From the NCBI GenBank assembly GCA_021792755.1, contig JAJYUA010000001.1:1-64000 (forward strand): 64,000 nucleotides of DNA, written 5' to 3'. The number at the start of each line of letters is the position of its first letter. Positions within the stretch are counted from its first letter, which is position 1. Positions 1 to 64,000 of the stretch are shown here, piece after piece. The notes under the pieces were generated by a model. The model did no database searches, was not told the DNA's origin, and saw only the letters and a program-made list of their open reading frames with translations. Origin of the DNA: Pseudomonadota bacterium (lineage in GTDB: Bacteria > Pseudomonadota > Gammaproteobacteria > Steroidobacterales > Steroidobacteraceae). Made by a program: the position numbers and the translations under genes.

Positions 1-2
1 AT

Positions 3-278
3 TCCATAGATGATCCGCCTTTCGAACGAACGCATTTCAAGCAAACGCTGCCGACCGCAGCAAATTCCAAGAACTGGTGGAATCTCACGTTTCCGGTGTG
101 GCTCCCGGCGTATTTGAATGGAAAGCTCGTTGTCGGTGGAGTTACCGGCTCGCACCTTGCTTGCCATCCTATTGAAGGTTTCTTGGGCGTCGGGTTTTGG
201 GCGGCCGGAGCAACGGGAGGCAGGGGTGGTTTGCCGATGACACGGTCGACGTGGACCGGGATCGGTTACGGTTACTGA
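3..278 (+). CDS. Possible C-terminal end of an unrecognised protein (partial)
   Basis: A reading frame is open from the window edge to a TGA at 276-278, about 91 codons, with a possible internal GTG start at 96. The translation is rich in aromatic residues (a run NWWNLTFPVWLP near its beginning) and the DNA is clearly less GC-rich than its surroundings, unlike the arginine-rich shadow frames common here. I do not recognise a family, and the tail after about residue 60 is low-complexity. It may be the end of a real gene that starts outside the window, or chance. Confidence 0.3.
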   Translation, partial: SIDDPPFERTHFKQTLPTAANSKNWWNLTFPVWLPAYLNGKLVVGGVTGSHLACHPIEGFLGVGFWAAGATGGRGGLPMTRSTWTGIGYGY

Positions 279-304
279 CCGCAGCCGTGGTGTTGACCAC
301 TCTT

Positions 305-416
305 CAGAAGCGCTGGCTCGGGGCATCGTGCCCCGCCCAGCGCCGTTGAGCCCAAAAGCGTGGTTTTCGGCTCAACGTCCGCCACCTGCGGCGGCGGGGC
401 ACACTCCCTGTGCCTG
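305..416. repeat. Palindromic intergenic repeat, copy A
   Basis: About 112 bp, repeated at 475-585 with only a substitution and a one-base indel. It contains two strong stem-loops. In stem 1 (310-343) GCGCTGG pairs with CCAGCGC and CGGGGCA pairs with TGCCCCG around a TCG loop. In stem 2 (345-376) GTTGAGCC pairs with GGCTCAAC and AAAA pairs with TTTT. The structure resembles a REP/BIME-type intergenic element or a pair of terminators. Confidence 0.85.
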
Positions 417-474
417 TCAACCGTTCGTGCCGTTTCATCACTCGGGGTGAACCGGCGGTCGATGGAAAACTACT

Positions 475-585
475 CAGAAGCGCTGGCTCGGGGCATCGTG
501 CCCCGCCCAGCGCCGTTGAGCCCAAAAGCGTGGTTTTCGGCTCAACGTCCGCCACCTGCGGCGACGGGGCACCTCCCTGTGCCTG
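475..585. repeat. Palindromic intergenic repeat, copy B
   Basis: Second direct copy, offset 170 bp from copy A, with the same two stems at 480-513 and 515-546. The near-identity of the copies, including non-paired bases, points to recent duplication or gene conversion. The unit lies about 415 bp upstream of the permease start and could also end transcription entering from the left. Confidence 0.85.
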
Positions 586-1000
586 GGCAGCCGGATTTCT
601 GGCCGTCCCCGGCGTTGGCTTCGCCCAGAGCGCGGATGTTGCTGTCGCAGGCGTGGATGTGCCAGTCGACTGCCCGGCAAGATCATCACCTTCGCTCCCG
701 CTGCGCCAAGATGACTGCCTCTTCGGCATACGCCCCGATAAGGGCTTTGTCTGCCGACCCGCGCGAGCGCGTGTTGCGTCATGCACACCCATGCCGACCG
801 CCACGTGCCGTCCACCGACGGGCGGCGCCTGTTTGCGCAGGCGAGGAACCGCGCTATTCTGGGGCTCTGAGGCGTTTTTCCGAAGCGCCGCGCAATGGCC
901 GCTGCCGGGCGGCACGGCTTGCTCCCGGCCCGCCGACCGTGTACGAATGCGCCTTGGCAGGCGCGCTTGCGATAATCATCGGTTCAATGACCAGGTGCTC

Positions 1001-2812
1001 ATGCATACCCTGACCTTGAGTTGGCACGGCGCATTCGTCATCGCGCTCTTGGTCGCCGCGCTCGTCCTCTACAGCCGCCCGCGCGTGCCGATAGAGACCA
1101 CGAGCCTCGGCGTATTGCTCACTTTGCTGCTGGTGTTTGCGCTGTGGCCTTACCACGGTGCGCACGGGAAACTCTCCCCCATGGTGTTCTACCGTGGCTT
1201 TGCCAACGGCGCGCTCGTGGCGATCGTCTCCTTGATGATCGCCGGGCAAGCGCTCGTGCGCACCGGCGCGCTCGCGCCCCTGACGCGGGTGCTCTCTCGG
1301 CTGTGGAAATTCTCGTCCGTGTTCACCTTGTTGCTGGTGCTGGCCCTCACTGCGGCGCTCAGCGCGTTCGTCAATGACACGCCTATCGTGGTGCTGCTCA
1401 TTCCGGTATTGACCCGGATGGCCCGTGACAGCGGGCGCAGCCCCTCGAAGATGCTGATGCCACTCGGCTTTGCCGCCTTGATCGGCGGCATGGGGACGAC
1501 CATCGGCACCTCGACCAACCTGCTGGTGCTCGAGGTCGCCAAGCAGGCCGGTCTGCCGCCCATGGGCATGTTCGCCTTCACCTCCCTCGCGCTCATCCCC
1601 GCCGCGGTCGGCCTCGTATATTTGTGGCTGGTCGCGCCGCGACTGCTGCCCGAGCGCGACCACGCGTTCGAGCAGGCTTCCCAGCGGCAGTTTCGTGCGG
1701 CGCTGGAATTGAGCGAGGACAGCGCTGCGGTGGGCAAGCCGCTTGCCAAGGCCATCGAGGCACTCGGCGGCATGTCGGTGCTCGCGGTGGTGCGCGGCGG
1801 CGTCGAGCTGCTGCCAAGTCCGACCCTGGAGCTGCGCGGCGGCGATCGGCTCGTGGTCGCGGATCGGCCCGAGCTGCTCAAGGCCGCCGAGAAGACCCTG
1901 AGCGCGAAACTATTCATCGGCGAGAAGCCCTGGGAGGGCGATGCGGCGCCGCTCGATGATCAGCAACTGGCCGAAATCGCCATTCTGCCCGCGTCGCGTT
2001 TCGTCGGTCACAGCCTGCGCCACTCGGCGTTCAAGGCGCGATTCAACGTCACTCCACTCGGGATCTATCGGCGCGGCGCGCGCCTGGCGGCTAGGATCAT
2101 GGACCAGGAGCTGCTCCAGCCCGGCGATGTGGTGCTCGTGCAGGGCGGCAAGGAAGCCGTCGAGGCGCTGCGGCTGACTCAGCAGTTCGCGATTCTGGAT
2201 GCCACCACCGATCTGCCCCGCAGTGGCAAGGCGAATCTGGCGCTGCTGTGGATGGTGGTCATCGTGCTGCCGGCGGCCCTGCACTGGCTGCCGATCGAGA
2301 TCACCGCGCCGATCGGGGTGCTCGGCATGATGGCGAGCGGCTGCCTGAAGTGGGACGAGATCGGCGGCGGCGTCAGCCCCGCGGTCATTTTGTTGATCGC
2401 CTCGGGTTTCGCGCTGTCCACTGCGCTGATGCGGACGCATGCGGGATACTTCCTCGCCCACGCGGTCGTGGAGGCCACCGCCAACCTGCCGCCGAGCGTC
2501 ACGCTGGCACTGGTACTGTTCTTCGTGGCGGTGCTCGGCAATGCGGCCTCGCACACCACCGCGGCGCTGGTCGGGGCACCGCTGGCGATTCAGATCGCGC
2601 ACGGGCTGCATCTGTCGCCCGAGCCTTTCCTGCTGGCGGTCCTGTTCGGCGCCAATCTCGGCTACGCCACACCCATGGCCTACCAGACCAATGTGCTGGT
2701 CATGAACGCCGCGGGTTACAAGTTCGCGGACTTCCTGCGGGTGGGACTGCCGCTGCTGCTGCTCATGGGCGGGCTGTTCACGATCTTGCTGCCGCGGTAC
2801 TTCCCATTCTGA
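1001..2812 (+). CDS. SLC13-family permease with TrkA-C (RCK_C) domains
   Basis: Predicted inner-membrane anion or dicarboxylate/sulfate-type permease of 603 residues. An N-terminal membrane half carries the family hallmarks NDTP (residues 125-128) and GGMGTTIGTSTN (162-173). A soluble centre of about 200 residues follows, with two RCK_C-like segments (the first around VGKPLAKAIEALGG). A second membrane half contains GNAASHTTAALVGAP and LFGANLGYATPMAYQTN, the inverted-repeat counterpart of the first. ATG at 1001 is chosen because the first membrane helix begins right after it and upstream codons look non-coding, although no strong ribosome site is visible. It stands alone, with no transport partner nearby. 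The substrate cannot be read from sequence. Confidence 0.88.
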   Translation: MHTLTLSWHGAFVIALLVAALVLYSRPRVPIETTSLGVLLTLLLVFALWPYHGAHGKLSPMVFYRGFANGALVAIVSLMIAGQALVRTGALAPLTRVLSRLWKFSSVFTLLLVLALTAALSAFVNDTPIVVLLIPVLTRMARDSGRSPSKMLMPLGFAALIGGMGTTIGTSTNLLVLEVAKQAGLPPMGMFAFTSLALIPAAVGLVYLWLVAPRLLPERDHAFEQASQRQFRAALELSEDSAAVGKPLAKAIEALGGMSVLAVVRGGVELLPSPTLELRGGDRLVVADRPELLKAAEKTLSAKLFIGEKPWEGDAAPLDDQQLAEIAILPASRFVGHSLRHSAFKARFNVTPLGIYRRGARLAARIMDQELLQPGDVVLVQGGKEAVEALRLTQQFAILDATTDLPRSGKANLALLWMVVIVLPAALHWLPIEITAPIGVLGMMASGCLKWDEIGGGVSPAVILLIASGFALSTALMRTHAGYFLAHAVVEATANLPPSVTLALVLFFVAVLGNAASHTTAALVGAPLAIQIAHGLHLSPEPFLLAVLFGANLGYATPMAYQTNVLVMNAAGYKFADFLRVGLPLLLLMGGLFTILLPRYFPF

Positions 2813-3155
2813 GCGCCACGGGGCGCGCGGATGTCGAGGCGCAACCCGGCCATTGGCCTGTGACGTACCTCCGCCGATGCCCGGCTGTGCTCGTGGCCAT
2901 GGCGGCCTACCGGCGAGGCAGACGTTCCTCGCCATACGAAATCCGACCGGACCGGGGTTGCGTGCGGCGGTCGGCCGGTCGCTCGGCGATGCGAGAGCTG
3001 GCGCGAGTCGTGATGGCGAGGACCTGAGGTGCTCGCTGGGGCTGGCGCCAGGTTTGCGCGGATAGGTATGCTCAAGGGCATTGCCGCTGGTTCCAGCTCC
3101 CGCCCGAGTGTGAGGGTCCGCTGAGGCTCCGCGGCGTCATCGCGATGGACTACCG
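2813..3155. other. Intergenic, nothing recognised
   Basis: 343 bp between the permease and the DUF456 gene. Overlapping open frames are shadows without domain character. No clear terminator with a T-run and no convincing promoter is visible. Confidence 0.5.
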
Positions 3156-3638
3156 ATGATTTCCGTCCTGTTGTGGGTGATCTCAGCAGTGCTGATTCTC
3201 GCCGGAGTGCTCAGCAGCTTTTTGCCTGTCTCCCCCGGAGTGTTCCTTGTATTTGCCGGCATGCTGCTCGGCGCGTGGGCAGATGACTTCAGGCGGATCG
3301 GCTGGGTGACTCTGGTCATCCTGGGACTGCTCGCACTGCTTGCGCTTGTCGGCGATCTGCTGGGCAGCCTCATTGGCGCAAAGCGGTTCGGCGCGAGCAA
3401 AGGCGCGCTGATCGGAGCCGCCATCGGCATCCTTGTCGGGATCTTTTTCGGGCTTGCGGGCGCGTTGCTCGGTCCATTCCTGGGCGCCACCGCCGGAGAG
3501 CTGCTGGCGAAACGCCAGGTGCGGCAGTCCGTTCGCGCAGGCGCCGGCACCTGGGTGGGACTGGCCTTTTCGGCGGTCTTGCGCCTGATCATCGTATTCA
3601 CGATGCTCGCCGTCTTTGTCACACGCTGCTTGCTCTGA
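3156..3638 (+). CDS. DUF456 family membrane protein
   Basis: A 160-residue integral membrane protein matching DUF456. Hydrophobic segments lie at about 1-40 (with the family-typical SSFLPVSPGVFLVFAGMLL), 48-72, a long glycine-rich pair at 85-120 (GALIGAAIGILVGIFFGLAG), and a C-terminal helix at 135-158. Family members are small proteins of unknown function with repeated Gly-rich helices. ATG at 3156 directly precedes the first helix. It is a single gene, and a perfect ACGCCGC-T-GCGGCGT palindrome at 3656-3670 just after the stop may aid transcript ending. Family assignment is firm; role is unknown. Confidence 0.85.
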   Translation: MISVLLWVISAVLILAGVLSSFLPVSPGVFLVFAGMLLGAWADDFRRIGWVTLVILGLLALLALVGDLLGSLIGAKRFGASKGALIGAAIGILVGIFFGLAGALLGPFLGATAGELLAKRQVRQSVRAGAGTWVGLAFSAVLRLIIVFTMLAVFVTRCLL

Positions 3639-3948
3639 CGGCGCGCCGGTTGCCGACGCCGCTGCGGCGTGTCGAGTAACCATCGTCCAGCAAAGCCGGG
3701 GGGCTTTCAAAATGTGAGCCGGTCAAAGCGGCTATCCGGGGTCGCTAACGCGGTTCCGACTCGATCGGACCACCTATTGGTGACCCATCACCTCAACAGG
3801 TTCATCTGCTCCAGTCGTTCGTCTTCGCGCTCCTGGTGCCGGCCGGTGCGCCGAATGCGCGTTTGCCTGTTTCGGCGTGCCCCGGTTGGGCTGCTGCGGG
3901 CTCCATCGTTCGACAGGGCGGCGGCAGCATCCCGGAATGCACTTCGCT
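3639..3948. other. Intergenic between convergent genes
   Basis: 310 bp between the ends of the DUF456 gene and the acyl-CoA ligase gene. Apart from the 15-bp palindrome at 3656-3670 I see no gene or RNA. It marks the left border of the catabolic locus. Confidence 0.5.
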
Positions 3949-5538
3949 CTAGCCTTCTGCGAACTCGGCGCGCAGACGCTTCTTGTCGATTTTTCCGGTC
4001 GCCGCCAACGGCATTCGCTCGATGAGCACGACCTGATCCGGCAGCCACCAATCCGGCACCTTGCCGCGCAGGGCGGCGAGCAGCGATTCCTGCCCGATCG
4101 CATGATCCCTGCGCGGCTCCACGACGAGGATCGGCCGCTCTCCCCACTTGCGGTGTGTCCGGCCAATGACCGCGACCAGAGCCACCTCAGGCAGGGCTCC
4201 GATCAGATCTTCGATTTCCCGCGGATTGATCCACTCGCCGCCGGACTTGATCAGATCCTTGGCCCGTCCGGCGATCGTGAGGTTACCGGCCTCGTCGATC
4301 AAGCCGAGATCGCCGGTATCGAAATAGCCTTCCGCATCCAGAGCCGGCTCTGTCTGGTTGAAGTAGCGCTCCGCCACGCTCGCGCCCTTTACCATCAGCC
4401 GGCCGACAACCATGCGCTGCTGCGGTAACGTTACCCCATCGGTATCGACCAATTTCAAATCCAGTCCCATCGGCGGCCGGCCCGACGCACGCGGGCCCGC
4501 GCCCGGCGGGACTCCCGCAGGCTCGATCGTGCCGAGCGGCGACAGCTCGGTCATGCCCCAGCTGGTCTGCACGCGCACGTCGAGCTGCTCCTCGATGCGC
4601 CGCAGCAGCGCCTCCGGGCAAGGCGATCCGCCGATGATGACACGTTGGAGCGTGGGTAACTCCCTGCCCGTGCTCTCCACGTACTCCACGAGTCCCAGCC
4701 ACACCGTCTGGACCGCCGCCGCGACCGTCACCCGCTCATTCACGATGAGCGAGTGCAGGTGTGCCGGATCGGCGCTTCGACCGGTCAGCACCATGTTCGC
4801 GCCGACCGCCGGAGCCGCGAACGGCAGCCCCCATCCGTTGGCGTGAAACATCGGTACCGCCACGAGCACCGTGTCCCGCGCCGTGAGCGCCAGCGCATCG
4901 GCCTGCAGCGCCCGCACGGTATGCAGATAATTCGAGCGGTGCGTGTAGAGCACGCCTCGCGGACTGCCTACCGTGCCGGAGGTGTAGCAGAGTCCCGCGG
5001 CGGCATCTTCCTCGAACCCGCCCCAGGGCGCCGCGCGCCCGAATAGCCGCAATAGCTCCTCGAGGCTCCAGTGGCGCACCCCCTCCGCGATGCTCTCCGT
5101 CGGCGCCTGCCGATCGAGTAGAATCACGGTCTGGAGGCCGCGGCAGCGCGACAGTAACTGCCGCGCCAGGGACTGTAGCCCCGCGCCCACCAAGATCCAT
5201 CGGTCCTGCGCCTCGTTGACCATCTCGGCTAGGTGCGCGACGCTCAGCCGCGGATTGAGCGTATGGCACACCAGTCCCACGCCCATGGCGCCATAGTATG
5301 CCGTCAGATGATCCTGGGTGTTCCAGGCCAGCGTTGCAATCCGATCGCCCGGCGCCAGCCCCAGGTCGAGCAGCGCGCCGGACAGCAGTCCGCATCGCGC
5401 GCGCAATTCATGATAGGTGATCCGCTCTACCTGAGTCCCGGTCGTCGCCGACGCCACCGCGGATTTTCCGTGCCACTTCGCGGCGTGATCGAGAAACTTA
5501 TCGACCGTGAGCGCATAGCGTTGCATCGTTCCGGCCAT
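3949..5538 (-). CDS. Acyl-CoA ligase (AMP-forming, fatty-acyl type)
   Basis: Member of the ANL superfamily, which activates a carboxylic acid to an acyl-AMP and then an acyl-CoA. Visible motifs are the phosphate loop TSGTVGSPRG (about 186-195), WGMTELSPLG, YFDTGDLG, a SGGEWINPREIE hinge, and the C-terminal catalytic lysine in LAATGKIDKKRL. The length (529 aa) and motif spellings resemble medium/long-chain fatty-acid ligases, but chain length cannot be fixed. ATG at 5538 is preferred because AGGGAAGG sits just upstream; ATGs at 5565 and 5526 are possible. It follows the TonB receptor in the same direction, 68 bp apart, so it is probably cotranscribed and would activate acids released from the imported substrate. 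Confidence 0.88.
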   Translation of the reverse strand: MAGTMQRYALTVDKFLDHAAKWHGKSAVASATTGTQVERITYHELRARCGLLSGALLDLGLAPGDRIATLAWNTQDHLTAYYGAMGVGLVCHTLNPRLSVAHLAEMVNEAQDRWILVGAGLQSLARQLLSRCRGLQTVILLDRQAPTESIAEGVRHWSLEELLRLFGRAAPWGGFEEDAAAGLCYTSGTVGSPRGVLYTHRSNYLHTVRALQADALALTARDTVLVAVPMFHANGWGLPFAAPAVGANMVLTGRSADPAHLHSLIVNERVTVAAAVQTVWLGLVEYVESTGRELPTLQRVIIGGSPCPEALLRRIEEQLDVRVQTSWGMTELSPLGTIEPAGVPPGAGPRASGRPPMGLDLKLVDTDGVTLPQQRMVVGRLMVKGASVAERYFNQTEPALDAEGYFDTGDLGLIDEAGNLTIAGRAKDLIKSGGEWINPREIEDLIGALPEVALVAVIGRTHRKWGERPILVVEPRRDHAIGQESLLAALRGKVPDWWLPDQVVLIERMPLAATGKIDKKRLRAEFAEG

Positions 5539-5585
5539 GCCTTCCCTACGAGCGGCTCGCCTCATCTTCCGGCCGCCTCAGCCCG

Positions 5586-5606
5586 CCGTGCCCCGTCCCG
5601 GCACGG
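5586..5606 (-). terminator. Hairpin between TonB receptor and acyl-CoA ligase
   Basis: CCGTGCC and GGCACGG are separated by 7 bases immediately after the receptor stop codon. There is no T-run, so it looks more like a partial terminator or an mRNA-stabilising stem that lets the receptor be made in excess over the ligase. The stem is seen; its role is inferred. Confidence 0.45.
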
Positions 5607-7832
5607 TCAGAAAACCCTCATGACCCGGATGCCGTACTGGCGCGGAAGGCCCGCATAGCGCAGCTGAGACATCATCGCACTGACGTAGTGCTCATTCGTC
5701 AAATTCGTGCCGTACGCGGTGAACGTCCACTTGCCGCGTCCATACGCCACCTGCGAGGACAGCAGGTCGCGCGCGCCGAGGAAGTCGCCGAGCGCCGCAT
5801 TGTCGAACAGCGTCGCCCATTGCGAGCCGACGTGCGAGTAGTTTGCCCGCATCGTAAGAGTGCTGCCGCCCGGCACGTAAAACACATACTGCCCGCCGAA
5901 ATTGTAGGTCAGTTTCGGCGCATAGGTCTGCGGGTGTCCGGACAGGTTTACGCAGCTCACGCTCGCCGGGCCGCTGAGCGGAAGACATGCGGCCGCACCG
6001 CCGACGCGCGGGTCGTTGGCGAAGAAGGTGCCGAGAATGGAGCGGTTTATCGCCGCATTGGCATCGAGCGACAGGTGGCCTACGACCGCCTGCAGCGAAG
6101 CCTCGACGCCGTAGAGAGTCGTTGGCGAAGGATTGTTCACCTCCAGTGACTGCGTCGGCAGGACCGGGTCAGCGATGGTCACCTGAAAATTGTGGTACCT
6201 GTCGTAGTAGCCGTCGAGCTGCATGCGCAGCCGATCTGCGAGCGCGGACGTTTTCCAGCCGAGCTCGTAGTCGGTGACGTACTCCGCGCGGAAGGGCGCC
6301 TGCAACTGGGTGCCTATGGGAGTATTGAGCCCACCTTGCTTGTAGCCCGTGGCGACGAACGCGTACAGATAGTTCCCGCCGTCGACCGTCCAGCTCAATG
6401 CCGCCTTGCCGGTCACCCGATCATCGTGCTCCGTCTGATGATCCGGCTGGTCATAAGAAAATTCCGGAATGACGATGTGCACGCGGTTCGTCGAGTCGTT
6501 GTACGAATACCTCGCGCCGAGCTGGAACTTCACGCCGCGACCGAAGTGAAAGCCAAGCTGTCCGAATGTCGCGGCCGTGTCGTTGAGAACCGTTCCGTTG
6601 ATGTACTCGTCAAATATTCCCGGCGGGAAGCCGATATAGAATCCTGTCTTGATCGGGTAGTAGTAGTCGAGTCCTTGATAGTACACGCCGGCGACCCAGG
6701 TCAAAAAGCCCTCTTCGGGCGAGATCAGGTCGAATTCCTGGGAGTATAGGAGACCGGGAACCTGATCCTTGAACACATAATTGAGCCGGGCGGTGCCGTC
6801 GAGGTCCGCGTTGTATGACGTACGTCCGTATTGCACCCCCGAAATGGACCGCAGAGTTATTCCATCGTTCATTTTGTAGTTGACGTTCAGGGTCGAGCGG
6901 GCGATCTCGTTTATGGCCAGTTGCGGACCGTTTGCGCTGATGTCATAGAGCGGCGTCTTGGCGGTTGCCGGCGATGCCGGGTAGCCGCCGCTGTCGATGT
7001 ATGCATAGTCGGTCCGCCAGATCGCGCTCAGCGACCTGGACGGCTGCCAGAGCAGGCTGTAGCGGAACGCGGACTCCTTCAGCGTGCCGTTTCCTCCGCT
7101 GTATGGACCGGTGATGCGGAAGAACGAGTTGCGGTATTCCTCGTAGAAAGCCAGCCGCGACGCCAACGTCTTGGTCATCGGTATGTTGACGGCACCCTGC
7201 AGCATGGTGTCGTTGTAATTGCCGTACTGACCGACTAGATAGCCGTGCACCCCGTTGAAGCTCGGGGGAGTCTCGCGGATGTAGACGGCGCCGCCGATCG
7301 CATTCTCGCCTGCGAAGGTGCCCTGCGGCCCGCGCAGCACCTGGATGCTGGAGATGTCGTAGTACGGCTCGTTGGGAATGAGGCTCAAGTCCGCCACGCC
7401 GTCCCGGTAGGTGATGACGCCGGGCTGGGTCTGGGTATTGTGCTCGCCCTCGCCGATACCACGGATGTTGAAGTCCGCGCCCTGACCGAAATCGTTGACC
7501 ACGACGGACGGTGAGATCGTCTCCAGCTGATCGACGTTCACCACTCCCGCGTGCATCAGTTGCACACCCGTGAGGACGGTGGCGGCAATCGGCGTCTGCT
7601 GCAGATTGGTCGTGCGCTTCTCTGCGGTCACAACCACTTCGCCGAGCTCGCCGTAGGGCGGTTGCGCCCCCGGGGAGCGCTGTGCGCGTGTGTCATGGCC
7701 GCCGACCGCCCCGATGGATGCCGTTTCGCCCACTGCACCGGCGCTCGCAAGCGCCGCCGGCAATGGGCCGGGTTTGGCCGCCGCGAAGCCGCCCGTCAGC
7801 AGCACAACGCATACGAATGCTTTGATCTTCAT
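5607..7832 (-). CDS. TonB-dependent outer-membrane receptor
   Basis: A 741-residue receptor importing a large or scarce substrate across the outer membrane with TonB energy. A Sec signal peptide (MKIKAFVCVVLLTGGFAAA) is followed by a linker, then the plug starting at GEVVVTAEKR with QIL-type elements (NIRGIG, VLRGPQGTFAGENAIGGAV), and a long beta-barrel ending in phenylalanine (GIRVMRVF). The plug type is that of the iron/glycan/polyphenol receptors common in Sphingomonads and Steroidobacter relatives. ATG at 7832 is chosen over a GTG at 7844 because a GGTGGGGGG stretch lies just before it. It is the first gene of a probable operon with the acyl-CoA ligase and is driven by the promoter box at 7886-7945, which is shared with an esterase gene 10 kb away. 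Confidence 0.92.
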   Translation of the reverse strand: MKIKAFVCVVLLTGGFAAAKPGPLPAALASAGAVGETASIGAVGGHDTRAQRSPGAQPPYGELGEVVVTAEKRTTNLQQTPIAATVLTGVQLMHAGVVNVDQLETISPSVVVNDFGQGADFNIRGIGEGEHNTQTQPGVITYRDGVADLSLIPNEPYYDISSIQVLRGPQGTFAGENAIGGAVYIRETPPSFNGVHGYLVGQYGNYNDTMLQGAVNIPMTKTLASRLAFYEEYRNSFFRITGPYSGGNGTLKESAFRYSLLWQPSRSLSAIWRTDYAYIDSGGYPASPATAKTPLYDISANGPQLAINEIARSTLNVNYKMNDGITLRSISGVQYGRTSYNADLDGTARLNYVFKDQVPGLLYSQEFDLISPEEGFLTWVAGVYYQGLDYYYPIKTGFYIGFPPGIFDEYINGTVLNDTAATFGQLGFHFGRGVKFQLGARYSYNDSTNRVHIVIPEFSYDQPDHQTEHDDRVTGKAALSWTVDGGNYLYAFVATGYKQGGLNTPIGTQLQAPFRAEYVTDYELGWKTSALADRLRMQLDGYYDRYHNFQVTIADPVLPTQSLEVNNPSPTTLYGVEASLQAVVGHLSLDANAAINRSILGTFFANDPRVGGAAACLPLSGPASVSCVNLSGHPQTYAPKLTYNFGGQYVFYVPGGSTLTMRANYSHVGSQWATLFDNAALGDFLGARDLLSSQVAYGRGKWTFTAYGTNLTNEHYVSAMMSQLRYAGLPRQYGIRVMRVF

Positions 7833-7885
7833 CGGACCCCCCACCGCACTTTCTCTTTGCTGCCGCGCGACGGCGCGGCCGGCAA

Positions 7886-7945
7886 AGCGTCCCAGTTCGC
7901 AACGCTCTTGTCAAGTTCACTCACATGCGAAAGAATAAGTTTTCG
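7886..7945 (-). promoter_or_regulatory. Promoter and putative operator of the TonB receptor operon
   Basis: Read on the minus strand, a TTGACA -35 (7909-7914) and GACGCT -10 (7886-7891) are 17 bp apart. Upstream bases to 7945 match a second block at 17611-17649 at about 31 of 38 positions, including ATGTGA-N-TGAACTTGACAAG. An imperfect dyad TGTGA-N7-TGACA overlaps the -35, as expected for a repressor operator. The TetR-family gene at 19408-20133 is the obvious candidate regulator (inference). Confidence 0.7.
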
Positions 7946-8278
7946 GCGTCGCTGCGACCTGCGGGCGCAGCGACGCCGATAGGCGAGTACTGGGGGTTTT
8001 ATGCGGAAAATAGGCGACTTGCTCGCGCGCGGCGGTCCGGCGGGCGCCGCGGGCATACGGTACGAAAGAATATTCAATCATAAATCTATTAGTTTTTGCC
8101 TAATGTCCGGCTCGGCCGGGTCGCGCTGCGCGGCACAGCCGGGCGTCGCCTGTCGGGCTCTCCTGAGCCGCGTGCCTGCGCGGCGGCCGCGCCGGCAGGG
8201 GCCGGGGTTGTGCCGCGCAACAGCCGCGCTTTCGTGCAGCGCCGGCCATCCGCGGCTGCCGCCGCGCGAAGGATGTCC
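7946..8278. other. Divergent intergenic region with an AT-rich island
   Basis: This is the upstream region of the SDR-thiolase genes. A 45-bp AT-rich island at about 8062-8107 (CGAAAGAATATTCAATC and following) stands out in GC-rich DNA. It shares the 10-mer CGAAAGAATA with the receptor box, so it may hold the promoter of the rightward genes. No clean -35/-10 pair can be assigned. Confidence 0.4.
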
Positions 8279-9172
8279 ATGACTGCCCTGCTGTCAAAGC
8301 GCGTGGCGATCGTCACCGGCGCCGGCCGGGGTCTCGGCAGGTCACATGCGATCGCCCTCGCGCGCAGCGGCGCGCGGCTCCTGGTCAACGATCTCGATCC
8401 GGCGGGCGTCGAGCAGGTTTGCGCCGAAATTGGCGCCCTGGGCGGGGAGGCGCTCGGCAGCAGCGCGAATGTGCAGGACCTCGCCGCGGTCGAGGGGATG
8501 GTAACGGAGGCGCTTGAGCGCTGGGGCCGGGTGGACATATTGGTCAATAACGCCGGACTCCTGCGCGACCGCAGCTTCGCCAGGATTGATCTGGCGGACT
8601 TCCGTCTGGTGCTCGATGTGCATGTCATGGGCTCGGTCAATTGCACCAAGGCGGTCTGGTCGCATATGAAGGATCGCGGTTATGGCCGGATCGTCCTCAC
8701 CAGCTCCTCCTCGGGGCTGTACGGCAATTTCGGGCAATCGGCCTACTCGACGGCCAAGATGGCGCTGGTCGGGCTGATGCAGACGCTGGCGATCGAGGGG
8801 GAGCGCTACGGCATCCACGTCAACTGCATTGCACCGAGCGCGGCGACCCGAATGACCGCTGATCTGTGGTCGCCGGAGGATCTGGATGCGCTCACGCCCG
8901 AGCGCGTCAGCCCGGCGGTGGTCGCCCTCGCAAGCGAGCAGGCGCCGAACAAGCGCATCGTGCTCGCTGGCGCCGGCAGCCTGAAGCTGGCGCACGTAAC
9001 CATGACCCGCGGCCTTCACCTGCCCGATGAGCGGCTGAGCCCCGAGGAGATCCTCGCGCACTGGCATCAGATCGGCGAGCGGACCGGGGAGCGCGTGCCC
9101 GCGACCGGTTTCGAGCAATATCAGTTCGAAGTCGAGCAAGCCCGCGCGCCCTCTGCCGGCCGGGAGCGCTGA
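8279..9172 (+). CDS. SDR-family dehydrogenase, 3-hydroxyacyl-CoA dehydrogenase-like
   Basis: NAD(P)-dependent short-chain dehydrogenase of 297 residues. The Rossmann glycine motif TGAGRGLG lies near residue 14, NNAG near 90, and the catalytic Ser-Tyr-Lys set is in SSSSGLYGNFGQSAYSTAK. The extended C-terminal tail (about residues 225-297) and overall pattern resemble the (3R)-hydroxyacyl-CoA dehydrogenase part of type-2 multifunctional enzymes. ATG at 8279 is preferred because GAAGGA lies 6 bases upstream; the in-frame ATG at 8273 overlaps that site. It sits 2 bp before the thiolase gene, so a beta-oxidation-like pair is likely. A role on a steroid or other secondary alcohol remains possible. 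Confidence 0.85.
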   Translation: MTALLSKRVAIVTGAGRGLGRSHAIALARSGARLLVNDLDPAGVEQVCAEIGALGGEALGSSANVQDLAAVEGMVTEALERWGRVDILVNNAGLLRDRSFARIDLADFRLVLDVHVMGSVNCTKAVWSHMKDRGYGRIVLTSSSSGLYGNFGQSAYSTAKMALVGLMQTLAIEGERYGIHVNCIAPSAATRMTADLWSPEDLDALTPERVSPAVVALASEQAPNKRIVLAGAGSLKLAHVTMTRGLHLPDERLSPEEILAHWHQIGERTGERVPATGFEQYQFEVEQARAPSAGRER

Positions 9173-9174
9173 GC

Positions 9175-10353
9175 ATGGAGGTCTATGTCGTCTCGACCGT
9201 CCGTACCGCGATCGGATCCTTTGGCGGCTCGCTGCGCGAGTGCGAGCCGGGCGACTTGGCCGCCCTGGTCAGCCGGGAAGCCATCCGGCGCGCCGGCGCG
9301 CACCCCGCTTTGATCGGTCACGTCGTCTTCGGACAGGTTTTTGCGACCGGACCCCGGGACGCCTACCTCGCCCGACTGGCCACGCTCGGCGCGGGACTGC
9401 CGGTGCAGGTCCCGGCGCTCACCGTCAACCGGCTGTGCGGCTCGGGTCTCCAGGCCATCGTCTGCGCCGCCCAGGCCATCGCCCTTGGAGACTGCGAGCT
9501 GGCCATCGGCGGAGGGGCCGAGGTGATGAGTCGCGCGCCGTTCTGGGCTCCTGCCATGCGCTGGGGCAAGCGGCTAGGCGATGCGGCGCTCGTCGATGGA
9601 CTCAACGGTGTGCTCACCGATCCCTTCGAGGGTATCCTCATGGGCGTCACGGCGGAAAATATCGCCGCTCGCTCCGCGATCGGGCGTGACCGGCAGGATG
9701 CGTTGGCGCTGGAGAGCCACCGGCGCGCAGCCGAGGCGATTGCCCAGGGGCGCTTCAAGTCCCAAATCGTTCCGGTCCCGGTCAAGAGCAAGCGCGGTGC
9801 CGCTGAATTCGCTGTCGATGAGCACGTGCGCCCACAGGTGGCGGCCGAGGACTTGGCCAGGCTGCGCCCGATCTTCCGCGCCGAGGGCGGCACGGTCACC
9901 GCGGGCAACGCGTCCGGCGTCAACGACGGGGCCGCAGCCGTGGTGCTCGCCAGCGGCGATGCCGTGCACGAGCACGGCCTGACGCCCGTTGCGCGCCTGG
10001 TCGCCTATGGGCACGCGGGCGTCGAGCCGGCGTACATGGGAATGGGTCCGGTGCCGGCGACGCAACTGGCGCTCGCGCGCGCTCACCTTGGCATCGCCGA
10101 CATCGATCTGGTGGAATCCAATGAGGCCTTTGCCGCGCAGGCGTGCGCCGTCGCCGCGGAGCTCGGCCTCGATCCTCTTAAGACGAACCCCAACGGGGGC
10201 GCAATCGCCCTCGGACATCCCGTCGGCGCCACCGGAGCGATCATCGTGACCAAACTCGTCCACGAGTTGCAGCGCACCGGGGGCCGGTTCGGGCTGGCGA
10301 CCCTGTGCATCGGCGGAGGGCAGGGCATCGCCGCCGTATTCGAGCGGCTCTGA
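9175..10353 (+). CDS. Acetyl-CoA acetyltransferase (thiolase)
   Basis: Thiolase of 392 residues catalysing CoA-dependent cleavage of 3-ketoacyl-CoA or the reverse condensation. The acylated cysteine is C88 in NRLCGSGLQ. The second-site histidine is in GGAIALGHPVGATGA (about 342-356) and the second cysteine in LCIGGGQG (about 378). NEAFAAQA is also present. ATG at 9175 follows the SDR stop by 2 bp, showing coupling. Together with the SDR and the ligase at 3949-5538 it gives activation, a 3-hydroxyacyl oxidation and thiolysis. No enoyl-CoA hydratase or acyl-CoA dehydrogenase is present in the window, so those steps would be supplied elsewhere. Confidence 0.93.
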   Translation: MEVYVVSTVRTAIGSFGGSLRECEPGDLAALVSREAIRRAGAHPALIGHVVFGQVFATGPRDAYLARLATLGAGLPVQVPALTVNRLCGSGLQAIVCAAQAIALGDCELAIGGGAEVMSRAPFWAPAMRWGKRLGDAALVDGLNGVLTDPFEGILMGVTAENIAARSAIGRDRQDALALESHRRAAEAIAQGRFKSQIVPVPVKSKRGAAEFAVDEHVRPQVAAEDLARLRPIFRAEGGTVTAGNASGVNDGAAAVVLASGDAVHEHGLTPVARLVAYGHAGVEPAYMGMGPVPATQLALARAHLGIADIDLVESNEAFAAQACAVAAELGLDPLKTNPNGGAIALGHPVGATGAIIVTKLVHELQRTGGRFGLATLCIGGGQGIAAVFERL

Positions 10354-10508
10354 CAGAGGGCTCGCCGCCGCCGCCCGGACTCGAGCGGTGCTCCGCGCCC
10401 AGGCAATGACCGGGATATCCCACTTCTCGACGCAAGGTGGCGCGGCGGCAAGACCGACGCTGTTGCGCCACCGGCCCCCGTGCCCTTTCGGCAGGATTAT
10501 GAATTCAC

Positions 10509-12029
10509 ATGGCCAGCATTGACGAATCCCTTCCCGGTGCGGCGCCGCCGGTCATCGACACGCAGGGCCCTGCCGCGCGCGCCCGCCGCGCCAGACTCGG
10601 CGTGTGGGACAAATCCATCTACGGCACCGGCGAGATGATCAATGGATTCGCCACGACGGGACTGACTTACCTCGCCTTCTTCTACCTCACCGCAGTCTGC
10701 GGCATGTCCGGAACACGCGCCGGCATGGTCACGTTCATCACGCTGCTCGTCGACTCGGTCGCCGACCCGCTCATCGGCTTGATTTCTGACAACACCCGCA
10801 CGCGGCTCGGGCGCCGCCATCCGTACATGTTCGCGAGCGCAGCGCCCCTTGCACTGTCGTTCGGTCTCGTATTCGCGCTGCCGGAAAGCCTCCGCGGACT
10901 GCACCTCTTTCTGTACGTCACGCTCCTGATGCTCATCCTGCGCGTGTGCATGTCGCTCTATTATCTGCCGTACCTGGCGATCGGGGCGGAAATCTCCGAC
11001 GACTATTACGAGCGCTCCAGCATCGTCGGCTACCGGCTGTTTTTCTGGTCGATCTCGGCCTTCGCGTGCCTGTACATCGGACTGGGCGGCCTGAACGCCA
11101 ATTCGGCGCTGCTGCTGCACCGCTCGAATTATGCGCATTTCGGCTGGATCTGCGCAGCCTGCCTGCTGGTGGTCGGCTTCACGACCGCTTTCGGGACGAT
11201 ACGGCACATCCCGCGCCTGAACCGCCCGCATCGGCGCGCCGGCCGGCCCATCGTGCAGCTCATACGCGAGCTGCGCGAGATATTTCACAACCGCTCGTTC
11301 GTGTCGCTGTTCCTCACCTGCCTCCTATTTTTCGTCGCCCAGGGAACCGCCGCGGTCCTTGCGCTCGACGCAAATCGGTATTTCTGGCACCTGCCCGCCT
11401 CGATCAATCAGTCGGTCTTGCTGGTGCTCGTGCTCTCACCCATCTTCGGACTGCCCATCGCCCGATTGCTGCAGAACCGCGTGGAGAAGCGCACCTTCGC
11501 CATCGGCGGTGCGCTGCTCTTTTGCCTGTGCCAATTTTATCCGCCGGTGCTGCGCATCTACGCCCTGCTGCCCGCCAGCCTCACGTTTCTCAGCACGCTG
11601 CTGGTGGTGAATGCGGCGGTGAGCGGCATCGGCCTCGTCATCTCCGGAATCGGCTTTCAATCCATGATGGCCGACGCTGCGGATCATCATGAGTATCTGT
11701 TCGGCGCGAGGCGCGAGGCGATGTTCCTCTCGGGGCTGACCTTTTCGGTGAAGTCCGCGAGCGGTCTCGGCTCGCTGATCGGCGGCATTGCGCTCGATGC
11801 GATTCATTTTCCGGTCGACATCGCCAGCCGCGGGTTGCATCCGCATCTGTCGCTTGCCACCGTCCACGGCCTCGGCTGGGTCAGCGGTCCGTTGCCGGCC
11901 GCCATTACTGCGCTGTCCGCCCTGGCGATGCTCGGCTACGACCTCAATCGGGAAAAGTACCGCGCCATAAAGCAGGCGTTGAGCGAACGCCCGAAGCTCT
12001 CCGAGCAAGGTCAGGCCGCCGCGCCGTGA
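10509..12029 (+). CDS. GPH-family sugar:cation symporter (MFS)
   Basis: A 506-residue, about 12-helix inner-membrane transporter of the glycoside-pentoside-hexuronide:cation symporter family (MelB/LacS type). The family signature lies around residues 85-105 (DPLIGLISDNTRTRLGRRHP), after a first helix pair beginning MINGFATTGLTYLAFF. A basic loop separates the two halves near residue 240. ATG at 10509 is the first plausible start. It precedes the lactonase and beta-mannosidase genes on the same strand. By context it would carry the periplasmic glycoside, freed of acyl groups, into the cytoplasm. Sugar specificity cannot be read. Confidence 0.88.
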   Translation: MASIDESLPGAAPPVIDTQGPAARARRARLGVWDKSIYGTGEMINGFATTGLTYLAFFYLTAVCGMSGTRAGMVTFITLLVDSVADPLIGLISDNTRTRLGRRHPYMFASAAPLALSFGLVFALPESLRGLHLFLYVTLLMLILRVCMSLYYLPYLAIGAEISDDYYERSSIVGYRLFFWSISAFACLYIGLGGLNANSALLLHRSNYAHFGWICAACLLVVGFTTAFGTIRHIPRLNRPHRRAGRPIVQLIRELREIFHNRSFVSLFLTCLLFFVAQGTAAVLALDANRYFWHLPASINQSVLLVLVLSPIFGLPIARLLQNRVEKRTFAIGGALLFCLCQFYPPVLRIYALLPASLTFLSTLLVVNAAVSGIGLVISGIGFQSMMADAADHHEYLFGARREAMFLSGLTFSVKSASGLGSLIGGIALDAIHFPVDIASRGLHPHLSLATVHGLGWVSGPLPAAITALSALAMLGYDLNREKYRAIKQALSERPKLSEQGQAAAP

Positions 12030-12096
12030 GCCGCCGCCGGAGACGATACCGGACCCGCCCCACGCGGCGCCGATGCGACCGGCAATGAGAGGTCAC

Positions 12097-13110
12097 ATGT
12101 CATCGCGCGAATTCACGCTGTCGGCGGCTGACCTTGTCCCCTATGGTCGCGGTCTGCAACGCCCAGAATGCGTCTGGGTGGACCGGGACGGCGTGTGGAC
12201 CTCGGATGCGCGCGGCGGGGTGTGCCGCGTCCCCGCCGAGGGCCAGCCGCAGGTGCTCGGCGCGGGGATTGCCGAGCCGAACGGCTTCAGCCGCCGGCCC
12301 GACGGCAGCTTCGTGGTGGCCGGACTCGGTGACGGGCGCCTGCATCAGATCGCTGCCGACGGCCACACGCGCGTGCTGCTTGAGAGCTTGGACGGTTCCC
12401 CGTTGGGAACCGTCAACTACGCGTGCGCCGACGGCCCGCAACGGGTATGGCTCTCCGTGATGACGCGCCATCTGCCCTGGGTGTCGGCCCTGCGCTCGCG
12501 CACGCGGGACGGGTACATCATCCGACTCGACAACGACGGCGCTCGCGCGCAGATCGTCGCCGACGGACTCGACCTGACCAATGAGGTCAAAGTCTCCCCC
12601 GACGGCCGGCACCTCTATGCCGTCGAGACCCTCGGCTGCCGCCTGGTGCGCTTTGCGATCCGGCCGGACGGGTCTCTTGGTGCGAAGGAATGCGTCGGCC
12701 CCGCCAATCTCGGCCGCGGTGCGCTCCCCGACGGCTTCGCCTTCGACCCGGCCGGAAACATCTGGGTCACGATCATCAGCCAGAACGCGCTGCAGGTGAT
12801 AGACCGCGACGGCGCGGTGCGCGTACCGTACTCCGATATCAATGCGGCGGCCGTCGAGGACATTGCCCGCGCGGTCGAGCAGCGCGACGGAACGCTTGAT
12901 CAGCTCATCGCCTGCATGAACGTCGCGGGACCGCTGCGTTTGCCAACCAGCATCGCCTTTGGCGGACCCGACGGACACACCGCTTTCGTCGGGTCGGTCG
13001 GCCTCGATCACCTCGTCACATTCCGCCTGCCGGAGCATTCGGCGCATTCCCGCGGCCAGCGCCCCCGTATCACTCGCGGCGGCATCGGCAGACCAAGGCT
13101 CATCGCATGA
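12097..13110 (+). CDS. SMP-30/gluconolactonase-family protein
   Basis: A six-bladed propeller lactonase-like protein of 337 residues, with no signal peptide and so probably cytoplasmic. Likely metal ligands are the Glu in RPEC (about 24), the Asn in LTNEVKVSPDG and the Asp in LPDGFAFDPAGN, in the order expected of the family. ATG at 12097 is chosen for AGAGG five bases upstream; earlier in-frame ATGs at 12073 and 12085 lack this. The stop overlaps the next gene's ATG (ATGA), so it is translated with the beta-mannosidase. A role opening a sugar lactone is plausible but not demonstrated by sequence. Confidence 0.82.
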   Translation: MSSREFTLSAADLVPYGRGLQRPECVWVDRDGVWTSDARGGVCRVPAEGQPQVLGAGIAEPNGFSRRPDGSFVVAGLGDGRLHQIAADGHTRVLLESLDGSPLGTVNYACADGPQRVWLSVMTRHLPWVSALRSRTRDGYIIRLDNDGARAQIVADGLDLTNEVKVSPDGRHLYAVETLGCRLVRFAIRPDGSLGAKECVGPANLGRGALPDGFAFDPAGNIWVTIISQNALQVIDRDGAVRVPYSDINAAAVEDIARAVEQRDGTLDQLIACMNVAGPLRLPTSIAFGGPDGHTAFVGSVGLDHLVTFRLPEHSAHSRGQRPRITRGGIGRPRLIA

Positions 13111-15755
13111 ACGATCCGCGCAGGCAATTCGCCGCCGAGGCCGTCCGCCGGGGCGCCCTCACGAAAGCGCTTGCCTCGGCGCCTGCGGACGGCGCACCGG
13201 CGGGCCACGCCAGCGCGGAGCGCACGCTCGACGGCGAATGGACGTTCCGCGAGGCCGGCACCGGCGAGTGGCTGCCGGCGACGGTGCCGGGCACGGTGCA
13301 TACCGATCTGCTCGCCAACGGCAGGATCGACGATCCCTTCTATCGCACGAACGAGCGGACTGTGCAGTGGGTGGACAAGAAGGACTGGGAATACCGCACG
13401 ACGCTCGATCTCGCCCCCGAAACACTGGGGCGGGAGAGGATCGAGCTGGTCTTCTACGGTCTTGACACCTATGCCGAGGTCTACCTGAACGAGGCGCCGC
13501 TGCTGCGCGCGGACAATATGTTCCGCACCTGGGCCGCCGACATCAAGACGCCGGCGCGGGCCGGCCGAAACGACCTGCGCGTCCTGCTGCGCTCGCCGGT
13601 GCGCGAGGGCCTGCGGCGCCTCCACGCCCTGGGCTACAACCCGCCCGCGGCCGTCGAGTGCAGCGAGATCGGCGGACTCGCGGACCAGAAGATCGGCATG
13701 TTCACGCGCAAGGCACCCTACCACTATGGCTGGGACTGGGGACCGCGGCTGGTCACCTCCGGTATCTGGCGCCCGATTCGGCTGCGCGCCTGGAGCGGAG
13801 CGCGAATCACCGATTTTCAGATCGTGCAACGGCATCTGTCGGATCACGAGGCGACGCTCACCGCCGTTTTCGACATCGACTCCGCCATGACGGCTCGCGC
13901 GGTTCTCGAGCTGCACAGTCCTGACGACCCGGCAGTCGCGGCGCGCAGCGAAATCGCTCTGCTGCCAGGCGCACAGCAGGCACGGCTCGAATTTTCCGTC
14001 CGCGAGCCGCGCCGGTGGTGGACGAACGGCCTCGGTGAGCCATTTCTGTACCGCTTCCATGCGCGCCTCTGCGGCGCACGGATTCGCGACTGTCGCGAGG
14101 TGCGCGTGGGCCTGCGCACTCTTTGCATCGTGCAGGCCCCCGACGCACGGGGCGAGAGCTTTTACGTCGAGCTCAACGGGCGAGCCGTGTTCATGAAGGG
14201 AGCCAATTACGTCCCCGGCGACAGCTTCCCGACCCGCGTCTGCCGGGCCGTCTATGAGCGGGTGGTGCGTTCCGCAGTCGATGCAAACATGAACATGTTG
14301 CGTGTATGGGGAGGAGGCATCTACGAGGATGACATCTTCTACGAGCTGTGCGACGAGAACGGTCTTCTCGTCTGGCAGGATTTCATGTTTGCGTGCGCGA
14401 TGTATCCGGGAGATGCCGCGTTTCTCGACAATGTCCGCGAAGAGGCCATCGACAACGTCCGACGGCTCCGTCACCATCCCTGCATCGCCCTGTGGGTCGG
14501 AAACAACGAGATCGATATCGCTTGGCAGCACGACGTTGCATCGGGAGGTTGGGGCTGGAAGGAGCGCTACACGCCGGCGCAGCGTGCGCAGCTCTGGGAA
14601 GGCTATCAGAGCCTGTTTCACCGGATACTCCCGCAGGTCGTCGCGGAACATGACCCGCAGCGCTTTTACTGGCCCTCCTCGCCGCTCGCCGCCTGGGACG
14701 GCGGCGCGCTCGTCGCGCACGCCGACCTGCGCGCGCCCCGACAGTCCGGCGACATCCACTACTGGGGCGTCTGGTGGGGACGCCGGCCGTTCGAGAGCTA
14801 CCGCGACGAAATCGGCCGCTTCATGTCCGAATACGGCTTTCAGTCCTTTCCGTCCCTGCGCTCGATCGGTGCATTCTGCGCCCCGGGAGACCACGATATC
14901 TTCTCCGAGGCCCTGCAGTCGCACCAGCGCTGCAGGATCGGCGACGAAGCGATTCGGGCCTACATGGCGGAGCACTATCCGGTGCCGAAGCGGTTCGATC
15001 GATTCATATACGTCAGCCAGATTCTGCAGGCCCAGGCAGTGCGCACGGCGATCGAGGCCCATCGGGCACGCATGCCCTATTGCATGGGCTCGCTGTTCTG
15101 GCAGATCAACGACTGCTGGCCGGCGCCATCCTGGAGCAGCATCGATTATTACGGACGCTGGAAGGCGCTGCAGTACTTCGCCCGCGACGCGTTCGCGAGC
15201 GTGCTGGTGAGTTTCTGGCCCGAGGCGGATGTGCTGCGTGTCTGGGCGGTAAGCGACCGGTGCACCGACGTGCGGCTGCGCCTTACCCTGAAATTGATGA
15301 ATTTTCACGGCAGGGTGCTCGCCGTGCACGTTCGCGACCTGCTGTTGGCAGGCAACTCCAGCACGCTCGCCTTCACCGGCTCGATCGCGAGCCTGCTCGA
15401 GGGCAGACTGCCGCAGACGGTGCTGCTGCAGGCTCGCCTCGGCGCCGATACCGGGATCGTCGCGGAGAATCTTTTCTACTTTCGGCCGGTGAAAGAGCTT
15501 GCGCTGCCGTGCGGCTCGCCCCGGGTGCGGATCGATGAGCATCCCGCGCACTGCGACCTGACGCTCTCCTCGCCGGTCCTGATCAAGAACCTGTGCCTCG
15601 AAACGGCCGACCTGGAGGGTTTTTTCGGTGACAACTACTTCGATCTGCTGCCCGGAGAGCCGAAGCGGGTGCGTTTCACGCCCGCCCGTCCGTGCGACGC
15701 GCACGCCCTGCGGAAGGATCTCAGGCTCATGCACGTGGCGCAGCTGCTGACATGA
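13107..15755 (+). CDS. Beta-mannosidase, glycoside hydrolase family 2
   Basis: An 882-residue GH2 enzyme that removes terminal beta-D-mannose with retention. The order is an N-terminal jelly-roll (from about 40, LDGEWTFREAG), Ig-like domains, a TIM barrel and C-terminal domains. The acid/base is E468 in GNNEID and the nucleophile is E575 in MSEYGFQSFPS, both in place. The mannosidase-type signatures RVWGGGIYEDD and SLFWQINDCWPAPSWSSIDY are present. No signal peptide is seen, so the enzyme is probably cytoplasmic and acts after import by the GPH symporter. It is translationally coupled to the lactonase gene by a 4-bp overlap. The large minus-strand frame across this gene is a shadow. Confidence 0.93.
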   Translation: MNDPRRQFAAEAVRRGALTKALASAPADGAPAGHASAERTLDGEWTFREAGTGEWLPATVPGTVHTDLLANGRIDDPFYRTNERTVQWVDKKDWEYRTTLDLAPETLGRERIELVFYGLDTYAEVYLNEAPLLRADNMFRTWAADIKTPARAGRNDLRVLLRSPVREGLRRLHALGYNPPAAVECSEIGGLADQKIGMFTRKAPYHYGWDWGPRLVTSGIWRPIRLRAWSGARITDFQIVQRHLSDHEATLTAVFDIDSAMTARAVLELHSPDDPAVAARSEIALLPGAQQARLEFSVREPRRWWTNGLGEPFLYRFHARLCGARIRDCREVRVGLRTLCIVQAPDARGESFYVELNGRAVFMKGANYVPGDSFPTRVCRAVYERVVRSAVDANMNMLRVWGGGIYEDDIFYELCDENGLLVWQDFMFACAMYPGDAAFLDNVREEAIDNVRRLRHHPCIALWVGNNEIDIAWQHDVASGGWGWKERYTPAQRAQLWEGYQSLFHRILPQVVAEHDPQRFYWPSSPLAAWDGGALVAHADLRAPRQSGDIHYWGVWWGRRPFESYRDEIGRFMSEYGFQSFPSLRSIGAFCAPGDHDIFSEALQSHQRCRIGDEAIRAYMAEHYPVPKRFDRFIYVSQILQAQAVRTAIEAHRARMPYCMGSLFWQINDCWPAPSWSSIDYYGRWKALQYFARDAFASVLVSFWPEADVLRVWAVSDRCTDVRLRLTLKLMNFHGRVLAVHVRDLLLAGNSSTLAFTGSIASLLEGRLPQTVLLQARLGADTGIVAENLFYFRPVKELALPCGSPRVRIDEHPAHCDLTLSSPVLIKNLCLETADLEGFFGDNYFDLLPGEPKRVRFTPARPCDAHALRKDLRLMHVAQLLT

Positions 15756-15846
15756 GCGCGAACCCGGCGCTCGGGCGCGTCATTTCCCGGCGTCACGCGC
15801 GCCAATGCCCGCCCGATGCGCGGCCCGCTCAAGGACTCGCGCCGCC

Positions 15847-17475
15847 TCAGTCACCCACCGGCTGCGACGCGGGCGGCGGCACGGCAGGCGAGGCAAGTCC
15901 GACATTAAGGTACCAGTGCTGCGTGCCCGCGGCGCGACGCCGGGCGATCACCTCCTCGTGCAGCTCGAACATCCCCGGCAACAGGTGATGCGCCGATTCC
16001 GGCGTCGCACGGAGCTCGATAAACGCCCGATTCTCCCGATAAGGCCGCCACTCGGCCGCCGCGGGAGCGGTCGGCACGCCGCCGCGGGCAAAGCTCGTGA
16101 AGTAGCTCATGATCGATTCGCTGAGCGCGCGCTCGCGCGCGTCATCCGGCGGCCGGGGCCACAGGCGCGGCCAGCCCTCGGTCGTGCCGATCCTGCCGAA
16201 TTCGTACGGCAGCTCGCTGGCATGGAACGCCTCGAGGCGCAGCGCCTCCTGCGCCGGGTAGCGGTGGGTGAAGTAGTAAAGAAACGCCGGCAGCCCGAGG
16301 CGGGTCTGCGCTCTGGCGAGACGTTCTGCGCTCCAACCATAGAACGCGTCACGCGCGGCCGCGAGCGCACTTTCTTCTATGTCGGTCGCCGGATATTGGG
16401 CGAGATAGGCGGGCGCCAGATCCCCGTAAATGCTCCGCACGCGGCTTTCGTACTCCGCTGCGCTCGCCGGCAGCGGCGGCAGAAAGAAGCGCAGCGAGCG
16501 GATCTCGCCCTCGTTGAAGCCGACGATCATCGGCACCGCCGCCTGCTCGCCGCGATCGAAACACTCGACGATCTGCTGCGGCAGCACCCACCCATCGATG
16601 GTCGCCTGGGGATCGAATCCCGCCGCCGCGGCGCTTTGCACCAGGGACACCGCGTCCATCGCCCGCAGCGCCGCAACGCCGTTGGCGCTCAGCTCGCGCG
16701 CCAGCCATTGGCCGGTCGCTTGCGCCGGCGGCAGGCCAAAGCGCGAGCGCTTCAGGTGCGGATTCGACACGAGATAGCCGCTTTGCAAGATCACTTTATG
16801 GAACAACCCCCTGGCGAGGGGGCTGCTCATGAGCTCGATGGCGCTCAATGCGCCCGCCGACTCCCCGAACAGCGTGACGTTGCCCGGGTCGCCCCCGAAG
16901 GCCGCAATGTTCTCCCGTACCCAGCGAAGCGCCTCAATCTGGTCGAGCAGGCCGTAATTGCCCGACGAGGCGTGCGCGGATTCGGCGCTGAGTTGCGGAT
17001 GCGCAAGATAACCGAGCACGCCCACCCGGTAATTGAGCGTGACGACGACCACGCCCTTGCGCGCCAGCGCGCTGCCCTCATACAGGCCGCTGGCCGGGTC
17101 CCCGCCGCGCAGCGCGCCACCGTGCAGCCAGACCATCACGGGCGCGCCGGACGGCTGCGGCGGCCGCCAGATATTGAGGAACAGGCAGTCCTCGCTCATG
17201 CGCTCCGGTTCCTGCGCGTAGATACTGCCCGGCGTCGGGCGCGCCTGCAGGCACGCCGCCCCGAACTCGACCGCGGAGCGCACCTTCGGCCATGCGGCGG
17301 CCGCGACGGGCGGCTTCCAGCGCAGCTCGCCGACCGGCGGCTCGGCGTAGGGGATGCCTCTGAACGCCGTCACGCCCCCGGCAAGGCTCGCTCCGGCCAG
17401 CGCACCCCGGGACGTCCGGACGGTCATGCCAACTTTCCCGAACGGATCATCGGGCTCCGCCGTGTCTGCGGTCAT
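15847..17475 (-). CDS. Type-B carboxylesterase, cytosolic
   Basis: A 542-residue serine esterase of the carboxylesterase/para-nitrobenzyl-esterase family. The nucleophile is S206 in GESAG, preceded by the oxyanion region VWLHGGALRGG and the family motif EDCLFLNIW. No signal peptide is visible, so it probably acts in the cytoplasm. ATG at 17475 has AGAGGA upstream; an alternative start is at 17427. It is transcribed leftward from the shared promoter box at 17590-17649, giving a leader of about 110 bases, and converges on the beta-mannosidase gene. It is paralogous to the exported esterase transcribed the other way, suggesting two rounds of ester removal on one substrate. Confidence 0.9.
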   Translation of the reverse strand: MTADTAEPDDPFGKVGMTVRTSRGALAGASLAGGVTAFRGIPYAEPPVGELRWKPPVAAAAWPKVRSAVEFGAACLQARPTPGSIYAQEPERMSEDCLFLNIWRPPQPSGAPVMVWLHGGALRGGDPASGLYEGSALARKGVVVVTLNYRVGVLGYLAHPQLSAESAHASSGNYGLLDQIEALRWVRENIAAFGGDPGNVTLFGESAGALSAIELMSSPLARGLFHKVILQSGYLVSNPHLKRSRFGLPPAQATGQWLARELSANGVAALRAMDAVSLVQSAAAAGFDPQATIDGWVLPQQIVECFDRGEQAAVPMIVGFNEGEIRSLRFFLPPLPASAAEYESRVRSIYGDLAPAYLAQYPATDIEESALAAARDAFYGWSAERLARAQTRLGLPAFLYYFTHRYPAQEALRLEAFHASELPYEFGRIGTTEGWPRLWPRPPDDARERALSESIMSYFTSFARGGVPTAPAAAEWRPYRENRAFIELRATPESAHHLLPGMFELHEEVIARRRAAGTQHWYLNVGLASPAVPPPASQPVGD

Positions 17476-17589
17476 CGGCGAGGATCCTCTGTGACGGCAA
17501 CGCAGGGGTCGTGCGGCGCGTTCGCGGGCTCGACGGCGCGGGCAACGCAGCCCGCGACATTCGCCGGGCGAGGCCCGGGCGGCACGAGA

Positions 17590-17649
17590 AGCGTCTCAGC
17601 AAGCCCTCGCCTTGTCAAGTTCATTCACATTAGAAATAATATGTTTCCG
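17590..17649 (-). promoter_or_regulatory. Promoter and putative operator between the two esterase genes
   Basis: On the minus strand TTGACA (17613-17618) and GACGCT (17590-17595) are 17 bp apart, identical in both hexamers and spacing to the box at 7886-7945. Upstream bases through 17649 match that box closely (ATGTGAATGAACTTGACAAG here). The block lies between divergent esterase genes and could control both. It is the only second copy I found in the window. Confidence 0.7.
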
Positions 17650-17699
17650 TTGAGATCGGCATGCGGATGCAAAGGCCGAGACGGGGTGGACAAACCGTG

Positions 17700-19316
17700 A
17701 TGATACGCCGCTCTCCTTCGGCCGTCGGATTCGCCGCCGGCTGCGCGCTGTTGCTCGGATTGTCCGCGACGGCCGCGGCGGCGCCCCGTCGGGGCCCCCT
17801 CGTGTCGAGCACCGATGGCTGGCTGCGCGGACTGCCGCGCGCCGGCGGCGGCGCGCAGTTCCTCGGCATTCCCTACGCGCAGCCGCCCATCGGCCCCCTG
17901 CGCTGGCGGGCGCCGCTGCCGATGAAGCCCTGGCGCGGCGTGCGGCCCGCCGTCGCCTTTGGACATCCCTGCCCGCAACCGCCACTCGGAGCGTGGAATG
18001 AGCATGCCGCCGCAACGGGCCGGGAAAATTGCCTCTTTCTCAACGTCATCGTGCCGCGCTGGCCGGTCAAAGAGGCCCTGCCGGTCATGTTCTGGATTCA
18101 CGGCGGAGCGAACGTCGGCGGCTCCGGAGTAGGCCCGCTCTACAACGCGGGCACGCTCGTCGATGACGGCGTCGTGCTCGTCACCATCAATTACCGGCTC
18201 GGCATCTTCGGCTTTCTGGCCGATCCGGCGCTCAGCGGCGAATCCCGCCATCACGCCTCCGGTGACTATGGTCTGATGGATCAGATCCTCGCCCTGCGCT
18301 GGGTACGGGCCAACATCGCCCGCTTCGGCGGCGATCCGCACAACATCACCGTCTTCGGACAATCCGCCGGCGGCACCGATACCGGCCTGCTCATGGCCTC
18401 ACGCGCCCGCGGCCTGTTTCAGAGGGCCATCGAGGAGAGCGGCACGCCCTTCATTCCGCCGGTCGATTCGCTGCGTGAGGCCGAGCGGGCCGGCGCGCGG
18501 CTCCTCGCCGCGCTCGGCGCACCGGCGGGCGCGGCGGGCATCGCCGATTTGCGCAAGCTTCCGGCACACACCCTCATCGCGAAGATGCAGGCACTGCCGC
18601 GCGCCGAGCTCATCTTCCCCCAGCCGGACGTCGACGGCTGGGTGATCCGCCGCGCGCCGCTGTCCACCTTCGCCGCCGGCAAAGAGGCGCCGGTCCCGCT
18701 GCTGTTCGGCACCACCACGCGCGAGATGAACTTTCCGATGCCGGTAAGCATGATCCGCGCCACCATCCGCCGCACAACCGGGTCGCTCGCCGCGCAAGTG
18801 CTGGCCCTCTACGGCTTTGCGCACGGCGGGCGGGGCATCGCCGATTCGAAATACGGCAGCGGCGTCAACCAATGGCTCGCCGACGTGACATTCCGCTGCC
18901 CGGCGGTGCTCGAGGCCCGCTGGCACACCGCGGCCAGCCATGTCGCCTACCAGTACGAATTCGACCACCCTCTGCCCGGACATGCCTTCGCCGTGCATTC
19001 CTCCGAGCTTCCGTATGTGTTCGGCTTCTTGCCGAAGCCCGGCGCTGTCGTGGATCCTTTGGGCGAGATTCTGGCCCCCTTCACCGCCGCGGATCACAGA
19101 CTCTCGAGACTGATGGAACGCTATTGGACCAACTTTGCCAGGAGCGGGGATCCGAACGGGCCGGGCCTGCCGAAGTGGCCGGCGTTCGCAGCTCAGGGGC
19201 GCTACATTGAGCTCTCGAGCCGCACACACGTGGCTCTCGCGAGCCATATGCGCCGTGCGCAGTGCAGGTTGTTTCGCGAAGCTGTTGCGGCGTTGATGCA
19301 CCGCGGATCCTCCTGA
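17700..19316 (+). CDS. Type-B carboxylesterase, exported
   Basis: A 538-residue esterase of the same family as its divergent neighbour but with a clear Sec signal peptide (basic MIRR, hydrophobic core GCALLLGLSATAAAA), so it is probably periplasmic. The nucleophile is S222 in GQSAG, the oxyanion loop is in MFWIHGGANVGG, and the family motif is ENCLFLNV. ATG at 17700 is chosen because the signal peptide begins there; the in-frame ATGs at 17661 and 17667 would add a poor N-terminus. It would deacylate material brought in by the TonB receptor before sugar uptake. Start and exact substrate are less certain than the family. Confidence 0.88.
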   Translation: MIRRSPSAVGFAAGCALLLGLSATAAAAPRRGPLVSSTDGWLRGLPRAGGGAQFLGIPYAQPPIGPLRWRAPLPMKPWRGVRPAVAFGHPCPQPPLGAWNEHAAATGRENCLFLNVIVPRWPVKEALPVMFWIHGGANVGGSGVGPLYNAGTLVDDGVVLVTINYRLGIFGFLADPALSGESRHHASGDYGLMDQILALRWVRANIARFGGDPHNITVFGQSAGGTDTGLLMASRARGLFQRAIEESGTPFIPPVDSLREAERAGARLLAALGAPAGAAGIADLRKLPAHTLIAKMQALPRAELIFPQPDVDGWVIRRAPLSTFAAGKEAPVPLLFGTTTREMNFPMPVSMIRATIRRTTGSLAAQVLALYGFAHGGRGIADSKYGSGVNQWLADVTFRCPAVLEARWHTAASHVAYQYEFDHPLPGHAFAVHSSELPYVFGFLPKPGAVVDPLGEILAPFTAADHRLSRLMERYWTNFARSGDPNGPGLPKWPAFAAQGRYIELSSRTHVALASHMRRAQCRLFREAVAALMHRGSS

Positions 19317-19351
19317 GCCGACGCTGCAGCGCGCAGCGCACGCCGCTCACC

Positions 19352-19390
19352 GGCTGATCAGCCTTCCCGGACGGCGCAAGCAGGCCGTCC
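19352..19390. terminator. Palindrome and stem-loop between convergent genes
   Basis: A perfect 12-bp palindrome GGCTGATCAGCC (19352-19363) and a stem GGACGGC/GCCGTCC with an 8-base loop (19369-19390) lie between the esterase stop and the tetR stop. There is no T-run, so ending of transcription in both directions is only a suggestion. Confidence 0.4.
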
Positions 19391-19407
19391 CGCTCCATCG
19401 CCGCCGC

Positions 19408-20133
19408 TCAGCGGCCGCCTTTCCTGCGGCCGGAAGCGGCCTTCGGCGATTTGCCGCACGTGCCGCAAAGCGCAATGAAGCCCGCAGCCATGAAACTCGC
19501 CAGGCGCTCCTTGACCGCCGCGAAGTCCTCGGATTTGCAGGCGCCGCTCGAGAGTCGGTCGATGCGGCCGGTGCGCCCGAGCACGTGCATGAACGCGCCG
19601 GTGACGAAATCGTAGCCCCAGAAGATGTCCGCGTCCGAGCATCCCGGCAGCGCCTTCTTCAGGATACCGATCAGCTTCAGCACCACCGGGTCGAAGTGCA
19701 GATCCATCATGGCGGCTCCCTCTTGCGAGTTGCTCACTTGCGCGGCAAACGCGGCAAAATTGCGCCACCCCTCCCCGCCGTTGATGTAAAGATCCAGGTC
19801 GGTGTCCAGAAAGGCGCGCAGCGCACCCTCGACGGTCGGCGCTTCGCCGCATTCCCGCTCGTAATGATCCAGGGCGTCCAGCCGGCGGCTGCTGGTCGTA
19901 CCGGCGCGGCGCGTGAACACCGCTTCGAACAGCCGGCGTTTGTCGACGAAATAGTAGTGCATCAACGAAGTGTGTACGCCGACCTTCAGCGCGACATCGC
20001 GCAGGGTCACCCCGTTCAAGCCGTGCTTGGAGAACAGATACTCCGCGGCGTCGAGAATCCGCTCGAGGGTCTCGGCCCGCTGCTCGGCCTTGGTGCGCGG
20101 TTTTTGCCTGTTCGTAAGACGCTTCGCCATCAT
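19408..20133 (-). CDS. TetR-family transcriptional regulator
   Basis: A 241-residue regulator with an N-terminal helix-turn-helix of TetR type at about 22-68 (RILDAAEYLFSKHGLNGVTL, then VGVHTSLMHYYFVDKRRLF) and a helical ligand domain to about 220. It ends in a basic, cysteine-containing tail (CGTCGKSPKAASGRRKGG). The start is one of two adjacent codons at 20133/20130. It is the only regulator inside the catabolic locus, converging on the exported esterase, so it is the best candidate for binding the two boxes at 7886-7945 and 17590-17649. No matching box is seen before its own gene, so autoregulation is not indicated. Confidence 0.9.
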   Translation of the reverse strand: MMAKRLTNRQKPRTKAEQRAETLERILDAAEYLFSKHGLNGVTLRDVALKVGVHTSLMHYYFVDKRRLFEAVFTRRAGTTSSRRLDALDHYERECGEAPTVEGALRAFLDTDLDLYINGGEGWRNFAAFAAQVSNSQEGAAMMDLHFDPVVLKLIGILKKALPGCSDADIFWGYDFVTGAFMHVLGRTGRIDRLSSGACKSEDFAAVKERLASFMAAGFIALCGTCGKSPKAASGRRKGGR

Positions 20134-20719
20134 CGCAACCTTTCAGGAAAAGCGGCGCTTGCCGTGCAAAGACTACCACCATTGCAGTCCCGCTCTGCGA
20201 ACAATCCGTCGCAACCTGCCAAGCCGGGACAGTCGCCAGACGGGCCGGCCCGCCCGATGGCGAACGCCGGCGTCCCGGTTTGCCCGTGCGAATTCGCGAT
20301 GCGAAGCTCCATGGGGTCCCCGTCAACATGCTTTCTGCCCGCCCGTGTCGAGTAACGCTGCCGGCCCTCACCACCGCCGCCGGCTCGCATCCTTGCGCCG
20401 GCCACGCAGCGCAAACGCCCGGCCCGCGCACTCGCAGACAGAGCGCGCTCGGACCCCCGGTGGATCGGCGCCTGCAACGCGATCCGCCGCCGCAAGGAGC
20501 TGATGTCGGCGTGTCGGCCGTGCTCGACCGTGCCGGATGACTGCGGTAGGCGCAAAGACAGGGGGCTCGCTCTGCCGATGAGATAAGGAGACATGGCACC
20601 TGCCGCAACGATGAAGGGCGTGGCTTGCAGCGGGGCATGGCGGTCTCGACAGGCTGCTCCGACGCGCTGATCTGCCCGTGTCCACCCCGCGGGCGTCGGG
20701 CGAGTTGTCGCAGCGCGGC
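20134..20719. other. Non-coding stretch upstream of tetR
   Basis: About 590 bp with no recognisable gene. Open frames on both strands are arginine/alanine-rich shadows. It may be decayed DNA belonging with the pseudogene fragment to its right. Confidence 0.5.
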
Positions 20720-21055
20720 GGCGCTTCGGCGCTGAACGATACCGGTGTCGATGCCCGCGCCGGCCGGTATTGCAGAGGCGTGCACGGCAACGCCGCATCG
20801 GGTGCCGCCGGAGGTCGCGGGGTCGGCTGCCGGTCCAGCGTCGGGCGTGGTCTTCGCACGCTCTACGTGGCCGAGCCCACCTTCTTCGCGCACACCTATC
20901 GGCGCGGCACTGTTTTCGCCGGCCCGGCGAGTTATATCGAGTCCGGCGAGGTGCGGCCCATTCTCGCTGCCACCCGGTCACCGCAGGAGTTGTGCGCGGC
21001 GCGGGCCAATTTCAGCTCAAAGTCCCCTGTCGGCACGGTGAACTTCGCGGCCGGA
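20720..21055 (+). pseudogene. Remnant of a quinone oxidoreductase (MDR superfamily) C-terminus
   Basis: In one plus-strand frame about 105 residues read like the end of an NADPH:quinone reductase-type medium-chain dehydrogenase. In order they show a GRY..GNAASGA segment (cofactor-domain strand and loop), LYVAEPTFFAHT (family RPTLF-type strand), SGEVRPILAATRSPQEL and a final VGTVNF strand. The usual catalytic and nucleotide-binding N-terminal two thirds are absent upstream, substitutions have changed many conserved positions, and the frame runs on past the natural end into arginine-rich text. I therefore call a decayed 3' fragment. Recognition is by eye; the borders are approximate. Confidence 0.55.
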
Positions 21056-21600
21056 AGCCGACGGGGCGCCGGCCGCCACTTTGCCGGGCGAAGCCTGCCC
21101 GCGATGCGGGCCGATTCCTGCGCGCGCTCGTTCCGTTGGCTCTTCGTATTGCCGCCCGCCATGGCGCTCGCGCAACCGCGCACCGCCCGACGCCCGGCGG
21201 GGCGGGGACGGGAAGATCGGGAAACCTCCGCCAGGAGGCGCAGGCGCACGCTGGCGCAGTAGCCGCTGTAACCGCGAGGGTCGCGCGGGCGGGCAGGTCT
21301 TGCTCCTCGAACAGGCGCCGCAAGAGGCCCGGGACGAAGGACGAAGAGTGAGGCGAGCAGCGGGATCGACGCTCGCGCCGCTGGTGCCATGAGCACCGCC
21401 GCAGCACGCGCACGGCCCGGCGCTGCGGCGCGCCAGCGGACGGACTGCACGGATCGGCCGCTTGACGGGCGCCTCGTTGCCGCGCTTCGGGTCGCACTTG
21501 TCTTCGGCGAAACGTGCTTTGACGGCACGCTCGCCGGCGACGCAGCAGTGCGCGGCCGCCTTCCCGCGCGCCGGCAGGTGCCGCGCCAGGACGGCGGCAG
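21056..21600. other. Intergenic, nothing recognised
   Basis: About 545 bp between the oxidoreductase remnant and the end of the cytochrome gene. Long open frames are present on both strands, as expected at this GC content, but none shows a domain, membrane segment or plausible ribosome site. Confidence 0.5.
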
Positions 21601-22260
21601 TTACGACAGCGATGCCAGGTAGTCGGCTACCGCCTTTTCCTGCTTGGCGTGCAGCGTCATCGTTATTCCGTGCATGATGAAGACATCACGCATGTTCGTC
21701 CTGAACGCGTTGAGCTGCTTGAGGATGTACTCGGCGTGTTGCCCGGCGACGCGCGGAAAATGCGCATTGCCGAGGCCGTTGGCGCCGTGGCACGCGGCGC
21801 AGGCCGGCACGCCCTGCGTGGGAATCCCCTGATGGTAGATCTGGTTTCCCTCGGCGAGCACGCGCACCGGACGGCGCGTTCCAGGACCGGCCTTCTGGTG
21901 CGAGAAGTAGTTCGCCAGAGAGACGATGGTCGCATTCGAGAGCTGACCGGCCATGCCCCACATGTAGCCCACCGCGTACGCATCGCCGCGAGTGTGATCG
22001 CGGAACTCCTTCAGCTGCTGCTCGAGGTACCAGGCCTTCTGGCCCGCGAGGCGCGGGAACATCGGGTTCTTGCTGTTGCCGCTGACTCCGTGGCAGGTGC
22101 CGCAGACACCGATCGCGAGCCGCCGGGCCTGCGACGGAGGCGTGTAGGCGCCCTGCGCCGGCGCCGGGACGCTCGCCAGCGCGAGCGTCGCCGCCGAAGC
22201 GGCCAACAGGCCGCGGCGCAACCAAACTTTCAGATCATCGATTCGCATAGCACACGACAT
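21601..22260 (-). CDS. Diheme cytochrome c (cytochrome c4-like)
   Basis: An exported electron carrier of 219 residues with two haem-binding motifs, CGTCH (53-57) and CAACH (153-157). Each begins a domain of about 90 residues, as in cytochrome c4. Candidate axial methionines lie late in each domain (for example YMWGMAGQLS and MHGITMT). The N-terminal segment WLRRGLLAASAATLALASVPAPAQG is a signal peptide. The start is taken as ATG 22260; ATG 22248 would also keep the signal. It is divergent from the cupredoxin gene, so the two may share a redox or copper role. The partner oxidase or dehydrogenase is not in the window. Confidence 0.88.
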   Translation of the reverse strand: MSCAMRIDDLKVWLRRGLLAASAATLALASVPAPAQGAYTPPSQARRLAIGVCGTCHGVSGNSKNPMFPRLAGQKAWYLEQQLKEFRDHTRGDAYAVGYMWGMAGQLSNATIVSLANYFSHQKAGPGTRRPVRVLAEGNQIYHQGIPTQGVPACAACHGANGLGNAHFPRVAGQHAEYILKQLNAFRTNMRDVFIMHGITMTLHAKQEKAVADYLASLS

Positions 22261-22709
22261 AGTGAGGTCCAACAGCGGGAAAGGTTCACCGCCGGCGGCC
22301 TATGCTGATATAGGTAGTTTCCGCACTTCATGACATTGGTCAAATTCCAGGGCGGATACGGGCCGCCGCAACGCCGCGCAATCTTCATTCTCCAGATCAC
22401 GCGAGCCTGCTGTCATCGAGGCCGGCTTCACCCAGGGGACGCATTGGGACCATTGAGGAAGCAGCGCGGTTTCGGCGGCAGGAGCCGGATTCCGTCCCCC
22501 GGGCGCGGGAGTGATCATGGCGGACGGTGTCATGCTCCTTGAAACCGGGCATCATGCGATCCGGCAGACCCCGCGCGGGCCGCCGGGGTGCCGCCGCGGT
22601 GGCCGCTCGCCGGGCTTCCCGGGGAAAAGCTCTTTCGCCAGCGCGAGCACGGCGCTGACGGTGATGATCACGGCCGCCGAGATCGAGGGCGGCGGGAGGA
22701 GGCTTTCAC
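22261..22709. other. Divergent intergenic region
   Basis: 449 bp between the cytochrome c and cupredoxin genes. It must contain promoters for both directions. A short dyad CCTAT-N6-ATAGG at 22300-22315 sits just upstream of the cytochrome gene and may be a binding site, but I cannot assign -35/-10 pairs with confidence. Confidence 0.4.
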
Positions 22710-23693
22710 ATGTTTGTTGACCGGATTCATGCTCCGACGGGAGCCGCTCGTGGCGCACCGGCGCGCGGCGGCGCTGTGGCGGCTGTTGTGATCGCCTGTG
22801 CCGGCACGTTGCTTTTGAGTCGGGCCGCCGCGGCGCCGGCCCGTGTGCCCGGACAATCCGCGCTCTGGGGGCGCAGCCACGGCGAGATCAGATTGGACGG
22901 CGACGGCTTCAACGTGATGAACGTGCAGCTCGTGCTGCGCTCGCGCCTGCGCTTTGCCAATCCGGGCGATGATCCGCTCGACATCAGGATCGTCACCCGA
23001 CGCGGCCGACTGGTGAAAAATCTGCTGATCCCGGCGCACTCCCATGCGGCGTGGATGCCCGTTCGCTACGGCGTCTATGTCTATTTCAACGCCGGCACGA
23101 CGGGTTTTGGCTCCGTGACGCTCATGGGCGCGCGCCAAGAGAAGATCGACCAGCCTGTTGCGCGCAAGGACTCCAGCTCATTTCCGGCCCCGGCCTACGG
23201 CGTGGTCGCGGTGACAAACGCCGCCGGCGGAGGGATTGCGCTGAGCGCCAGCCATGGGGCCATGGAAGGGGCGGGGACCGGCAGGCGCACCGGCATGCCT
23301 CATCGCGCGTTCATGAATCGAGGGCCGTGGCTGGAGGTGTCCGGCGCCACCATGACCTTCGTGCCCTGGGTATTGGTTGTCAGAGCGGGCCAGCCGATTC
23401 ACGTCTACAACGAAGACTCCATGACCCATAGTTTCTATCCCGGCAAGTATCCGGTGATGGACGAGGATCGCGATCGCATTCGCCTGTACCGCTACGCGTT
23501 CAAGGGGTTCAATCTGGCAATGAACGGCGGGGAGCGGTCCATCGTTTTCCGCCATGCCGGCATTCATCCCATCGTCTGCCTCATTCATGCCGCCGCCTGG
23601 AAGCATACGTACAGGCCTTACCCCGGGTACGGCGGGTATCCGTACGTCATGGATGCGGTGATAGTGGTGGAGCCGGCGCAAGCTCACCGATAA
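22710..23693 (+). CDS. Exported cupredoxin-like protein
   Basis: A 327-residue protein with an N-terminal signal/anchor (AVAAVVIACAGTLLLSRAAAA) and a C-terminal cupredoxin-like domain. Probable copper ligands are His in DSMTHSFYPGK and Cys/His in PIVCLIHAAAWKH. In related plastocyanin-like proteins of the methylamine-utilisation type this last stretch reads C-x2-H-x2-M; here the Met position is Ala, so the axial ligand is missing or supplied by a nearby residue. The N-terminal half (about 45-150) is beta-rich and unrecognised. The ribosome site is excellent (AGGAGG, 7 bases before ATG). It may exchange electrons with the divergently encoded cytochrome c. Family assignment is moderate. Confidence 0.65.
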   Translation: MFVDRIHAPTGAARGAPARGGAVAAVVIACAGTLLLSRAAAAPARVPGQSALWGRSHGEIRLDGDGFNVMNVQLVLRSRLRFANPGDDPLDIRIVTRRGRLVKNLLIPAHSHAAWMPVRYGVYVYFNAGTTGFGSVTLMGARQEKIDQPVARKDSSSFPAPAYGVVAVTNAAGGGIALSASHGAMEGAGTGRRTGMPHRAFMNRGPWLEVSGATMTFVPWVLVVRAGQPIHVYNEDSMTHSFYPGKYPVMDEDRDRIRLYRYAFKGFNLAMNGGERSIVFRHAGIHPIVCLIHAAAWKHTYRPYPGYGGYPYVMDAVIVVEPAQAHR

Positions 23694-23942
23694 TTTGCCG
23701 CCTCCCGCACCCGAGGGGTGCGCGCTCGGGCGCCGGCCGGTGCGCGATGTGCAGCGCGCCCGCGGCGCCCCTGGCGCACACCGCGGGTCGTTTCGCCAGG
23801 CGGCGTTCGCTTCCCGATCCCGAAACATGGCCCGCGGTCGGATCGGCGCAGCGCACCGCGGGCGCTGCGGCCGGTGGTCATTGCGATGTGCGCTCGCCTG
23901 CGGCGGCGGCCTGGTCCGATCGGGGAGAACAGGCGCGTAGGG

Positions 23943-24419
23943 CTAATGGCTGCCCGAGTGCCCGAAGCCGCCCGCGCCGCGGCTGCTCTGTTCGAAGCCC
24001 TCGACCACTTCGAGCGCCACCTGCACCACCGGCACCACGACGAGCTGCGCGATGCGCTCCCCGGGCTGGATGAGGAAGGGCCCGTGCGCGCGATTCCAAC
24101 AGGACACCATCAGCTGGCCCTGGTAGTCCGAGTCGATCAGGCCGACGAGGTTGCCGAGCACCACGCCGTGCTTGTGGCCGAGGCCCGAGCGCGGCAGGAT
24201 CACCGCCGCGAGCCCGGGGTCGGCAAGATGAATCGCCATGCCGGTTGGAATGAGCTCCGCGCGGCCCGGCATCAGGGTGAGCGGCCCATCCAGACAGGCG
24301 CGCAGATCGAGGCCCGCCGAGCCCGCGGTCGCATACGCCGGCAGCGGAAACTCGCTGCCCAGACGCCGATCCAGGATCCTGATCCTCAGCGGCCGCGCCG
24401 CGGCAGGCGCGGCGCTCAA
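23943..24419 (-). CDS. dut: Deoxyuridine 5'-triphosphate nucleotidohydrolase
   Basis: Trimeric dUTPase splitting dUTP to dUMP and pyrophosphate. All five motifs are present in order: [44 protein letters not shown] and the C-terminal [10 protein letters not shown]. No ATG lies at the expected place. A TTG at 24419 overlaps the coaBC stop as TTGA and gives 158 residues, close to the usual length, so I choose it; the frame extends further upstream inside coaBC but without family similarity. The coaBC-dut order is conserved in gammaproteobacteria and implies translational coupling. Confidence 0.9.
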
Positions 24420-25642
24420 GCGTGGACCGTGTCGAGGTGGCGCGTCCCCGCGAGGGACGCTGCGTAGGACTCGGCGATCAGACGCACGAGCTCGCGTGCC
24501 AGGGCGAGCTTTGGCCCGCGGCCCAAGTCCTGCCGCGCGTTGCGCCACAGCACGACCAGATGGTTGTCCTCGCAGTCGAAGCCCTTGGTGTGACCGACCT
24601 CGTTGGCCGCGATCATGTCGAGATTCTTCTTCAGCAGCTTCCCCCGGGCGTTCTGCTCGACCGACTCGGTCTCGGCGGCGAAGCCCACGACGAAGGGGCG
24701 CTCGGGCCGCGCGGCCACTGTCGCCAACACGTCGGCGGTACGCTCCATGTCCAAGTGCAGGCGGTCGGAGGTTTTCTTGATCTTCTGCTCGGCGGGGTTG
24801 GCGGGCCGGTAATCCGCCACCGCCGCGGTCGAGATGAAAATATTCGCCTGCGCGACCTCGCGCTGCACCGCCTCGAGCATGGCCTCCGCGCTTTCGACAT
24901 CCACGCGGCGCACGCCGGGCGGCGTCGGCAGTGCGACCGGGCCGCTGATCAGAACGACCTCGGCGCCCGCTTCCCGCGCGGCCTGCGCCACGGCGAAACC
25001 CATCTTGCCCGAGCTGCGATTGCTGATGAAGCGCACCGGATCGATGCGCTCGCGCGTGGGCCCGGCGGTGATCAGCACGCGCCGGCCGCGCAGCGGCCCG
25101 TCGCGGGGAAGCAGCTCAGCGACGCGATCGGCGAGCTCCTGGGGCTCCAGCATGCGTCCCTCGCCCACCTCGCCGCAGGCTTGGGCGCCTTCGGCCGGCC
25201 CGAGCACGTGCACGCCCCTCTGGCGAAGCAGGGCGAGGTTGGCCGCCGTGGCGGCGTTACCCCACATGATGCGGTTCATGGCGGGCGCGACGGCGATCGG
25301 CGCCTCGCTCGCGAGACAGAGCGTTGCCAGCAGGTCATCGGCCCTGCCACCGGCCAGGCGAGCCAGAAAATCCGCGCTCGCCGGCGCAATCAGTACCAGT
25401 TCGGCCCAGCGGGCCAGCTCGATGTGGCCCATGGCCGCCTCGGCCGCGCTGTCCCAGAGGTCGATCCGCACCGGACGACCCGAAAGGGCCTGGAAGGTGA
25501 TCGGCCCGACGAACTCGCGCGCGGCGGTAGTCATGGCCACCTGGACCTCGGCGCCGCGCTCGCGCAGGCGCCTCAGCAGGTCCGCACTCTTGTACGCGGC
25601 GATGCTACCGGTCACACCGAGCAGGATGTGTTTGCCTTGCAT
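24416..25642 (-). CDS. coaBC: Bifunctional phosphopantothenoylcysteine decarboxylase/synthetase
   Basis: A 408-residue enzyme making 4'-phosphopantetheine for coenzyme A. The N-terminal flavin-dependent CoaC half (1-185) starts [10 protein letters not shown], has the catalytic His in GHIELARW and the Cys in [10 protein letters not shown]. The C-terminal CoaB half has [20 protein letters not shown] and the nucleotide-binding and dimer elements after it. Length matches the family. It is first of the coaBC-dut pair and divergent from radC. The window also holds coaD, a later CoA pathway gene. Confidence 0.96.
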
Positions 25643-25789
25643 CGGGTGATTATCCGGCGCCTGTCACCGGCCACGCAAACCGGCCCGCATGAATTGCGCA
25701 TTTCTGCATGAACACCCCCGATTTTCCCCCTGCCGGACTCCTCTTTGCCGCCCCAAGATGGACCTCCCGCACCCTAGGGAGCGCTTTCG

Positions 25790-26491
25790 ATGCAGAGCGA
25801 GGTACGAGAAGCCGGCTTGCTGCCCATACGCAAATGGGCGCTCTCCGAGCGCCCGCGCGAGAAACTCCTGGCACACGGGCCGCACGCCCTGACGGACGCG
25901 GAGCTCCTGGCGCTGCTGATCGGCTCGGGCGTGCCCGGCTGCTCGGCCGTGGAGCTGGCCCGCGCATTGCTCAATGATTTCGGCTCCCTGCGCGCTTTGC
26001 TGGCGGCCGAGCGCTCACGCTGGCGCCGCAAGGGGATGGGACCGGCGCGCTACGCCGCCATCCAGGCGGCGGTCGAACTGGCGCGGCGCCATTTGCACGA
26101 GGAGCTGCGCTCCGGGCAGCCGCTGACGAGCCCTCAGGCCACGCACCGCTTCCTGCTGGCACAGTTGCGTGATCGCCCTTACGAGGTGTTCTGCTGCCTG
26201 TACCTCGACGTGCGCCATCGGCTGATCGCCTTCGAGGAGCTGTTCCGCGGCACGGTCGACTGCGCGCAGGTGCACCCCCGTGAGGTGCTTCGGCAGGCGC
26301 TGCTGCACAACGCCACCGCGGTGATCGTGGCGCACAATCACCCCTCGGGCGGCACCGACCCCAGTGCGGCCGACGATGCGATCACCTCTCGCCTGCGGGA
26401 CTGTCTCGCGCTGATGGACGTGCGGATGGTCGACCACGTCATCGTGGGCGCCGGCCGCTGCTATTCATTTGCGGAACATGGACTCCTCTGA
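25790..26491 (+). CDS. radC: RadC-like JAB/MPN-domain protein
   Basis: A 233-residue member of the RadC family. A helix-hairpin-helix-like N-terminal region (residues 1-100, LTDAELLALLIGSGVPG) precedes a JAB1/MPN metalloprotease-like domain carrying the metal motif HNHPSGGTDPSAAD. The molecular role of RadC is unsettled despite its DNA-repair name. ATG at 25790 follows a GGGAG-like site. It is placed between coaBC (divergent) and rpmB, as in E. coli. Confidence 0.92.
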   Translation: MQSEVREAGLLPIRKWALSERPREKLLAHGPHALTDAELLALLIGSGVPGCSAVELARALLNDFGSLRALLAAERSRWRRKGMGPARYAAIQAAVELARRHLHEELRSGQPLTSPQATHRFLLAQLRDRPYEVFCCLYLDVRHRLIAFEELFRGTVDCAQVHPREVLRQALLHNATAVIVAHNHPSGGTDPSAADDAITSRLRDCLALMDVRMVDHVIVGAGRCYSFAEHGLL

Positions 26492-26528
26492 GCGTCCCGG
26501 ACCCTCGTTCCGGCCGGCCACGGTTGCC

Positions 26529-26557
26529 TTGCCGGGCTTCCCCGGTGCTGGTATAAA
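26529..26557 (+). promoter_or_regulatory. Sigma-70-type promoter of rpmB-rpmG
   Basis: A TTGCCG -35 (26529-26534), 17-bp spacer and TATAAA -10 (26552-26557) lie about 100 bases before the rpmB start. This is the best core promoter visible by eye in the window and fits a strongly expressed ribosomal gene pair. Confidence 0.7.
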
Positions 26558-26593
26558 GCTGGGCTCCTGCGGACAGGCCACGGCCGCCGCAGT

Positions 26594-26646
26594 CCGGGCA
26601 CCTCGACGGGTCACGCCCGGCATCTGTTCAAGTATTTGATTTTTTT
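26594..26646 (+). promoter_or_regulatory. Structured rpmB leader with hairpin and T-run
   Basis: CCGGGC (26594-26599) pairs with GCCCGG (26615-26620), and a run of seven T follows at 26640-26646, just before the rpmB ribosome site. The gap of about 20 bases between stem and T-run is too long for a standard terminator, but it could be part of a leader that adjusts r-protein synthesis. This is inference only. Confidence 0.35.
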
Positions 26647-26659
26647 AAGGTTGTTGCAC

Positions 26660-26896
26660 ATGTCCCGCGTCTGCGAGATCACCGGCAAGGGGCCGGCTGT
26701 CGGAAACCGCGTCTCCCACGCAAACAACAAGAAGCGTCGCCGCTTCCTGCCCAACCTGCACACGCAGCGGTTCTGGCTGGAGACGGAGAAGCGCTGGGTA
26801 TCACTGCGCATCTCCGCCCATGGGCTGCGCATCATCGAGAAAAAAGGCATCGACCAAGTCGTGACCTCCTTGCGCGCCCAGGGCATGAAGATCTGA
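26660..26896 (+). CDS. rpmB: 50S ribosomal protein L28
   Basis: A 78-residue large-subunit protein with the family start [11 protein letters not shown] and the basic stretch [15 protein letters not shown], full length. ATG at 26660 has AAGG nine bases before it. The frame open to 26636 would add an unlikely MIFLRLLH. It is cotranscribed with rpmG 13 bp downstream. Confidence 0.97.
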
Positions 26897-26909
26897 CGGG
26901 AGCCCATCC

Positions 26910-27065
26910 ATGCGCGACAAGATCAAGCTGCTCTCCTCGGCCGGCACCGGCCACTTCTACGTGACCACCAAGAACAAGCGCCTGCATCCCGACAAGCTGG
27001 AGGTGCGCAAGTTCGACCCGGTGGCACGCAAGCACGTCGCTTACAAGGAAGCCAAGATCAAGTAG
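26910..27065 (+). CDS. rpmG: 50S ribosomal protein L33
   Basis: A 51-residue large-subunit protein beginning [17 protein letters not shown] and ending KEAKIK. The canonical TTKNKR motif is present. It has none of the four zinc-binding cysteines, so it is of the zinc-independent type. GGGAG lies upstream of ATG 26910. It is the last gene of the rpmB-rpmG pair. Confidence 0.96.
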
Positions 27066-27069
27066 CCGG

Positions 27070-27083
27070 CCGCCTTCGGGCGG
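27070..27083 (+). terminator. UUCG-capped hairpin after rpmG
   Basis: CCGCC-TTCG-GGCGG starts 4 bases after the rpmG stop. The tetraloop is very stable, but no T-run follows, so it may mark the mRNA 3' end or assist ending before the convergent ftsX gene. Confidence 0.4.
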
Positions 27084-27143
27084 GAAAGCAGCCGCACAGC
27101 GCCGTTCAACCGTGCCATTGCCGGCCGGCTCTGAAGGAGCGGG

Positions 27144-28067
27144 CTAGGCCCGCGGCTCGATGCTGCGCAGGTGGCGGTGAGCGGCGATCCACGCCCCCAG
27201 CCATCCCAGAGCGAGGCCCCCGCCGAACAGCCCGCCGCACTGGCGCCCGGTCAGCCCCGTGAGCACAAAGCCGCTGCCGTACAGCTGCGCCAGCCGCGCC
27301 ACAGGCCCCGTGAGCCCGATCAGCACCGCCTCGAGGATCAGCCAGGCGAGTGCCGCCCCACCGAGCCCATAGAGCATCCCGGTATACAGGAAGGGACGGC
27401 GCACGAAGGCATTCGAGCCGCCGACCAGCTTGGTCACCTCGATCTCGGCGTGGCGGTTGAGGATCTCGAGCCTGATGGTGTTGCCAACCACCGCCAGCAC
27501 GCCGGCGCCCAGCAGCACCGCCGCGGTGGACACCAGCCGCCGCAACACCCCCAGAATGGCATTGAAACGCAGCGCCCACTGCGCATCGAGCTGCACCATG
27601 TCCACCGCCGGCCAGGCGGCCAGATCGCGGCGCAAGCGCTCGAGGTCGACCGCGCTGCTGGACCCGGGCTGCGGCACGATGTGCAGCACATTGGGCAGCG
27701 GATTGCCGTGCAGCACATCGAGCGCCGCGCCGAAGCCTGAATACTTGCGGAATTCCCTGAGCCCCTGCGCCGCGGAAATGACCGTGACGGTCTTGATGCC
27801 GGGGATCGTGCGCGCCCGCTCCGCGAGCCGCTGCGCCCGCTGCAGTGACACGCCGGACTTCAGGTACACGGACATGTCCACGGCCTGGGTGAAGCCGCCG
27901 GTGGCGGCTTCGGCGTTGGTCACGAGCAGCCCCAACGCCGCCGGCAGCGTCAGCGCCAGGCCGATGACCAACAGAGTGAACACGGTGGCGAGCGGCGAGC
28001 GCGCCATACGCCCAAGGGCGCCCAGCAGGGCCTGCGCGTGACGGGTGGCAAGCGTGGCGGGACTCAT
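27144..28067 (-). CDS. ftsX: Cell division protein FtsX
   Basis: A 307-residue inner-membrane partner of FtsE that couples ATP hydrolysis to cell-wall amidase activation at the septum. A first helix at about 28-50 (ATVFTLLVIGLALTLPAALG) is followed by a periplasmic domain of about 115 residues (MSVYLKSGVSLQRAQ) and three more helices in the last third. Family length and order are normal. It is third in ftsY-ftsE-ftsX, 12 bp after ftsE. Confidence 0.94.
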   Translation of the reverse strand: MSPATLATRHAQALLGALGRMARSPLATVFTLLVIGLALTLPAALGLLVTNAEAATGGFTQAVDMSVYLKSGVSLQRAQRLAERARTIPGIKTVTVISAAQGLREFRKYSGFGAALDVLHGNPLPNVLHIVPQPGSSSAVDLERLRRDLAAWPAVDMVQLDAQWALRFNAILGVLRRLVSTAAVLLGAGVLAVVGNTIRLEILNRHAEIEVTKLVGGSNAFVRRPFLYTGMLYGLGGAALAWLILEAVLIGLTGPVARLAQLYGSGFVLTGLTGRQCGGLFGGGLALGWLGAWIAAHRHLRSIEPRA

Positions 28068-28079
28068 GAGGCCTCGGGG

Positions 28080-28772
28080 TCAGCGGTTGGCCACCAGAGA
28101 AGGCAGGGGATCGGGGTCGCCGCCCCGCATCTCGCCGCTGTCGAGCATGATCTCGCGGCTGCCGAACTCGCGCACGATATGTCGGTCATGGGTGGCCACC
28201 AGCACGGTTACACCGACGTCGCTGAATCGTCTGAACAACCGCATCACTTCGATCGACAGCTCCGGATCGAGGTTGCCCGTCGGCTCATCGGCGACGATCA
28301 CCGCCGGCTTGCCGGCGACGGCGCGCGCGATGCCGACGCGCTGCTGCTCCCCGACCGACAGTTCCATGGGCAGCATCCGCTCCTTGCCGAGCAGGCCCAC
28401 CTGGTCGAGCGCGGCGCGCACGCGCTTGCCGATCTCCGTGAAAGGGGCGCCTGCGACCACCAGCGGCAGCGCCACGTTGTCGAACACCGGCCGGTCGGCG
28501 AGCAGCTTGTGATCCTGAAACACCACTCCGATCTGCCGCCGGAACGCGGGTATGTGGCGCTCCTTGATGGCGCCGATGTTGCGTCCGTTGACGCTCACCG
28601 TGCCGCGCGACGGCCGCTCGAGCAGCGCGATCAGCTTCAGCAGCGTGCTCTTGCCCGCGCCCGAGCGGCCGGTGACGAACACCATCTCGCCCCGGTCGAC
28701 GAAGAAGCTGACATTGGTGAGCGCCTCCCGTCCGTTGGGATAACGCTTGCTCACCCGCTGCAGCTCGATCAT
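28080..28772 (-). CDS. ftsE: Cell division ATP-binding protein FtsE
   Basis: A 230-residue ABC ATPase paired with FtsX. The Walker A is GRSGAGKST, the signature is [14 protein letters not shown] (LSVGE in place of LSGGQ), the Walker B is [12 protein letters not shown] and the switch His is in THD. ATG at 28772 ([14 protein letters not shown]) gives the standard FtsE N-terminus and lies 4 bp after the ftsY stop; the frame extends further upstream as a shadow within ftsY. Confidence 0.95.
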
Positions 28773-28776
28773 CCGC

Positions 28777-29754
28777 TCACTCCTGCGTCCCCGCGCGCGG
28801 CCCTTCGACCAGCGCGGCGGCGAATTCGCGGGCATCGAATTCGCCGAAATCCCCCGCCTGCTCCCCGATGCCGATGAAGCGGATCGGCACCCCGAGCCGC
28901 CGCGCGATGGCGATCACGATCCCGCCCTTGGCGGTGCCGTCGAGCTTGGTGATGGCGATGCCGCTCACACCGACCGCCTCGTGGAATTGAACGGCCTGCG
29001 CAAGCGCGTTCTGCCCCTGGTTGGCGTCGAGCACCAGCAGGACTTCGTGGGGAGCGGTCGGGTCGAGCCGCTGCAGGACACGCCTGACTTTTTTCAGCTC
29101 CTCCATCAGGTGCGATTGGCTGTGCAGGCGTCCGGCGGTATCCGCCAACAGGACGTCCGCTTTCTTCGCGCGCGCGGACTGCAGCGCATCGAAGAGCACG
29201 GCACCCGGGTCCGCCCCGGCGTGCTGGGCAATAAAATCCGCGCCGCTGCGCTCGGCCCATACCGCGAGCTGCTCGATGGCTGCGGCGCGGAAAGTGTCGC
29301 CCGCGGCGAGCACGACGCTGCGGCCTTCGTCGTGCAAGCGACGGGAGAGCTTGCCGATGGTGGTGGTCTTGCCGGAACCGTTGACGCCCACGACCAGGAT
29401 GGTGAAGGGCCGGTGCCTCGGATCGATGAGGAGCGGCCGCGCGCACGGCTCGAGAATCCCGATCACCGCCTCGCGCAGCGCCGCGATCAATGCGTCGACG
29501 TCGGCGAGCTCCTTGCGTGCAACCTTCCTGTGCAGGTCCGAGAGGATGTGCTCCGTGGCATCGATTCCGACATCCGCTGTCAGCAGCCGAGTCTCGAGCT
29601 CCTCGAGGACTTCGGCGTCGATTCGCCGTCCCCGCAGCAGATTGGGAAGATCGAAGCCGAGCCGGCCGCGACTCAAGCGCTGGGCCAGCCGTTTGAAGAA
29701 CCCCCGGCGCTCGCCGTTGCGGGGCGCCCCGTCTTTGGAATCGGAATCAGCCAT
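28777..29754 (-). CDS. ftsY: Signal recognition particle receptor FtsY
   Basis: A 325-residue SRP GTPase that docks translating ribosomes at the membrane. The GTPase motifs are all seen: [10 protein letters not shown] (G1), DTFRAAA, DTAGR (G3), [10 protein letters not shown] (G4) and the closing GIGEQAGDF. The acidic A domain typical of E. coli FtsY is almost absent, reduced to about 40 mostly basic residues ([17 protein letters not shown]), as in several short forms. It is first in the ftsYEX operon and divergent from rsmD by 25 bp. Confidence 0.96.
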
Positions 29755-29779
29755 GCGTGGCCGCTAGTGTATCTTAATC

Positions 29780-30873
<1,094 letters not shown>

Positions 30874-30876
30874 TCG

Positions 30877-31689
30877 TCATTTCTGGCATTTGGGGCAGTA
30901 GTACGTCGAGCGGCCCTGCTGCGTCGCGTGCCCGATCATCGTGCGGCATACCCGGCACGGCTCGCCCGCCCGCTCATACACATGCAGCTTCTGCCGGAAG
31001 TATCCCGGCGAGCCATTGGGCCTCACGAAATCCCGCAGCGTCGTGCCGCCCACCCGGATCGCCTGCGCCAACACCGCTCGCACCGCCCGAACCAGCCGCC
31101 CCGCTTCGGCGCGCGAGAGACTGCGCGCCTGCCGCTCCGGCAGGATCCGGGCGCGGAACAGCGCTTCGCTGGCGTAAATGTTACCCACCCCCACGACCAG
31201 GCGGCTGTTCATCAGCAGCTGCTTGACCGCCACCCGGCGCCCGCGGGCCACCCCCCACAGATAGTCCGCGTCGAACGCGGCATCGAAGGGCTCCGGAGCA
31301 AGGTGCGCGAGCAACCGATGTCGGGCTGGATCCTGCGTGAAGTGCAGGCTGCCGAACCGGCGAGGGTCGTTGAAGCGTAGAGTCTGACCGGAATCAAGCC
31401 TCAAGTCGAATTGATCGTGCGCGATTCTGGGGGTATCTGCGGATAACACGCGCAGCGAGCCGGACATGCCCAGATGCAGCAGCAACGTGCCCGACGTCAG
31501 CCTGATCAACAGGTACTTGGCCCGCCGGTCCGTGCCGGTGATCCGCTGGCCGGCGACGCGGGCCGGCAGCGACGGCGACACCGGCCAGCGCAGCCGCGGC
31601 TCGTAGACCTCGAGCGCCACGATCCGCCGGCCGAGGGCATGCGGCTCGATACCGCGGCGGGTAGTCTCGACTTCGGGGAGCTCCGGCAT
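30877..31689 (-). CDS. mutM: Formamidopyrimidine-DNA glycosylase
   Basis: A 270-residue DNA repair enzyme excising 8-oxoguanine. The mature N-terminus PELPEVE provides the catalytic proline and glutamate. The lysine in RRAKYLL is conserved, a helix-two-turn-helix is present around LLMNSRLVVGVGNIYASE, and the C-terminal zinc finger C-x2-C-x16-C-x2-C (CRVC ... CPKC) is intact. The coaD-mutM association is conserved in gammaproteobacteria. Confidence 0.97.
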   Translation of the reverse strand: MPELPEVETTRRGIEPHALGRRIVALEVYEPRLRWPVSPSLPARVAGQRITGTDRRAKYLLIRLTSGTLLLHLGMSGSLRVLSADTPRIAHDQFDLRLDSGQTLRFNDPRRFGSLHFTQDPARHRLLAHLAPEPFDAAFDADYLWGVARGRRVAVKQLLMNSRLVVGVGNIYASEALFRARILPERQARSLSRAEAGRLVRAVRAVLAQAIRVGGTTLRDFVRPNGSPGYFRQKLHVYERAGEPCRVCRTMIGHATQQGRSTYYCPKCQK

Positions 31690-31821
31690 CGCTCTATCCT
31701 GCGCCGCGCCCAGGGTTGGATGTGCTCGAGCGGCGAACGCCGGTCAGGAGCGCCCCCGCGGGCGGCCGAGTACCCCCGCTCGACTCCCGGGGCGCTGCGC
31801 GCGCCGGAAAAACTCCCGCGC

Positions 31822-32409
31822 TCACTGCTCCGGGCGAGTTTTGCGCTTCCCCGGCAACATGCGCCGCAGCACCGAATCCCGCAATACATAGTGATGGGCA
31901 AGCGCTGCGGCGGCATGCAGACCCGCCACGATCACCACCAGGTCCGCCAGGTCCGCGTGCAGACCGCCGATGGTCCGGATCACAGACCGGGTGCTGAAGG
32001 CCGGCCTCGGGAAGGCGAACCAGTCGAACACGTGATTGCCGTACAGCCACACCCGGGACAGCCCGAGCGCCACCGTCACCCCGAGCAGCACATACAGCCC
32101 GTAATGAACGCTGCGGGCAAGCTCGCCCTGCCAGCCCGAATCGGCCGGTGGCAGCCGGCGGCCGGCGCCCGCGCGCCAGGCGATCCGTACCAGCAGTATC
32201 GCGCCCAGCGTGATCCCGAGCAGAATGTGCACCGACAGCGCTGCTTCCCGGGGCCCGCCCTTGGGGAAAAAGCTCAAGGACTGACCAAGTGTCCACAAGC
32301 TCGCCACGAGCACAACGGTGACCCAGTGCAGCAGAATGCTGAAATCGTCGTATCGATGCTCGGCCGCTGCCTTGGCGGGGAATTCGATGGATTCGTCCGG
32401 ATTGTACAT
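31822..32409 (-). CDS. Cytochrome b561-family membrane protein
   Basis: A 195-residue di-haem membrane electron carrier with four helices (about 17-37, 52-70, 92-112, 145-165). Histidines for haem are in ILLHWVTV, LSVHILLG, RSVHYGLY, GLHADLAD and LHAAAALAHHY, matching the bacterial b561/CybB pattern. ATG at 32409 (MYNPDES) is chosen because upstream residues look non-coding. It lies between mutM and rpoH on the opposite strand to rpoH and has no visible partner. Confidence 0.85.
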   Translation of the reverse strand: MYNPDESIEFPAKAAAEHRYDDFSILLHWVTVVLVASLWTLGQSLSFFPKGGPREAALSVHILLGITLGAILLVRIAWRAGAGRRLPPADSGWQGELARSVHYGLYVLLGVTVALGLSRVWLYGNHVFDWFAFPRPAFSTRSVIRTIGGLHADLADLVVIVAGLHAAAALAHHYVLRDSVLRRMLPGKRKTRPEQ

Positions 32410-32585
32410 AATCGAGGTTCGGGAAGCAGTTGCCCTGTCTACGGTAAAGAACGGGGCCGCGCACGATAACGAAAGATACCGAGTCACTGTGAATTTTTCT
32501 GGTCACCGTCCCTTCTTGCTTGGCTAGCGCTTTGGCTCTGACGACGCGGAAGATACGGATCTCTACCCGGGAACCTTTTGGTCGC

Positions 32586-32615
32586 TTAGCACTCGCACAT
32601 ACGGAGTGCTAGTAT
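32586..32615 (+). promoter_or_regulatory. CIRCE operator within the rpoH promoter
   Basis: TTAGCACTC-N9-GAGTGCTAG at 32586-32612 matches the HrcA operator CIRCE (TTAGCACTC-N9-GAGTGCTAA) at 17 of 18 positions with the exact 9-base spacer. A sigma-70 promoter is embedded: TTAGCA as -35 (32586-32591) and TAGTAT as -10 (32610-32615), 18 bp apart, so HrcA bound here would block RNA polymerase. Confidence 0.9.
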
Positions 32616-32641
32616 TCGGCACACTGAATCTGGGAGCATCC

Positions 32642-33532
32642 ATGACCGCAAGCACTGCATTGATCGCCCGGCCCTGCGACTTTGCGCTCGCAGGGCCAGG
32701 CGGCAGCGTAGATGCGTATATCGATCGCGTGAGCCGCATTCCGGTGCTCGACCGCGAGGAAGAGCGCGCACTGGCGGAGCGCTTCCGCAACCAGGACGAT
32801 CTCGGCGCCGCCCGCAAGCTGGTGCTCTCGCACCTGCGCTTCGTGGTTCACATCGCCCGAGGCTATCGAGGCTACGGGCTGCCCTTGGGCGATCTCATAC
32901 AGGAAGGCAATGTAGGCCTGATGAAGGCCGTGAAGCGCTTCGATCCCGAGCTCAACGTGCGCCTCGTGTCCTTTGCGGTGCACTGGATCCGGGCCGAGAT
33001 TCACGAGTACGTCCTGCGCAACTGGCGGCTGGTCAAGATCGCCACCACCAAGGCCCAGCGCAAACTCTTCTTCAACCTGCGGCGGGTGAAGAGGAACCTC
33101 ACCTGGCTGTCCGCGGAAGAAACCGCCGCGGTGGCCAAGGACTTGGGTGTCACGCCCGGGGAGGTCAACGAGATGGAGAAGCGCCTGGCGGCGCACGATC
33201 TGTCGTTCGACCCGGCGCCCGATGCGGACGAGGAGGAATCCTACGGTCCGTCGGCCTACCTGCCCGCGCCGGATGCCGATCCGGCCGAACAGGTGGAAGC
33301 CACGGAGTGGGAGCATGACTCCTCCACCCGGCTGCGCGGCGCGCTCGAGCACCTCGATGCACGCAGCCGCGACATCCTGCAGCGCCGGTGGATGAGCGAG
33401 GACAAAGCGACGTTGCACGAGCTGGCCGACCAGTACGGGGTGTCCGCGGAGCGGATCCGGCAGATCGAGGCCAACGCCATGGGGAAGCTGCGCGGGTTCC
33501 TCACGCCGGAGCCGCAGGCGGCGCCGGCGTGA
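32642..33532 (+). CDS. rpoH: RNA polymerase heat-shock sigma factor (sigma-32)
   Basis: A 296-residue group 3 sigma factor. Region 2 (about 65-135) has [20 protein letters not shown] and [15 protein letters not shown]. The RpoH-specific box QRKLFFNLR follows, and region 4 ends with a helix-turn-helix ([19 protein letters not shown]). ATG at 32642 has GGGAG six bases upstream. Its place near ftsYEX recalls E. coli ftsX-rpoH. Its promoter carries a CIRCE operator, so in addition to any translational control it is probably repressed by HrcA when GroEL is free. Confidence 0.96.
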
Positions 33533-33542
33533 CTGCGTAACT

Positions 33543-33603
33543 CAGGCACAGGGCCGTGCCTGCCGCCGGAGGTGGCGGGCAGCGAGCAAAGACCACGTTT
33601 TTT
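33543..33603 (+). terminator. Probable rpoH terminator
   Basis: Two stems follow the stop: CAGGCAC/GTGCCTG (33543-33562) and CCGCC/GGCGG (33563-33578). A TTTTTT run lies at 33598-33603. The T-run is 20 bases past the second stem, so this may be an imperfect or Rho-assisted terminator. Confidence 0.5.
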
Positions 33604-33651
33604 GCGCGCGGCACACGCGCGGCCGGAGAGGACGGCCGGACCCGGCGCCTG

Positions 33652-34938
33652 TTAATGGGCTGCCCGCACCGCCGCCGCCACCTGCTCGTGCACCGACTTG
33701 TCGAGCGGATCGGGCACCAGCTCATCCCCCTGCGCCAGGTCGGCGAGCGTTTGTGCGGCCGCCATCAGCATCGCGTCGGTGAAGCGAGCCGCGCGGGCAT
33801 CGAGTGCGCCCCTGAACAGCCCCGGGAAGGCGAGCACGTTGTTGATGTCCTTGCCGTCGGCGGCAAAGGCGGCTCCGTGCTCGCGTGCCACGATGGGCTC
33901 GATTTCCGGATCGGGATTGGACAGCGCCAGGATGACCTGGCCAGGCCGGACCCACTGCGGGCGGATGAGACCTTTCACCCCCGTGGTGGCGAGCACGATG
34001 TCGGCGCGCTGCATGATGGACTCCAGGCTCGCCTCCTCACCGCCGAGGGCGCGAAGGCGCGCGAGAGCGGCGGGATCGCGATCGGTGCCGAGCACGTTGT
34101 TCACGCCATAAGCGCGCAGCAGCCGCACGATCCCCGTGCCGGCCGCGCCGAGGCCGATCTGGCCCACGGTACTCCGCGGCAGACTCCTGCGGGCGCGGCG
34201 CGCCGCATTGATGAGCGCCGCCAGCGCCACGACGGCGGTGCCGTGCTGATCGTCGTGCAGCACGGGCTTGGCAAGCCGCTCGCACAAGCGGCTCTCGATC
34301 TCGAAGCACTCCGGCGCGGCGAAATCCTCCAGCTGGATGGCGCCAAAGGACAGGTGGATCGCGACGATGTGATCCACGACCTCCTCGGGCCGGGTCTGCT
34401 CGATCAGGATGGGCACCGCGGACAGGCCCGCGAGGTCGGCGAACAGCGCCGCCTTGCCTTCCATCACCGGCAGGCCGGCGAGCGGCCCGATGTTGCCGAG
34501 ACCCAGGACCGCCGTGCCGTTGGTGATCACGGCCACGGTGTTGTCGATGCTCGTGTACTCGTGCGCGAGCTCGGGATCCTGTTTGATGGCGAGGCACACC
34601 CGCGCCACCCCCGGTGTGTACACATCGCGCAGCACCTGCCGCGTGTTGATCGGCAGACTCGCGACGGTGCGGATCTTGCCGCCGCGGTGGCGATTGAAAA
34701 CCCGGTCGGACTTGCCGAGGAAGCGCGCGTTCGGAAGCTGATCGATGCGATCGTAGAGGCTGCGGTCGGCCTCCTCGTCCATCTCCAGGGTGATCTCCCA
34801 GACCGTTCGGCCCTGCCCGCGGCGCAACGCCGTCAGGTGCTCGATGGCGAGCCCGGCCTCGGCGATCACCTGCAGCACTCTCGCGAGGCTCCCGGGCTGG
34901 TGTACGGTCTCGACGATGAGAATCTCGGGTATCTTCAT
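33652..34938 (-). CDS. NAD(P)-dependent malic enzyme with N-terminal ACT domain
   Basis: A 428-residue enzyme converting malate to pyruvate with reduction of NAD(P). An N-terminal ACT domain (about 1-75, IPEILIVETVHQPGSLARVL) suggests amino-acid or effector control. The malic N-domain carries DVYTPGVA, the metal and catalytic region reads CERLAKPVLHDDQHGTAVV, and the Rossmann domain has GLGAAGTGI and ALSNPDPEIEP. ATG 34938 begins the ACT domain; an ATG at 34989 with GGGTGG before it is an alternative. It is short compared with MaeB, lacking the phosphotransacetylase-like C-terminus. It is divergent from the sensor gene. Confidence 0.92.
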   Translation of the reverse strand: MKIPEILIVETVHQPGSLARVLQVIAEAGLAIEHLTALRRGQGRTVWEITLEMDEEADRSLYDRIDQLPNARFLGKSDRVFNRHRGGKIRTVASLPINTRQVLRDVYTPGVARVCLAIKQDPELAHEYTSIDNTVAVITNGTAVLGLGNIGPLAGLPVMEGKAALFADLAGLSAVPILIEQTRPEEVVDHIVAIHLSFGAIQLEDFAAPECFEIESRLCERLAKPVLHDDQHGTAVVALAALINAARRARRSLPRSTVGQIGLGAAGTGIVRLLRAYGVNNVLGTDRDPAALARLRALGGEEASLESIMQRADIVLATTGVKGLIRPQWVRPGQVILALSNPDPEIEPIVAREHGAAFAADGKDINNVLAFPGLFRGALDARAARFTDAMLMAAAQTLADLAQGDELVPDPLDKSVHEQVAAAVRAAH

Positions 34939-35014
34939 AGGGAATGACGGCGGAACCCCCGCTGCAAACTTTTCAGTATAAGTCCTCATCCACCCGAAAG
35001 AGTGCTCAAAGTCG

Positions 35015-36211
35015 ATGTCGTCCTGGCTCAAGGTCCTGCTACTCGCACTGGTCGCTCTGGTGCTGCCCTGGGACGGCATCCGCTACGCCCGGCAGATGGA
35101 ATCGGCGCTGCGCGAGAGCGAGCGGCAGTCGCTGCGCTCGGTCGCCGACACGGTGGCCGCCTCGCTTCAGGGCCGTGCCGCCCTGCTCTACCGCTACCCC
35201 GGGACACCCGCCCGCGGCGGTCCCTATGATCTCACCGCCGTGCCCTTGCCGGCACCGCTGTCCGTCGAGGGCGCTGCCGGCTGGGTCGGCGCGGGCGGGG
35301 GGGGCAGGCCATACGGCCGGGGCGCCTGGCGCCACTACGGCAAGGCTCCGCATCGCTTCGCCATCCTCGCCGGCGTGTACGGGCGCATGCTGTATGTGCT
35401 GCTGAAGGTGCAGGACCCGCGCGTGGTGTTCGATGCGCCCTTCGCCAACCCGCTGCGCCGGGCTGCCATGGGGGATCGCATCTGGCTCGGCTATGCCGGC
35501 CCTCGGGGCGGGCAACACGCCGAGTTTTTCGCGCTGACCGGTCCGGGCCCCATCGTGGCCCGCCGCATCGTGACGGGCGAGTACGGACGCCGGCAGGCAA
35601 TCATCGATCCGCGCATCGTCGGCAGCCTGCAGCTGCGTGCCGGCGGATACGATGTCGAGTTTTCGATGCCGCTTTCCCTCATCGACGGCCGGTTCGGCGT
35701 GCTGATCGACGACCGTGACCGGCGCGGCGCGGCGCCCCTGAGCTACGGGACTCTCAGCGCACGCACGCTGCGCACCCGCGGCCGTCTGATCCTCGCCTCA
35801 CCGGCGCTGCCCAAGTACCTGGCCCGGTTCGTGAAGCCGGGTTTGAGGCTCTCGGTCACGACCCCCGCAGGCGCCATGCTGGCCCAGGCCGACGAGCTCA
35901 CCGTGCCACGGGTGCCGGCACCCCAGCCCGGCATCCTCGCCCGCCTCTACCATCGTCTGGTCGGACCACATGGGGTAAGGGTGATCGAGACGACGGCCCC
36001 GATCTACGGCGCCGTCCACGGCCCGGTGATCGCGCGGCTGCTGCTCACCCGGATATCGGACCGCGGGGTGTGGCTGCGCAACCGCACGCTGGAGCGAATG
36101 CTGAATGTGACGCTCGCGACCAGCGCGCTTGCCTTCATCGCGGCCGCCGGACTTGCCGCTCACCTGGCGGGGCAAGGATGGGGCAACCGCAGGCGGCGCC
36201 GGGCCGGTTGA
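35015..36211 (+). CDS. Membrane sensor resembling PdsS but without a kinase domain
   Basis: A 398-residue protein with a first helix at 5-20 (VLLLALVALVLPWDGIRY), a long periplasmic region and a second helix at about 365-388 (TLATSALAFIAAAGLAAHLAG). It then stops after a short basic tail (RRRRR). The N-terminal pattern, with QMESALRESERQSLRSVADTVA after the first helix and a following carbohydrate-binding-like beta domain, matches the sensor half of the sortase-system histidine kinase PdsS and relatives. HAMP, phospho-acceptor and ATPase domains that should follow helix two are absent, and none is seen in other frames to 36353. Either the gene is truncated or it works as a stand-alone membrane sensor. 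Confidence 0.65.
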   Translation: MSSWLKVLLLALVALVLPWDGIRYARQMESALRESERQSLRSVADTVAASLQGRAALLYRYPGTPARGGPYDLTAVPLPAPLSVEGAAGWVGAGGGGRPYGRGAWRHYGKAPHRFAILAGVYGRMLYVLLKVQDPRVVFDAPFANPLRRAAMGDRIWLGYAGPRGGQHAEFFALTGPGPIVARRIVTGEYGRRQAIIDPRIVGSLQLRAGGYDVEFSMPLSLIDGRFGVLIDDRDRRGAAPLSYGTLSARTLRTRGRLILASPALPKYLARFVKPGLRLSVTTPAGAMLAQADELTVPRVPAPQPGILARLYHRLVGPHGVRVIETTAPIYGAVHGPVIARLLLTRISDRGVWLRNRTLERMLNVTLATSALAFIAAAGLAAHLAGQGWGNRRRRRAG

Positions 36212-36353
36212 GCGCCGGCGTTGGCGCCCGCCTCACTTGCGCTTGCATCCTCCGTCCTTCTCGCGCACCATTCGCGCCGCGTCGCGGGGTGTGGTGCCGC
36301 CCGTGACGCCCAGCGATGGCGGTCCGGACCCCACGGGAGGTGTAACAAAGGAC

Positions 36354-36731
36354 ATGAAGCAGCGCGCGTCGAGCAGCCTCGATCCCCGTCCCGCTCTGTG
36401 CAGCGTCAATTCGTACCTCGAGAAGAATTTTCCCGACTTCTTCGCCGAAGTCCGTTTCCAGGCCGGCGACGATGATTACTTTCTATACGCCCGCTTCGGC
36501 CAGTACCTCGCCCGCACCATCGAGCAGGACCGGGCTCCCCGCGAGAAGATCAACCGCGGCTTCACCGTGCTCAACAAGATGGCCCGCGCATCGGCGCGCC
36601 ATCCGCGCATCCGCCAACTGCTGGTCTGCGGCCCCCTGGAGTACATCCTCGATGCTCCCAAGGCCCGGGCGCTGGCGCGCAAACGTCTCTCGGCGGTCGC
36701 CCAGGGCTATCTCGAGAGTCTGTGCGAGTGA
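36354..36731 (+). CDS. Unrecognised small helical protein
   Basis: A 125-residue predicted soluble, mostly helical protein. Conserved-looking patches are VNSYLEKNFPDFFAE, FARFGQYLA-like aromatic text (LYARFGQYLARTIE) and PLEYILDAP before a charged C-terminal helix (KARALARKRLSAVAQGYLE). The rhythm resembles small helical DUF proteins near toxin-immunity families, but I cannot name one. ATG at 36354 has AAAGGA almost adjacent and GGGAGG 15 bases away. It lies between the kinase-less sensor and the DUF924 gene on the same strand. Confidence 0.6.
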   Translation: MKQRASSSLDPRPALCSVNSYLEKNFPDFFAEVRFQAGDDDYFLYARFGQYLARTIEQDRAPREKINRGFTVLNKMARASARHPRIRQLLVCGPLEYILDAPKARALARKRLSAVAQGYLESLCE

Positions 36732-36762
36732 GTTGACATAACGTCGACCGCGGAGCGCATCG

Positions 36763-37389
36763 TTGGACGAGTCTCTCGAGGTGCGCCGTTTCTGGTTCGG
36801 CCGGGTGCCGCTCACCCTCGGGACGCTGCGGGAGCGCCAGCGCTTGTGGTTCGGTGTCGAAGCTTCCCGCGACGAGCGGCGCGCCGTGGATGACCTCATC
36901 CGCGCCCGGTTCGGCAAGTTGATGGAGCGGGCCGCCGCGGGGGCGCTCGGCTCCTGGGAGGGCAGCCCGCACCGGCGCTTGAGCCTCATCCTGCTGCTCG
37001 ATCAGTTTCCCCGCCACGTCTTCCGCGGCACCGCGCGGGCGTTCGCCACCGACGACGCAGCGCTCTCGCTCACCCTTTCAGGCCTGCAGGCGGCGGCGGA
37101 CGCGGCGCTCTCCCCGGCGGAGAGACTGTTCTTTTACATGCCCCTGCAGCATGCCGAGCGCACCGACGCGCAGGAGGAATCGCTGGGCGCCTACCGCAGG
37201 CTGCTCGCCGAGGTCGCCGGCGAGGCGCTGCGGCCGCTGTTTGCCGGTGCGCTCGATTCCGCGGAGCTGCACCACCGCATCGTGGCCCGCTTCGGGCGCT
37301 TTCCGCATCGCAACCTGGCGCTCGGGCGCGCGAGCTCGCCCGAGGAAGAGGCGTACCTGGTCCGGGGCGCGCAACGCTTCGGACAATGA
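36763..37389 (+). CDS. DUF924 family protein
   Basis: A 208-residue protein of the DUF924 family. Hallmarks are the N-terminal VRRFWFG, the central LSLILLLDQFPRHVFRGTARAFATDD, FFYMPLQHAE and the late RFGRFPHRNLALGR. The function is unknown in the literature as I know it; the fold is an all-helical TPR-like array. The start is a TTG at 36763 with GGAG eight bases before it, and no ATG is available near the family N-terminus. Thirty-one bases separate it from the preceding small gene, so cotranscription is likely. Confidence 0.9.
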   Translation: MDESLEVRRFWFGRVPLTLGTLRERQRLWFGVEASRDERRAVDDLIRARFGKLMERAAAGALGSWEGSPHRRLSLILLLDQFPRHVFRGTARAFATDDAALSLTLSGLQAAADAALSPAERLFFYMPLQHAERTDAQEESLGAYRRLLAEVAGEALRPLFAGALDSAELHHRIVARFGRFPHRNLALGRASSPEEEAYLVRGAQRFGQ

Positions 37390-37572
37390 AGCATTCCCCG
37401 CCGCGCCGCGCCAAGTTGGTGCACGACAGCGCCTCGACGGCCCAACCCGATGCAGCCGCGGGGCCGCAGGACCCGCCAAGTCCGGCAGACTGCCCGATTC
37501 CCGGGGCGAGCCGTGCCGGCATGGATCTTGCTTCCCTCTGCCTGCCCGATGCTTGCGACCGGTATCACCGCG

Positions 37573-38517
37573 ATGATGCGACTGTCACGTCCACCGCCGA
37601 TCAGGAACCTGCGGGTGTTCTGCGCCGCCGCCCGCCTTCGCAGCTTCAAGTGCGCGGCGGACGAGTTGTATTTGACGCCATCCGCGGTCAGCCATCAGAT
37701 GAAGGAGCTGCAGGAGGCGCTCGGCGTGCGTCTGTTCGAGCGCAAGCCGCGCGCCCTCGAGCTGACTCAGGCCGGCGCGATTCTGCTCGATGAGGTCGGG
37801 CCGCTGCTCGAGGCGCTCGATCGGACGCTCGCCCAGGTCGCGCGCCGCGGCGGCAGGCGTGCGCTGCGCGTGCTGCTGCCGCCGTTTTTCGCCAGCGAGC
37901 TGTTCATTCCGCGCCTCGCCGGCTTCTGTGCCGAGCACCCCGAGATCGACATCCAGATCGACACGCGCGATCCGCGCCCTGCGAGGCACCCGGCGAGCGC
38001 GGACGTCTCGATTCTCATCGCCGCCACCGAGCCGCAGGGCGTGCAGTGCTCGCGCCTGTTCCCGCTCTCGCTGACGGCCGTGTGCGCCCCGCAGCACACG
38101 GCGGCGGTGGCCCGGCTCGGCAGAGCCGTATTCAAGGAGATGGCGCTCATCGTGCACAAGCCCCGGGCGCAAGCGTGGAGCGAGTGGGCCGAGGAAGTCG
38201 GCCTCGACACCCCGGAGCCGAGGAATGTGCTCGAGCTCGACACGCTGCACGCGGTGGTGCGCGCGGCCGAGCGCGGCATCGGCGTGGCGCTGGTACCTAC
38301 CGTGCACTGCGAGGACTGGTTCCGCTCCGGCGCGCTGGTGCGCATGTTCCCCGTCGAGCTGCCGACCGCCGACACCTATTACCTCGTCACCCGGCCGAAG
38401 GATGCCGACAAGCCCGACATCCGCGCGTTCAGCGACTGGATGGTGGCGCAGTTCACCGAGCCGCGGACCGCCACGAGACCGCTCTCGCCCGCCTTGCGGA
38501 TCGCCGCGTGTTCATGA
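37573..38517 (+). CDS. LysR-family regulator, GcvA-like
   Basis: A 314-residue regulator with an N-terminal winged helix (PIRNLRVFCAAARLRSFKCA, then SAVSHQMKELQEALGVRLFE) and a periplasmic-binding-like effector domain from about 95. The N-terminus and the way the effector domain reads (IDIQIDTRDP, GIGVALVPTVHCEDW) are of the GcvA branch. The start is uncertain between adjacent ATGs at 37573 and 37576; earlier in-frame ATGs lack family similarity. No divergent gene is present, so its target is not evident from context. Confidence 0.88.
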   Translation: MMRLSRPPPIRNLRVFCAAARLRSFKCAADELYLTPSAVSHQMKELQEALGVRLFERKPRALELTQAGAILLDEVGPLLEALDRTLAQVARRGGRRALRVLLPPFFASELFIPRLAGFCAEHPEIDIQIDTRDPRPARHPASADVSILIAATEPQGVQCSRLFPLSLTAVCAPQHTAAVARLGRAVFKEMALIVHKPRAQAWSEWAEEVGLDTPEPRNVLELDTLHAVVRAAERGIGVALVPTVHCEDWFRSGALVRMFPVELPTADTYYLVTRPKDADKPDIRAFSDWMVAQFTEPRTATRPLSPALRIAACS

Positions 38518-38550
38518 GACGCGCTCATGTCACGCTGCAAATCTTTTCGT

Positions 38551-38579
38551 TTGTCGGATCCGGACCGGGCTTCTATCGT
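38551..38579 (+). promoter_or_regulatory. Possible promoter of the secreted protein gene
   Basis: TTGTCG (38551-38556) and TATCGT (38574-38579) are 17 bp apart, upstream of a strong ribosome site (AGGAGA) for the gene at 38635. Hexamers are partial matches only. Confidence 0.4.
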
Positions 38580-38634
38580 GTCAGCGTTGATTCCCCGAGC
38601 CACCCCCGATACGCAAACCGACAGGAGAGCCCGC

Positions 38635-39183
38635 ATGTCAGCACACAGACGCAACGCCGTGTCCTTACCCCTGGCGCTGTGCGCCGCCGTGGCGCTGTCG
38701 ATGAGTTCGGCGGCCTTGGCCGCCGAACAACCGCACCGATTCGTGCTCACCGCATACCCCACGGCCGCGGGCGGGCGGGCGCTGCTTGCCGGCCGTTACC
38801 GGCAGGCGGTGCGACAACTGCGCCATCGCGCAGGCGGCTCGGCTCTCGATGCGGCGGCCGTGTACGCCAATCGCTGCGTGGCCTTTTCCATGACACTGCA
38901 ATGGCGTGCCGCGCGGGCCGCGTGCGACGCGGCGGTCCGCGACGCGCGACGCGAGCGCTTCGAGACCCCGCTGTGGGGCGACGGGCCGCACACCACCGGC
39001 GATGAGCGCCTCGCCGCCGCCTACGCCGATCGCGGCGTGATGCGTTGGTTCTCGCACGATGCGACCGGCGCGCAAAAGGACTTCGCCAGGGCACGGGCGC
39101 TCTCGCCGTACTCGGGCTTCGTCAGGGGCAACCTGACTGCAATGAAATTCCTCGATACCGAGGCGCACGCACGAGGCAGTTGA
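38635..39183 (+). CDS. Secreted TPR-like protein
   Basis: A 182-residue protein with a Sec signal peptide (LPLALCAAVALSMSSAALAA). Its body reads like tetratricopeptide repeats: pairs of helices with AVYANRCVAFSMTLQWRAARAACDAAV, then AAYADRGVMRWFSHDATGAQKDFARARALSP. It ends soon after the last repeat. AGGAGA lies seven bases before ATG 38635. A periplasmic scaffold role is inferred. Two palindromic repeats follow its stop. Confidence 0.75.
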   Translation: MSAHRRNAVSLPLALCAAVALSMSSAALAAEQPHRFVLTAYPTAAGGRALLAGRYRQAVRQLRHRAGGSALDAAAVYANRCVAFSMTLQWRAARAACDAAVRDARRERFETPLWGDGPHTTGDERLAAAYADRGVMRWFSHDATGAQKDFARARALSPYSGFVRGNLTAMKFLDTEAHARGS

Positions 39184-39193
39184 GCAGTTCACC

Positions 39194-39255
39194 GGGTCCG
39201 GGAGGCGAAGCGGCCCATCCCCCCCCTCTTGGGTGCGCTTCGTCTCCCGGAACCC
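39194..39255. repeat. Palindromic repeat, copy 1
   Basis: A 62-bp inverted repeat. Arms begin GGGTCCGGGAGGCGAAGCG and end CGCTTCGTCTCCCGGAACCC around a C-rich loop. It closely matches copy 2 at 39308-39367, with paired changes in the stem. It could end transcription of the secreted protein gene as well. Confidence 0.85.
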
Positions 39256-39302
39256 ACTCCTTCCGGACTTTTCACAACAGGGAGTTCCCCCGCGCGAGGA
39301 AG

Positions 39303-40700
39303 CTACTGGGTCCGGGAGGCGGGGCGACCCTTCCCCCCCTCTGGGGTCGCCTCGTCTCCCGACGCCCGCGGCAGGAATCCGGGGTCGGTGAGCGGCATCT
39401 CGGTCATCGGCCCGAATTGCGCAAGCTGGTCGCGGATGCCCGCGCCATCCCCGATCGCCACGATGACCACAGAGTCGGGCCCGGGAAAGGCCCCTTCGAT
39501 CACCTCGCGGGCCGCCGCCGGATCGACGGCCGTCAGCTCGGCGGGGTATCCGTCGATGTAGGCCGTCCCCAGGCCGTAGAGCTCGATGTCGGCGATCGCG
39601 GCGGCCCAATCCGTGGCGGTCTCGAGCGCAAGGGCATACTGGCCGAGCGTGTAGGCCCGCGCCGAGTCGAGCATCTCCGCCGTCACTCCGTCGCGCTTCA
39701 GCCGTGCCAGCGCCGAGAGCGCCATGCTCAGCCCCAAGCCGGTGTTGTCCGCCTCGACGAACGAGCGGATGGCGAAATCCCCGGGAACGCTGCCGCGCGC
39801 GAACCCGGAGCGGGCTCCGTAGGACAACCCCGATTTGATGCGCAGCTCGGCGTTCAGCAGCGAGGTGAACCGGCCGCCGAACAGGGTGTTGACCAGATCG
39901 AGCGCGGCCCGACGCCGGTAGCGCTTCTCGACCCCGACGCTGCCGATCCAGAAGTGCGTCTGGGTCGAGCCGGGCGCGTCCACCAGCAGCACGCGCCTTT
40001 CCGTGACCGGCGCGGGCGCTCGGGGCGTGCACGCCTCGGCCCGCGCCCGGCGCCAGTCGCCGAAAGCGGCGCGGGCCGCCGCCTCGATCCGCGGCGGGTC
40101 GAGATCGCCCGCAAGCACCAGAGTGAGACGGTCGGCGCCGAAGTGCCGCTGGTAATAGTCGCTCACCTGCGCATGGTCGATGGCCGCGAGGGAGGCTTCG
40201 CTGCCGTATACCGGCCGGCCGTAGGGATGCTCGCCGAACAGCAGTGCCCGCCCATAGGCATCGATGAGCTCTGCGGGCTCGGCGTCCTTCGCCGCCTTGA
40301 TGAACTCGATCTGCCGCTCGCGCAGATGCTCGAATTCCTGGCGCGCGAGCCTCGGTGAGCGCAGCGCGTCGGCCACCAGCTCGAGCATCAGCGACTGATC
40401 GCGTGAAAGAAACTGCGCCCGCACGGTGATCGCCTCCGGACCGGCGCCGGCGCCAAAGCCCCCGCCCACGCCCTCCACGGTGTCGGCAAATGCATAGGCG
40501 TCGCGATCGGCCGAGCCTTTCTCGAGCAGGCCCGCCACCAGGGAGGCGACGCCGGGGAGGCCCGCAGGGTCGGCAAGCGCTCCGCCACGCATCACGGCGT
40601 GGCAGGCCACGAGCGGCACATCGCGCCGAGGAATCAGAACGAGCGTGGCGCCATTGTCCAGCACGAGACGCGTATGCGCCGGCACACGCACGCCCGTCAT
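39303..40700 (-). CDS. M16-family peptidase-like protein, inactive partner
   Basis: A 465-residue M16B protein. The zinc motif HxxEH is absent: the equivalent stretch reads VASLVAGLLEKGS. The C-terminal half keeps the substrate-handling pattern (NTLFGGRFTSLLNAELR..GLSYGARS). Such subunits pair with an active one to form the peptidase chamber. ATG 40700 overlaps the stop of the active partner (ATGA). The last 20 or so residues derive from the palindromic repeat at 39308-39367. A short lipoprotein or Sec signal is not obvious, so location is uncertain. Confidence 0.88.
   Translation of the reverse strand: MTGVRVPAHTRLVLDNGATLVLIPRRDVPLVACHAVMRGGALADPAGLPGVASLVAGLLEKGSADRDAYAFADTVEGVGGGFGAGAGPEAITVRAQFLSRDQSLMLELVADALRSPRLARQEFEHLRERQIEFIKAAKDAEPAELIDAYGRALLFGEHPYGRPVYGSEASLAAIDHAQVSDYYQRHFGADRLTLVLAGDLDPPRIEAAARAAFGDWRRARAEACTPRAPAPVTERRVLLVDAPGSTQTHFWIGSVGVEKRYRRRAALDLVNTLFGGRFTSLLNAELRIKSGLSYGARSGFARGSVPGDFAIRSFVEADNTGLGLSMALSALARLKRDGVTAEMLDSARAYTLGQYALALETATDWAAAIADIELYGLGTAYIDGYPAELTAVDPAAAREVIEGAFPGPDSVVIVAIGDGAGIRDQLAQFGPMTEMPLTDPGFLPRASGDEATPEGGKGRPASRTQ
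39308..39367. repeat. Palindromic repeat, copy 2, overlapping the end of an M16 gene
   Basis: A 60-bp inverted repeat with GGGTCCGGGAGGCGGGGCG in one arm and CGCCTCGTCTCCCG in the other. Compared with copy 1, AA/TT in the stem has become GG/CT, keeping pairing. On the minus strand it encodes roughly the last 20 residues of the inactive M16 protein. Confidence 0.85.
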
Positions 40701-42022
40701 CCGCCCGCGCTCCCGCCGGCAGACTCCTGCGCCACCATGCCCACCGTGCGTCTCCTGGCATCGAGGATGTCCTCGGCCACTTCGCGCACTTGCGCCCGGG
40801 AGACCGCCTCCAGGCGTGCCGGCGCGTCGAACAACGCGGTCCACCCGCCGTGAAACGCCTCGAACTCCCCCAGAAAGTGCGCCTTGCCGTCGATGGTGGC
40901 GAGCTTCTTCCAGAAGCCGACCACGGCAAGGTTGCGCGCCCGCGCGAGCTCGGTCTCGGTCACACCCTCGTGCACCAGGCTGGCGAGCTCGCGATCGAGC
41001 GCCCCCAAGGCCCTCTCGGGGCTGGCCTCGGGCGGCAGCGTCAAGGACAGCCACAGCAGCCCCGGATCAAACCCCTCCTGCCAATGACCGCCCACCTCGA
41101 TCGCGAGGCGCTCCTCTTCGACGAGCGCGCGATGCAGGCGCGAGGCATCGCCGTCGACCAGCACCGAGAGCAGCAGCTCGATCGCCGGAGCGCGCAGATC
41201 GGCGGCGGCCGGCGCCTTGTAGGCGCACTGCAGAAGCGGCGCCTGAACGTTGCGCCGGATCAACACCCGCCGCTCGGCGAGCTGCTCGGGCTCGCGGACC
41301 CGCACCGGCGCCGGCGCCGGTTGGGCGCAGATCGGCTCGAAGTGGCGCCGGGCGAGCGCCAGGGCGCGCTCGGGGTCCACATCGCCGGCCAGGGTGAGCG
41401 TGAGATTGTTCGGCGCGTAGTAGGTGCGGTAGAACGTCTGCAGGTCCTGCATCCGCCACGACCGGATGTCTTGCGGCCAGCCGATGGTCGGGAAACGATA
41501 CGGATGGGCGAGAAAGGCGGTCGCCTGCACCTGCTCGGCCAGCAGCCCGTGGGGGTTGTCCTGCACGCGCAGCCGGCGCTCGGATGCCACGACCCCGCGC
41601 TCGCTCTCGATGAGCTCCGGGGTAAAGGCGAGGTTTGCCACACGATCCGACTCCAGATCGAGCACCAGCTCGAGTGCGTGCGAGGGAAACCAATCCTGGT
41701 ACACGGTGACATCGTCGCTGGTGAAAGCGTTGTTGGCCCCTCCCTGGGCTTCCATCAGCCGGTCGAATTCACCGGGGTGGCGCCGCAAGGTGCCATTGAA
41801 CATCATGTGCTCGAAGAAATGCGCCAGGCCGGTGATGCCCGGCGCCTCATTGCGGCTGCCGGCGCGCACCCACAAGTTCAGGGCCACATTCGGGATGTGG
41901 TGCACAGGCCAGACGATGATCCTCAGCCCATTGGAAAGCGTTGCGGCGCGCACGGACTCACGCCCCGAGAACTCCGGCGCGCGGGCGGCAGGCAGCTGAT
42001 CGAGGGTGGCCCGTCTTCGCAT
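40697..42022 (-). CDS. M16-family zinc peptidase, active partner
   Basis: A 441-residue M16B peptidase with the inverted zinc motif HFFEH (GLAHFFEHMMFNGT) and downstream glutamate in the ESERGVVASERR region. The N-terminus LSNGLRIIVWPVHHIPNVAL is family standard. ATG 42022 precedes MRRRATLDQ; the frame extends further upstream through repeat-like intergenic DNA and is not used. Active and inactive genes overlap by 4 bp, as for typical heterodimeric M16 pairs. No convincing signal peptide is seen, unlike many such pairs in Gram-negative bacteria. Confidence 0.9.
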   Translation of the reverse strand: MRRRATLDQLPAARAPEFSGRESVRAATLSNGLRIIVWPVHHIPNVALNLWVRAGSRNEAPGITGLAHFFEHMMFNGTLRRHPGEFDRLMEAQGGANNAFTSDDVTVYQDWFPSHALELVLDLESDRVANLAFTPELIESERGVVASERRLRVQDNPHGLLAEQVQATAFLAHPYRFPTIGWPQDIRSWRMQDLQTFYRTYYAPNNLTLTLAGDVDPERALALARRHFEPICAQPAPAPVRVREPEQLAERRVLIRRNVQAPLLQCAYKAPAAADLRAPAIELLLSVLVDGDASRLHRALVEEERLAIEVGGHWQEGFDPGLLWLSLTLPPEASPERALGALDRELASLVHEGVTETELARARNLAVVGFWKKLATIDGKAHFLGEFEAFHGGWTALFDAPARLEAVSRAQVREVAEDILDARRRTVGMVAQESAGGSAGG

Positions 42023-42140
42023 GGATCCAGTGTACGCCCCGGCGGCGCCGGCTGAGGGCAGCGGCTGAGGCTCGTGACGTCCGGGAGACGAGGGAGTCCA
42101 CCGAACGGGCGATGGGCCCTGGAAACGGACCCGCTTGCGG

Positions 42141-43229
42141 CTACGCCACTTCCTCGGCGGGACTGTCGGCGGATTCACCGCCTGTGCATGGCTGCAGTCC
42201 GAGCTCTGCCACAATACGCCGTTCGGCCCAGGTGGGGCCGACGAGCCGCTCCAGGAAACCGCAATGCCCTCCGCGGCAGGTCACCACGACGTCCAGGCAG
42301 GGCACTCGCGCCAATCGGCTCAGCCCGGCAGGCGGAATAATGGGGTCATCGAGCGAGGTGATGAGCGCTGAGGGTACCTCCAGTGTCTGCAGCCGCTGGC
42401 CGATGAGCGAGTAGCCGTCGAGGTACTCATCCAAGCCGGCGAAAGGGGTGTAGCGGCGGATGAGCTCTGCCGTCAAGCGCCGCAGGTCCCTGATCCCGTG
42501 CAGATCCCGGAAATCGTAGTCCTGCGGCCAGGCAGCCTGCTTTTTCTTGAGCGATCGCCACCATTTCCGCACGAAATAAAGAGAATACGCGCGAAATCCG
42601 CTCTCGAGCGCCCGCAGAGTGTCGTGCGGATCCAGCACGGGGGACACCGCGACCACCCGGGCGAGATCGAGACCCGCCGTACGCGCTTCGGCGCCCGCAC
42701 GCAGCAGAAAGTTACCCCCCAGCGAGAAACCGACCAGCCGCAGGGGCCGGCTGGTGAGCCGCTGCAGCGCGCGCAGGGCGCCCAGCACCTCGGGCAGCCG
42801 GCAGGAATGAAACAGGCCGCGGTTGAGGTGGTGGGTTTCCCCGTGATCGCGCAGGTTGAGGCGCAGCACATCGAAGCCGCGCTCAAAGAGCTGCTGTCCC
42901 AGAGACAGGACGTAAAGAGAATCCGCGCTGCCTTCCCAACCGTGCAGCACCACGACGGGCTCGCCGTGACGGGTCCGCCTGGAGCGAAAGCATTGCAGTC
43001 GAACGCCTTCGCCACAGTCGAGCAATAGCTCACGCTGCGCGGCCAGCAGTGGCGCGGCGCGGCGCACGATGGGACCGCGCCGCAGCCCAATGCTCGCCAG
43101 CATGGACTGAAGGTGCGGGCTTTTCAGCCCAATCGGCGGCTGGAAGTCCCTTTCGGGAGTCCACGCACCCGCGAGGACCGGCGGAGCCGCATTCCTACCA
43201 TCGGCGTCCCGCGCCTGTCTTTCTGCCAC
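42141..43229 (-). CDS. YheT-family alpha/beta hydrolase
   Basis: A 362-residue hydrolase. The N-terminal PPIGLKSPHLQSML is the YheT/embryogenesis-associated EMB8 signature. VVLHGWEGSADS is the oxyanion region, the nucleophile serine is in GFSLGGNFLL, the acid is in SLDDPIIPP and the histidine in RGGHCGF. The start is taken as GTG 43229 with AGAGGCGG just upstream, since no ATG lies in frame near the family N-terminus. It follows the GT4 gene by 83 bp in the same direction. Esterase or lipase-like activity is expected; the substrate is unknown. Confidence 0.85.
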   Translation of the reverse strand: MAERQARDADGRNAAPPVLAGAWTPERDFQPPIGLKSPHLQSMLASIGLRRGPIVRRAAPLLAAQRELLLDCGEGVRLQCFRSRRTRHGEPVVVLHGWEGSADSLYVLSLGQQLFERGFDVLRLNLRDHGETHHLNRGLFHSCRLPEVLGALRALQRLTSRPLRLVGFSLGGNFLLRAGAEARTAGLDLARVVAVSPVLDPHDTLRALESGFRAYSLYFVRKWWRSLKKKQAAWPQDYDFRDLHGIRDLRRLTAELIRRYTPFAGLDEYLDGYSLIGQRLQTLEVPSALITSLDDPIIPPAGLSRLARVPCLDVVVTCRGGHCGFLERLVGPTWAERRIVAELGLQPCTGGESADSPAEEVA

Positions 43230-43312
43230 GTTGCCGCCTCTGCCGGCCTGCTCGACTTCGATGCCCAGTGTAGCGCAACCGCAGGTTCCACGCGCCCGCC
43301 ACGCAAGCCGGC

Positions 43313-44470
43313 TCAGGCCCTGCGGCGCAGGGCCTGATACAGCTCCCCGAGGCGGCCGGCCATGGCGGCAGAGGACCAGCCGTGCGCGTAGGTGCGGCCC
43401 TGATTCGACAAGGTGCGCCGCAGACCCTCGTCGGTCAACACGCGGACCACGCTGGCCGCGAACGGCTCCTCGCGCTCCTCGGCGATGAGCGCCCCGCAGG
43501 CCGGCGCGAGGATGGAGCGGGTACCGAGCTCGGCGGTCGAGACGACCGGAGTGCCCTGGGCCATGGCCTCGAGCAGCACCAGCCCCTGCGTCTCGGTGCG
43601 CGAGGCGAACACGAACACCGCGGCCGCCGCGTAACAATCCAACAGGGCCGTGTCGCGGTCCAGATAGCCCGCAAAGTGGACGTGGGCCGCCAGACCGAGG
43701 TCCACTACCGTTCGGCGCAGAGACTGCCGCGCCGGGCCCTCTCCGGCGATGATGAGGAGGGCGCCGGGGACGGCCTTGCGAACCCGAGCGAACGAGCGCA
43801 CCAGGAACTCGATGTTTTTCTCGTGCGCCACGCGACCGATGTAGGTGACCAGCGGCCGATCGGCTGGCAGGCCCGCCCGCGCGCGAAAGCGGCGGCCGTC
43901 GCCCGGGCGGAACCGGTCCGCGGACAGGCCGGTCGGAATCACGTGCACCGGCGTCTCGACACCGTAGTCGTGCAACACCTGCCGCAGCGGCTCCGAGGGT
44001 GCCACCAGCGCCCGCACGTCCGCGCACTGCGAGCGGGTGAAGGCCCGGGCCAGCCCCCGTCCGATCCGCCTGGGCAGGGCCGGCACGTAGTGATGCAGGT
44101 ATTCCTCGAAGAAAGTGTGATAGGTGGCGAGGCAGGGAATACCCTTGCCCCTGGCGTACCGGACCCCCGCGTAATGAGCGACGAACGGGGTGTGAATGTG
44201 CACGAGGTCAAACTCGTTCGCGGGCAGGCTCTGCAGCGCCTGACACAGCAATCGCCAGCGCATCCGCCGGTCTTCCGGGTCGCCCGGCACGTGGGCGCCG
44301 GGTACACGGATCACGTCAGGCTCTGCGGAGGGAGTCTGGCCGGGGTACTCTGGCGCGACCAGCACGGTGTCGACGCCCAAGTGAGCGAGGTCCCTACGAA
44401 ACGTTCTGATGGAAGTCGAGACGCCGTTTACCCGTGGAAAGTAGACGTCCGATACGAACAAGACGCGCAT
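43313..44470 (-). CDS. GT4-family glycosyltransferase
   Basis: A 385-residue retaining GT-B glycosyltransferase. The N-terminal GT4 domain begins LFVSDVYFPRVNGVSTSIRT, and the C-terminal nucleotide-sugar domain has VTYIGRVAHEKNIEFLV and the E-x7-E motif in SRTETQGLVLLEAMA. The pattern is of the diacylglycerol/phosphatidyl-inositol mannosyl- or glucosyl-transferase type. ATG 44470 overlaps the PAP2 stop (TGATG). A lipid-glycosylating role is plausible given the neighbouring lipid phosphatase, but the acceptor cannot be read. Confidence 0.88.
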   Translation of the reverse strand: MRVLFVSDVYFPRVNGVSTSIRTFRRDLAHLGVDTVLVAPEYPGQTPSAEPDVIRVPGAHVPGDPEDRRMRWRLLCQALQSLPANEFDLVHIHTPFVAHYAGVRYARGKGIPCLATYHTFFEEYLHHYVPALPRRIGRGLARAFTRSQCADVRALVAPSEPLRQVLHDYGVETPVHVIPTGLSADRFRPGDGRRFRARAGLPADRPLVTYIGRVAHEKNIEFLVRSFARVRKAVPGALLIIAGEGPARQSLRRTVVDLGLAAHVHFAGYLDRDTALLDCYAAAAVFVFASRTETQGLVLLEAMAQGTPVVSTAELGTRSILAPACGALIAEEREEPFAASVVRVLTDEGLRRTLSNQGRTYAHGWSSAAMAGRLGELYQALRRRA

Positions 44471-45009
44471 CAGGCGAACGACAGCCCAAGCATTCCGAGA
44501 GAAAGCCCGAGGGCCGCTCCCGCCAAGACGTCCGTGGGATAGTGCAAGCCGAGCACCACTCTGGAGCCGGCAATCGCCAGCGTGAGCGGAACCAGCACCC
44601 ATCCCCAGGACGGGTAGTGCGCGATCATCTGCACAGTGAAGCACACCGCGTGCAGAGTGTGGCCGGAGGGGAAGCTGTAGCGGTCGAGCGGCGCCATCGC
44701 CCGATCGATGGTCGAATGAGTGATGAAGGGCCGCTCGCGCACCAGGAAATGCTTGAGGACCTTGTAGATCGCCACCCCGGCACAGCCCGTCAACGCCATG
44801 ACCACGGCCGGCCGAAGCGCCTCCCGGCCATAGACCAGGGGCAGCGCCAGGATGAGCAGCGACCAGATGACTCCGTCGCCGAGGCGGCTGGCCACCTGGA
44901 AGATCCGCCGCGGAACGACGAACGACGCGCCTCGGTTCAACCGGCGGCACAGGCCGTACTCGGCGGCATCCACTCTCGCGATCCACTCGGACAGGGCGGT
45001 CGCTTTCAT
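44470..45009 (-). CDS. PAP2-family membrane phosphatase
   Basis: A 179-residue lipid-phosphate phosphatase with all three catalytic stretches: KHFLVRERP (C1), FPSGHTLHAV (C2) and SRVVLGLHYPTD (C3). Five or so helices span the membrane. ATG 45009 gives the usual length; the longer upstream frame is antisense to the ydbH-like gene. It is probably first gene of a PAP2-GT4-hydrolase operon acting on membrane lipids. Confidence 0.9.
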   Translation of the reverse strand: MKATALSEWIARVDAAEYGLCRRLNRGASFVVPRRIFQVASRLGDGVIWSLLILALPLVYGREALRPAVVMALTGCAGVAIYKVLKHFLVRERPFITHSTIDRAMAPLDRYSFPSGHTLHAVCFTVQMIAHYPSWGWVLVPLTLAIAGSRVVLGLHYPTDVLAGAALGLSLGMLGLSFA

Positions 45010-45094
45010 CGGGGCGCTCGAACGTGCAGTATGGGCGGTACAGGATCCGGGAACACAGGGTGCGCAGCGAAGGTGCCGGCGGAATGACATCCGG

Positions 45095-47185
45095 ATGAAG
45101 CTTTTGTTACAGCAGGCCCGCAAGGCTCGCGATGTGGCAGCGCTGCTGCTTCTCCTGACACCAGCACCGGCCGGAGCGGTCCAGCGGTTGGTGCTCACCG
45201 TGAGCCGCGTGTCCTCGCCCCTTGCCGCACTGCGCGGCGGCGAGGTCATCATCCATCTCGACCCCTCTCGGCCCGCCAGTCTCGCGATCCGCGCCGGCAC
45301 GCTCCGGGTGCACAAGCCGGGCGTGCCGCCGCTTCGGCGGCTCACACTGACCTGCGCCACGGCGGACCTGGGCAGGCCGCTGTTCGCCTGCCACGGCGGA
45401 CGGCTGACGGCGCTCGCGGGCACGGTAGCGCTCGAGGCCAGGCTCTCGGCCGGCTACGATCCCTTGGCTCGGACCTTGCACGTGACCGCCTCGAGGATCC
45501 CGCTGGCCGGAGGACAGGTGCAGCTCACGGGCACGGCGCGGCCCGGAACCTGGGGCCTCACGGCCGAGGCATTCCACCTCGATCTGGCCAAGGCGATGCA
45601 GCTCGTACGTCCTTGGTTCGCGCTTGCGGCCGGTGACACCGTCGGGGGCCATCTCGATACGCGCATCACGCTCACCAATCTTCCGGTCCTGACGGCAGGT
45701 CTCACCGCCCGCGCGACGGACCTAGGCTTCAGCAACGGACCCGGGACGGTGGTCGGACAACAGCTGAGCGCCTCGCTCGCCGGCACGCTACAGCGCAGCG
45801 GCGGGCGGCTGACAGTGGGTTTGACCGTGCACGGCGTGAAGGGGCAGGCCCTGATCGGACCTGCGCTCCTCAACCTCACGGCCCATCCCCTGGCGCTCAC
45901 CGCCCGGCTGACGCGGGATGGGACCGGGCCGGTGGACGTATCATCGCTCGATCTGGCGCAGCGAGGCGTGGTCGACGCCCGCGCGCAGGGCATCCTCGCG
46001 CTGAATCCCCACCCCGGGATCGAAAGCGCGCGCGTGGAGCTCACCCGTCTGATCTTTCCCGGCGCCTATACCAGCTACCTGCAAATCCGCTTGGCCGCGA
46101 ACGCACAAGGCACGATCAGCAGCAGTGGCGAGCTGAGCGGCGAGGCCTGGATCTCCCGCGATGCGATCACCCGCGTCGATCTGCAGGTGCGCGATTTCGG
46201 ATTCGAGGATCCGGTGGCACGGCTGTTCGTCCGCCACGCCAACGGCGAGGTCCACTGGGCCGCCACTGCCGGCGGGTCCGTTCCCCGTTCGCATCTCGGA
46301 TGGAGCCGACTCGGCGCCTACGGCCTCGCCGGCGGACCGGCGAGGCTGACCTTTCTCGTCTGGAAGCGCAATTTCGCACTGCTCGGGGGCACCGGGCGGC
46401 TCCCGGTGCTCAACGGTGCCATCCTCATCCACACCCTCGTCGGGCGCAACCTCGGCTTGCCCCAGGCAACGTTCGATTTCGACGCGGATCTCACTCCCAT
46501 CAGCATGCCACGGCTGTGCCGGGCATTCGGCTGGCCGATCATGAACGGCCAGCTCTCCGGCCACATCCCGCTGGTGCGCTACCGCCATCATGAGCTGACC
46601 TTCGACGGCAACCTGGTGGCCCGGGTGTTCGACGGCACGATCACGGGACGCCACATCCGCCTGCAGCATCCGCTGGGCCGATGGCCGCAGCTGCGCGCCG
46701 ATGTCGAAGCGCGGGGACTCGATCTCGGCATGGTGACCCATACCTTCGCCTTCGGCTCGATGACAGGCCGGGTGGATGCGTACATCCGCGGACTTCAGCT
46801 GTTCGACTGGTCGCCCGTCGCCTTCGATGCCAGGCTCTACACCATGCCGGGTGATCGCTCGGCACATCTGATCAGCCAGAAAGCCGTCACCCGCATCGCC
46901 GCCCTGGGCGGCGCCGGCGGGGCGGTCACGGCGGCACTCGAATCCGGCGTGCTGCGCTTCTTTCACGTCTTCCACTACCGGCGCCTCGCCATCGGCTGCC
47001 GCCTGCGCAACCAGGTTTGCCGGATGTCCGGGGTCGGGCCGGCCCCGGACGGAGGCTACTACCTGGTCCAGGGCAGCTGGGTGCCCCGGCTCAACATCAT
47101 CGGCAACGTGCGACGGGTCAATTGGCCGATGCTGCTCACCGAGATCGGTCAGGGGATCGGCGCCCGGGGAATCAAGGTGAGGTGA
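45095..47185 (+). CDS. YdbH-like intermembrane envelope protein
   Basis: A 696-residue exported beta-rich protein of the AsmA-like/YdbH type (DctA-YdbH). A signal or anchor (AALLLLLTPAPAGA) is followed by long beta-taco-like repeats. The C-terminal hallmark ends in YYLVQGSWVPRLNIIGNVRRV. In E. coli, YdbH with the lipoprotein YnbE bridges inner and outer membranes for lipid homeostasis, helped by YdbL. Here the next gene encodes the YnbE/YdbL functions. ATG 45095 is chosen for the signal peptide. It is divergent from the PAP2 gene. It is somewhat shorter than E. coli YdbH. Confidence 0.85.
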   Translation: MKLLLQQARKARDVAALLLLLTPAPAGAVQRLVLTVSRVSSPLAALRGGEVIIHLDPSRPASLAIRAGTLRVHKPGVPPLRRLTLTCATADLGRPLFACHGGRLTALAGTVALEARLSAGYDPLARTLHVTASRIPLAGGQVQLTGTARPGTWGLTAEAFHLDLAKAMQLVRPWFALAAGDTVGGHLDTRITLTNLPVLTAGLTARATDLGFSNGPGTVVGQQLSASLAGTLQRSGGRLTVGLTVHGVKGQALIGPALLNLTAHPLALTARLTRDGTGPVDVSSLDLAQRGVVDARAQGILALNPHPGIESARVELTRLIFPGAYTSYLQIRLAANAQGTISSSGELSGEAWISRDAITRVDLQVRDFGFEDPVARLFVRHANGEVHWAATAGGSVPRSHLGWSRLGAYGLAGGPARLTFLVWKRNFALLGGTGRLPVLNGAILIHTLVGRNLGLPQATFDFDADLTPISMPRLCRAFGWPIMNGQLSGHIPLVRYRHHELTFDGNLVARVFDGTITGRHIRLQHPLGRWPQLRADVEARGLDLGMVTHTFAFGSMTGRVDAYIRGLQLFDWSPVAFDARLYTMPGDRSAHLISQKAVTRIAALGGAGGAVTAALESGVLRFFHVFHYRRLAIGCRLRNQVCRMSGVGPAPDGGYYLVQGSWVPRLNIIGNVRRVNWPMLLTEIGQGIGARGIKVR

Positions 47186-47305
47186 GCGCCTGAGCGGGGT
47201 TGGTCCGCCGGCCCGGGGCTCGCCGGGCGGTCGGTCGGACTGCTCGCCAGCCACGGTTCATGGTACGGTGCGAGAATAGGCTCAAAACCAATGTGGAGTC
47301 CGACC

Positions 47306-48016
47306 ATGCGTCCCTCGAACTGCTCGCGCCCGGCATTCGGCACCGGTCCTCTCGCGGCGGCCCCTCGCGGGATTGCAGCGGCCGTGGCTGCGCTGGCGTT
47401 CGCCCTGCTCGCCGGGTGCGTGACGGTCAACGTGTACTTCCCCGCCGCCGAGGCGCAACGCGCGGCCGACAAGATCATCGAGCAGGTGACCGGCAGCGCC
47501 ACCCCCGCCCCGGGCACGCCCGCCCAGCGGCCCAAGCCGCAGAGCACGCCGCAGACCCGGCCGCCCGCCTCCGATGCCGGGTTCTTTGGCCGGACGGAAT
47601 CGATGCTGGCCTCGGCAGCCGGGCGGGCGCTCACCTCGCTCGTGCCGGCCGCCCACGCCGCCGAGCCCAATCTCAACATCTCCACGCCGCAGATCCGGGA
47701 CATCATCGCCGACATGCATCAGCGCTTTCAGAGGCTGAAGCCCTATTTCGCCTCGGGGGTGATCGGGGTGACCGCCCAAGGCACGATCGCGGTGCGCGAC
47801 CAGGGCGCTGTGCCCCTCATGCAAAGGGCGACGCTCGCGCAGCTGGTGGCGGAGCAGAACCGGGATCTGTCGCAGCTGTACGCGCAGATCGCCGGCGCCA
47901 ACGGCCACCCGCAGTGGACCGCCGATATCCGCAACGCCTTCGCGCAGCGCTGGATCGCCCACGCGAAGCAGGCCGGCTGGTACTACCGCAACGCCGGCGG
48001 CAACTGGGTGAAGTAG
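47306..48016 (+). CDS. Lipoprotein fusing a YnbE-like N-terminus to YdbL (DUF1318)
   Basis: A 236-residue lipoprotein with the lipobox LLAGC at about 34-38. After the cysteine comes VTVNVYFPAAEAQRAADKI, a short YnbE-like beta segment, then a Pro/Thr-rich linker (about 65-90). The C-terminal half (about 135-236) matches YdbL/DUF1318, with GTIAVRDQGAVPLMQRATL, VAEQNRDLSQLY and the final RNAGGNWVK. ATG 47306 has GGAG seven bases before it, preferred over 47291. In E. coli ynbE and ydbL are separate genes next to ydbH; here they seem joined. It converges on yadH with a 4-bp gap. Confidence 0.8.
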   Translation: MRPSNCSRPAFGTGPLAAAPRGIAAAVAALAFALLAGCVTVNVYFPAAEAQRAADKIIEQVTGSATPAPGTPAQRPKPQSTPQTRPPASDAGFFGRTESMLASAAGRALTSLVPAAHAAEPNLNISTPQIRDIIADMHQRFQRLKPYFASGVIGVTAQGTIAVRDQGAVPLMQRATLAQLVAEQNRDLSQLYAQIAGANGHPQWTADIRNAFAQRWIAHAKQAGWYYRNAGGNWVK

Positions 48017-48020
48017 GCCC

Positions 48021-48833
48021 TTACTCGCGGATCCCCGCGCCCCGCTCCATCAGCACGACGGCCGCGGTGAACAGGCCGGTCACGGCGATCAGCATGATCG
48101 CGAACGCTTCCCCGACGCCGACATCGGACACCCCGAGAAAGCCGAAGCGGAAGGCGTTGACCATGTACAGGATGGGATCGGCCAGCGACAGGTGCTGCGC
48201 CCACTGCGGCAGCCGAGTGATCGAGTAGAACACTCCGCCCAGATAGGTCAGCGGCGAGAGCAGGAAGGTCGGGATGATGCTGACCTGGTCGAAGTTCTTG
48301 GCGAACATCGCATTGAGGAAGCCGCCGAGCGAGAACGTGACCGAGGTCAGCACGGCCGCCCCGACCACGATCAGCGGATGCAGCACCGGCAGGTGCGTGA
48401 AGAACAATGCCACCGCCGTCACCGCCACGCCCACCATCGCTCCGCGCACGACCCCGCCGGTCACGTACCCGGACACGATGAGCCAGCTCGGCAACGGCGA
48501 GACCAGCAGCTCCTCGACGTGCTTGCCGAACTTCGCGCCGAAGAAGGACGACACCACGTTGGTATATGAGTTATTGATCACCGCCTGCATGATCAATCCC
48601 GGCGCGATGTACATCATGTAGCCGAAGCCGCCCATCGGGCCGATGCGGCTGCCGATCACGGTGCCGAAGATCACGAAGTACAGCGTCGCCGTCACGGCGG
48701 ACGGCAGGATGGTCTGGCTCCAGATGCGGATGATCCGGTGGAACTCCCGGATGACGATCGTCTGAAAGCCGATCCAACGAGCCCGGCCGAGTGCAAGCGG
48801 CGGCGGGGCCGCGTTTTCCACCACGCTGCTCAT
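48021..48833 (-). CDS. yadH: ABC-2 type transporter permease (YadH-like)
   Basis: A 270-residue permease with six helices. It has the ABC-2 features: an N-terminal connector helix (TIVIREFHRIIRIWSQTILP), a FGYMMYIAPGLIMQAV segment and a conserved FLLSPLTYLGGVFYSI before the last helices. The match is to YadH of the YadGH exporter, whose substrate is not known. The start overlaps the ATPase stop as ATGA. Confidence 0.9.
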   Translation of the reverse strand: MSSVVENAAPPPLALGRARWIGFQTIVIREFHRIIRIWSQTILPSAVTATLYFVIFGTVIGSRIGPMGGFGYMMYIAPGLIMQAVINNSYTNVVSSFFGAKFGKHVEELLVSPLPSWLIVSGYVTGGVVRGAMVGVAVTAVALFFTHLPVLHPLIVVGAAVLTSVTFSLGGFLNAMFAKNFDQVSIIPTFLLSPLTYLGGVFYSITRLPQWAQHLSLADPILYMVNAFRFGFLGVSDVGVGEAFAIMLIAVTGLFTAAVVLMERGAGIRE

Positions 48834-49750
48834 GCCGCGGCTCCTTTGTCCACCAGGCGCATGAAGATCTCCTCCAGCCGGTTGACCTTGTTTCGCATCG
48901 ACAGCGCCTCGATGCCGTGCGCCGAGAGCCGCTCAAACAGGTCGTTGAGGTTTGCGTCCTTGGACACTTCGACCTCCAAGGTGTGCTCGTCGGTGAGTCT
49001 CGCCGCGTAGGGCGTGAGCGAGGGCGCCTGCGCCAGGGGCTCGCGCAGGCTGATGACGAACGTCTCGGTGTGCAGGCGTCGCAGCAGGTTGCTCATGCGA
49101 TCGCGCTCGATGATGCGCCCGCCGTCGATGATGGCGATGTTGCGGCAGAGGCTCTCGGCTTCCTCGAGATAATGCGTCGTCAGGATGATGGTGGTGCCGC
49201 TGCGGTTGATCTGGCGCAGAAAGTCCCACATCGAGCGGCGGATCTCGATGTCCACGCCCGCGGTCGGCTCATCGAGAATGAGCAGCCGCGGCTCGTGCAT
49301 GAGCGCGCGGGCGATCATCAGGCGGCGCTTCATGCCGCCGGAGAGGCCGCGCGAGGCATGCTTGCGCTTGTCCCACAGCTGCAGCTGCCTCAGGTAGCGC
49401 TCGGCGCGCTCCCGCGCCACCGGGCGGGGGATGCCGTAGAAGCCCGCCTGGTTGACCACGATGGTCTCGGGGGTCTCGAACATGTTGAAGTTGATTTCCT
49501 GCGGCACCACGCCGATGCAGCTCTTGGCCGCCTCCAGATCGCGGTCGATGTCATAGCCGAAGATGCTCGCCTCGCCGCCGGTCTTCTTGACGAGCGAGGT
49601 GACGATGCCGATGAGGGTGGTCTTGCCGGCGCCGTTCGGTCCGAGCAGGGCGAAGAAATCCCCCTGCTCGACGTTGAGGTCGATGCCTTTCAGGGCCTGC
49701 ACGCCGTTGCGGTAGGTCTTGGTCAGATCCCGGACGGAAAGCGCGTTCAT
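48830..49750 (-). CDS. yadG: ABC transporter ATP-binding protein (YadG-like)
   Basis: A 306-residue ATPase partner of the YadH permease. The Walker A is GPNGAGKTT, the signature is LSGGMKRRLMIARAL, the Walker B is LLILDEPTAGVD and the H-loop is TTHYLEE. A C-terminal extension of about 85 residues (after RDRMSNLLRRL) is as in YadG. ATG 49750 follows a TTGAGC stretch. The pair is cotranscribed. Confidence 0.93.
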   Translation of the reverse strand: MNALSVRDLTKTYRNGVQALKGIDLNVEQGDFFALLGPNGAGKTTLIGIVTSLVKKTGGEASIFGYDIDRDLEAAKSCIGVVPQEINFNMFETPETIVVNQAGFYGIPRPVARERAERYLRQLQLWDKRKHASRGLSGGMKRRLMIARALMHEPRLLILDEPTAGVDIEIRRSMWDFLRQINRSGTTIILTTHYLEEAESLCRNIAIIDGGRIIERDRMSNLLRRLHTETFVISLREPLAQAPSLTPYAARLTDEHTLEVEVSKDANLNDLFERLSAHGIEALSMRNKVNRLEEIFMRLVDKGAAA

Positions 49751-49918
49751 GAGCTCAAGAATCGGCCATGTGAGGCCGCCCCGCAATGGTCCGGTCGATA
49801 GATTGACCGCGCCGCAGGCCCCGCCTCGATCCACGGCGCGCGCACCGGCTGAGGCATGAGCGCTCCGCAGCCGCAGGGGGACTGCCCGTTCGCGGCCGAG
49901 TCCCGGCTCGCGAGCCGC

Positions 49919-51502
49919 TCAAGGGGCGAAATACCGCTCCAGGTACTCATCGAAGGCGCCTCGATCGGCCGCCTCGATGGCCTTCTGCTTGGCGAGCGAC
50001 TCCGCGGCCTCGCGGGTGAACTCAGCGAGCCGGGCCTCATCCGGCGGGTACAGATCGAGGAAGTACTCCTTGTGCAGCCTCGACATCCGCAGAGCCAGGG
50101 CGAAGAACGACTCGCCGGTGGCGGCAAGCTCGGCCAGCATCCGGGCCGAGGGCGTCAGGGCGACTTCCTCGACCTTGGCCGCCTGGGTCGCCAGGGCGAG
50201 GGAGTAGGGCCGCGAGGGGTCGCCCCGGTCGAGGATCTCGCAGATGCCGGCCATCGAGTCGATCAGCTCCCGCGCCCAGGCCCGCATCGGAACGCTCTGT
50301 CCGTCACGCCACAGCGCCAGCCCCGGCTCGCGCCCGCGGCGGGCCACGGTGAGGTGATTCTGGTCCAGGGACCGCTGCTCGGCATCGGCGATCGGGGGGC
50401 TGTCCTTGAGCAGACAGAGCGCGACGAACGCCTCGAGGAAGCGCAGCTTGTTCTGGTTGACCCCCACGGGATCGAAGGCGCTCACGTCGAGCGCCCGCAC
50501 CTCGACGTACTCCACGCCGGCGCGCCTGAGCGCCTGGGTCGGACGCTCGCCGGAGCGGGCCACGCGCTTCGGCCGGATGAAACTGTAGTACTCGTTCTCG
50601 ATCTGCAGAATGTTGGCGTTGAGCTGGCGGTACTCGCCGTCGTCCTTCACACCCAGGGCCGCGTACGGCGGATGAGGAGTACTGATGGCGCGGCTGAGAT
50701 CACGGACATACTCCTCCAGGCTGTTGACCGATACGGACAGATCGGCCTGGTTGCGGTTGCGATAGCCGACATCGCTCATCCTGAGGCTGGTGGCAAAGGG
50801 TTCGTAAGCGGTACCGGGCGCGAAGTCCTCGAGGTGGTGCTCGCGGCCGCTCAGGAAGGACTTGCACACCACCGGCGAGACGCCGAACAGGTACAGCACC
50901 AGCCAGCCGTGCCGGCGGTAGTTGCGCAGCAGATCGAAGTAGCGCGCCGACACGAACTCCGAACCCCGGCCGCGCGCCTTCAGGATGTGCGCATACGCCG
51001 GCCAGAACTCCTGCGGGAAGGAGTAATTGAAGTGCACGCCGGAGATGGCCTGCATCATGCGGCCGTAGCGCAGGCCGAGACCGTTGCGGTACACGGTCTT
51101 CATCCGGCCGACGTGCGAGCGCCCGTACTGCGCGAGGGGAATCTCCTCGTCGCTGTCGATCCTGCACGGCATGCTGGTCGTCCACAGCAGCTCATCGCCG
51201 AGATGCCGGTAGACGAACTCGTGCAGATCGAGCAGGTACTGCAGCAGCTCCCAGGTGGTGGTGAACGTCGGGGTGACGAGCTCGATGAGCGCCTCCGAGT
51301 AATCGGTGGTGATGTGCTCGCTGGTCAACGCCGAGCCGAGCGCGAGCGGATGGGGCGTCTGGGCGAGGCGGCCCTGAGCCGTCACGCGCAGCGACTCCTT
51401 CTCCACCCCCCGGCGGCCGCCCTGGAGGATCTCGGGCTGTCCGCTGTTGACGAGCGCGGACAGGCGCCGCTCGAAAGCGGTGTCGATCGCGGTGCTGCTC
51501 AT
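49919..51502 (-). CDS. gshA: Glutamate-cysteine ligase
   Basis: A 527-residue enzyme for the first step of glutathione synthesis, ATP-dependent joining of glutamate and cysteine. It is of the gammaproteobacterial type, shown by GVEKESLRV near the start, SEALIELVTPTF, GVHFNYSFP and RSGERPTQALRRAGVEYVEVRALD. Length matches E. coli GshA. It is 22 bp after the DUF1499 gene on the same strand. A glutathione transferase gene is present at 59190-59786; gshB is not in the window. Confidence 0.95.
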   Translation of the reverse strand: MSSTAIDTAFERRLSALVNSGQPEILQGGRRGVEKESLRVTAQGRLAQTPHPLALGSALTSEHITTDYSEALIELVTPTFTTTWELLQYLLDLHEFVYRHLGDELLWTTSMPCRIDSDEEIPLAQYGRSHVGRMKTVYRNGLGLRYGRMMQAISGVHFNYSFPQEFWPAYAHILKARGRGSEFVSARYFDLLRNYRRHGWLVLYLFGVSPVVCKSFLSGREHHLEDFAPGTAYEPFATSLRMSDVGYRNRNQADLSVSVNSLEEYVRDLSRAISTPHPPYAALGVKDDGEYRQLNANILQIENEYYSFIRPKRVARSGERPTQALRRAGVEYVEVRALDVSAFDPVGVNQNKLRFLEAFVALCLLKDSPPIADAEQRSLDQNHLTVARRGREPGLALWRDGQSVPMRAWARELIDSMAGICEILDRGDPSRPYSLALATQAAKVEEVALTPSARMLAELAATGESFFALALRMSRLHKEYFLDLYPPDEARLAEFTREAAESLAKQKAIEAADRGAFDEYLERYFAP

Positions 51503-51524
51503 CGGGTCTGCCGGTAGTGCTCGC

Positions 51525-52319
51525 TCAAGGCTGCTTCATAAGATCGAGAAAGCGCCGGATGCGCGCGGCGTTCGTGCCGATGTCGCTCACTCCCACCCTC
51601 GATTCCGACCTGACATCGATGCGGGAGCCGCTGCCGTGCGGGGTCACTCTCACCACGACGTCGTCCTTGAAATCGAAGAAAAACGTGTGCGCGGTGGCCT
51701 CGAGCCGGCCCTGGGCCGGCGCATAAGCGTCGATCCGCCAGCCCATTGTCCGGCCCGCCCGCAGCGCCCTCGCGAGCGCCTGGTCCGGCGGCAATGCGAG
51801 AAACAGCGGCTTGATGTACGGATAGTACTCGTGCTGCAGTCTCGGCACGTCGATTATCTTATTTCCGAGGCGCACCCGCCGTACATATTGCGGGGGATTG
51901 ACAGCATGTGCGCGCTCTCGCAACGCAATGACGGCCACGAAAGCCGGCGGGTCGGCCGTGTCGGTGGTGATGTCGTGAATGGGCGGCGCGGAGCTCGCCT
52001 TCACAAACCAGGAAACCGCGTAGGCGGTGACGGCCAGACCGGCGACGATGCCGATCGTCGCCGCGGCGCGGGGAATGGGCGAGCGTTTCGCGCTGGCGAT
52101 GAGCGCGCCGACAACGGCCACGGCCGTGCCAACCGCCGTCACGCCGAGCCCCGCCACCAGCGTCATGAGCGCCGTGCCGACGCCGGCCAGGGCAAACCGG
52201 TTGAGCTGCCCGGCGAGCACGGCGATCAGCATGCCCGCGGCGAGGCTCCACAGGCCCGCCCTGGTCAGGTGGGCGGGCCACCGCGGCGGGCGCAACGGAG
52301 GAAAGGGCAGAGCGTTCAC
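51525..52319 (-). CDS. DUF1499-domain membrane protein
   Basis: A 264-residue protein with three N-terminal membrane segments (about 22-40, 45-72, 84-104) and a C-terminal DUF1499 domain (about 125-260). The latter shows the family text VPRLQHEYYPYIKPLFL, FFFDFKDDVVVRV, DVRSESRVGVSDIGTNAARI. Function unknown. The start is GTG 52319 just downstream of a poor ribosome site. It precedes gshA by 22 bp. Confidence 0.85.
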   Translation of the reverse strand: MNALPFPPLRPPRWPAHLTRAGLWSLAAGMLIAVLAGQLNRFALAGVGTALMTLVAGLGVTAVGTAVAVVGALIASAKRSPIPRAAATIGIVAGLAVTAYAVSWFVKASSAPPIHDITTDTADPPAFVAVIALRERAHAVNPPQYVRRVRLGNKIIDVPRLQHEYYPYIKPLFLALPPDQALARALRAGRTMGWRIDAYAPAQGRLEATAHTFFFDFKDDVVVRVTPHGSGSRIDVRSESRVGVSDIGTNAARIRRFLDLMKQP

Positions 52320-52416
52320 ATCAGGGGGTCCCCGTGCAATGACCCGAGCTTGTTGCCCGGCGCCGTTTCGGGCATCTTGCAGCCTTACGACGAGTCACGC
52401 AACAGAGAGCTCCCTC

Positions 52417-53262
52417 ATGATCGGCATAATCGGCGGCACGGGCCTGTATCGCATGGACGGCCTCGAGGTCACGGAAACACGCGAGGTCGACAGCCCCTTC
52501 GGCGCGCCCTCCTCCGCGGTGATGCTGGGACGGCTCGGGGGCCGCCCGGTCGCCTTCCTCGCCCGGCACGGCCTGCGCCACGATCTGCTGCCGAGCGAGA
52601 TCAACTTCCGGGCGAACATCTGGGCGCTGAAAAGCGTGGGCGTACGCACCATCATCGGGGTCTCGGCGGTCGGCAGCCTGCGCGAGGAGATCCGTCCCGG
52701 CGACCTGGCGCTGCCCTCGCAGTACCTGGACTTCACCAAGGGGCTGCGCGCGGGGAGTTTCTTCGGCAAGGGGCTGGTGGCCCACATCTCGAGCGCTCAT
52801 CCGACCTGCGCCACGACCGCCTCGCTGCTGGAGCGCACGGCGCAATCCCTCGGCCAGGCTCTGCACCGGGAGAAGACCTACGCCTGCGTCGAGGGGCCGC
52901 GCCTGGGCACCCGGGCGGAGAGCTTCTGGCTGCGCGCCGCCGGCGCCGACCTGGTCGGCATGACCAATGTGCCGGAGGCTTTCCTCGCCCTCGAGGCGCA
53001 GCTCGGCTACTGCACCGTCGCGGTGGCGACCGATTACGACTGCTGGCTCGACGATCCCTCCCAACACGTCTCGGTCGATCAGGTGATGAGCCAGTTCCGC
53101 GACAGCCTGGCGCGGGTGCAGCGGCTCATCGCGCGCGCAGTGGCGGACTATGCCGAGGACGAGTCGCGCCCTTGCCGCCACTCGCTCGACCAGGCGGTGA
53201 TCACGCCGCGGCAACAGATGACGGCCGGGCAGAAGGCGATCCTGGATTTTCTGGCGAGCTGA
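52417..53262 (+). CDS. Methylthioadenosine/methylthioinosine phosphorylase family protein
   Basis: A 281-residue purine-nucleoside phosphorylase of the MTAP/MTIP branch. It has GIIGGTGLYRMDG (phosphate loop), RHGLRHDLLPSEINFRANI, SAVGSLREEIRPGDLALPSQ, VEGPRLGTRAE and GMTNVPEAFLALEA. It releases adenine or hypoxanthine and 5-methylthioribose-1-phosphate; the adenosine/inosine choice cannot be settled by eye. ATG 52417 has GAGAG upstream. It is divergent from the DUF1499-gshA pair and convergent with the radical SAM operon. Confidence 0.9.
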   Translation: MIGIIGGTGLYRMDGLEVTETREVDSPFGAPSSAVMLGRLGGRPVAFLARHGLRHDLLPSEINFRANIWALKSVGVRTIIGVSAVGSLREEIRPGDLALPSQYLDFTKGLRAGSFFGKGLVAHISSAHPTCATTASLLERTAQSLGQALHREKTYACVEGPRLGTRAESFWLRAAGADLVGMTNVPEAFLALEAQLGYCTVAVATDYDCWLDDPSQHVSVDQVMSQFRDSLARVQRLIARAVADYAEDESRPCRHSLDQAVITPRQQMTAGQKAILDFLAS

Positions 53263-53376
53263 CGCGCCCGTCGCGCCGATACTCGGGAATGCGATGACCG
53301 GCGTGCTCTCTTCGGCGGATTTTCCGAGTGCGCCCTGAGCCCTTGCCCGGGGCTTGCGGAAAAGGCGTGCCGTTCT

Positions 53377-54411
53377 TCAGCGCCCGGGAAGGCCCGCGCT
53401 GCGCTCGCGCTCCGAGCCGTCGCGACTTGCCGGCGTGTCAGCGGATTTGCAGTGCTCTCGCGCCTCGCTGCACGAGGCGCCGAACTTGAAGCACGCAAAG
53501 CAGCGGTGATGGCGCAGCATCACCCGCTTGCCCAGGCTCTCGGTGAGCGTGCCTCCCTGATCGTACGCCGGATCGTCATCGACCAGCGTACAGGCATACA
53601 CCCGCATACGGCCGTCTATCTTCACGACCATCTTGCTGTAAGCGCACATGAACTCGCGCCGCGTCGCCTCGGTCTGATAGGTGGTCATGCATGAGCGCGT
53701 CACGTGAGGCACCACGGGATGCGAGCCCGGCGGGCCGAAATCCGGGAAGGCCACGATGTTAAGATCTGCCGGCAGCGCGAGAGCGCGCAGCAGCCGCCGG
53801 TAAAGGTCCTCCGTGCGGGCGCGGTCCTCGCCCGGCTCCATCTGCCGGGCGACCGAGACGCGATACCCCTGCGCATGCAACAGCTGCAGCGTCCGGCAGG
53901 CCGCGGCGAAACTGCCCGCGCCGCGGCCCGTATCGTGCCGGCCGGCATCGGCATAATCCAGACTGACGCGGAAGGCGAGCGGATGCGGCCTCGCCCGCAG
54001 CGCGCGCAGCCTTGGCAGACGAGACGGCAGCGCATCCACTCCGTTGGTCAAAACCAGGACGGGCGCTATGGCGAGCGCATAGTCGAGAATCCGTATCAGG
54101 TCCTTGACGATGAACGGCTCGCCGCCGGTGAACGACAGTTGCCTCACCCCGAGCGCGGCGGCCTCGTCCAGAAAGGGCCGCACGTCGGCGAACGTCACGC
54201 GCCCGGTGCGCCGATCGCCGGGCTTGGAGCCCTCCAGGCAGAACGGGCAGGCGAGATTGCACGCCGTCCCCGTGTGGAACCAGAGCTCCGAGAGCGTGTG
54301 CGGGTCGATGTAGCCGCGCGGATCCCCGAGCGGGGTGAACAGCCAGTCGTCGTGGGCCGGCTGCTCGTGCGCGAGTGGCCGTGGCGCGGTCGGCGTAAGG
54401 CTGTCGTTCAT
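53377..54411 (-). CDS. Radical SAM enzyme with extra C-terminal cysteines
   Basis: A 344-residue radical SAM protein. The iron-sulfur motif is C-x3-C-x2-C in GTACNLACPFCLEG (about 48-61), with SFTGGEPF and LTNGVDAL after it in the barrel. A second cysteine group near the end (SCMTTYQ, FMCAYSK, VYACTL, CFACF, SCSEAREHC) suggests an auxiliary cluster, as in SPASM/twitch enzymes. ATG 54411 overlaps the glycosyltransferase stop by 4 bp. It is the last gene of the four-gene operon. It does not look like the arsenosugar enzyme ArsS, and I cannot name the reaction. Confidence 0.82.
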   Translation of the reverse strand: MNDSLTPTAPRPLAHEQPAHDDWLFTPLGDPRGYIDPHTLSELWFHTGTACNLACPFCLEGSKPGDRRTGRVTFADVRPFLDEAAALGVRQLSFTGGEPFIVKDLIRILDYALAIAPVLVLTNGVDALPSRLPRLRALRARPHPLAFRVSLDYADAGRHDTGRGAGSFAAACRTLQLLHAQGYRVSVARQMEPGEDRARTEDLYRRLLRALALPADLNIVAFPDFGPPGSHPVVPHVTRSCMTTYQTEATRREFMCAYSKMVVKIDGRMRVYACTLVDDDPAYDQGGTLTESLGKRVMLRHHRCFACFKFGASCSEAREHCKSADTPASRDGSERERSAGLPGR

Positions 54412-55133
54412 CGCGCGCGATACCAGTGTGACAGGCGGACCGGGTGCACGCCGATGAGGTGTGCCAGCGCCAGTGCGCGGTTGTGCAGGGTGCGGCGCAG
54501 GTATCCGTCGCGCTCCCAGCGGCGCGGATCGACCGTGATGGGCAGATCGAGCGCGACGAACCGGCCCGTGCGCTTGAGGTGGCGTACCAACGGCACCTCC
54601 TCGAACAACGGCTGCGCGGCGAATCCCGGGCCCGCCTCGTAGTCCTCCCGGGTCGCGAAAATGCCCTGATCGCCGTATACCATGCCGAAGCGGCAGCGCA
54701 GCGCGATGCTGCGCTCGAGGAGGACCTTCACCGCGGCCGCCGGACCGCCGAAACGGAAGCGGAAGTAGCCGCCCGCAGCCCCCTGCCGCACGACCGCCCG
54801 AATCACGTTCCCCGCAAGAGGGTGCGGCCGGCTGTCCGCATGCAGAAACCACAGCACCTCGGCTGCGGCACCCGGGACCGGTCCGGCCCGCGCGGCCGAG
54901 ACCGCTGCGGTCAACTGCAAGCCCCGTCCCGAGGGCGAGGCCAGCCAGCGGGCGCCGTGCCGATGGCACAGCGCCGCGGTGTCCTCGCCCGCCGCGCCAT
55001 CGGCGACGATCACCTCATCCGGCGGGGCGTGCAACCGGCGCAGCGCCGCCAGCAGCTGCGCGAGCGAGCCGTCGTCGCGCAGCGTGGGCACGATGACCGT
55101 CAAGCGCGGCGTCTCTGGCGCTTCAGCGCGCAT
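54408..55133 (-). CDS. GT2-family glycosyltransferase (TIGR04283-like)
   Basis: A 241-residue GT-A glycosyltransferase with LTVIVPTLRDDGSL at the start, VIVADGAAGEDT, the SGRGLQL stretch, LWFLHADSRPHP as the DxD-like site and the late VYGDQGIFATRE and FEEVPLVRHLKRTG. These match the TIGR04283 family annotated with arsenosugar genes. It overlaps the flavoprotein gene by 11 bp and the radical SAM gene by 4 bp. Confidence 0.88.
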   Translation of the reverse strand: MRAEAPETPRLTVIVPTLRDDGSLAQLLAALRRLHAPPDEVIVADGAAGEDTAALCHRHGARWLASPSGRGLQLTAAVSAARAGPVPGAAAEVLWFLHADSRPHPLAGNVIRAVVRQGAAGGYFRFRFGGPAAAVKVLLERSIALRCRFGMVYGDQGIFATREDYEAGPGFAAQPLFEEVPLVRHLKRTGRFVALDLPITVDPRRWERDGYLRRTLHNRALALAHLIGVHPVRLSHWYRAR

Positions 55134-56574
55134 GGCGCAACCACGACCGCAGCGCCCCGGCGACCCACGGGGTCAGACGCCGGCGGGCGTGCTGGTCGGC
55201 GAGCCGGCGCAGGTATTCCGAGCGGGTCGGATAAGGCAGCACCAGCGAGCCGAGCCCGCCGAGCCCCCCGCGTCGGCTCATCAGCAACGCCAGGGGCGCG
55301 ATCTGCTCACCGGCATCCCGGCCGACCAGGGTGGCGCCGAGGACGCGCCCGCCGGCTTGCGCCAGCACCTCGACGAAGCCCTCTTCGGCATCATCCGTCA
55401 CACCGCGATCGAGCTCGCTCCATTCGAGCCGGTAACGCTCGAAGCGGCGGCCGGCCGCCTGCAGCTCCGAGGCCATCGCGCCGATCTGCGCAAGCTCCGG
55501 CTGCGTATAGACGCAGCGAGGCACGATGAGCCTGTCCGCCCGCGCGCGTCCTCGAAACAGCGCGTTGCGCACGACGATGCGCGCCTGCGCATCCGCCGCA
55601 TGGGTGAACTGATACGCAGAGCAGACGTCTCCGGCCGCGTAGACATCCGGATGCGATGTGCGCAAGCGCGCATCGACCTCGATCGCCCCTCGCGCACCGA
55701 CTCTCACACCGGCCTTGTCGAGATCCAACCCCTCCACGTTGCGCTGCCGTCCGGCCGCCACCAGCACCTCGTCTGCCACGACCCGGCGGCCGTCCCCGAG
55801 TGTCAGCACCTTGCCCTCGGGGGTCACCGAGGCGCAGCGCGCGGCGCTCCCCAGGTACAGCATGACCCCTGCGCGCCGCAGCGCGCTCGCGATGAGTCCT
55901 GCGCCCTCCGCCGCCTCCAGTGGCAGCACCTGGGCGGCCGCTTCGATGAGCTCGACGCGGCTGCCGAGGCGCGCGAATGCCTGGGCCAGCTCGCAGCCCG
56001 CGGCGCCGGCGCCGAGAATGGCCAGCTGCCGCGGCTGCACACGCAGCTCGAACACCGTCTCATTGGTCAACGCACCCGACTCGGCAAGCCCCGGGATCGC
56101 GGGCAGCAGCGGCCGCGCGCCGGTGGCGATCACGGTCTTGCGCGTGTTGAGCACGATGTCGCCGACCCGGATGCGGTGTGGCGACTCGAACCGCGCCTCG
56201 CCGAGAAGGACCTCGACACCCGCGCGGCAATAGCGCTCGACGGAGTCGTGATGAGCGATCCGGGTGCGCACGGCACGCACCCGCTGCATGGCCGCCTCGA
56301 ACGGCAATCCCGCGGCGGCGGCGGCCAACAATGTCTTGGACGGGACGCAGCCCGCGTTCAGACAATCCCCGCCCATGGCATGGCGCTCGACGAGGGCCAC
56401 CCGAGCGCCGAGCGAAGCGGCGGCGATGGCAATCACCAGGCCCGCAGGCCCGGCCCCGATCACCACCAAATTGTAAAGACCCCGTCCATCGGGATTGCGG
56501 TAGTCCGGCGGAAACACCAGGCGGCGGTATTCGGCATCGATCCCACCCGGATGCGGCCCGCGTGCGGCACTCAT
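55123..56574 (-). CDS. Mercuric-reductase-like FAD/NAD(P) disulfide oxidoreductase
   Basis: A 483-residue class I pyridine-nucleotide disulfide oxidoreductase. FAD binding is at NLVVIGAGPAGLV, the redox pair is CLNAGC (in GGDCLNAGCVPSKTL), the NAD(P) site is AILGAGAAGCELAQAF, and the second FAD motif is VYAAGDVCS. The heavy-metal (HMA) domain and C-terminal cysteine pair of true mercuric reductases are absent, so a mercury role is unlikely. ATG 56574 overlaps the DUF2064 stop by 4 bp. It is second in the operon. Confidence 0.88.
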   Translation of the reverse strand: MSAARGPHPGGIDAEYRRLVFPPDYRNPDGRGLYNLVVIGAGPAGLVIAIAAASLGARVALVERHAMGGDCLNAGCVPSKTLLAAAAAGLPFEAAMQRVRAVRTRIAHHDSVERYCRAGVEVLLGEARFESPHRIRVGDIVLNTRKTVIATGARPLLPAIPGLAESGALTNETVFELRVQPRQLAILGAGAAGCELAQAFARLGSRVELIEAAAQVLPLEAAEGAGLIASALRRAGVMLYLGSAARCASVTPEGKVLTLGDGRRVVADEVLVAAGRQRNVEGLDLDKAGVRVGARGAIEVDARLRTSHPDVYAAGDVCSAYQFTHAADAQARIVVRNALFRGRARADRLIVPRCVYTQPELAQIGAMASELQAAGRRFERYRLEWSELDRGVTDDAEEGFVEVLAQAGGRVLGATLVGRDAGEQIAPLALLMSRRGGLGGLGSLVLPYPTRSEYLRRLADQHARRRLTPWVAGALRSWLRHAR

Positions 56575-57299
56575 GCCGTGCTCTCGCCCGGGCCGCCGGG
56601 CGGCGATGCGCGTGCCGCCGGCGGACACGTCAAGGCCGTAAGCAACTCGTTCAAGCGCTGTCTCGCCGGGCGCGGATCACGCGCCAGCGCCTCGAACGCC
56701 AGCCTGAAATCCGCGACCTGGTCGATGTCAAAGGAGGCCGACAGCCGTGCGACGCTCAGGCCCGCCGCCTGACAACAGCGCTCGAGCGCGCAGCCGAGCG
56801 CGGACTCGCTCCACGGCAGGCTCGAGAGCTGCGGCCACTGCACGCGCGAGCCCATGAGGGTCACTCCGCCGTCAGCGGCGGGAATCAATGCGACATCGGC
56901 GTGCTCCAGGGTGGCGGCGGCCGCCTCCAGATCGCCGGGCTGCATGCAGGGGGCGTCGCTTCCGATGATGAGCACGCGCCCGCAGTGACGGCGGCGCACG
57001 GCGGCGTCAACGGCGTTGATACGTTGACCCAGATTGCCCTTCGGCTGGGGAATCACCCACTTCAGCCGCGGCAGCAGCCCTTTGGCCCAGGCGGCATCCG
57101 CGCCGCAGGCAGGCGAGACGACCAGCCGGCCGGGCCAGGCGGCCGCATCCTCCAGCGCGCATTCGAGCAGTGCGCGGGCGACGGCGAGCGAATTCTCCTC
57201 CCCGAGGTCGCGGACCAGGCGCTGCTTGCCCGAGCCGGGTAGCGGGCGGCGGCAGAAGAGGACCAGTGCGGCGGTGCGAAGCGAGGCGGATTCCGGCAT
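56571..57299 (-). CDS. DUF2064/CofC-like nucleotidyl- or glycosyl-transferase (TIGR04282-like)
   Basis: A 242-residue GT-A-fold protein. It has ALVLFCRRPLPGSGKQRLV (the usual K-P-G-x-x-K-T-R-L element in altered form), GNLGQRIN, LIIGSDAPCMQPGDL, and DGGVTLMGSRVQWPQL. The family is annotated TIGR04282 and is often beside TIGR04283 proteins. ATG 57299 is chosen because upstream residues have no similarity. It is the first gene of the operon to 53377. Confidence 0.85.
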   Translation of the reverse strand: MPESASLRTAALVLFCRRPLPGSGKQRLVRDLGEENSLAVARALLECALEDAAAWPGRLVVSPACGADAAWAKGLLPRLKWVIPQPKGNLGQRINAVDAAVRRRHCGRVLIIGSDAPCMQPGDLEAAAATLEHADVALIPAADGGVTLMGSRVQWPQLSSLPWSESALGCALERCCQAAGLSVARLSASFDIDQVADFRLAFEALARDPRPARQRLNELLTALTCPPAARASPPGGPGESTA

Positions 57300-57531
57300 G
57301 GCCTCTCGACCCGGGCAGCCAGCGCGTGATTGCAGGACCGCATCATGCTCAGCCACAAAGGGCTGCGCAAGCGAATCGATACCTCTTTCGATTGGGAGTT
57401 GTCCCTGCGGGTGTCGCCATTGCACGGGTGCCCGCCGGAGCGTCCGCCACGCCCGGGGGCGGCGGCCCGATGCGCGAGGAGCGTGTCCCATGAGGCACCC
57501 GGCCGAAACCGAGCTTCAACGCAGCCTGGTC

Positions 57532-59061
57532 TCAGCGCGCGAGCTCGACGAGCGCCAATGCGTGCGCACGCAAGCGCAGCCGCAAATGCGGCGAGGTCCC
57601 CTTCAGCGCCTCGATCCGGGGTGGCGGCAACCGCGCGGCCGCCAGCAGGATCCTTCGCTGCCGGAAGCTCGGGTATTTCGGCGAGCCCATGGCTTTCCAC
57701 GCGGCGAGCGGCGAGCCGTGATTGCGGTCGACGAGCCAGACGTAGGCGCGCCGTGCGCCGGAGACGTTGCGGAAATCCAACGCATATGTCCTGGTGGCTC
57801 CACCTGGTCCCGGGGAAGCATAATTCCACACCGCGATCGCCAGCATTCCGTCCCTGCGCCGGGTCACCAGCGCCGAGTGCGACGATTCCGCGAGCCGCTG
57901 CGTACCGAGCTTATGCAGGAGCTTGAAGTCGTTGAACGACGCCTTGGGAATGCCGCCGACTGCGATCAGTCCGAAACCCCCGTGGAACGGCGTCCTGATC
58001 ACGCCCTGCTCCTCGAAGACATCGGAGAATGTCCAGTACGACATCAGCTTCAGCAGACCGTCGGTGGCGCGGATCGTGTTCGCCAGCCACGGCCCGATGT
58101 AGGGCGAGTCGGTGACATCGACCTCGTCGCCGGTGTAGGTGGCGTTGAATTCGCTGAGGATGACCGGCAGATGCGGCATGGACGAGTCCAACACCTCCCG
58201 GTGAACCTTTTGCACCGCGCGGATCACCATGTTCCGGCGGGAAATCTTCTCATGGCGGTGAAAAACGTTCTCCGCGGAGTCATCGCCATAGACGTGCGTC
58301 GAGACGAAGTCCACGGGAACGCGGTGGGCCGAGCAGAAACGGATGAAAGCCGGGATCCACGCAGCCTGCGCGGTCGCAGGCCCACCCACCCGCAGCAACG
58401 GGCTCACGCTCTTCAGCGCCCGCGCCGTCACCTCGTACAGGTGGAAATAAGTCGCCTGCTTCGGCTTGCCCGCCCAGAACCCGATGTTGGGCTCGTTCCA
58501 GACCTCGAAGTACCAGCGCGAGACTTCCCGGAGGCCGTAGCGCGCGATCAGGTGGCGCGCGAAATGACGGATCAGTCCCGCCCAAAGGGCCCAGCTCCTG
58601 GGCGGCGAGATGTTCGGCTTGTACCAGAAGCCGTTGCTCACCTTGCGCGAGGCGAGCTGGGGCGGCATGAAGCTGAGCTCCACGTAGGGCCGCACACCCT
58701 GCTTGAGCAGCGCGTCGTAGATCTCGTCGACGTAGGTGAAATTGTAGACCGGCTTGCCGTGCGCATTGAGATGAAAGACACCGACCTCCCTATCGAAGAT
58801 GCCGTGAAAGCGCACCAGGCGAAAGTCGGTGACGCGCTTGACCTCGCGCATGTCGCGCTGGTAATCGGCCCGCAGCGCAAGGGTCGCGTGCCCGGAGCCG
58901 AACATCTGCTCCCAGAAGTGGGGGAAGGGATGCTCCGGCGCGGCACCGTCGATCACGATCCGCACCGCACGCGCCGGCCGCCCCGCCGCCTGTGCCGCCG
59001 GCAGGCCGATGCAAACAGCCATGATGGCCGTCGCAAGCGCGCGCGCGACTTGAAGTCTCAT
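57532..59061 (-). CDS. Secreted glycoside hydrolase, family 39-like
   Basis: A 509-residue exported glycosidase with a signal peptide (ATAIMAVCIGLPAAQA). The TIM barrel has the acid/base Glu in FEVWNEPNIGFW and the nucleophile Glu in VILSEFNATYTGDE, in the spacing expected of GH39 (beta-xylosidases and related). A C-terminal beta domain follows from about 410. ATG 59061 fits the signal. It is a single gene with no transporter beside it. Substrate is not certain: xylosides, arabinosides or others are possible. Confidence 0.88.
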   Translation of the reverse strand: MRLQVARALATAIMAVCIGLPAAQAAGRPARAVRIVIDGAAPEHPFPHFWEQMFGSGHATLALRADYQRDMREVKRVTDFRLVRFHGIFDREVGVFHLNAHGKPVYNFTYVDEIYDALLKQGVRPYVELSFMPPQLASRKVSNGFWYKPNISPPRSWALWAGLIRHFARHLIARYGLREVSRWYFEVWNEPNIGFWAGKPKQATYFHLYEVTARALKSVSPLLRVGGPATAQAAWIPAFIRFCSAHRVPVDFVSTHVYGDDSAENVFHRHEKISRRNMVIRAVQKVHREVLDSSMPHLPVILSEFNATYTGDEVDVTDSPYIGPWLANTIRATDGLLKLMSYWTFSDVFEEQGVIRTPFHGGFGLIAVGGIPKASFNDFKLLHKLGTQRLAESSHSALVTRRRDGMLAIAVWNYASPGPGGATRTYALDFRNVSGARRAYVWLVDRNHGSPLAAWKAMGSPKYPSFRQRRILLAAARLPPPRIEALKGTSPHLRLRLRAHALALVELAR

Positions 59062-59189
59062 CAGACCACCCTCCGGTGCATTTCGACGTGGCGATAGTGT
59101 GCCAGACCGCGACGCGGCGCGGCATCGCCATCGTCCGGCCGCTGCGGGCGCGATGAGACCTGCGCCAGCCCGGCGGCGCGGCGCATTCC

Positions 59190-59786
59190 TCAGCCGCTCT
59201 CGCGCGCCTGGGCGCGCTGGAAGGCGGGGCGGTCGACGACGCGCTGAGCATAGGCGTCGATGACCGGGGACTTTTCCATGAGCGGGCTCCGGCTGAACAT
59301 CGCGAACGTGGTGCCGTAGAGGATGTCCGCGGCACTGAGCCGGTCGCCGAGCAGATATGGTCCGCGCGAGAGCTGTTGGACGACCGCCGCGATCGCCTCC
59401 TCCACCGCGACCCAGCCGGCCGTGCCGCGCGGCACCTCGTGGCTCAGGAATTTCGACACGAACGCCGGCTCCAGCACGCCGCTGTAGTAGGCGAGCCAGG
59501 ACAGGTACGCCCCGCGCTCGCGATGGCCGGCCAGGGGTCCGAGCCCGTTTTGCGGAAAGCGGTCGGTCAGGTACAGCGCGATGGCGGGAGATTCGAACAC
59601 GACGACACCATCGTCGCAGATCGCCGGCACCTTGCCGTGGGGGTGGGGATTCGCCGGGTCCGCGGCACCGGTGCCGTCGCGCTTGCGAACCGTGACGAGG
59701 CGGATTTCATATGGCGCCCCGAGCTCCTCGAGCAGGAAGATGAAGCGCGAGGAGCGGGTGTTTGGATGATGAAACAGGGTGATCAC
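59190..59786 (-). CDS. Glutathione S-transferase
   Basis: A 198-residue thioredoxin-fold plus helical-domain GST. The N-terminal part starts ITLFHHPNTRSSRF, the glutathione site reads GKVPAICDDGVVVFESPAI (Ser in ESPAI binds glutathione) and the C-terminal motif is LLGDRLSAADILYG. The start is taken as GTG 59786, which is the family N-terminus; an upstream TTG at 59849 would add about 21 residues of no similarity. Detoxification is expected; substrate unknown. Confidence 0.88.
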   Translation of the reverse strand: MITLFHHPNTRSSRFIFLLEELGAPYEIRLVTVRKRDGTGAADPANPHPHGKVPAICDDGVVVFESPAIALYLTDRFPQNGLGPLAGHRERGAYLSWLAYYSGVLEPAFVSKFLSHEVPRGTAGWVAVEEAIAAVVQQLSRGPYLLGDRLSAADILYGTTFAMFSRSPLMEKSPVIDAYAQRVVDRPAFQRAQARESG

Positions 59787-59954
59787 GGCTGCTTGCCCTT
59801 GCCGGCCGGAGGTTGGATGATCATACAGACGCCCGAGCAAGGTCGGCAACCCCCGCCGAATCGCGCGCCTTTCCTGACTGATGCGCGGCTATTGGTGCGC
59901 AGCGCCGGCCCGGGCCCGCCCGCGCCCGCTTGCGTCGGCAGGAGTTGTATCGCC

Positions 59955-61475
59955 TCAGGCGGCCCCGCCTTCGCCGTCCTCCGGCTCCTGCGAGCCATCC
60001 GGCGGGGGCAACGGCTCCGCTGACTGCGGCTGCCGGGGCAGCTGCTCGATCGGGCCGGCCGCTGCGATCTGCAGGTCCGCCGGAGCTGCCTTCAGCTCCG
60101 CGAGCTTGCGCGCCGAAACGAGCACCCGGGCCTCGAGGCTTGCGGTCGCTTTGTTGTAGAATTCGACCGCTTTGCCGAGCCGATCGCCCACCTCGGCCCA
60201 GTGTCCGGCCAGGGTCGCGATGCGCTCGTAGAGTTGCTTACCGAGCGCTGCGACCTCTTGCGCGTTCCTGGCCAGGGCTTCCTGACGCCAACCGTAGGCC
60301 ACCGCCTTGAGCAGCGCGATCAGCGTGGTGGGACTGGCGGGGATGACGCGGCTTTGCGCCCCATACTCGATCAGCGATGGATCCTGGGCCAACGCAGCGG
60401 AAAAGAACGCCTCGCCCGGCACGAACAGGATGACGAACTCGGGCGTGGGATCGAACTGGTCGAAATACGCCTTCTTGCCGAGCGCGGCGATGTGGTCACG
60501 CACTTGCCGCGCGTGCCGTGTCAGCGCCTGAGCGCGTGCCGCCTCATCCTGCGCCTCGACGGCTTCCAGGTAGGCGTCGACGGGCGCCTTGGCGTCCACG
60601 ACCACCCGGCGTTCGCCGGGCAGGTAAACGATGAGATCTGGACGCAGGCGACCGCCCTCCTCCAGAGTGTGGCTCACTTGCTCCCTGAAATCGCAGTGCT
60701 CCAGCATGCCGGCCATCTCGACCACGCGCCGCAGCTGCAGCTCGCCCCAGCGCCCGCGAGCCTGCGGCTGGCGCAATGCCTTGACGAGGCCCGCGGTGTC
60801 GCGCTGCAGCTGCGGCAGGTGCACCTTGAGCAGGTCATCGACCTGTTGGGTGAGAGCGCGATAGGCCCCGTGGCGCGCACGCTCCAGCTCATCGAGCTTG
60901 CCGTCGAACTTCTCCAGGCGCTCGCGAATCGGCAATGTGAGCTGCTCGATGGCCTTCTGCCGCGCCGCGAGATCCCCTGCTGCGCTCTGCTGGAATCTCT
61001 GCAGCGTGGCCTGGGCGAGCTCGAGAAACGCCTGGTTGTTGCTCTTGAGCGCCTCGGAGGACAGCGCCTTGAAGGCGTCGGACAGCTTTGCCCGGGCCTC
61101 TTCCAGCAGCTGCATGTTCTGGCGCGCGCTCTGCTGCTCGGCCGCGAGCCTCGCCTCTGCGCTTGCCAGGCTCGCCTTGAGCGCGGACAGCTCACCGTTC
61201 AACTGCGCCACGGCCGCATCCAGCTCCGCGGCGCGCGCCGCGCCGGCTTCGGCGGTCGCACGCCGTTCGGTCTCCGCGCGCAGAATCTCGGCAGCCTTGT
61301 CCCGCTCGGTCCGCAGATGCTGCGCCGCGCTCGCCGCGGCCGCCAGCTGCTCACGCAGCGCGTCCAGCCGGGATTCCGCGGCAACGACTGCGGCCCGCCG
61401 CAGAGCGTGCACGAGCAGCCACGTGGCGGCGGCGCCGGCGGCGGCGGCCAGAACAGCGATCAATACCAATTCCAC
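59955..61475 (-). CDS. rmuC: DNA recombination protein RmuC
   Basis: A 506-residue protein with an N-terminal membrane anchor (VLIAVLAAAAGAAATWLLVHALR), a long coiled coil (about 35-175) and the RmuC nuclease-like domain. The latter shows GRWGELQLRRVVEMAGM, RPDLIVYLPGERRVVVDAKAPVDAY and PTTLIALLKAVAYGWRQE. The start is GTG 61475 with GAGG nine bases before it; TTG 61484 is possible. The family limits DNA rearrangements and acts in phage defence in some bacteria. Confidence 0.93.
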   Translation of the reverse strand: MELVLIAVLAAAAGAAATWLLVHALRRAAVVAAESRLDALREQLAAAASAAQHLRTERDKAAEILRAETERRATAEAGAARAAELDAAVAQLNGELSALKASLASAEARLAAEQQSARQNMQLLEEARAKLSDAFKALSSEALKSNNQAFLELAQATLQRFQQSAAGDLAARQKAIEQLTLPIRERLEKFDGKLDELERARHGAYRALTQQVDDLLKVHLPQLQRDTAGLVKALRQPQARGRWGELQLRRVVEMAGMLEHCDFREQVSHTLEEGGRLRPDLIVYLPGERRVVVDAKAPVDAYLEAVEAQDEAARAQALTRHARQVRDHIAALGKKAYFDQFDPTPEFVILFVPGEAFFSAALAQDPSLIEYGAQSRVIPASPTTLIALLKAVAYGWRQEALARNAQEVAALGKQLYERIATLAGHWAEVGDRLGKAVEFYNKATASLEARVLVSARKLAELKAAPADLQIAAAGPIEQLPRQPQSAEPLPPPDGSQEPEDGEGGAA

Positions 61476-61654
61476 GGAAGACAAACCTCAATTCATCCGA
61501 CTGCACCGCCGCCAGTTTGCATCCTCGCACTCGCAGATCTCGCGAGGGATCGAGGAACGTTCACCGGCGCCGGCAGTGTGTGGCACTCCCCGCCGATGGT
61601 TCGGGCAGTCCCATCCGCGCTCACCCCGGCCCGCTCACCCCCGCCCGCGTGCCG

Positions 61655-63678
<2,024 letters not shown>

Positions 63679-63682
<4 letters not shown>

Positions 63683-64000
63683 GCCACCTCCAGCGCCGAG
63701 AGCTGCGAGGCTGCGATTTCCGCGTACGTGGGGCAGCTGCGAAGCAACTCGCGGTGACTGCCGAATCCGACGAAGGCTCCTCCTTCGAGCACCGCGATCC
63801 GGTCCGCGTCCTGGATCGTCGACACGCGCTGCGCGACGATGATGACCGCCGCATGTCGTGTAACGGGGCGCAGGGCGGCCCGCAGCCGGGCGTCGGTGGC
63901 AAGATCGAGCGCGGAGAAGGATTCGTCGAACAGGTAGATCTCCGGCTTTCGAACCAGCGCGCGTGCAATGGCGAGGCGCTGGCGCTGTCCGCCGGAGACA
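63679..64000 (-). CDS. ABC exporter first subunit (partial, C-terminal end only)
   Basis: The 5' part lies beyond the window. The visible 106 codons are the end of an ABC ATPase domain: signature VSGGQRQRLAIARAL, Walker B IYLFDESFSALD, H-loop-like VIIVAQRVSTI (Gln in place of the usual His) and the closing helix. The stop overlaps the next gene's start as GTGA, pointing to a heterodimeric exporter such as MdlA-MdlB or LmrC-LmrD. If the Gln is real this subunit would have a degenerate switch, as seen in asymmetric exporters. Confidence 0.85.

What the first reader, a model, noticed from the sequence alone, without database searches (positions are those of the whole stretch)
32586..32642. CIRCE operator directly over the rpoH promoter
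TTAGCACTC-N9-GAGTGCTAG (17 of 18 consensus bases, exact spacer) overlaps a -35/-10 pair 30-60 bases before the rpoH ATG. HrcA would thus repress the heat-shock sigma factor itself, linking the repressor and sigma-32 systems in series. CIRCE is best known upstream of groESL, dnaK and hrcA, and its presence at rpoH is notable.
Basis: partly seen in the sequence, partly recalled or inferred. Interest (0 to 1): 0.8.

Follow-up and report, generated by a model that had tools for sequence, protein, structure and literature searches.

The report
HrcA operator fused to rpoH promoter
The gene for a bacterium's heat-shock master switch carries a predicted landing site for the heat-shock repressor HrcA right on top of its start signals, and related bacteria share this arrangement widely, although nothing here has been tested at the bench.

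Summary
The CIRCE site is real: 17 of 18 consensus bases, exact N9 spacer, 30-56 bases before the rpoH ATG, 0 hits in 100 shuffles. The genome encodes HrcA. The only other site at up to 3 mismatches in 3.76 Mb precedes groESL. The site instead sits on a sigma-E-type promoter (GGAACYT-N16-TCNNA, -10 half inside CIRCE) and runs into an extended -10 (TGCTAGTAT). CIRCE is at 59 of 60 rpoH loci of the relatives set, the window's own included. In a class-level sample it is at rpoH in 67 of 71 hrcA-bearing genomes against 8 of 23 without detected hrcA, and in 1 of 20 from the phylum's other classes. A sigma-E motif overlaps or abuts it in 65 of 80 class-sample promoters and in 0 of 28 groESL CIRCEs. 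E. coli has the sigma-E motif without CIRCE. Best reading: HrcA represses sigma-E- and sigma-70-driven rpoH transcription, in a feed-forward loop with groESL. CIRCE at rpoH was predicted for Geobacter in 2004. Binding and regulation are untested.

The parts
32570..32576 (+). sigma-E-type -35 element (GGAACCT)
   Evidence: GAAC at 32571; N16 between GGAACCT and TCGCA; GAAC at the same offset from CIRCE in 42 of 59 relatives' loci and 49 of 75 class-sample promoters
32586..32594 (+). CIRCE left arm TTAGCACTC (9 of 9 consensus)
32593..32597 (+). sigma-E-type -10-like element TCGCA (weak here; TCAAA, TCTAA or TCTGA in many relatives), two bases in the CIRCE arm and three in its spacer
32595..32603 (+). 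CIRCE spacer of 9 bases
32604..32612 (+). CIRCE right arm GAGTGCTAG (8 of 9 consensus)
32607..32615 (+). extended -10-like element TGCTAGTAT (TGC + TAGTAT) shared with the CIRCE right arm
   Evidence: read; TGCTARWAT in 46 of 75 class-sample rpoH CIRCEs and 0 of 28 groESL CIRCEs
32632..32636 (+). Shine-Dalgarno-like GGGAG
   Evidence: read; inference
32642..33532 (+). rpoH, heat-shock sigma factor (296 aa)
   Evidence: TIGR02392 403 bits

Best explanation
The site is a functional HrcA operator fused to the rpoH promoter. In unstressed cells HrcA, kept active by GroE, sits on CIRCE and covers the -10 of a sigma-E-type promoter and the extended -10 of a sigma-70 promoter, holding rpoH transcription low. 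When unfolded proteins occupy GroE or heat inactivates HrcA, CIRCE is freed. The sigma-70 promoter then gives a basal rise, and sigma-E, released by envelope stress, gives a strong one, so rpoH integrates a cytoplasmic and an envelope signal. sigma-32 in turn transcribes groESL from a sigma-32-type promoter that abuts its own CIRCE, so HrcA acts on rpoH and on groESL: a coherent feed-forward loop that new GroE closes. SHOWN by sequence: the site, its conservation, its association with hrcA, and the overlapping promoter motifs. INFERRED: binding, repression, sigma-E use and the dynamics.
For: Site and chance level; hrcA; rpoE, 293 bits, over cut-off. CIRCE at up to 2 mismatches in 59 of 60 rpoH loci of the relatives set, own included, and 37 of 37 in the genus. 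Class sample: 67 of 71 hrcA+ against 8 of 23 hrcA-, Fisher P 1.4e-8; 20 further genomes: 5 of 6 against 0 of 14. sigma-E motif overlapping or abutting CIRCE in 65 of 80 class-sample rpoH promoters (300 shuffles: mean 0.5, maximum 3), 52 of 59 relatives' loci and 74 of 118 named loci, against 0 of 28 groESL CIRCEs. Same-genus pair: hrcA+ G332 keeps the palindrome; hrcA- G224 has lost it (left arm changed, spacer 10) but keeps GGAACTT, TCCAA and TGCTAAGAT. E. coli K-12 rpoH has GAACTT-N16-TCTGA and no CIRCE. P. aeruginosa rpoH P3 depends on AlgU/sigma-E (passages of PMC13104619). GroE stimulates HrcA binding in other bacteria (passages of PMC6032397).
Against: No experiment in this organism. The window's sigma-E -10 (TCGCA) is poor, and its two nearest congeners share it. 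15 of 80 class-sample, 7 of 59 relatives' and 44 of 118 named CIRCE-bearing rpoH promoters lack the sigma-E motif. hrcA was not found in 8 of the 60 relatives; 7 of those 8 keep CIRCE at rpoH, including G039 at 100% and G012, G048 and G054 at 91-92% completeness. 8 of 23 hrcA- class genomes keep a site: five are under 80% complete, two have the 3-mismatch form, and G153 (99% complete) keeps a 1-mismatch site. 5 of 77 hrcA+ genomes lack CIRCE at rpoH. The genomes are related, so the Fisher P overstates the evidence.
Confidence: 0.77

Rival explanations
1. HrcA controls rpoH through CIRCE, but the overlapping promoter is only the housekeeping sigma-70 extended -10; the GGAAC element is an inherited relic without function in this genus.
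For: The window's sigma-E -10 is weak (TCGCA); the TGCTAxxxT element is present in 59 of 59 relatives' loci with CIRCE; 15 of 80 class-sample and 44 of 118 named promoters lack the sigma-E motif.
Against: GAAC at the exact offset is kept in 42 of 59 relatives' loci, with 12 more one base away; many congeners have TCAAA, TCTAA or TCTGA; rpoE is present.
Confidence: 0.15
2. The inverted repeat is kept for promoter strength or as a structured 5' end of rpoH mRNA (a thermometer), not for HrcA.
For: The right arm supplies TGCTA of an extended -10; several genomes without detected hrcA keep the repeat.
Against: Presence tracks hrcA; the hrcA- sister G224 keeps both promoter motifs but not the palindrome; predicted start sites lie in or after the right arm, so the hairpin would not be transcribed (inference); the rpoH mRNA start folds no better than shuffles (z -0.65); no Rfam match in the window at gathering thresholds.
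Confidence: 0.05
3. A chance match or a shared-ancestry artefact with no regulatory role.
For: None beyond the absence of experiments.
Against: 0 hits in 100 shuffles; present at 119 named rpoH loci whose protein is 47-81% identical to the window's (a scan that selected for the site) and in 67 of 71 hrcA+ genomes, each from a different family.
Confidence: 0.02

Closest known systems
CIRCE upstream of rpoH in Geobacter sulfurreducens (Rodionov et al. 2004, PMC545781; passages read)
   Same: Perfect CIRCE at -51 before rpoH, predicted HrcA control
   Different: One species; [quoted passage not shown]
Classical HrcA/CIRCE at groESL and hrcA-grpE-dnaK
   Same: Same palindrome and spacer; same repressor family; HrcA sites overlap core promoters (PMC6032397 passages)
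   Different: Target is the sigma-32 gene; at groESL of this lineage the CIRCE follows a sigma-32-like motif (25 of 28, shuffles mean 0.1, maximum 2), not a sigma-E motif
E. coli rpoH P3 and P. aeruginosa rpoH P3 (sigma-E/AlgU dependent)
   Same: GAACTT-N16-TCTGA with the same spacing in E. coli (the name P3 is recalled); sigma-E control reported in P. aeruginosa (PMC13104619 passages)
   Different: E. coli has no CIRCE there (best match 8 mismatches) and did not ring in the HrcA control search
Agrobacterium tumefaciens groE operon under RpoH and HrcA
   Same: Both regulators present and both act on groE (review passages, PMC11764788)
   Different: Called differential and independent roles in the title of the 1999 paper cited there (title seen only); here the repressor would act upstream of the sigma factor

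Membership tests
CIRCE operator | TTAGCACTC-N9-GAGTGCTAA with exact spacer | tested here: met
   17 of 18, N9
CIRCE operator | Cognate HrcA in the genome | tested here: met
   TIGR00331 349 bits against cut-off 197; PF01628 and PF03444 both over cut-off
CIRCE operator | Located at a promoter or transcript start of a heat-shock gene and conserved there | tested here: met
   59 of 60 rpoH loci of the relatives set, own included
CIRCE operator | Bound by HrcA | not testable with these tools
   needs footprint or gel shift
sigma-E (RpoE) promoter | GGAACTT -35 (consensus recalled) | tested here: met
   GGAACCT in the window, one base off
sigma-E (RpoE) promoter | -10 of TCTGA/TCAAA type at 16 bases (consensus recalled) | tested here: inconclusive
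   TCGCA in the window at the right distance; better matches in many relatives
sigma-E (RpoE) promoter | RpoE in the genome | tested here: met
   TIGR02939 293 bits against cut-off 236
sigma-70 promoter | -35 and -10 hexamers at 16-18 bases | tested here: not met
   0 sites in 32480-33650; only an extended -10-like element is left
RpoH (sigma-32) | Equivalog model over cut-off | tested here: met
   TIGR02392 403 bits
rpoH RNA thermometer (E. coli type) | Unusually stable fold of the 5' part of the mRNA | tested here: not met
   z -0.65, 44 of 200 shuffles at least as stable; a weak test

The most novel reading that the evidence does not exclude
A composite sigma-E / sigma-70 / HrcA promoter is the ancestral control of sigma-32 in Gammaproteobacteria in the broad sense (betaproteobacteria included). 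HrcA is the upstream repressor of the whole sigma-32 regulon in most of that class, and the model organisms without HrcA (E. coli P3) show the stripped remnant: the sigma-E promoter survived the loss of HrcA while the palindrome decayed.
Probability: 0.65. Interest if true: 0.82.

Novelty: new variant of a known kind. Interest (0 to 1): 0.68.

Why it matters
Repressor-based (HrcA) and sigma-factor-based (sigma-32) heat-shock control are usually presented side by side (my recollection of the field), from species that have only one or that use them independently. If HrcA sits on top of rpoH in most hrcA-bearing members of this class, the two systems are one hierarchy, the sigma-32 response in these bacteria is gated by GroE capacity at the transcriptional level, and E. 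coli is a derived case. It also makes an evolutionary question testable: what replaced HrcA when it was lost.

Tried and rejected
Sigma-70 pair under the site: rejected for the usual consensus. RNA structure or thermometer: Rfam gave nothing in the window and the fold is ordinary. CIRCE at the hrcA-grpE-dnaK operon of this genome: none at up to 3 mismatches. GTG start at 32606 (longest ORF): not preferred, since ATG 32642 has a ribosome-site-like GGGAG and an ATG stands at or close to that place in the congeners displayed. GGAAC as part of HrcA's own recognition: rejected, the sigma-E motif is at 0 of 28 groESL CIRCEs. Papers: ten searches, of which I opened passages of seven papers. Within that open-licence library the only explicit report of CIRCE at rpoH that I saw is PMC545781. 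Permina and Gelfand 2003, on heat-shock regulons of beta-, gamma- and epsilon-proteobacteria, is not held and may already list such sites, as may regulon databases; I cannot claim priority.

Limits of the samples: the class sample was chosen by hand from the best-scoring rows that one search printed (the rest were not listed): 71 hrcA+ genomes, one per family (one of them from the window's own family), out of 268, and the 23 hrcA- genomes that I found among those rows. One search added 20 more (14 hrcA-, 6 hrcA+). The relatives set of 60 loci holds the window itself and two loci of G013. Of 30 groESL loci 28 have a CIRCE; searches scored only 27 because a fixed window missed one. hrcA presence rests on one Pfam model over partly incomplete genomes. 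The mononucleotide shuffles keep base composition only and treat loci as independent.

Full report
The observation. At 32586-32612 (+) the window reads TTAGCACTC-GCACATACG-GAGTGCTAG, the CIRCE consensus with one mismatch in 18 and the exact nine-base spacer. It is the only match in 64 kb at up to three mismatches and none occurs in 100 shuffles. It ends 29 bases before the ATG (32642) of a 296-residue RpoH (TIGR02392, 403 bits), the genome's only rpoH over the cut-off. In 3.76 Mb the only other site at up to three mismatches (two mismatches) lies in front of groESL.

The repressor. The genome encodes one detected HrcA, 356 residues, upstream of grpE and dnaK, with the equivalog model at 349 bits and both Pfam domains, DNA-binding included, over cut-off. 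No CIRCE at up to three mismatches lies at that operon. So the HrcA regulon predicted from such sites is two targets, rpoH and groESL, with the better match at rpoH.

The promoter under the site. The simple sigma-70 scan finds no -35/-10 pair. Reading the relatives side by side shows two other conserved elements. First, GGAAC starts 16 bases before CIRCE in most of them and, N16 after the seven-base -35 element, is followed by TCNNA, made of the last two bases of the left arm and the first three of the spacer. This is the form of a sigma-E promoter (consensus recalled), and E. coli K-12 has GAACTT-N16-TCTGA upstream of rpoH without CIRCE. Second, the right arm runs into TGCTA-A/G-A/T-AT, an extended -10. 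In the window the two elements read GGAACCT-N16-TCGCA and TGCTAGTAT; the sigma-E -10 is weak in the window and in its two nearest congeners. An RpoE is encoded (293 bits).

How far it goes. All 37 in-genus rpoH loci read (36 genomes, the window's own included) have CIRCE at 0-2 mismatches, and 22 of 23 loci from other families of the order do. All 119 match the window's RpoH by tblastn, at 47-81% identity over full or partial length, the nearest a Steroidobacteraceae MAG, L141. Of the 80 titles shown, 78 name proteobacteria (many beta- and gammaproteobacteria such as Pseudoalteromonas, Dyella, Thioalkalivibrio, Rhodocyclaceae, Halieaceae) and two do not (L079, L114). Because that scan selects for the site, prevalence was measured separately. 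In the class, 268 of 369 sampled genomes have hrcA and 345 of 369 an rpoH at E up to 1e-70. Upstream stretches of 94 of them gave CIRCE at up to three mismatches in 67 of 71 hrcA+ genomes and 8 of 23 hrcA- genomes (Fisher P 1.4e-8). Twenty more gave 5 of 6 and 0 of 14. The Fisher value treats genomes as independent, which they are not. In 20 genomes of the phylum outside this class, 18 of them hrcA+, only one has the site. So the wiring looks like a property of this class rather than of hrcA-bearing proteobacteria in general, with a separate published case in Geobacter (PMC545781 passages).

Is the sigma-E overlap more than chance? In the class sample, GAAC begins exactly 15 bases before CIRCE in 49 of 75 (2000 shuffles: maximum 5), the third spacer base is A in 57 of 75 (maximum 36), and the third base after the right arm is T in 71 of 75 (maximum 33). 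A GAAC-N17-19-TCNNA motif overlapping or abutting CIRCE occurs in 65 of 80 promoters (300 shuffles: mean 0.5, maximum 3): in 54 at the window's register and in 11 at others, where the -10 falls before the left arm or in the spacer. By the same test it occurs in 52 of 59 relatives' loci and in 74 of 118 named loci. The control is groESL: of 30 groESL loci from the relatives set 28 have a CIRCE, none with the sigma-E motif in any tested register, 0 with TGCTARWAT, and 25 with a loosely defined sigma-32-like motif just upstream (shuffles mean 0.1, maximum 2). TGCTARWAT is in 46 of 75 class-sample rpoH sites. The same repressor site is therefore combined with different promoters at its two targets.

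What happens when hrcA is lost. Of 29 hrcA- class genomes without CIRCE, 9 keep GAACTT-N15-17-TCNNA (500 shuffles: mean 0.1, maximum 3). The clearest case is a same-genus pair: G332 (hrcA+) has GGAACTT, TTAGCAGTC-N9-GACTGCTAA and then GAT; G224 (hrcA-) has the same -35, TCCAA and GACTGCTAAGAT, but its left arm is changed and the spacer is ten. The parts needed by RNA polymerase stayed; the palindrome went.

Results against this reading. Seven of eight relatives in which hrcA was not detected keep CIRCE at rpoH, among them G039 at 100% completeness. Missing contigs, divergence or recent loss could explain this; none was shown. G153 in the class sample is 99% complete, hrcA-, and keeps a 1-mismatch site. 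Five of 77 hrcA+ genomes lack the site. Fifteen of 80 class-sample and 44 of 118 named CIRCE-bearing promoters have no sigma-E motif. The weak -10 in the window leaves open whether sigma-E still works there.

Mechanism. HrcA is known from other bacteria to bind across core promoters and to need GroE for full activity, GroE being titrated by unfolded proteins (passages of PMC6032397). sigma-E/AlgU dependence of an rpoH promoter is reported in P. aeruginosa (passages of PMC13104619). Putting these on the anatomy gives a gate at rpoH: transcription is highest when HrcA is off and sigma-E is on. It also gives a feed-forward loop, since HrcA acts on rpoH and on groESL and sigma-32 acts on groESL; GroE closes it. 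Predicted start sites (about 32603-32606 for sigma-E, about 32622 for sigma-70; inference) leave a short leader; the mRNA start folds no better than shuffles.

Novelty. CIRCE at rpoH is in print for one Geobacter. In ten searches of the open-licence library I saw no report of its breadth or of the sigma-E overlap, but the most likely prior source, Permina and Gelfand 2003, is not held. I file it as a new variant of a known kind: a known operator on a known type of promoter, in a composite that seems class-wide.

Noticed in passing
G000:C51:26854-26880 (locus L003 1501-1527) and in-genus groESL loci: The groESL CIRCE of this genus is lopsided: one arm reads TTAGCAGCC and the other is perfect, in 16 of the 17 in-genus groES loci shown (the 17th, in G034, had no CIRCE), so the groESL operator deviates more from consensus than the rpoH one.
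   Followed up: partly
L028-L032, L034-L042: A subset of the genus has an asymmetric rpoH CIRCE (right arm GACTGCTAA or GACTGCTAG); whether its HrcA has a matching change was not tested.
   Followed up: no
L079 and L114: Contigs labelled Verrucomicrobia and Chitinophaga carry an rpoH with the CIRCE promoter of beta/gammaproteobacterial type; probably mis-binned metagenome contigs.
   Followed up: no
window 27144-32487: ftsX-, ftsE- and ftsY-like genes lie a few genes from rpoH, as they lie next to it in E. coli K-12, but here with rsmD-, coaD-, mutM- and cytochrome b561-like genes in between (named by eye; the b561 match is below its cut-off).
   Followed up: no
L322 (G548), outside the class: One of 20 rpoH genes from other classes of the phylum has a 1-mismatch CIRCE upstream: transfer or independent gain, not resolved.
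   Followed up: no
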